From: a virus
DNA length: 20,736 bases
Strand: one strand, 5' to 3'
IMG/VR virus record: IMGVR_UViG_3300026521_000411
Span: 1 to 20,736 of that record
Part shown: piece by piece, positions 1 through 20,736 of the stretch
How positions within the stretch are numbered: position 1 is the stretch's first letter
Layout of the letters: the number at the start of each line of letters is the position of its first letter
The notes under the pieces: model-generated
What the model was told of the DNA's origin: nothing
What the model saw: only the letters and a program-made list of their open reading frames with translations
The model's database searches: none
Position numbers and translations under genes: made by a program

Positions 1-1409
1 ATTTCCATTTTTTCAAATTCTTTACGATCGGCTTTCTTGAATTTAATTCCAGCTAAATCAGCAATTTTATTAATTGCATCACCTTTATTAAGTTCATGAA
101 CTTTCATAAATGCTTCGACTATGCTATAAGATTGACTATCATGGAAATCTTCAAATTTTAAAGAGTTCTTATAAATTGCCATACTTGGTTTAGTCTCTTC
201 GTGGAACAGACAGTTAATTTTCCAATAACTACCATGATCCTCAAAATTAACATCTGGGAATAGAGCGGCTAAATTAAATAAACCATCTTGAATCTTTTGT
301 TTGAGATTTTGTACTAACTCGTATTCTAATGGATTGGTATTTAAAATATTTAAATTATTTTTATTTTGAGCTAAATCAATTCTCGCATCTTCAGCTAAAA
401 CATCTTTTGGAAACATTAGAGATTGTGTTTCTTTACTAAGCTTCTGAAAACTTTTAATAATACCAATATAATAATCTTCGTAACTTTTCTTTTGGATATC
501 AGTATATCCACTAGCTAAAATTTCACTATCTATTTCAGTTATTAATTTAGCGAATTCTTCTTTTAATAATTCTTGATTAAAGAAATCAAAAATTCCAGTT
601 GTACCAATAGTAAAAAATGTTGGAATATTTCCATATTTTTGGTGGACTATTCCAGCAGCTCTTTGAGTATGCGAAATATCTTTGAACGATGCATCGAAGT
701 CCATAATAATTTCAGAGAAGTTACCCATAATATCTTTAACAAGAACTCCAAAAGTTTTCTTACCAAGAATAGCCCCGAGTCTATTAAAAATTAATTTTGC
801 ATCACCAGCATATAAATCTTGATCAAAATCAAAAGCTATTTGAATTCCTCCACCAGTTACCATACTAAAAGAAGGGATTACTGATTCAAAACCATGTCCT
901 TTTAATAAGGAAAATAATTCTAAATAACTTCTAATGATTACCATCTTTTGATAATTTTCTTCTAAAGAATAAACATGAAATCTTTCTTTAGTTCCTTTAA
1001 TATGTGCATCTATATCAAGTACGATAGTATTTAATTTTTTAAAAGTATTAATACTTGGAGCTTTTACATTACCTTTTTCATTAAGGTTTTTTGGATCGTA
1101 TTCAAAAATTCCGGTACTTATCGAAATACCACAATCATGATGAGGTAAAGAAACTATCTTATTTTTTAAATAGTTTATTAAATCATTTGGGTTCTTTAAT
1201 TGAACATTATCGGTAATTTCAAAATCTTTTATATTTTCATATTTTCCACGAATCTCTTGTTTAACTTTAGCTTGAAAAACTATTCTAGCTGTTTCATCTT
1301 CTTTAAAATCATTAACTTTGAATATTTTATTCCAGTAAGTTATGATATCTTGTTCGTTCATAATTTGTGTAAAGTCTATTTCTTGATTATTTTGAGGTGC
1401 AGATTGCAT
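1..1409 (-). CDS. Archaeo-eukaryotic-type primase with CHC2-like domain (C-terminus beyond window)
   Basis: An uninterrupted minus-strand frame of 469 codons starts with ATG at 1409, seven bases after an AAGGAAA ribosome binding site, and runs off the left edge. Residues 132-136 read DIDAH (AEP motif I, metal-binding Asp pair). Residues 185-196 read TGGGIQIAFDFD, and 237-258 contain DFDASF...DISHTQRAAGIVHQK, matching the AEP signature D..(8-12)..R.PG..N.K. Near 391-424 a segment C400-L-F-H403-EETKPSM followed by F419-x-D-F-H-D resembles the DnaG CHC2 primase zinc finger (CPFH.EKTPS...F.D), but the second Cys pair is missing. Family knowledge: such proteins synthesise replication primers, and many carry a C-terminal helicase, which here would lie outside the window. 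It follows a homing endonuclease gene with a 32-nt gap. CDS certain; primase assignment likely; the exact AEP clade is not determined. Confidence 0.82.
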   Translation of the reverse strand, partial: MQSAPQNNQEIDFTQIMNEQDIITYWNKIFKVNDFKEDETARIVFQAKVKQEIRGKYENIKDFEITDNVQLKNPNDLINYLKNKIVSLPHHDCGISISTGIFEYDPKNLNEKGNVKAPSINTFKKLNTIVLDIDAHIKGTKERFHVYSLEENYQKMVIIRSYLELFSLLKGHGFESVIPSFSMVTGGGIQIAFDFDQDLYAGDAKLIFNRLGAILGKKTFGVLVKDIMGNFSEIIMDFDASFKDISHTQRAAGIVHQKYGNIPTFFTIGTTGIFDFFNQELLKEEFAKLITEIDSEILASGYTDIQKKSYEDYYIGIIKSFQKLSKETQSLMFPKDVLAEDARIDLAQNKNNLNILNTNPLEYELVQNLKQKIQDGLFNLAALFPDVNFEDHGSYWKINCLFHEETKPSMAIYKNSLKFEDFHDSQSYSIVEAFMKVHELNKGDAINKIADLAGIKFKKADRKEFEKME

Positions 1410-1432
1410 TATTGTTTTCCTTATCTTATTAA

Positions 1433-1440
1433 TATTTATA
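1433..1440 (-). promoter_or_regulatory. Candidate TATAAATA promoter box before the primase gene
   Basis: On the minus strand TATAAATA lies 24 bases upstream of the primase ATG, inside a 32-nt intergenic gap. The same octamer precedes the RNA polymerase beta and beta' genes, an 11.5 kb gene and the structured leader at 20.3 kb. T4 late promoters use this octamer, and it also fits an A/T-rich -10 element. At this base composition it occurs often by chance inside genes, so only the position supports it. Confidence 0.35.
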
Positions 1441-1441
1441 T

Positions 1442-2329
1442 CTATAATCTGTATTCTAAGAATTCTTCTATATTATTAAGGTAATAATATGGTATTCTTA
1501 TAATTGGTATATTGTTATTTCTACAATATTCATTTTTTATAAAATCTCTTTTCCGAGTATTTTTAAAAGATTCTTCTCCGCCAAAATGGTCTACCTTTTT
1601 AAAATGCTGTTCTCCGTCAAATTCAATTATTGTATTTGAATTAGGTAAATAAAAATCAAATCGTAAACCTTTTTTAAATTTGCAATCTTTAAAAGTTTTT
1701 TCTTGAATATATTCTATATTATTTTCTTCTAAATAAGTTCTTATTTTATTTTCACCAAGCGAATTTTTACATTTTGGACAACCTGCCCCATTTCGATGAT
1801 TCAATGGGCTTTGAAAAAATGATCCATGTTTTAAGCAAATTATTTCAATATTTTTAACATTATTTTTATAACTTACTTTTGAATAATCATATTTATATCC
1901 ATGAATTTTTCTAAAATCTTTTATAACATTATCTAAATTTTTTCTAAATTTATCATTGGAGCATTTTACACATCCATATGATAAATGTCCATTTGGTTGT
2001 TGAAAAAAACTTCCGTGAATAGGACATATGATTTCGATGGGAGTTCTGGAATTTTTATAAATTACTTTCGAATAATCGTATTTATTTCCATGAACTTTTT
2101 TAAAATCTTCTAGAACTTTATCTAATTTTTTAAATTTATTAATTTTAGCACATTCTTGGCAACCATTTCCATTTAAATGATCATTAGCGGTTTGTAAAAA
2201 TTTACCATGTTCTGAGCATATAATAATTAATTTATTAAAAATTCCAGTATAATCTGTTTCCGAATAATCATATTTATTTCCATGTTTGTTCATAGAACGT
2301 TCTATGAATATTTTAGTATTTAAAGCCAT
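1442..2329 (-). CDS. Vsr-like (EDxHD-type) homing endonuclease with three zinc-ribbon repeats
   Basis: The 295-residue protein has three repeats of about 57 residues of the form ..F..HG.KYDYS...Y......I.C..HG.F.Q.P..H..G.GC..C (about residues 8-60, 72-122, 132-190). They resemble the DUF723-type DNA-binding repeats of phage endonucleases. The C-terminal domain has FDFYLP (from 224), EFDGEQHF (236-243) and RD...NEYCRNNNI.IIRIPY, the fold signature of Vsr/EDxHD nucleases. Family role: site-specific cleavage that spreads the gene, often without an intron. It starts 10 nt after the RNA polymerase beta' stop and ends 32 nt before the primase, so it sits between two core genes. The ribosome binding site (AGGTTA) is weak. 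It is homologous to the products at 16162 and 19217. Confidence 0.85.
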   Translation of the reverse strand: MALNTKIFIERSMNKHGNKYDYSETDYTGIFNKLIIICSEHGKFLQTANDHLNGNGCQECAKINKFKKLDKVLEDFKKVHGNKYDYSKVIYKNSRTPIEIICPIHGSFFQQPNGHLSYGCVKCSNDKFRKNLDNVIKDFRKIHGYKYDYSKVSYKNNVKNIEIICLKHGSFFQSPLNHRNGAGCPKCKNSLGENKIRTYLEENNIEYIQEKTFKDCKFKKGLRFDFYLPNSNTIIEFDGEQHFKKVDHFGGEESFKNTRKRDFIKNEYCRNNNIPIIRIPYYYLNNIEEFLEYRL

Positions 2330-2338
2330 ACTATTAAC

Positions 2339-3550
2339 CTATTTTGTAGCGTTATATAAACCTATTTGACTATCGGTTTTCACACCCCAGTTCTGAATAC
2401 TTAAATTGGCTGGATTTACAAAGCGTTGTTTTGACATCGCGCTAAAATTTTCATCTGCTTCTTTAGCAGCTTCTTTACTAAAAATTGCTGCAGCTGCTAA
2501 AATATCTCCATCAGAGTTTTTTAATAAAGGTAAACCATCTAAGAAAAAATTATGAGCATTATCATTCTCCATAACCAAATCTACCATTTTTAAATTATCC
2601 TGATCAACCTGAACTTTTTCAAAGACTATATCTGTACATGGAATCAATTCGATTTCGCCCGAATTTATACCAATTGGATCTAAATCTCGTTCCATAATAT
2701 TTATATCCGATATATTATTAAAAAATTTAAGATATTTTGATTTAAGCTGACCATCCAATATAAAATACTTCAGATTTCTAAACTTAAATTTTAAATCTTC
2801 GATAATCGTTGTTTCGTTTTCTTTTATTAATACTTTATATAAATAAGGACTAAATTTATATCGTAATATAAATTTGTCATCTTGCTTTCGAATACTATAA
2901 CTAGCTTCTAAAAGATTAAACAATAAACCAACACTATATAAATTAATATTTTTTGGAATTTCTCCAAAGTCATTAAATAAATGCGTTAAACCCAATAAAA
3001 ATTTATAATGTGAATTTATTAAAATATTTTTATTAAAACTTATTTTGTTATTAACTTGTATAATAAAATTTTGTATAAATAATTTTTCTTCTTCCGTAAA
3101 TTCCTTTGACTCCGATACTCCATTTATACCAAGCAGAATATATTTACTAACGAGTTTACCAAAAGTGTACGTTAAGGCTACTTTTATTTTCCGAAGAGTT
3201 CTTTTGTCTTGAATTATTAATGATTCATTATCTCTTTTTAGAAAAGAATATTTCCAAATTAAAAAATAATTTTGAGGATTATCGATAATACTATCTATAT
3301 TTGGAGATAGTATTTCTAAACTATCTTTCTCAATTGCCATTATAGACTCTTTTTCCGAAATTCGGAAATCGGTTTTTTTATTAAACAATCCTAAGTTAAT
3401 GCGGTATTTGTGTATACCAAAATCATTCTTACTTAATATTCGGTATTGATTGGGAACTTTGTGAATACTAGTTCCAATAATATTTTGATTTATAATTTTA
3501 CTTTTATGTATTTTATTAACTGTTTCTATACTTTTAACAATTTTATTCAT
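2339..3550 (-). CDS. RNA polymerase beta' subunit, N-terminal part (phage multisubunit type)
   Basis: The 403-residue protein is recognised by its last 70 residues: LPLLKNSDGDILAAAAIFS, then KEAAKEAD, PANL and D..IGLYNAT. These line up with the RpoC active-site region NADFDGDQMAVHVPL..EA..EA...PAN...D..LGLY..T. D347 and D349 match two of the three catalytic Mg-binding aspartates; the first aligns with N345. Upstream similarity is low, but ERDLDP near 285 may be the RdP element before the active site. The protein stops just after this region, as in jumbo phages with split beta'. The rest must be encoded elsewhere, since the next genes are a homing endonuclease and a primase. Start: ATG 3550 with AACGGAG. 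A probable partner is the beta subunit at 12639. Assignment rests mainly on the C-terminal motif block. Confidence 0.72.
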   Translation of the reverse strand: MNKIVKSIETVNKIHKSKIINQNIIGTSIHKVPNQYRILSKNDFGIHKYRINLGLFNKKTDFRISEKESIMAIEKDSLEILSPNIDSIIDNPQNYFLIWKYSFLKRDNESLIIQDKRTLRKIKVALTYTFGKLVSKYILLGINGVSESKEFTEEEKLFIQNFIIQVNNKISFNKNILINSHYKFLLGLTHLFNDFGEIPKNINLYSVGLLFNLLEASYSIRKQDDKFILRYKFSPYLYKVLIKENETTIIEDLKFKFRNLKYFILDGQLKSKYLKFFNNISDINIMERDLDPIGINSGEIELIPCTDIVFEKVQVDQDNLKMVDLVMENDNAHNFFLDGLPLLKNSDGDILAAAAIFSKEAAKEADENFSAMSKQRFVNPANLSIQNWGVKTDSQIGLYNATK

Positions 3551-3706
3551 TATTGCTCCGTTTAATTCTTTTTTTAATTCTTTTTTTTGTATAATATATC
3601 TATTAATCTGGTCGTCTATCCTTAGATAAAATACTAATATTTATAGACATTTGTTCGTTAAATAAACGACAGGAAAATCCAGGGATTAATCCCTGGATTT
3701 ATAATT
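3551..3706 (-). promoter_or_regulatory. Intergenic region with candidate promoter for the beta' gene
   Basis: This 156-nt gap is one of the largest on the minus-strand side. It carries a terminator-like palindrome near the upstream gene end (3675-3700). On the minus strand a TATAAATA box at 3645-3638 is followed by TATTAG, and a TATATTATA run lies closer to the gene. It probably separates two transcription units, the 3707-4933 genes upstream and beta'-endonuclease-primase downstream. The promoter call is positional inference only. Confidence 0.4.
3675..3700 (-). terminator. Perfect 26-nt palindrome, probable terminator
   Basis: Eleven base pairs (AAATCCAGGGA / TCCCTGGATTT) close a TTAA loop, starting 7 nt after the TAA of the 3707-4201 gene. 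On the minus strand the stem ends in ATTTTCC, so the U tract is short. Because the palindrome is symmetric it could also act on the other strand. It is notably more G+C-rich than its surroundings. Confidence 0.6.
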
Positions 3707-4201
3707 TTAGTCTAGAAGGTTAGCGAATGAATTTTTAGAAAAACATATTGGACATAAAAGATCCAAATCATTATCTAAAAAATATTTATAAGTTTTTTGA
3801 TATATATCCGAATATGTGTCGTCAGTAACATCATCTGTTCCCTGATCATCTTTAGTTGTAACTTTACCATCTCTAAATGGATAAAGTTGATTAATATTAG
3901 CTTTATAAGCGCATATTTTACAAAATATAATATCTTTATTATCTTCCAAATCCCAATCGGTTAACCAACTATCTGGAATAGTTATATTAGTATACATCAT
4001 ATTTTCTGGAAAGAAATCAAACGAGAATTTCCGAAGAATATTTCCATCTTTATCAGTATATTGATACACTTTGAAATCGCTCGGTTCTATAGTTTTACCG
4101 CCATAAATATCAAAAAAATTTTTTAATCTGTCATCTATATCGTCTTTTGTTCCTTTAGCTTCTTGTACCAAAGTACTGGTGTCCTTTAACGTTATTTTCA
4201 T
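3707..4201 (-). CDS. Hypothetical protein with two CxxC zinc-binding pairs
   Basis: This 164-residue protein has no family I recognise. It has two CxxC knuckles, F-C-K-I-C near residue 93 and L-C-P-I-C near 152, about 56 residues apart, which could bind one zinc ion. The segment between is acidic (DDQGTDDVTDDTYSD). The N-terminus is a charged, amphipathic stretch. It starts at ATG 4201 after AAAGGT and follows the 4220-4933 gene by 18 nt, so the two are probably co-transcribed. A hairpin terminator lies directly after its stop. Its place next to RNA polymerase beta' might hint at a transcription role, but that is only a guess. Confidence 0.75.
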   Translation of the reverse strand: MKITLKDTSTLVQEAKGTKDDIDDRLKNFFDIYGGKTIEPSDFKVYQYTDKDGNILRKFSFDFFPENMMYTNITIPDSWLTDWDLEDNKDIIFCKICAYKANINQLYPFRDGKVTTKDDQGTDDVTDDTYSDIYQKTYKYFLDNDLDLLCPICFSKNSFANLLD

Positions 4202-4219
4202 TTTTTACCTTTATAATAA

Positions 4220-4933
4220 TTAATTTATAAGATTTAAATAATCTTTTTCGATATATTGTCTAAATAAATTTACAAGTTTTTCTAAATCCGTTTGTAATAT
4301 TATAGATTTATAAATTTCATAATATTTATTTTGTTTTCTAATATGTTCTTCGAATATATCTCTTGAATTTTCAAGAGTATTTTTTTTACTGATTTCGGCA
4401 ATTTCATCTATAATATTATTAAAATTATGCATCTTTGTAATTTTAATATCAATTTGATCACATAATAATTTTTTAATTTTATAAATATTATCATTATCAT
4501 AATCGAATAATCGATATAATAGCGTCTCCGATGGAGTTTTAAATTCTTCTTCATTTATGAAATCTTCACTACTATATAATTCCATGAGTTTGGCGCTATT
4601 TTTAAAAATTGGTTTTAAAATCTCGTATGGTAAGAGCTGCATATAAAAAATAACAAATTTTTTAACAAATAATCTTTTATTTTTTATAGTATCTTTACGA
4701 ATTTCTTGTATATCTATATCAAGATATGTTTCGTTTACTTCATCTATTAGAATTTCAAAAATATTCGAAAAATAATTTTGAAATTCTTCATCATTTAGTT
4801 TTTCCAAATCACTTTCAAATAAATAAAAATTAAAATTTTTAATGTCCGTCATTTTTAAAAATTTGCCTTCGGAAATAATTTCCGAAGGCTCGTATACTTC
4901 ATCTATTAATTCTGTATTGTTATAAAATATCAT
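4220..4933 (-). CDS. Hypothetical acidic alpha-helical protein
   Basis: This 237-residue protein is rich in Glu, Asp, Asn, Lys and Ile and has no motif I recognise. The sequence suggests mostly helix, with no signal peptide, no clear membrane segment and no cysteine cluster. It is first in a two-gene unit with the CxxC protein (18 nt apart). An unusual G+C-rich hairpin lies inside its codons 15-23. Upstream is an 87-nt gap with tandem A/T-rich hairpins that ends the lysis block. Size and position would fit a virion assembly or tape-measure-associated protein, but nothing in the sequence proves this. Confidence 0.7.
   Translation of the reverse strand: MIFYNNTELIDEVYEPSEIISEGKFLKMTDIKNFNFYLFESDLEKLNDEEFQNYFSNIFEILIDEVNETYLDIDIQEIRKDTIKNKRLFVKKFVIFYMQLLPYEILKPIFKNSAKLMELYSSEDFINEEEFKTPSETLLYRLFDYDNDNIYKIKKLLCDQIDIKITKMHNFNNIIDEIAEISKKNTLENSRDIFEEHIRKQNKYYEIYKSIILQTDLEKLVNLFRQYIEKDYLNLIN
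4865..4889. repeat. Strong hairpin inside the start of the 4220-4933 gene
   Basis: GCCTTCGGAAAT, one base, then ATTTCCGAAGGC forms a perfect palindrome of 11 usable pairs with a tiny loop, about half G+C in a region that is otherwise mostly A/T. It encodes part of EPSEIISEGK about 45 nt into the message, so it would fold in the early coding mRNA. Confidence 0.5.
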
Positions 4934-4960
4934 ATTTTATTTTCCTTTTTAATAACAATA

Positions 4961-5023
4961 TCTATTAAGCTATTAATAGATATTAAGATATTATTAAGAT
5001 CTTAATATCTTAATAATATCTTA
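4961..5023 (-). terminator. Two tandem A/T-rich hairpins after the endolysin gene
   Basis: A perfect 17-bp hairpin with a 6-nt loop (4984-5000 / 5007-5023) begins at the endolysin stop codon itself. It is followed by a second 8-bp hairpin (4961-4968 / 4973-4980). No clear U tract follows, so this could be a processing site or 3'-end stabiliser and not a classical terminator. Confidence 0.45.
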
Positions 5024-5554
5024 CACTATAATTTGTGATTCTTTTATAGTTTCTAAATCGACTCTAGCATAATTATATTGTTTATCTTTTAATTTTAATT
5101 CTTTTTTATTATTGCCATCTTGTGCTGCAACATGTACCCATCCAGTTGGAAAATATTCACCAATTAATTCTTTATATTCGCAATTATTATAAATAAATTC
5201 CAGTACGTCTATTAATTTAGTTTTTTTACTATAAGGTTCGATATCCGCAGCCAAGCCATAAGCATGATTACTATGTTCGTTGCTTCCAATAGCTTTACAT
5301 AATTCAACGCTTCTATAACCAGAATTTATTTTAATTGGTCCAAATTCCTCTCGAACTGGTTGAATAACGGTATCGACTAAATATTGAATTCTTGGTAAAT
5401 ATTCTCTTGGCATATCATTAGATATACCTTTTCTAAGTGCGGTACTACTATAAAGAAATTCGCTTAACATAAAATTTTTTGATAACTTTATAGTTAATGC
5501 CTCGTTATATTTGATAACGTCTTTAATATTTAATTCTTTTTTAATATCAATCAT
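5021..5554 (-). CDS. M15-family peptidase, probable endolysin
   Basis: This 177-residue protein matches the peptidase M15A fold. It has NFMLSEFLYS near 27, INSGYRS at 76-82, HAYGLAADIE (H97, D104) and GWVHVA (H141). H97, D104 and H141 form the expected zinc-binding set of D-Ala-D-Ala carboxypeptidase-like and L-Ala-D-Glu peptidase enzymes. In phages such proteins cut peptidoglycan cross-bridges at lysis. There is no signal peptide, so it would need a holin for export. The start codon (ATG 5554, after AAAGGCG) overlaps the end of the nuclease gene by 8 nt, indicating translational coupling. The holin is two genes upstream. Confident family call; endolysin role inferred from context. Confidence 0.88.
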   Translation of the reverse strand: MIDIKKELNIKDVIKYNEALTIKLSKNFMLSEFLYSSTALRKGISNDMPREYLPRIQYLVDTVIQPVREEFGPIKINSGYRSVELCKAIGSNEHSNHAYGLAADIEPYSKKTKLIDVLEFIYNNCEYKELIGEYFPTGWVHVAAQDGNNKKELKLKDKQYNYARVDLETIKESQIIV

Positions 5555-6248
5555 AATTCGCCTTTATTTTTTTAATTAATTTTTGATTTTTATGCAAAGT
5601 GTTTCTATAAAAATTACATAGCTTATTACTAATTTTATAATCCATTGGATCATTATTTAATAATTCGGATTCTTTATTTATAAATAAATAACATTCCATT
5701 TCGCGTTGAGATTCTTTTGGAAAATGAATAACTTTTAAAAATTTAGTAGGTACTGCTATTTCATGAATTCCTATTCTTTTAATAGGAGCTTCAAAAAATA
5801 TATAATTTTCTATTTTTAACGAATTATTTATCATCGTTTGATATCTTACATAAAATTCCAGGTACTTCCAAACTTTTCTATTAAGATTCGGTAATTGTGG
5901 GATAATATTCGACATAAGATAAACATTATTTAAAACAGTTTGATTATAATCAAATACTGCGTCTGGTGCCATATGTCCTCTATCGTATCCGGTATTAGTA
6001 TAATCCGAAGTATATGAACGATATGCTCTTGGAATATTTTTATCTGATTTAAAACCAGGCCGTTCAATAATATTTAATTTACCGACCGTTTCGCTAGATG
6101 TTTTGTACTGTACTTTAACTGGTTCCTTATAATTATAATTATAATGAACTGTATATGGGTGTTCGTTTGTTTCTGGAAGTATTTGATCATATACTTCTGC
6201 TATAAGAGCAGATATTATAATTAATAATCCAAATAATATTTTTTTCAT
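5547..6248 (-). CDS. Secreted DNA/RNA non-specific endonuclease (NUC1 family)
   Basis: This 233-residue protein starts with a clear signal peptide (MKKILFGLLIIISALIA), so it should be periplasmic or released. The nuclease core is plain: D89-R-G-H92-M-A-P-D is the DRGH motif with the general-base histidine. N114-I-I-P-Q...L-N123-R-K-V-W-K-Y-L-E131 matches the Mg-binding Asn and Glu of Serratia nuclease (N119/E127, same 8-residue spacing). The family degrades DNA and RNA without sequence preference. It lies between the holin (15-nt gap) and the endolysin (8-nt overlap), so it is expressed with the lysis genes. It may clear nucleic acid released from the dying host or attack neighbouring or competing DNA. 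The role is inferred; the family is confident. Confidence 0.9.
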   Translation of the reverse strand: MKKILFGLLIIISALIAEVYDQILPETNEHPYTVHYNYNYKEPVKVQYKTSSETVGKLNIIERPGFKSDKNIPRAYRSYTSDYTNTGYDRGHMAPDAVFDYNQTVLNNVYLMSNIIPQLPNLNRKVWKYLEFYVRYQTMINNSLKIENYIFFEAPIKRIGIHEIAVPTKFLKVIHFPKESQREMECYLFINKESELLNNDPMDYKISNKLCNFYRNTLHKNQKLIKKIKANYD

Positions 6249-6263
6249 TTATAACCTTTATTT

Positions 6264-6710
6264 CTAATTGGTTTTTGTTAATGTATAATTTTTTACGGCC
6301 TTTTCTACCGATCTACCCACAACGTATCCACCTAACCCTATTTTTAAAAGTTCCCACATATCTGGTGGAATATCTAAAGCAGTTGATGGAATACCAAATA
6401 AGGATAAATATGGATAAATAATATAATTATTGGCTATAATAAAAACGAATGTTAGCATAGTAATTGGACGCCAATTTCTAGCAATCCACGATTCGCTTTG
6501 AGCTTCGGCATTAACTATATTCCCCTGTTGTTTGATAATTTCGGTATTATATTTTTGTAAAGAATCTTGCATCTTTAATTGATATTCTTGAATACCGGCC
6601 TCTAATTGGGCTTTCTGTTCTGGACTTAAATCTGGTGGAAAATAGGATTTAATTAAATCACCACCTGTTTTAACAATATCTCCTAAATCCCCTAAAAATG
6701 GAAATGTCAT
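6264..6710 (-). CDS. Holin of the GTA/3TM type
   Basis: This 148-residue protein has an amphipathic N-terminal region, a coiled-coil-like stretch (SPEQKAQLEAGIQEYQLKMQ, about 29-48), then SESWIARNWRPITM, a long hydrophobic segment (about 80-107) and a C-terminal KIGLGGYVVGRSVEK. This E.W..R.WRP....F......GGY..GRS.EK pattern is typical of the 3TM holin family first described for gene-transfer-agent release. Holins form the inner-membrane lesion that lets the endolysin reach the wall. It is followed by the nuclease and endolysin genes and preceded by a 36-residue peptide gene whose stop overlaps its ribosome binding region (AAAGGAATT). Confidence 0.85.
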   Translation of the reverse strand: MTFPFLGDLGDIVKTGGDLIKSYFPPDLSPEQKAQLEAGIQEYQLKMQDSLQKYNTEIIKQQGNIVNAEAQSESWIARNWRPITMLTFVFIIANNYIIYPYLSLFGIPSTALDIPPDMWELLKIGLGGYVVGRSVEKAVKNYTLTKTN

Positions 6711-6720
6711 TTTAATTCCT

Positions 6721-6831
6721 TTATTTAAATAAATTTGGAATATCTATTAAAGGCGTTCCATCTGAATACGCTCCAAGTATTATAGAAAAACATATCACAG
6801 TCATTATTATAATTTTAGTATTGAGACTCAT
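6721..6831 (-). CDS. 36-residue membrane or secreted peptide in the lysis block
   Basis: A short frame reads MSLNTKIIIMTVICFSIILG..., ending IDIPNLFK. An AAGGATT ribosome binding site stands 6 nt before the ATG, and the TAA lies just ahead of the holin's AAAGGAATT, so the two genes look coupled. Residues 6-22 form one hydrophobic helix, followed by a short polar tail, consistent with a signal anchor or a tiny periplasmic peptide. It could be a spanin-like, antiholin-like or holin-partner peptide, but there is no lipobox and the length is too small to assign. It fills an otherwise empty 142-nt gap. Confidence 0.6.
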   Translation of the reverse strand: MSLNTKIIIMTVICFSIILGAYSDGTPLIDIPNLFK

Positions 6832-6852
6832 TTTAATCCTTATCTTATATTA

Positions 6853-7710
6853 TTATACCAATATATCTAATTTTTTATATTTTTGTTTTTGAGTTTCTGG
6901 TTCTTTTTTAGTTTTTTCTTTTATAATTTTTTTAGCTGTATCTAAAATATTAGATTTAGTTTGTCTATCGAACTTAATCGTTCTTGAGGGTTTGTCTTTT
7001 TTAGGTGTTCCAATATTATCACTGGTTGCTAAACCATTTATCAATTTTTTTAAAGTTTTTGATTTATCTTTATTTTTAGTATCCCTAACTCTTGAAATAA
7101 CCACTCCCTTTAAGAGGGCTCTTTCCAATTTACGATAATTATCCGATTCTTCAAGATGTTTTATAGTCTTTATAGTCTTTAAAAATTTTTTAATAATTGG
7201 TAAAAGAACTGGCATATTTCTAAATCTATGTGTACCAGTTGCGTTTATATGTACTTTAATCTTATTTGGAATATATTTCTTAAATACTTTTAAAGCTATA
7301 TTATTTGGTATTAAATCGTCATCTTTATTTAAAAACATATGTATTTCCGGAATACTATTTATAATTTGATCTGAATTTAAATTTTTAAATCTTTGCTCCA
7401 TTTTAGGAAAGTATCCTAATTTTTTAGTAATGAAATCCAAATCAGTAACAGGATTTAACATTATCAGGGGAAGTTTATATTTGCTGGCATAGTACTTAGA
7501 AATATATCCACCAAAAGATGTTCCAATAATTAAATCAAATTTATTATCTTTAAATAATTTATCAGCCTCTCTAGCATCTATATTATTACCGAACTTAACT
7601 CTAGTTAATACAGCTTCCGCTTTTATATTATGTTGTTTAAATAATTGATTTAATTGATCCGCTTTAGTACTATTCTCACCAGCATATCCATTGATAAATG
7701 CTATTTTCAT
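6853..7710 (-). CDS. YqiA-like alpha/beta-hydrolase (esterase-like) with basic C-terminal extension
   Basis: Residues 1-180 match the YqiA/UPF0227 small esterase fold: a first strand ending INGYAG, the nucleophile elbow GTSFGG with S65, LNPV at 85-88, an acid in NKDDDLIP (D131/D132) and the catalytic His in GTHRF (H161). YqiA-type enzymes have esterase activity; the natural substrate is unknown. Residues 180-285 form a lysine-rich, probably flexible tail absent from YqiA (which is about 190 residues). The tail might bind nucleic acid or act as a virion tether. The gene ends the run of small accessory genes and starts 1 nt after the 7712-8242 stop. It lacks the N-terminal leader of its neighbours. 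Confidence 0.8.
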   Translation of the reverse strand: MKIAFINGYAGENSTKADQLNQLFKQHNIKAEAVLTRVKFGNNIDAREADKLFKDNKFDLIIGTSFGGYISKYYASKYKLPLIMLNPVTDLDFITKKLGYFPKMEQRFKNLNSDQIINSIPEIHMFLNKDDDLIPNNIALKVFKKYIPNKIKVHINATGTHRFRNMPVLLPIIKKFLKTIKTIKHLEESDNYRKLERALLKGVVISRVRDTKNKDKSKTLKKLINGLATSDNIGTPKKDKPSRTIKFDRQTKSNILDTAKKIIKEKTKKEPETQKQKYKKLDILV

Positions 7711-7711
7711 A

Positions 7712-8242
7712 TTAATCCTTTAGTTTCTTTTTAACCATTTCTTTCATTGAAACTTCACCTATATTTTTAACTTTAGTTCCTGGAATCTTTTCAAGAAGTT
7801 TCATATCTTTTAAACCCGATTTAGTTTCTGCTTCAGAAGTATAATAAACATCTATCACTTTACCATTTTTTGATAAAGTAGCTCTTTCTAAATAAAGTTC
7901 TTTTCCATTTATCACTGGTCGTTTAGATTCTATTCTTAATTTAAAATCGCTTGTTTTATCAAGCTCGTTGATATTTTGCTTAGATATATTTGTAATTTTT
8001 TTATGAACCGTTCCATTACCAACCATTTTCTGCCAACCATAATAATTTTTTAATTTAGAATCAAATTTTCTAATACGATGATTTTTAAAATACCAATCTG
8101 TTCTTTCGCAAGTACTTTTTGGTGGTAATTTATCAAATTCATTTTTAGGTATTTGAATTTCAAATCTTATTTCGTTATGTAGTTCGTCATTGATTTTAGA
8201 AGCTTCTTCTAAAATCAATTGTTTGTTAATTTTATAAATCAT
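7712..8242 (-). CDS. Unknown protein with the shared INK..ILEE leader
   Basis: The first 14 residues, MIYKINKQLILEEA, match the leader shared by several genes up to 12294. The rest of the 176 residues is unrelated to them. The body has a segment of Arg, Lys and aromatic residues (TDWYFKNHRIRKF, YYGWQKMVGNGTVHKK, about 48-82) and a C-terminal alpha/beta-looking part with EAETKSGLKDMKLLEK. I do not recognise a family. It could be an ADP-ribosyltransferase-like or nuclease-like effector, but no catalytic motif is clear. The start overlaps the endonuclease VII stop by 11 nt. The AAGGAAATT ribosome site lies within the last codons of that gene, as at the other leader genes. Confidence 0.75.
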   Translation of the reverse strand: MIYKINKQLILEEASKINDELHNEIRFEIQIPKNEFDKLPPKSTCERTDWYFKNHRIRKFDSKLKNYYGWQKMVGNGTVHKKITNISKQNINELDKTSDFKLRIESKRPVINGKELYLERATLSKNGKVIDVYYTSEAETKSGLKDMKLLEKIPGTKVKNIGEVSMKEMVKKKLKD

Positions 8243-8828
8243 TTAAAATTTCCTTTTTTGCTTTTCTTTGTCTTTGTCTTTCCGCTTTAGCCAGAGCTTT
8301 ATCCATTTCTAAATCTTTAATATCATCTAAAATTCTTTGCACTTCATCATTTAGGTAAGTAAATTTAGGTATCTTTTTTCTGCGGGGATATAATTCCAGA
8401 TAATATTTATTAATTTTATTCTGTTCTGATTTCTTAACTTTAATACGTTTTGGTTTTTCAGTATAATATACATAATTATAATTTAATTTTTTCGCTGGTG
8501 GTTCTTCCAAGTAATCAGCTAAGTTTCTTAAAAAATTTGGCAAAGATATACCATATCTTTGCATATTATATCTTTTCCAAACATTCGTTATTTTTCCTTC
8601 GATTGCGTTGGCATCGAAGGAAATGCACCCACGTATTAAACCCTTACCACCATTTTCCCAATTACTACAATTTTCTTTTTTTAATTTATGTTGGTGGTCA
8701 GCAACCGATTTTTCCAAAGGTATTTTAATATTTAATAGTGGACAGATACCATTTTGTTTATCGTACAATTCTTTTTTTATTAATTGTGTTTCTTTTTGAT
8801 TAGTATATATTATTTCTTGTGTTTTCAT
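8232..8828 (-). CDS. Recombination endonuclease VII-like Holliday junction nuclease
   Basis: Residues 20-105 match T4 endonuclease VII (gp49): L..KQNGICPLL, then A-D44-H45-Q-H47, G-L-I-R-G at 63-67, D-A-N74-A-I-E77-G, and LPNFLRNLADYL. The His-Me-type catalytic set (D44, H45, H47, N74, E77) is present. The four structural zinc cysteines of T4 endoVII are not: the CPxC pair is C29-P-L-L, and the second CxxC before N74 is S-F-D-A. C68 is three residues out of register. The family resolves branched DNA before packaging. At 198 residues it is longer than T4 gp49 (157), with a Lys/Arg-rich tail. It sits in the accessory gene run with an 11-nt overlap to the next gene. Confidence 0.82.
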   Translation of the reverse strand: MKTQEIIYTNQKETQLIKKELYDKQNGICPLLNIKIPLEKSVADHQHKLKKENCSNWENGGKGLIRGCISFDANAIEGKITNVWKRYNMQRYGISLPNFLRNLADYLEEPPAKKLNYNYVYYTEKPKRIKVKKSEQNKINKYYLELYPRRKKIPKFTYLNDEVQRILDDIKDLEMDKALAKAERQRQRKAKKEILNDL

Positions 8829-8854
8829 TTTATTTAAATTCCGTTTCTATATGA

Positions 8855-9175
8855 TTATGTGTAAATTGTTCTTGCTATTGGATTTAGTGTACCATTGGCT
8901 TTCGCTAAAGCTAAATCACGTTGATGTATTTTATCAAATTTTGCGTTTAAAGCTTGTCCTTCTGGAGTCATTTTAGATAAATATGCCGTTGATCCTAATA
9001 GTCCGGCTGTTGCTCCAACTCCTGCTGCGGCTGGAGCATAATCGTCGTTACCGCTATAAAAAGCAGTTCCGGCTCCAATAGCTGCACCAATAGGGATAGA
9101 AGCGAGTTGCCCAAGAGTTTGTAACTTAGTGTATGTTTCTTCTAAAATTACCTTTTTATTTATTTCCAATTTCAT
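8855..9175 (-). CDS. Glycine-zipper protein with the shared INK..ILEE leader
   Basis: This 106-residue protein has leader residues MKLEINKKVILEET. Residues 26-66 are a small-residue-rich hydrophobic stretch (SIPIGAAIGAGTAFYSG and AAAGVGATAGLLGSTAYL) typical of glycine zippers, which form tightly packed helical hairpins in membranes. The remainder is short and charged (DKIHQRDLALAKANG). It may insert into the host membrane, for example during DNA entry, but that is inference. The ribosome binding site is AAGGTT upstream of ATG 9175. It lies between CheY and endonuclease VII. Confidence 0.78.
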   Translation of the reverse strand: MKLEINKKVILEETYTKLQTLGQLASIPIGAAIGAGTAFYSGNDDYAPAAAGVGATAGLLGSTAYLSKMTPEGQALNAKFDKIHQRDLALAKANGTLNPIARTIYT

Positions 9176-9196
9176 TTTATAACCTTTTTATTTTTA

Positions 9197-9610
9197 TTAA
9201 TTTATTATAGTTTGTAATTTGTTTGATAAAGTATTCGCATCGAATGGTTTGATTATATAGTTATTAACTCCTGCTTTAAGAGCTTGTATTACTGAAGTTT
9301 TACCACCTTCAGTAGTTATCATAATAATTGGAGTATCTTTGTATTGATCGGATTTACGGATTAATTTTACTAATTCTAAACCATTTCTATTCGGCATATT
9401 CCAATCTGTCATTATAATATCATAATGAATTTCTTCTCCACTTTCTAAATCTAATTGAGGGTTTTGTAATAAATCCCAAGCTTCGACACCATCTAAAGCA
9501 GTATCAATATTTTCTTTTGGGATTCCTACACGAATTAAAGAATTTGTAATAATTCTAAGCATCGTTTTAGAATCATCCACTACCAGAACTTTTAATTTGT
9601 CTTTATTCAT
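9197..9610 (-). CDS. CheY-like single-domain response regulator
   Basis: This 137-residue receiver domain alone has the acidic pair D12-D13, the phosphoacceptor D69 in MTDWNMPNRNGLELVKLIR, T99 in ITTEGGK, Y118 and K121 in VNNYIIKPF. This core is strikingly close to chemotaxis CheY of Helicobacter and Campylobacter. It differs by an insertion before D69 (DLESGEEIHYD). All residues needed for phosphorylation and switching are present, so it may compete with or mimic host CheY at the flagellar motor. Its ATG overlaps the stop of the TraB/ChaN-like gene (ATGA). It lacks the neighbours' N-terminal leader, so it is probably made in the infected cell. Confidence 0.93.
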   Translation of the reverse strand: MNKDKLKVLVVDDSKTMLRIITNSLIRVGIPKENIDTALDGVEAWDLLQNPQLDLESGEEIHYDIIMTDWNMPNRNGLELVKLIRKSDQYKDTPIIMITTEGGKTSVIQALKAGVNNYIIKPFDANTLSNKLQTIIN

Positions 9611-10053
9611 TTAATTTCCTTGTATTTGCTTCTAATAATTTTAGCTCCAGTATTTTTTAAAAAAGTATTTAAATCATGATTTCCAAAATATTCATTGGTT
9701 TCCCTAATGTGAGCATCTCCAAGAACAATAACTATATTTTTATATTTATTTAAATATTTTTGAATAGTTTCTTTCATTTCTTTTTCTCGAATTTTAAATT
9801 GTTTTTTAAGATCCTTTGGATACTTTTTACCAATTTTATTTGAAGGTTCTAAAGGAACTACTTTAAATTTCTTTTTTAATTCTGGTTCTTCAAAATCGAG
9901 TTCGTGAATTATTAGATCAGGTTTTAAAGAAATAACTTTATTACGTATTTCTTTCACTTCATCTGGTTTAAAATGAGCTTCTCCAAATACTGTAATTTTT
10001 TTAGAATTAAAAACTTCTTCTAAAATTACCTCTTTATTTATATTTAAAGTCAT
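9607..10053 (-). CDS. TraB/ChaN-like protein with the shared INK..ILEE leader
   Basis: After leader MTLNINKEVILEEV, the body (residues 19-148) shows ITVFGEAHFKPDEV (GEAH 24-27), LIIHELDF, an R-E-K-E-M-K-E-T-I helix at 89-97 and IVIVLGDAHIRETN (GDAH 112-115). The paired G-E/D-A-H motifs, an R...M helix and the small alpha/beta core match the TraB/TIKI/ChaN superfamily, which includes heme-binding lipoproteins, metalloprotease-like proteins and pheromone-inactivation proteins. The substrate is unknown. At 148 residues it is a minimal version. Start and stop both overlap neighbours by ATGA. The 3' end, encoding KYKEIK, contains the AAGGAAATTAAATGA translation start site of CheY. Confidence 0.75.
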   Translation of the reverse strand: MTLNINKEVILEEVFNSKKITVFGEAHFKPDEVKEIRNKVISLKPDLIIHELDFEEPELKKKFKVVPLEPSNKIGKKYPKDLKKQFKIREKEMKETIQKYLNKYKNIVIVLGDAHIRETNEYFGNHDLNTFLKNTGAKIIRSKYKEIK

Positions 10054-10685
10054 TTAATTTCCTTTAAAAATTCTCTTAATCTATTATTTATTTCTTTAGT
10101 TTTTCGTATTTCTATATTATTATCCGAAACTAATGTTTTATTTTCTGGATGGTTTTGTAAATATTCGTTTGCTTCTTTTACTGCATCCCTAACGGCTGGA
10201 TGTACATTTGGATGTTTCCAATAATTTAAATCTTTTGCATGATCTGCTAATAATGATCCAGGAAAAATTGTTCCATTATCTGAATTTACTGCGACTGTAG
10301 CTTTCTGCACCCAACCAGTCCCTGGTCTTAAACCACCTTGTACTCGATATATATTATCTTCTGGACGGGCGTTTGGATCATCCATTAATGCTCGTCTGTA
10401 TCTATATTCATCTAATTTTGCTTGAGAAAATATCCCAGTATCATTTTTTGGATGAGTTCCCTGTAAATGTATACCCGTAGTTGGGAAAAGTTTTCCCTGA
10501 CTAACACTATGATATAAAGGTACTTTATAATTAATAATATTATTATTGTTATCATAACATGTTCCAGAAACGCAATATATATGTCTGGAATCATTATTAT
10601 CATTTGGCGTAGTACTTCCGATATATTTAATACCAGTTAAAGCCATTTCTTCTAAAAGTACTTCTTTATTTATATTTAGTGTCAT
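10050..10685 (-). CDS. Unknown protein with the shared INK..LLEE leader
   Basis: This 211-residue protein begins MTLNINKEVLLEEM, almost identical to its downstream neighbour's leader (MTLNINKEVILEEV). The two then diverge completely. The body has two Cys (IYCVSGTCYD, residues 36-45), a Gly/His-rich region (TTGIHLQGTHPKNDTG), YRYRRALMDDPNARPEDNIYRVQGGLRPGTGW and a C-terminal helical segment. It looks like a globular enzyme, but I do not recognise it. An ADP-ribosyltransferase- or RES-type fold is conceivable from the YR..R and YRVQGG strings; that is speculation. ATGA overlap with the next gene; TAA-ATG junction with the previous one. Confidence 0.72.
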   Translation of the reverse strand: MTLNINKEVLLEEMALTGIKYIGSTTPNDNNDSRHIYCVSGTCYDNNNNIINYKVPLYHSVSQGKLFPTTGIHLQGTHPKNDTGIFSQAKLDEYRYRRALMDDPNARPEDNIYRVQGGLRPGTGWVQKATVAVNSDNGTIFPGSLLADHAKDLNYWKHPNVHPAVRDAVKEANEYLQNHPENKTLVSDNNIEIRKTKEINNRLREFLKEIK

Positions 10686-11093
10686 TTAATTTCCTTGTAT
10701 TTCTTTAATTAATTCTTTTTTCATTTTTGAAGTTATCGTCCAATGATTTTTTAAACTATTTCCAGTCATTATTGATGATGAAGTTTTATCTAAAGGATTT
10801 TTTAAAGAAATATCTACTTTTTCAGAAGAATTACAACCAATACCAATATATTTATTATTTTTATTAAAAAATTTTTTTAAATAAGGTTTATATCCACATC
10901 CTCTAGAAAATCCAATAATTATATCATTTTTAGATTTTATAAGTTTTGCTATTGGTTCCGAATTTCCATCCGATTCAACCTCTTTATAATTACCATGTTT
11001 TGAAATAATTTCTTTAAGTTCTTTATAAAATATTTTTGTTTCTGGATTAATTTTATATTTTGGATTACCTTTTATTAAAATAATATTTTTCAT
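10686..11093 (-). CDS. Small serine-hydrolase-like protein
   Basis: This 135-residue protein has an alpha/beta layout. The N-terminal strand MKNIILIKGN is followed by a nucleophile-elbow motif IIIGFSRGC (S63 in G-x-S-x-G) and a late LKNHW (H117) at the place of a catalytic histidine. A partner acid could be D102. It is much shorter than normal alpha/beta-hydrolases and resembles a stripped-down version of the YqiA-like protein at 6853. No leader is present. Its C-terminus EIQGN is encoded by the same DNA string (ACAAGGAAATTAAATG) that encodes KEIK in other genes, in a different frame, because that string is the next gene's ribosome site and start. Confidence 0.65.
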   Translation of the reverse strand: MKNIILIKGNPKYKINPETKIFYKELKEIISKHGNYKEVESDGNSEPIAKLIKSKNDIIIGFSRGCGYKPYLKKFFNKNNKYIGIGCNSSEKVDISLKNPLDKTSSSIMTGNSLKNHWTITSKMKKELIKEIQGN

Positions 11094-11097
11094 CTTC

Positions 11098-11535
11098 TTA
11101 TCCAGTACTGTCTATAAAATTAATTACAGATTGAGGTATCTTATCAAAACTATCATAACTTTTAGAACGAGCTCTATGTGTAGTTATAAAGAACTTTCCT
11201 GTTGGTTTACCTCGAAATAGTTCTTCTTTACAACTAAACCCTTTCTTTTCTTTAATACCTTTACATGGTACATTCTGAGACTTTTCTGGTTTACTTTCGG
11301 AAGCTTCTGTAAAATATTTTTTAGATTTGTATGCTCCAGCAGCTGAACCAAGCGTTGCTCCTACAGCGGCTCCACCAAAAGGATTACCAAGTACTTCACC
11401 AGTTAATGCTCCAATAGTACCACCAGCTATAGTAGTTCCAAGAGTTAGTCCAAGAGCCTTTCCTTGAGCATTTGGATCTTTTAGATTATCAATATACTCT
11501 AAAAAATCTTTTTTATTTAATATAATTTTTGCCAT
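11098..11535 (-). CDS. Glycine-zipper protein with a variant leader
   Basis: This 145-residue protein starts MAKIILNKKDFLEYI, which fits the neighbours' leader with one extra residue (xNKKxFLE). Residues 25-68 are a long glycine zipper (LGLTLGTTIAGGTIGALTGEVLG and GGAAVGATLGSAAGAY), predicting a membrane-active helical hairpin. The C-terminal half is soluble, with two Cys (VPCKGIKEKKGFSCKEELF) and a positively charged FFITTHRARSKSYDSF segment. A phage internal or ejection protein is plausible. On the minus strand a TATAAATA box lies 33 nt upstream of its ATG, so it may start its own transcript. Confidence 0.75.
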   Translation of the reverse strand: MAKIILNKKDFLEYIDNLKDPNAQGKALGLTLGTTIAGGTIGALTGEVLGNPFGGAAVGATLGSAAGAYKSKKYFTEASESKPEKSQNVPCKGIKEKKGFSCKEELFRGKPTGKFFITTHRARSKSYDSFDKIPQSVINFIDSTG

Positions 11536-11566
11536 ATTTTTTTCCTATTTGTATATTACTTATATA

Positions 11567-11998
11567 TTATTTATATATACTATCTTTTTCACCAATTACT
11601 TTTTTATGAAGATTTGGTAAATATTTATTAGCTTTATCCGATGTGTACCAAGCAGTAGCAATTGCTGGAACAGCTGCCGCTAACTTAGAACTATCACTAT
11701 CTATATCTATATCGAAACCATTATCTTGAGCAAGACTTTGAGCACCACGAGCAGCCCCATATACCAAACCACCTAAAGTTAATTTAGTTAAAGCTTGTGT
11801 TCCCATACGTAATCCAAGATCTTGAGCAATTGCTATATCATCTTTTCGGTATTTTGGTTTTAAAGTTCCTAAATCACTATAACTTTTTACAGCAAATGTT
11901 GGTAAAGGACTTTCATGAAATCCTTTATTAACACCTACCATAAAACCAGAACTTTCGAGAAGTTCGGTAATCTCTTTTTTATTTATATTTATTTTCAT
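11567..11998 (-). CDS. Small-residue-rich hydrophobic protein with leader MKININKKEITELLE
   Basis: The 143-residue product has the leader MKININKKEITELLES, identical over 15 residues to the next upstream gene's corrected start. Residues 59-83 (AQDLGLRMGTQALTKLTLGGLVYGAARGA) and 103-117 (AAAVPAIATAW) are hydrophobic and rich in Gly/Ala, resembling a degenerate glycine zipper. An acidic DIDIDSDSS lies between. Its ATG overlaps the previous gene's TGA (ATGA), indicating coupling. No enzyme motif is visible. Possible membrane-interacting virion protein. Confidence 0.72.
   Translation of the reverse strand: MKININKKEITELLESSGFMVGVNKGFHESPLPTFAVKSYSDLGTLKPKYRKDDIAIAQDLGLRMGTQALTKLTLGGLVYGAARGAQSLAQDNGFDIDIDSDSSKLAAAVPAIATAWYTSDKANKYLPNLHKKVIGEKDSIYK
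11568..11575 (-). promoter_or_regulatory. Candidate TATAAATA box before the 11098-11535 gene
   Basis: On the minus strand the octamer overlaps the 3' end of the upstream gene and stands 33 nt before ATG 11535, in a gap that is otherwise A/T-rich with TATATAAG. It is supported only by position and recurrence. Confidence 0.3.
11961..11998 (-). repeat. 38-nt direct repeat, copy 1 (leader-coding DNA)
   Basis: These 38 bases are identical to 12257-12294. On the minus strand both copies run from the ATG through codons for MKININKKEITEL. The neighbouring sequences differ at once outside the repeat, so this is a copied leader module and not a whole-gene duplication. Confidence 0.9.
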
Positions 11999-12294
11999 AA
12001 TTTATTCCATCCATCTTTAACCCAATCATGTTTTGTCGAAATTCCATTCTTATGTTCCCATTTTCTAAATTCTTTATTTAATATAGTTACCGGATCATTA
12101 ATTTTTTTTAATTTATTTGAATAAAATGATCCTCCACCGAGAGGATGATTTTTAGAAGAAGCTACTATAATTAAAGAATCAGCTAATTTATCTTTAATAA
12201 GATTTTCCCCAAAGTTCGTTAAAGCTTTGGATAATTTTGGAATTTCGTTTTCAAGGAGTTCGGTAATCTCTTTTTTATTTATATTTATTTTCAT
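11995..12294 (-). CDS. Small unknown protein with leader MKININKKEITELLE
   Basis: The frame is open from 12324, but I place the start at ATG 12294. That codon is preceded by AAAGG at the right spacing, and from it the product begins MKININKKEITELLEN, the shared leader. The upstream ten residues would overlap the previous gene further and have no ribosome site. The 99-residue body includes ADSLIIVASSKNHPLGGGSFYSN and KWEHKNGISTKHDWVKDGWNKL, with His and Trp residues near the C-terminus. I do not recognise a family. It overlaps the upstream gene by 20 nt and the downstream one by ATGA. Confidence 0.72.
   Translation of the reverse strand: MKININKKEITELLENEIPKLSKALTNFGENLIKDKLADSLIIVASSKNHPLGGGSFYSNKLKKINDPVTILNKEFRKWEHKNGISTKHDWVKDGWNKL
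12257..12294 (-). repeat. 38-nt direct repeat, copy 2 (leader-coding DNA)
   Basis: This is the second exact copy of the segment at 11961-11998, again beginning at an ATG on the minus strand. Confidence 0.9.
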
Positions 12295-12622
12295 GGAAAG
12301 CCTTTGTACGTTGTTTTGATTCATTTAACATATTTTCTCTAGAAAGAGTTTCTAAACTCTTTCTTTCCATTAATGGAATAATATCTAAATTTGGCCTTTC
12401 TAAAGAATATTTTTGTAATTTGGAAAATGATATTCTTTTTAATCTAAATTTTTCTTTTTTAGAATTAATTTTGTTATTTATATAATCACTACCGTAATTT
12501 AATTCGAATACTATTTCTAACTCTTCTTCTAAACTTCTATTGTTAGAGTACTTATCTAAATCTAAAATATCTTCTTTATTTGCCATTTTTAACATAAATA
12601 CTAAATCGTCATTTGTATACAT
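12275..12622 (-). CDS. Hypothetical protein downstream of RNA polymerase beta
   Basis: This 115-residue charged protein has no family I recognise. It is acidic at the N-terminus (NDDLVFMLKMANKEDILDLDKY, EEELEIVFEL) and basic in the middle (NSKKEKFRLKRISFSKLQKY), with a helical tail. It begins MYTNDD after a good AAAGGAAG ribosome site, 16 nt downstream of the beta gene stop, so it is co-transcribed with it. It has no leader motif. Its 3' end overlaps the next gene by 20 nt. It could be an RNA polymerase accessory factor by position only. Confidence 0.7.
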   Translation of the reverse strand: MYTNDDLVFMLKMANKEDILDLDKYSNNRSLEEELEIVFELNYGSDYINNKINSKKEKFRLKRISFSKLQKYSLERPNLDIIPLMERKSLETLSRENMLNESKQRTKAFHENKYK

Positions 12623-12638
12623 TATCTTCCTTTAATTT

Positions 12639-15600
12639 TTATAAGTTTGGTTTTAACATAGCACCGTAAAAATACGTTTCTATAAGTTTTTTAGCTTTAG
12701 ATAATTTTTCTGTTTCTTCATCTAATTCTAATTCATCTTGACTAGGAGCTTTACCAGTTCTTAAAATACTATTATTTAATTTATTAGTAGCTGCTGCATT
12801 ATCTGATTTTAGAAAATGCAATTCTTTTAATAAATGGGTACTTTTTTTATAACTTAAACCAAACATATCATATAACCCAACCCGAACTGCTCCATTACCT
12901 TCTTTAGTACCAGAACGTCCTTGTCCGGTTATAGCAGATTTTTTAATATTTACAGAACCACGAACATTAGCCATAAATTGAGGAATATGTTCCAATAATG
13001 CAATTGGTGCTATACCCACAGGTACTTCTCTTTCCGAAACCGTCCCATCTTCTTCGTTAATAATTACTTTTTCGTTTAATGGTATTTTTAAAAACTCAGC
13101 TGCTTTTTTAATATCTTCCATTTTTAAATGATTTTTAAATGGCGTTATTAATAATGGAAATGCTGGTTTTTGCAAAGGATCCGATTGTTTAACCATATTA
13201 ATAATTTCTTTTGGGGATTTTTTAAAATATTCCTTAATGTATGAAATTAATTCCCCATCATCTGTTTTATCGAGAAAATATAAGGTTTCCAATAATAATT
13301 TTTCCGCTTCTTTTAATCTAGAACTTTCTATAAGTTCTTTTAATTTTTTATTTAAAAAATATATAATCTTTCCAGTATACATACTAAGAATTACAGAAAT
13401 ATTTTTACGGGATATATTTGAAATAGGAGTTGGTAAAAATTCAATTTTTAATCCAGTTTTTTCTGCGATTGGTTCTTTTCCTTCTGGAATCATATATTGA
13501 ACCGTTCCTTTACCACCAGAACTTCCAAGTAATGTAAATTTAGAACCATTTTGAATAGGGTTTGGATATTCAATATACATTTCTATAATCGTTCCATCAA
13601 ATACATCATTATTTAATTTGTGTCCACCAACTACGGCAGATTTAAGATTATTTATTTGATCTTGACAATCCATCTGTTTTACTGGATCTAATAATTCTTT
13701 ACAATTTTTAATTTTTTTCTGTAATTCTTTATTAAGCAATTTCCATTCGCTTAGTAATCTTGAATCAATACTTTGTGAATTAATTAAAATATTAACTGTT
13801 TTAATTTTTCCACCTGGAGAATTATATCTAATATTACCATTATGAAAATTACGACCAATACTCACATCAAAACCATCGGTAGCTTCCCCATCCATTCCTT
13901 CGGTTGCTTCCTGAACTAAAGCTTCGACTGATTCATTACCTCTAGTACTAGAATATTCTATTAATACGTCACCTGGTTTAGTTTCTTGACCAACTTTTAT
14001 TTTATATTCTAAAATATTTGATTCTCTATCAATAGGAATTAAAATACGTTTTAATAAAGTATTTTTAAATTTTTTTCCTATACTTTCTGAAACTGCCCAA
14101 CCATCCTCGTAGTTCATACCACGATAAGACATTAAAGCAATTACTAGATTTTTACCAACTGCTAACTTACCAGTTTTTAAAGAAGATGTTGTAGCAAGTA
14201 CCTGACCTTTTCTAACTTTTTCGCCGTTCTTTACTAAAGGAGTTAATTTAAGTGGTAAGTAAACACCACGTGAAGTTCTAGACATTACATCATCTAAATT
14301 AAAATAATCCTTTGCTCCGGATTTATATAATAATTCCATTTCGTGATCTAATTTAACTACTTTACCATCTTCTTTAGCCTTAATAGCAAATCTATCCGAA
14401 ACTAGATGTGGTATAATAGCTTCCATACCAGTTTGTATTAGAGGTTCGTCTGGAGATTCTATCTGAGTGAATTGAGAAACTTGCTGGTTACCCATAATAC
14501 GTCTGGTTGTATCATCGTACTCAAAGAATGGACTAAGACTATCAGTGGCACTAAGTAAATCCAAACCATTAATATCATTGTCGAATTTCCTTACTAAAAT
14601 ATTTCCAAATCTATCTTTAATAATAGCTTTATTACTAAGAGTTTGATTAAGACCAATCCCACCATATTCATTCGTGGTTGTTGGAGAAATGGTTCCAAAA
14701 TATGATTTATTTAAATCTCTTCTTTGTAAACTAATCTGATCCTGTTTAGGATTTCCAACACCAGCCTTGGTAATTTTATTACTGAGGGTTAATTCCGCTA
14801 ATGGATTAATATTTTGAGAATATTGTAGCATACCTGAAGATTGTAATTCTTTAGCAATAAAATTTTTATCAATATCTAATTTAATATTGTATTGGCCTTT
14901 GTTGTTTTTCATTTTTCCAATACCTTGCATTAAAACTTTATATGCAAGATGAGTAATACTTTCCGACATCCGAATTCTTAAATTACTTAAATCGGATATA
15001 TCTTGGATTTTTCCATTTAATAATTTATCTGGCATAAAACTACCAAATACTTCTAGAAAATCGCTTGGATCCCCTTCGCCTTCTAAAACTTTTTTCGTGG
15101 TTATATCAATAAAACTAGTTTTAGCATTTTTTAAATTTAAGTATTTGCTTAATGAATAATACTTCGTAAAATATTTCTCCATTGTTTTTGGATTATCCAA
15201 TTCTTTAAAATCTAAAAGTTCGTTTGAAAATAATCTTGACGCTTCTTTTCGAATACCATTTATTAAATACTCTTCGAATATATTTTTAGTATATATATTT
15301 AAAAATCCTCTTTTATCATTCTGTTTTATTTTTACGCTTAAAAAAGCGCTTGTATCTTTAGTTCTAGAAACACTGTGTTTTATTTTATAATGGTTCAAAG
15401 ATCCAATGATACCCTTGTGTATAAATAATAAAAGAATAAGTGGAAAATTACTAGCAAACATACGTAAATTAAAATAAATAACGCTGGTTTTATTTTTAGT
15501 ATCTAATCTAGAATTTCCAGATATATTATTATATAATCCAATTAAAAAAGTATTTAAATGTTTTTTTGGAAAAACTTTTATATCATCTTGTGAATAATAA

Positions 15601-15734
15601 TGAATTTTATCGTCGGTTTGATTTATATAAGCATATTCTAGTAATTCCCCTTCGGGACTAATTTTTTCGTAAAATTGCAATTTGCCATTTTTTTCATTTT
15701 TAAAATTTATATTTATTTTTGATTTCGATACCAA
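12639..15734 (-). CDS. RNA polymerase beta subunit, single chain (phage multisubunit type)
   Basis: The 1031-residue protein has the main RpoB landmarks in order. Residues 299-368 match the rifampicin-pocket region (SSGMLQYSQNINPLAELTLS, RRDL...YFGTISP, GGIGLNQTLS). Residues 528-550 contain NLVIALMSYRGMNYEDGWAVSE (RpoB: F..WNGYNFEDSI.VSE). Residues 729-746 are NGSKFTLLGSSGGKGTVQ, keeping the two active-centre lysines as K732 and K742 (RpoB GDK...GNKG). The C-terminus (about 905-990) matches VG...L.H...D...R.TG.....G..G..G...GEME...L..YG. Lobe regions are shortened compared with about 1340 residues in E. coli. Start: TTG at 15734 with AAAGGAATCGTT; no ATG is nearby. It heads the minus-strand transcript and may pair with the beta' fragment at 2339. 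Confidence 0.92.
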   Translation of the reverse strand: MVSKSKININFKNEKNGKLQFYEKISPEGELLEYAYINQTDDKIHYYSQDDIKVFPKKHLNTFLIGLYNNISGNSRLDTKNKTSVIYFNLRMFASNFPLILLLFIHKGIIGSLNHYKIKHSVSRTKDTSAFLSVKIKQNDKRGFLNIYTKNIFEEYLINGIRKEASRLFSNELLDFKELDNPKTMEKYFTKYYSLSKYLNLKNAKTSFIDITTKKVLEGEGDPSDFLEVFGSFMPDKLLNGKIQDISDLSNLRIRMSESITHLAYKVLMQGIGKMKNNKGQYNIKLDIDKNFIAKELQSSGMLQYSQNINPLAELTLSNKITKAGVGNPKQDQISLQRRDLNKSYFGTISPTTTNEYGGIGLNQTLSNKAIIKDRFGNILVRKFDNDINGLDLLSATDSLSPFFEYDDTTRRIMGNQQVSQFTQIESPDEPLIQTGMEAIIPHLVSDRFAIKAKEDGKVVKLDHEMELLYKSGAKDYFNLDDVMSRTSRGVYLPLKLTPLVKNGEKVRKGQVLATTSSLKTGKLAVGKNLVIALMSYRGMNYEDGWAVSESIGKKFKNTLLKRILIPIDRESNILEYKIKVGQETKPGDVLIEYSSTRGNESVEALVQEATEGMDGEATDGFDVSIGRNFHNGNIRYNSPGGKIKTVNILINSQSIDSRLLSEWKLLNKELQKKIKNCKELLDPVKQMDCQDQINNLKSAVVGGHKLNNDVFDGTIIEMYIEYPNPIQNGSKFTLLGSSGGKGTVQYMIPEGKEPIAEKTGLKIEFLPTPISNISRKNISVILSMYTGKIIYFLNKKLKELIESSRLKEAEKLLLETLYFLDKTDDGELISYIKEYFKKSPKEIINMVKQSDPLQKPAFPLLITPFKNHLKMEDIKKAAEFLKIPLNEKVIINEEDGTVSEREVPVGIAPIALLEHIPQFMANVRGSVNIKKSAITGQGRSGTKEGNGAVRVGLYDMFGLSYKKSTHLLKELHFLKSDNAAATNKLNNSILRTGKAPSQDELELDEETEKLSKAKKLIETYFYGAMLKPNL

Positions 15735-15758
15735 AACGATTCCTTTGTATTTGTATTG

Positions 15759-15766
15759 TATTTATA
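15759..15766 (-). promoter_or_regulatory. Candidate TATAAATA box before RNA polymerase beta
   Basis: The octamer on the minus strand is 25 nt upstream of the TTG start, the same distance as before the primase gene (24 nt). Transcription from here would give a short leader containing the AAAGGAA site. Confidence 0.4.
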
Positions 15767-15840
15767 TCTTTGATATTATTTAGTTAATTTTTAATATTTT
15801 GGTTTTTAATTTTAGAAAATTTTTTTAGAAAATACGTGTG

Positions 15841-15889
15841 TTTTTATATATAGTTAACTATCAGTACACACACTATGAATAGTTAACTA
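15841..15889 (+). repeat. Left arm of long inverted repeat
   Basis: Bases 15850-15889 are the exact reverse complement of 16061-16100 (40 nt). With one mismatch the match extends to 15841/16109. Each arm holds two copies of the palindrome TAGTTAACTA (15851 and 15880) with a CAGTACACACACTATGAA spacer. Confidence 0.95.
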
Positions 15890-15922
15890 TGGATAGTTAT
15901 TCGTTTTATAAAATTCCTAGCT

Positions 15923-15953
15923 AACAGATTTTAAAATAAACTTAAATTCTGTT
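15923..15953. repeat. Hairpin in the centre of the divergent region
   Basis: AACAGA/TCTGTT plus five further A/T pairs after one mismatch close a 7-nt loop. It lies between the inverted-repeat arms and may be part of a regulatory or origin structure. Confidence 0.45.
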
Positions 15954-16010
15954 CTTGGATCCCCTATTTACCGGTGCTATCAGTGTTTGAAAAATTAACT
16001 ATTTCTTAAA

Positions 16011-16042
16011 TTTTGGTTTTTAAAAATTTTTAAAAACCAAAA
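16011..16042. repeat. Perfect 32-nt palindrome
   Basis: TTTTGGTTTTTAAAAA followed directly by its reverse complement. It would form a DNA cruciform or RNA hairpin. The half-site TTTTGGTTTTTAA recurs at 15797-15809. Confidence 0.85.
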
Positions 16043-16060
16043 TAACTAACATACGACACT

Positions 16061-16109
16061 TAGTTAACTATTCATAGTGTGTGTACTGATAGTTAACTAT
16101 AGATAAAAA
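16061..16109 (-). repeat. Right arm of long inverted repeat
   Basis: Exact inverted copy of the left arm over 40 nt (16061-16100), extended by one mismatch to 16109. TAGTTAACTA palindromes lie at 16061 and 16090. Confidence 0.95.
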
Positions 16110-16161
16110 TGATTAATTTTTACATAGTTAATATAGATATTCTATATATAAAGGATTTTAA

Positions 16162-17469
16162 ATGGCTAAAAAATTAACCCAAGAGGAAGTCATAAAAAGA
16201 TTTAAAAACATTCATTCTAATAAATATGATTATTCCTTGGTTGAATATAAAAAAACAACTCGGAAAGTAAATATAAAATGTAAAACTTGCAATAGTATTT
16301 TTGAACAAACTCCAATGGGTCATTTTAATGGACATGGTTGTCCAAAATGTAATAAAAATAAACCAAAAACCCAAAAAGAACATATAATGGATTTTAAAAA
16401 AATACATTCGGACAAATATGATTATTCATTGGTCGAATATAAAAAAGCAAATATACCAGTAAAAATCAAATGTAAAACATGTAATAATATTTTTGAGCAG
16501 AAACCAATGGATCATAAATCTGGATATGGTTGCAAGATATGTTCAAAATCACGATTACTAGAAAAAAATTATAAAAGAATTTTATTAAAATTTAAAGAAA
16601 CTCATTCTAATAAATATAATTATGAGTTGGTCAAGTACACTGGAAATAGAAACAATATAGAAATAATTTGTCCCGAACATGGGAGTTTTTTTCAGACTCC
16701 AGATGGACATGCTCAGGGAGCTGGTTGTCCAAAATGTTCTAAAACTGGTTTAAGGGATCTTAATAAAGTACTTGAGCAATTCAAGGAAAAACATTCGGAT
16801 AAATATGATTATTCCTTGGTTGAATATATCAATGGTTTAACCAAAGTACAAATAATTTGTCATGAAAAAAATTGCTTTGGGAAAGAGCATGGGATATTTT
16901 TACAAACTCCAAATATGCATATCTTAGGTTCTGGATGCCCAAAATGCGCAGGGTTAAATAAAACCTTAGATGAACATATATTCGAATTTAAAAAAGTCCA
17001 CGGAAATAAATACGATTATAGCAAAGTCCGTTATAAAAATAATAAAACCAAGATAGAAATAATTTGTCCAGAACATGGAAGTTTTTGGAAAACGCCAAAT
17101 GGTCATAAAATGGGTTTTATGTGCCCAAGTTGTAATAATTCAAGAGGTGAAGAAAAGATTAGAGAATTCCTAGAATCTAATAATATAATTTATAAAATGG
17201 AAAATAGATTCAAAGATCTTAATAAATTACCATTTGATTTTTATTTAGAAGAATTAAACATTGCTGTAGAATTCGATGGGGAACAACATTTTAAAGCTAT
17301 TAAATTTTTTGGTGGAGAAGAAGGTTTAAAGAAAACTCAAGAACGGGATAAAATTAAAAACGATTATTGTAAAAATAATAATATAGAACTTATTAGAATA
17401 CCATACACAGATTTTGATAAGGTAGAAGAAATATTAAAGGAAAAAATATGTACGAAACAAGCGAAATAG
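16162..17469 (+). CDS. Vsr-like (EDxHD-type) homing endonuclease with five zinc-ribbon repeats
   Basis: This 435-residue protein is the largest of three paralogues. It has five repeats (about residues 9-62, 71-124, 133-185, 195-253, 272-326), each with H.(N/D)KYDYS.V.Y, a Cys/His pair (CKTC or CPEHG) and a closing GCPKC. The fourth has an insertion (CHEKNCFGKEHG). The nuclease domain follows: FDFYLE from 358, EFDGEQHF at 370-377 and R-D..K.DYC..NNIELIRIPY. Repeats probably read the DNA target, and repeat number may set specificity. Start ATG 16162 has AAAGGA seven bases upstream. It is the first plus-strand gene after the divergent region and overlaps the RecJ-like gene by 22 nt, so it depends on that transcript. 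Confidence 0.88.
   Translation: MAKKLTQEEVIKRFKNIHSNKYDYSLVEYKKTTRKVNIKCKTCNSIFEQTPMGHFNGHGCPKCNKNKPKTQKEHIMDFKKIHSDKYDYSLVEYKKANIPVKIKCKTCNNIFEQKPMDHKSGYGCKICSKSRLLEKNYKRILLKFKETHSNKYNYELVKYTGNRNNIEIICPEHGSFFQTPDGHAQGAGCPKCSKTGLRDLNKVLEQFKEKHSDKYDYSLVEYINGLTKVQIICHEKNCFGKEHGIFLQTPNMHILGSGCPKCAGLNKTLDEHIFEFKKVHGNKYDYSKVRYKNNKTKIEIICPEHGSFWKTPNGHKMGFMCPSCNNSRGEEKIREFLESNNIIYKMENRFKDLNKLPFDFYLEELNIAVEFDGEQHFKAIKFFGGEEGLKKTQERDKIKNDYCKNNNIELIRIPYTDFDKVEEILKEKICTKQAK
17002..17033 (+). repeat. 32-nt identical segment shared with 19271-19302
   Basis: This is an exact DNA match between the fifth repeat of this endonuclease and the first repeat of the one at 19217. It encodes GNKYDYSKVR, implying recent gene conversion or repeat exchange. 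Confidence 0.9.
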
Positions 17470-19208
17470 AAAAAATAAATAATTTACCAAGATTTGAAAC
17501 TTTTGAAGAAATAGAAAAAATTCTTCAATCTAAATTAGATAAATATCCTCAGATAAACTCAGAGGAAGAATTCTTTAATTTTTCTCATTGGGATTTTAAA
17601 GATATGAAAAAGGGTATTGATTTAATGGTTGGTACTATGTCTCAAGGTAAAAAAATATTCTTTATTCATGATTGTGATGCGGATGGAATGTTTACATATT
17701 ATTTAACTTATAGATTTTTCTCAAAACATTTTAATTATCAAAATATTGAATTAGTATTAACTAAAAGAGCTGATGGATATGGATTTCTTCCAATTCATGT
17801 ATCCGAAAGGGATGTCCGAGAAGGTGATTTATTTATTACAACAGATAATGGAATTACTGCTAAAGAAGCAACTGAATACGCTTTAAGAGCTGGAGCTAAT
17901 GTAATCATTAACGATCATCATACACCAGATTATGAAAAAGCTTGGCCACTTTGGCAATCTAATAAACCAGAAGAAGAATCTAGAGTAGCTGTTATAGATC
18001 CTTGTCAAACGGATTGTGAGTTCGGTAAAAAAGATATGAATATTTCTGGAACAGTTGTGCTTTATTATATGCTTCAAGCTTTAGCAGAAACTTATAAATT
18101 ACCAGTAGCTGGAAAAGATTTATATGAAGATTTTTTACCAGGTTTAGCAATTACTACTATTTCGGATGTAATGAAATTAAATCAAGGTATTAGCCGATAC
18201 TTAGTAAAAGACTTCTTTAATAATGGTAAGTACTTAAATGTTCAAGATCAATTTTTTAAAACTTTTTTAAAAGAGAAAGGAATAGATGGAGAAATAGTTA
18301 AAGGAGTTGCCGAAGATATTGGATTTGGTTTTTCACCGCTTTTAAATGCGTGCAATCGACTCACTTCTGCTAACGATGCTTGTAACTTTTTAATTCAAGA
18401 AACTGAGGAATTTTCTAAACAGTGGTGGGATTATATTAGTCAAATTAATGATACTCGTAAAGAAAAACAACAGAAATTATTAGATTATGTTGAGTACAGA
18501 TTCAAGGATTATATGCCTACTAAAAAGAATGGTTATAAATTAATTATGATTCCTGGTCAATTTAACCAAGAAGCCAAAGGTCTTTTAGGAATCGTTGCTG
18601 GAAGATTATCCGATAAATATAAAGTTCCATGTATTGTACTTAACCTTAATGAAGAAAAGACATCATACAGTGGTTCAGGAAGAAGTGTTGGAACTATAGA
18701 TATTTTGGCTAAGTTTCGTACTCCGACAGTACATAAATTTTTAACTCATGTCGGGGGTCATAAACAAGCATTGGGACTAGGTATTAAAGCAGATGATTTA
18801 GAGGAATTTTTTTTAACCATCCAAGAAGAATTTAAGAAAATTCCAGATCATCAATTTATGAATGATAAAAACGCCACTGGTTACATTGATCTTAAAAATA
18901 TCAATGAAGATTTAATACATACCTTAGATAAATTTGAACCTTATGGACATTATTTTTATAAGCCTAATTTTGTAACCAAAGCAGTTGTTAAAACAAGCAC
19001 TGAAATAGGTAAACAAAAGAACCATTTAAGTATGACAGTCATAGATGAAAATAATATGTTATCTTTTAAAGCTCTTAATTTCTTTCATGAATACACTCCT
19101 AAAAAAGGTGATACTATTTATATTCATTTTAAACCAGAATTAGAAACATTTAGAGGAAATACTAAAATTGTTTTAAAAGTTTCAAAAATAATTCCTATTT
19201 TAGAATAG
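17448..19208 (+). CDS. RecJ-like single-strand DNA exonuclease (DHH/DHHA1)
   Basis: The 586-residue protein matches RecJ in length (577 in E. coli) and motif order: HDCDADG (74-80, motif I), LTKRADGYG (105-112), TTDNGI (131-136), NDHH (155-158, the DHH motif), VIDP (182-185), TISDVM (237-242), and in the DHHA1 part GIVAGRLSDKY, SGSGRS and VGGHKQALGLG. The family degrades single-stranded DNA 5' to 3' with Mn or Mg. The C-terminal 150 residues look like the OB-fold extension. The ATG lies inside the end of the upstream endonuclease gene with AAAGGAAA eight bases before. The next gene's AGGAATT ribosome site overlaps its stop. It is flanked on both sides by homing endonucleases. Role: phage recombination, repair or host DNA breakdown. 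Confidence 0.92.
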   Translation: MYETSEIEKINNLPRFETFEEIEKILQSKLDKYPQINSEEEFFNFSHWDFKDMKKGIDLMVGTMSQGKKIFFIHDCDADGMFTYYLTYRFFSKHFNYQNIELVLTKRADGYGFLPIHVSERDVREGDLFITTDNGITAKEATEYALRAGANVIINDHHTPDYEKAWPLWQSNKPEEESRVAVIDPCQTDCEFGKKDMNISGTVVLYYMLQALAETYKLPVAGKDLYEDFLPGLAITTISDVMKLNQGISRYLVKDFFNNGKYLNVQDQFFKTFLKEKGIDGEIVKGVAEDIGFGFSPLLNACNRLTSANDACNFLIQETEEFSKQWWDYISQINDTRKEKQQKLLDYVEYRFKDYMPTKKNGYKLIMIPGQFNQEAKGLLGIVAGRLSDKYKVPCIVLNLNEEKTSYSGSGRSVGTIDILAKFRTPTVHKFLTHVGGHKQALGLGIKADDLEEFFLTIQEEFKKIPDHQFMNDKNATGYIDLKNINEDLIHTLDKFEPYGHYFYKPNFVTKAVVKTSTEIGKQKNHLSMTVIDENNMLSFKALNFFHEYTPKKGDTIYIHFKPELETFRGNTKIVLKVSKIIPILE

Positions 19209-19216
19209 GAATTATT

Positions 19217-20101
19217 ATGTCTAGAAAATTAACTCAGGAAGAAGTTCTAGAACAATTTAAAAAAGTTCATGGAAATAAATACGATTATAGCAAAGTCCGT
19301 TACTTAAATTCCAATACGAAAGTAGAAGTTATTTGTCCAGATCATGGGAGTTTTTGGGTTTATCCGAAATATCATAAAATGGGAAAAAGATGTAGACAAT
19401 GTTTTTATAAAGATAATAAATTATCCAAAGAAGAATTTATAAAGAGATCAAAAAAAGTTCACCAAAATAAATACGATTATAGCAAAGTTCACTACATAAA
19501 TAATAATACAAAAGTCGAAATTATATGTTCTGAACATGGGAGTTTTTTTCAAAGACCTGGTAACCATATTAATCAGAAAGATGGTTGCCCACGCTGTTCT
19601 AAATCATTTCCAAAAACTCAAAAAGAAATAATAGAAGATTTTAAAAAAGTTCACTCTAATAAATATGATTATAGTAAAGTTCAATATAAAAGTACTATGG
19701 TTAAAGTAGAAATTATTTGTTCGGAACATGGGAGTTTTTTTCAAAGACCAAATGATCATAAAAATGGATATGGTTGTCCTAAATGTGGTAGAAAGAGTAA
19801 AGGGGAAGAAAAAATTCAAGAATTTTTAGAAGAGAATAATATAGAATATTTAAGAGAATATAATTTATTTAAAAAGTATAGATTTGATTTTTATTTACCA
19901 AATTCAAATATTTTAATAGAATTTGATGGTAGACAGCATTTTGAACCAGTAGAATATTTTGGCGGAGAGAAAATATTTAAAGAAACGTGTTTTAGGGATA
20001 AAGAGAAGGATATCTATTGTAAAGAAAATGATATCGAACTTATTAGAATTTCATATAAAGATTTTAATAAAATTGAAGAATTATTAAATAAAGTTATTTA
20101 A
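19217..20101 (+). CDS. Vsr-like (EDxHD-type) homing endonuclease with three zinc-ribbon repeats
   Basis: This 294-residue protein has three repeats (about residues 9-60, 70-126, 137-189) of the HGNKYDYSKV.Y...TKVE.IC..HGSF type. The nuclease domain follows, with FDFYLP from 223, EFDGRQHF (235-242, R replacing E of the paralogues), FRD..KDIYC and IELIRISY. Start ATG 19217 lies 8 nt after the RecJ-like stop, with AGGAATT in between. Two of its repeats carry identical strings (EIICSEHGSFFQRP) and one shares a 32-nt DNA identity with the 16162 gene, showing active exchange. It ends the plus-strand operon before a long non-coding region. Confidence 0.87.
   Translation: MSRKLTQEEVLEQFKKVHGNKYDYSKVRYLNSNTKVEVICPDHGSFWVYPKYHKMGKRCRQCFYKDNKLSKEEFIKRSKKVHQNKYDYSKVHYINNNTKVEIICSEHGSFFQRPGNHINQKDGCPRCSKSFPKTQKEIIEDFKKVHSNKYDYSKVQYKSTMVKVEIICSEHGSFFQRPNDHKNGYGCPKCGRKSKGEEKIQEFLEENNIEYLREYNLFKKYRFDFYLPNSNILIEFDGRQHFEPVEYFGGEKIFKETCFRDKEKDIYCKENDIELIRISYKDFNKIEELLNKVI
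19271..19302 (+). repeat. 32-nt identical segment shared with 17002-17033
   Basis: This is the second copy of the GNKYDYSKVR-coding segment. It lies at the first repeat here and the last repeat in the other endonuclease. Confidence 0.9.
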
Positions 20102-20112
20102 ATGTATTCTGG

Positions 20113-20142
20113 AGTACTTTAAAGTACTTTAAAGTACTTTAA
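20113..20142 (+). repeat. Three direct repeats of AGTACTTTAA
   Basis: Three exact 10-bp units in tandem, nearly one DNA turn each and built on the palindrome AAAGTACTTT, directly after the endonuclease gene. Such phased palindromes could bind a regulator cooperatively. Confidence 0.9.
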
Positions 20143-20178
20143 AATAACTATTACTAAGTATAGATATCTTATAATCGA

Positions 20179-20219
20179 GAAGATAAATAAATACCGAAAG
20201 TGTATTTATTTTTATCTTC
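20179..20219 (+). terminator. Long hairpin after the plus-strand operon
   Basis: GAAGATAAATAAATAC pairs with GTATTTATT..ATCTTC (two-base bulge) around a CGAAAG loop, followed by AGGTTTTC. The U run is weak. It may end transcription of the endonuclease-recJ-endonuclease operon. Confidence 0.45.
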
Positions 20220-20286
20220 AGGTTTTCATGTCGCTTTAAAGCTAACTGAACAACTTATTTTCGATTTCAATATTCAGAAAGTTTGT

Positions 20287-20319
<33 letters not shown>

Positions 20320-20331
20320 ATTGAACGTTAA

Positions 20332-20339
20332 TATAAATA
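20332..20339 (+). promoter_or_regulatory. Candidate TATAAATA promoter of the structured leader
   Basis: The octamer ends 8 nt before the first hairpin of the structured RNA. A transcript starting at the usual distance would begin almost exactly at that hairpin. This makes it the best supported of the TATAAATA boxes. Confidence 0.45.
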
Positions 20340-20346
20340 GGCAAAT

Positions 20347-20498
20347 GATTGGAAAATTAAAATTTTCCAATCTACCGAACACGATTATGCATGTCAAAGC
20401 AGGCGGTATATAAACTGATCGTAATAAAATGGGTGTGACGGACCCACTAAACCGGAATTAGGTAATTTACATGGTTTAGAGTAATTATTAAAATTACC
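20347..20498 (+). ncRNA. Structured 5' leader RNA with H-type pseudoknot (riboswitch-like, class unknown)
   Basis: Helices follow one another with almost no gaps. A 12-nt-arm hairpin (20347-20358 / 20361-20372) comes first, then TACCG/CGGTA (20373-20377 / 20404-20408) and TGGGT/ACCCA with a 7-nt loop (20430-20446). Next is a classical pseudoknot: CTAAACC 20447-20453 with GGTTTAG 20473-20479, crossed by GGTAATTT 20461-20468 with AAATTACC 20491-20498. The second pseudoknot helix ends 3 nt before the Shine-Dalgarno (20502-20507), so folding could block or help translation of the 10-codon ORF. I compared it by eye with SAM-II, preQ1, fluoride and glutamine riboswitch layouts and saw no convincing match. 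Confidence 0.5.
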
Positions 20499-20513
20499 AA
20501 AAAGGAGTCCAAA

Positions 20514-20546
20514 ATGGGCTGCGATATTACACCAGGAAATTGTTAG
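20514..20546 (+). CDS. 10-residue peptide MGCDITPGNC (leader or signalling peptide)
   Basis: An AAGGAG Shine-Dalgarno, the best in the window, lies 6 nt before ATG. The ORF is ATG plus nine codons and TAG. The peptide has Cys at positions 3 and 10 separated by DITPGN. It ends 4 nt before a rho-independent terminator stem, the arrangement of a transcription attenuator where ribosome behaviour on a short ORF decides termination. It could instead be a tiny functional peptide. There is no homologue I can name. Support comes from the ribosome site and its position between a structured RNA and a terminator. Confidence 0.5.
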   Translation: MGCDITPGNC

Positions 20547-20550
20547 GTCG

Positions 20551-20580
20551 AGAAGGGAATTATATTCCCTTCTTTTTTTT
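20551..20580 (+). terminator. Rho-independent terminator before the DHH gene
   Basis: AGAAGGGAAT / ATTCCCTTCT forms a 10-bp stem with a 3-nt loop, followed by eight T residues. It lies 24 nt upstream of the next ATG, so full termination here would silence that gene unless it has its own promoter or the terminator is regulated. Confidence 0.9.
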
Positions 20581-20603
20581 ATTTAAATTAAAAAAGGAAA
20601 AAT

Positions 20604-20736
20604 ATGAAAACATTAGTAGTTTATCATAAACAGTGTATGGATGGTCTTGGAAGCGCTGCTTCTTATAGTATGTTAGAAGAGATTGGAGTTGATATGGTTT
20701 TTAAAGCTATTCAACATGGTGAACCAGCTAAAGAAG
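20604..20736 (+). CDS. DHH-family phosphoesterase-like protein (C-terminus beyond window)
   Basis: Only 44 residues are visible. They begin MKTLVVYHKQCMDGLGSAASY and continue with I-G-V-D-M-V-F-K-A-I-Q-H-G-E-P. The motif VVYHKQCMDGLGSA fits motif I of DHH-superfamily phosphoesterases (h.H...DGhgsA), and a second strand ending IQHGE matches the usual ...V.YG.. segment. The family includes oligoribonucleases, pAp or cyclic dinucleotide phosphodiesterases and RecJ. The subtype cannot be told from this fragment. Start: ATG 20604 with AAGGAAAA. A terminator and a structured leader lie just upstream, so expression may be controlled by attenuation. It is the second DHH protein in 4 kb. Confidence 0.75.
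   Translation, partial: MKTLVVYHKQCMDGLGSAASYSMLEEIGVDMVFKAIQHGEPAKE

Follow-up and report, generated by a model that had tools for sequence, protein, structure and literature searches.

A conserved promoter, leader, micro-ORF and terminator unit in a little-sampled phage group: a candidate translation-dependent attenuator

A transcription unit comprising a phage-type promoter, a leader, a minimal open reading frame and an intrinsic terminator is conserved in a little-sampled group of phages, and this is the robust finding of the present analysis. The window (the whole stretch of DNA analysed here, 20,736 nucleotides) is a 20.7-kb virus record carrying an RNA polymerase beta-like gene, a RecJ-like gene and three homing-endonuclease-like genes. 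The RecJ and polymerase proteins led to its relatives: L003 (167-kb record), L004 (130 kb), L005 (31 kb) and the more distant L024. Four contigs, the window, L004, L003 and L048, contain the same parts in the same order, namely the promoter, a near-identical 5' hairpin, the motif G(A/T)TTTCnTGTCGyT, an A/T-rich spacer, a Shine-Dalgarno sequence (SD), a micro-ORF and a terminator, whereas a stretch of the window's leader holding a pseudoknot candidate is not conserved. The preliminary description of this DNA had centered on the latter RNA and overlooked the conserved part: a 10-codon ORF, a terminator 3 nt later and a phage-type promoter ~340 nt upstream of the ATG. We would give an even chance to the proposal that the unit serves the genes downstream as a ribosome-controlled transcription attenuator; of these genes the first is DHH-like and a later one, in the relatives, encodes a QueC-domain protein.

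The promoter-like element lies at positions 20140-20174 on the plus strand. It spans 35 bp and has the form TAAAATAA-N11-TATAGATATCTTATAA (TAAAATAA-N11-TATAGATATYTTATAA). The pattern recurs with constant spacing in three related records, six times in G001 (167 kb), five times in G002 (130 kb) and once in G003, always on one strand, and is present in further contigs as well; a reversed control of the pattern gave 0 matches. Directly after 15 of 18 copies of the element there is a stable hairpin (z below -2). The window's own hairpin, at 20179-20219 (plus strand), has a folding energy of -13.8 kcal/mol, equalled in none of 200 shuffles, and would form the 5' end of the transcript. Recurrence, fixed position and the hairpin behind most copies make a phage promoter the best reading of the element, with a predicted transcript start near 20178. 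The leader motif conserved in L003, L004 and L048 follows at 20222-20235 (plus strand) as GTTTTCATGTCGCT. The box TATAAATA at 20332, with which the RNA had initially been made to begin, is indeed present, but the window has 22 copies of this octamer and 20140-20174 is the better promoter candidate.

The promoter-type element also precedes other leaders. Leaders of ~220-260 nt are found behind it in L026 (G001:39500-40130, minus strand), L030 (G002:34000-34600, minus strand) and L033 (G003:700-1250, minus strand); these leaders, from three phages, share the conserved blocks CCGGTCAGGCATAGAGCA and CCTCnAAGCAAGGCGCGGGAnCATTTT and are a candidate family of structured leader RNAs; Rfam gave nothing at E<=1, and phage searches yielded no convincing homologue. 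A leader common to L017/L025, L052 and L053, of the form TTTATTAAATTTATAG...CTATGGATTTGRTAAGRGATAT...TCTAAGGTRCT, contains hairpins that seem to covary, and a phage search with it returned weak short matches only. In the leaders of L025, L028 and L050, TACCTCCGATAANGGAGAAGAA is a hairpin holding GGAG directly before the start codon. The promoter element of this group offers a simple handle for locating its other structured leaders.

At the distal end of the unit, the SD (AGGAG, 20503-20507, plus strand) occupies the same place in L003, L004 and L048 and serves a 10-codon micro-ORF, MGCDITPGNC (20514-20546, plus strand). The orthologous peptides are MGCDVSPGNC in L004, MGTDITPGC in L003 and MGAVDITGNC in L048, all of 9-10 codons with Cys as the last, and they follow the pattern MG..D(I/V)(T/S).G.C with conservative changes. 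Length differences among them all amount to whole codons, and codon position 3 accounts for 7 of the 11 variable columns of the alignment (P=0.039, a modest signal from four sequences), which together support the notion that the micro-ORF is translated. The most divergent unit, in L005, has a 7-codon ORF, MGAIDMT, at the same place and a weak hairpin; a search of viral contigs with the micro-ORF pattern matched only the relatives already known. The intrinsic terminator (20550-20582, plus strand), conserved in the relatives, starts its stem 3 nt after the micro-ORF stop; in the four units the distance is 3, 2, 2 and 5 nt. Between the stem and the next ATG there are 28-29 nt, leaving little room for an independent promoter.

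A peptide pattern kept in four phages, a strong SD and a complete transcription unit would also suit a self-standing micro-gene, with the 5' hairpin and leader stabilising an mRNA for a 10-residue peptide that acts on host or phage, and the terminator merely ending this mRNA. We find this doubtful: the genes downstream would have almost no space after the terminator for a promoter of their own, and with so few nucleotides between stop and stem, termination would respond to translation of the micro-ORF itself (PMC4824070). In E. coli, moving a terminator to 5 bp past a stop codon lowered its efficiency from ~90% to <10%, an effect that required translation (PMC4824070). Given the conserved short spacing, the same translation-dependent repression of termination would apply here, the ribosome masking the stem. 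The terminator is placed to respond to a ribosome, and genes on the same strand follow it, as would be the case for an attenuator.

To account for this arrangement, we infer that a 5' leader of ~340 nt, with 20332-20514 in its 3' part, would be transcribed from the phage-type promoter at 20140-20174. If ribosomes loaded fast, or lingered on the last codons or the stop of the micro-ORF, the 5' arm of the terminator would be covered and RNA polymerase would read through into the downstream genes; with no ribosome on the micro-ORF, the terminator would fold and only a short transcript would be made. The frequency and speed of ribosome loading would be set by the structured leader, including, in the window, the acquired pseudoknot beside the SD. 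Several points weigh against the attenuator. Over the first ~100 bp a ribosome seldom draws level with a polymerase that does not pause (PMC4824070), and no pause site was identified in the leader. The short transcript may be what the unit serves to produce, and the phage, which has its own RNA polymerase gene, could use other promoter classes to drive the downstream genes. As to an antiterminator helix, upstream complements of the terminator arm were short, U-rich and inconsistent across the four leaders; a pairing of the conserved GTTTTC motif with the terminator arm was discarded, being broken by the window's sequence. It is conceivable, if unlikely, that the unit represents a family of attenuators in which a conserved nascent peptide of 9-10 residues, with Cys-stop at its end, keeps the ribosome positioned over a terminator 2-5 nt later, an exchangeable structured RNA before the ribosome site (here the pseudoknot) acting as sensor.

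The gene next to the terminator, a DHH-like phosphoesterase gene, starts at 20604 on the plus strand and is cut by the window end (20604-20736); over 130 nt it is 83.8% identical in nucleotide sequence to L003. Its full-length relatives match phage DHH phosphoesterases, with Pfam DHH below the curated cut-off, and a search of genome contigs for relatives found none. In L003, the downstream genes lie on one strand as far as the QueC-domain protein, 5 kb contain no terminator-like site other than that of the unit, and the next copy of the promoter element is found ~7.5 kb downstream. Proteins of the QueC type synthesise 7-deazaguanine precursors and are employed by phages in DNA modification (PMC6884629).

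Elsewhere in the window, the homing-endonuclease-like genes (1442-2329, 16162-17469 and 19217-20101) come with FKKVHGNKYDYSKV-type repeats; such a gene adjoins the unit in L003 and not in L004. A link to HEARO-type RNAs through these neighbours was dropped after Rfam gave no match. The palindrome TAGTTAACTA occurs twice (15836-15891 and 16049-16099), between the divergent polymerase and endonuclease genes. On the minus strand (7712-12324), several adjacent genes encode N-termini that are alike, M...INK(K/E)..LEE, and resemble a T4-type capsid-targeting peptide with an LxE/IxE protease site.

The crossed helices reported in the preliminary description are exactly as claimed when the sequence is read directly. 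The H-type pseudoknot candidate (20447-20498, plus strand) is made of S1, a perfect 7-bp helix between CTAAACC (20447-20453) and GGTTTAG (20473-20479), and S2, a perfect 8-bp helix between GGTAATTT (20461-20468) and AAATTACC (20491-20498). Its loops measure 7 nt (L1, 20454-20460), 4 nt (L2, 20469-20472) and 11 nt (L3, 20480-20490); GGAG lies 5 nt downstream of it, ahead of the ATG at 20514. An equal or better crossing pair arose in 5 of 500 dinucleotide shuffles of the 183 nt from 20332 to 20514 (~1%). Scanning the whole window on both strands, at a threshold of -22 kcal/mol, yielded 14 clusters of crossing pairs of equal or greater strength, the pseudoknot included. Taken together, these figures make the pseudoknot locally noteworthy and moderately unusual, not unique. 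The interval 20332-20600 folds more stably than 200 of 200 shuffles (z -4.68), largely because it includes the terminator and a perfect inverted repeat with an 11-bp stem, GATTGGAAAAT (20347-20372, plus strand). Nested folding is ordinary for 20373-20446 (z -0.48) and 20447-20513 (z -0.85).

Comparison with the relatives places most of this RNA in a lineage-specific stretch of 253 nt (20236-20488, plus strand), replaced by 27 nt in L004: BLAST aligns window and L004 collinearly as far as 20235 and then from 20489 onward. When the RNA was searched for at the DNA level in phages, plasmids, its own record and ten related records, nothing better than weak, short matches came back. The stretch contains a second 10-codon ORF (ATGGGT..., 20429-20461, MGVTDPLNRN) lacking an SD, which may be a weak hint of an old duplication. 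One possibility, to which we assign somewhat less than an even chance and which is compatible with the attenuator as it concerns the insert only, is that the extra stretch is a neutral or decayed mobile or duplicated segment and the pseudoknot a chance fold. Its absence from all relatives, its content (a TAAA repeat, the perfect inverted repeat and the MG-ORF), the ordinary stability of its parts apart from that repeat and the number of equally strong crossing pairs in the window all point this way, while the ~1% frequency in the local shuffle test and the position directly before the SD point the other way. Small H-type pseudoknots in L003 (matched in 1 of 500 shuffles) and L004 (39 of 500), with two compensated S2 pairs (TTGAG/CTCAA versus CTGGG/CCCAG), were set aside as only suggestive; a test of their helix positions was weak (shuffle frequencies 0.03, 0.22, 0.36 and 0.84), and L048 has no clear one.

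The RNA was originally likened to translational riboswitches of the preQ1 or SAM-II type. That it matches no known class agrees with the Rfam covariance searches, in which neither the window nor 20100-20736 matched a riboswitch family at E<=10 and in which sub-regions of the window and other leaders were also without a match; a tRNA/tmRNA search was likewise negative. In translational preQ1 and SAM-II switches the SD takes part in the pseudoknot fold. Here, AGGAG falls after the 3' strand of S2, which ends at 20498, outside the pseudoknot. As to the check suggested at the time, compensatory changes in related phages, no homologue of 20332-20498 was found in the phages, plasmids and related records searched, and because the orthologous leaders lack the stretch they provide no compensatory evidence for either helix. 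With the pseudoknot almost wholly within the missing stretch, the RNA is not, on present evidence, a conserved riboswitch class. What stands of the structured leader is that it precedes a putatively translated ORF, has crossed helices beside the SD and is without an Rfam assignment; that it belongs or is akin to a ligand-binding class is not supported. A riboswitch reading of 20332-20498 is possible while lacking comparative support, and we consider it very improbable that this interval is a ligand-binding translational switch acquired by the phage lineage to control the micro-ORF start. It would be in keeping with 7- and 8-bp helices that adjoin the SD and beat 495 of 500 shuffles, and the QueC-domain gene (7-deazaguanine pathway) in the same gene string of the relatives makes a deazaguanine ligand thinkable. 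On the other side stand the lack of homologues, and hence of covariation, the absence of an Rfam match, an SD outside the fold, and relatives in which the conserved unit does without this RNA.

If the attenuator proposal is true, translation-dependent termination at one of the shortest conserved leader ORFs is how a phage group that has RNA polymerase genes of its own regulates a DHH-like/QueC-domain gene string. More generally, a pseudoknot that is convincing in a single sequence can be a lineage-specific insert, and comparison with relatives can reveal a different feature.

Among known systems, preQ1 and SAM-II switches resemble the window's leader in having an H-type pseudoknot near the SD, with a QueC-domain gene further downstream in the relatives, but the window RNA differs in its lack of an Rfam match, its SD outside the fold and its non-conservation between relatives. 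The leader of T4 gene 32 likewise places a pseudoknot upstream of a ribosome site in a phage mRNA, although the product downstream is there a single-strand DNA-binding protein and here a micro-ORF. The ampC leader attenuator of E. coli, where a ribosome bound at a minimal leader ORF interferes with the terminator beside it, is similar in this respect to what is proposed here; the present unit differs from it in encoding a conserved peptide and in its long, structured leader. The pyrBI attenuator of E. coli and those of amino-acid operons share with the unit a promoter, a short leader ORF, an intrinsic terminator and an operon, and, as in pyrBI, translation of the leader ORF would block folding of the terminator. 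An antiterminator helix is needed for attenuators of the amino-acid type, not for those of the pyrBI type. Unlike amino-acid attenuators, the unit has no run of control codons and no consistent antiterminator. It differs from leader-peptide attenuators of both types in its ORF of 9-10 codons and a terminator 2-5 nt past the stop; in amino-acid attenuators, leader ORF and terminator are separated by >20 bp (PMC4824070). Attenuation is a known kind of control, of which the unit described here would be a new variant.
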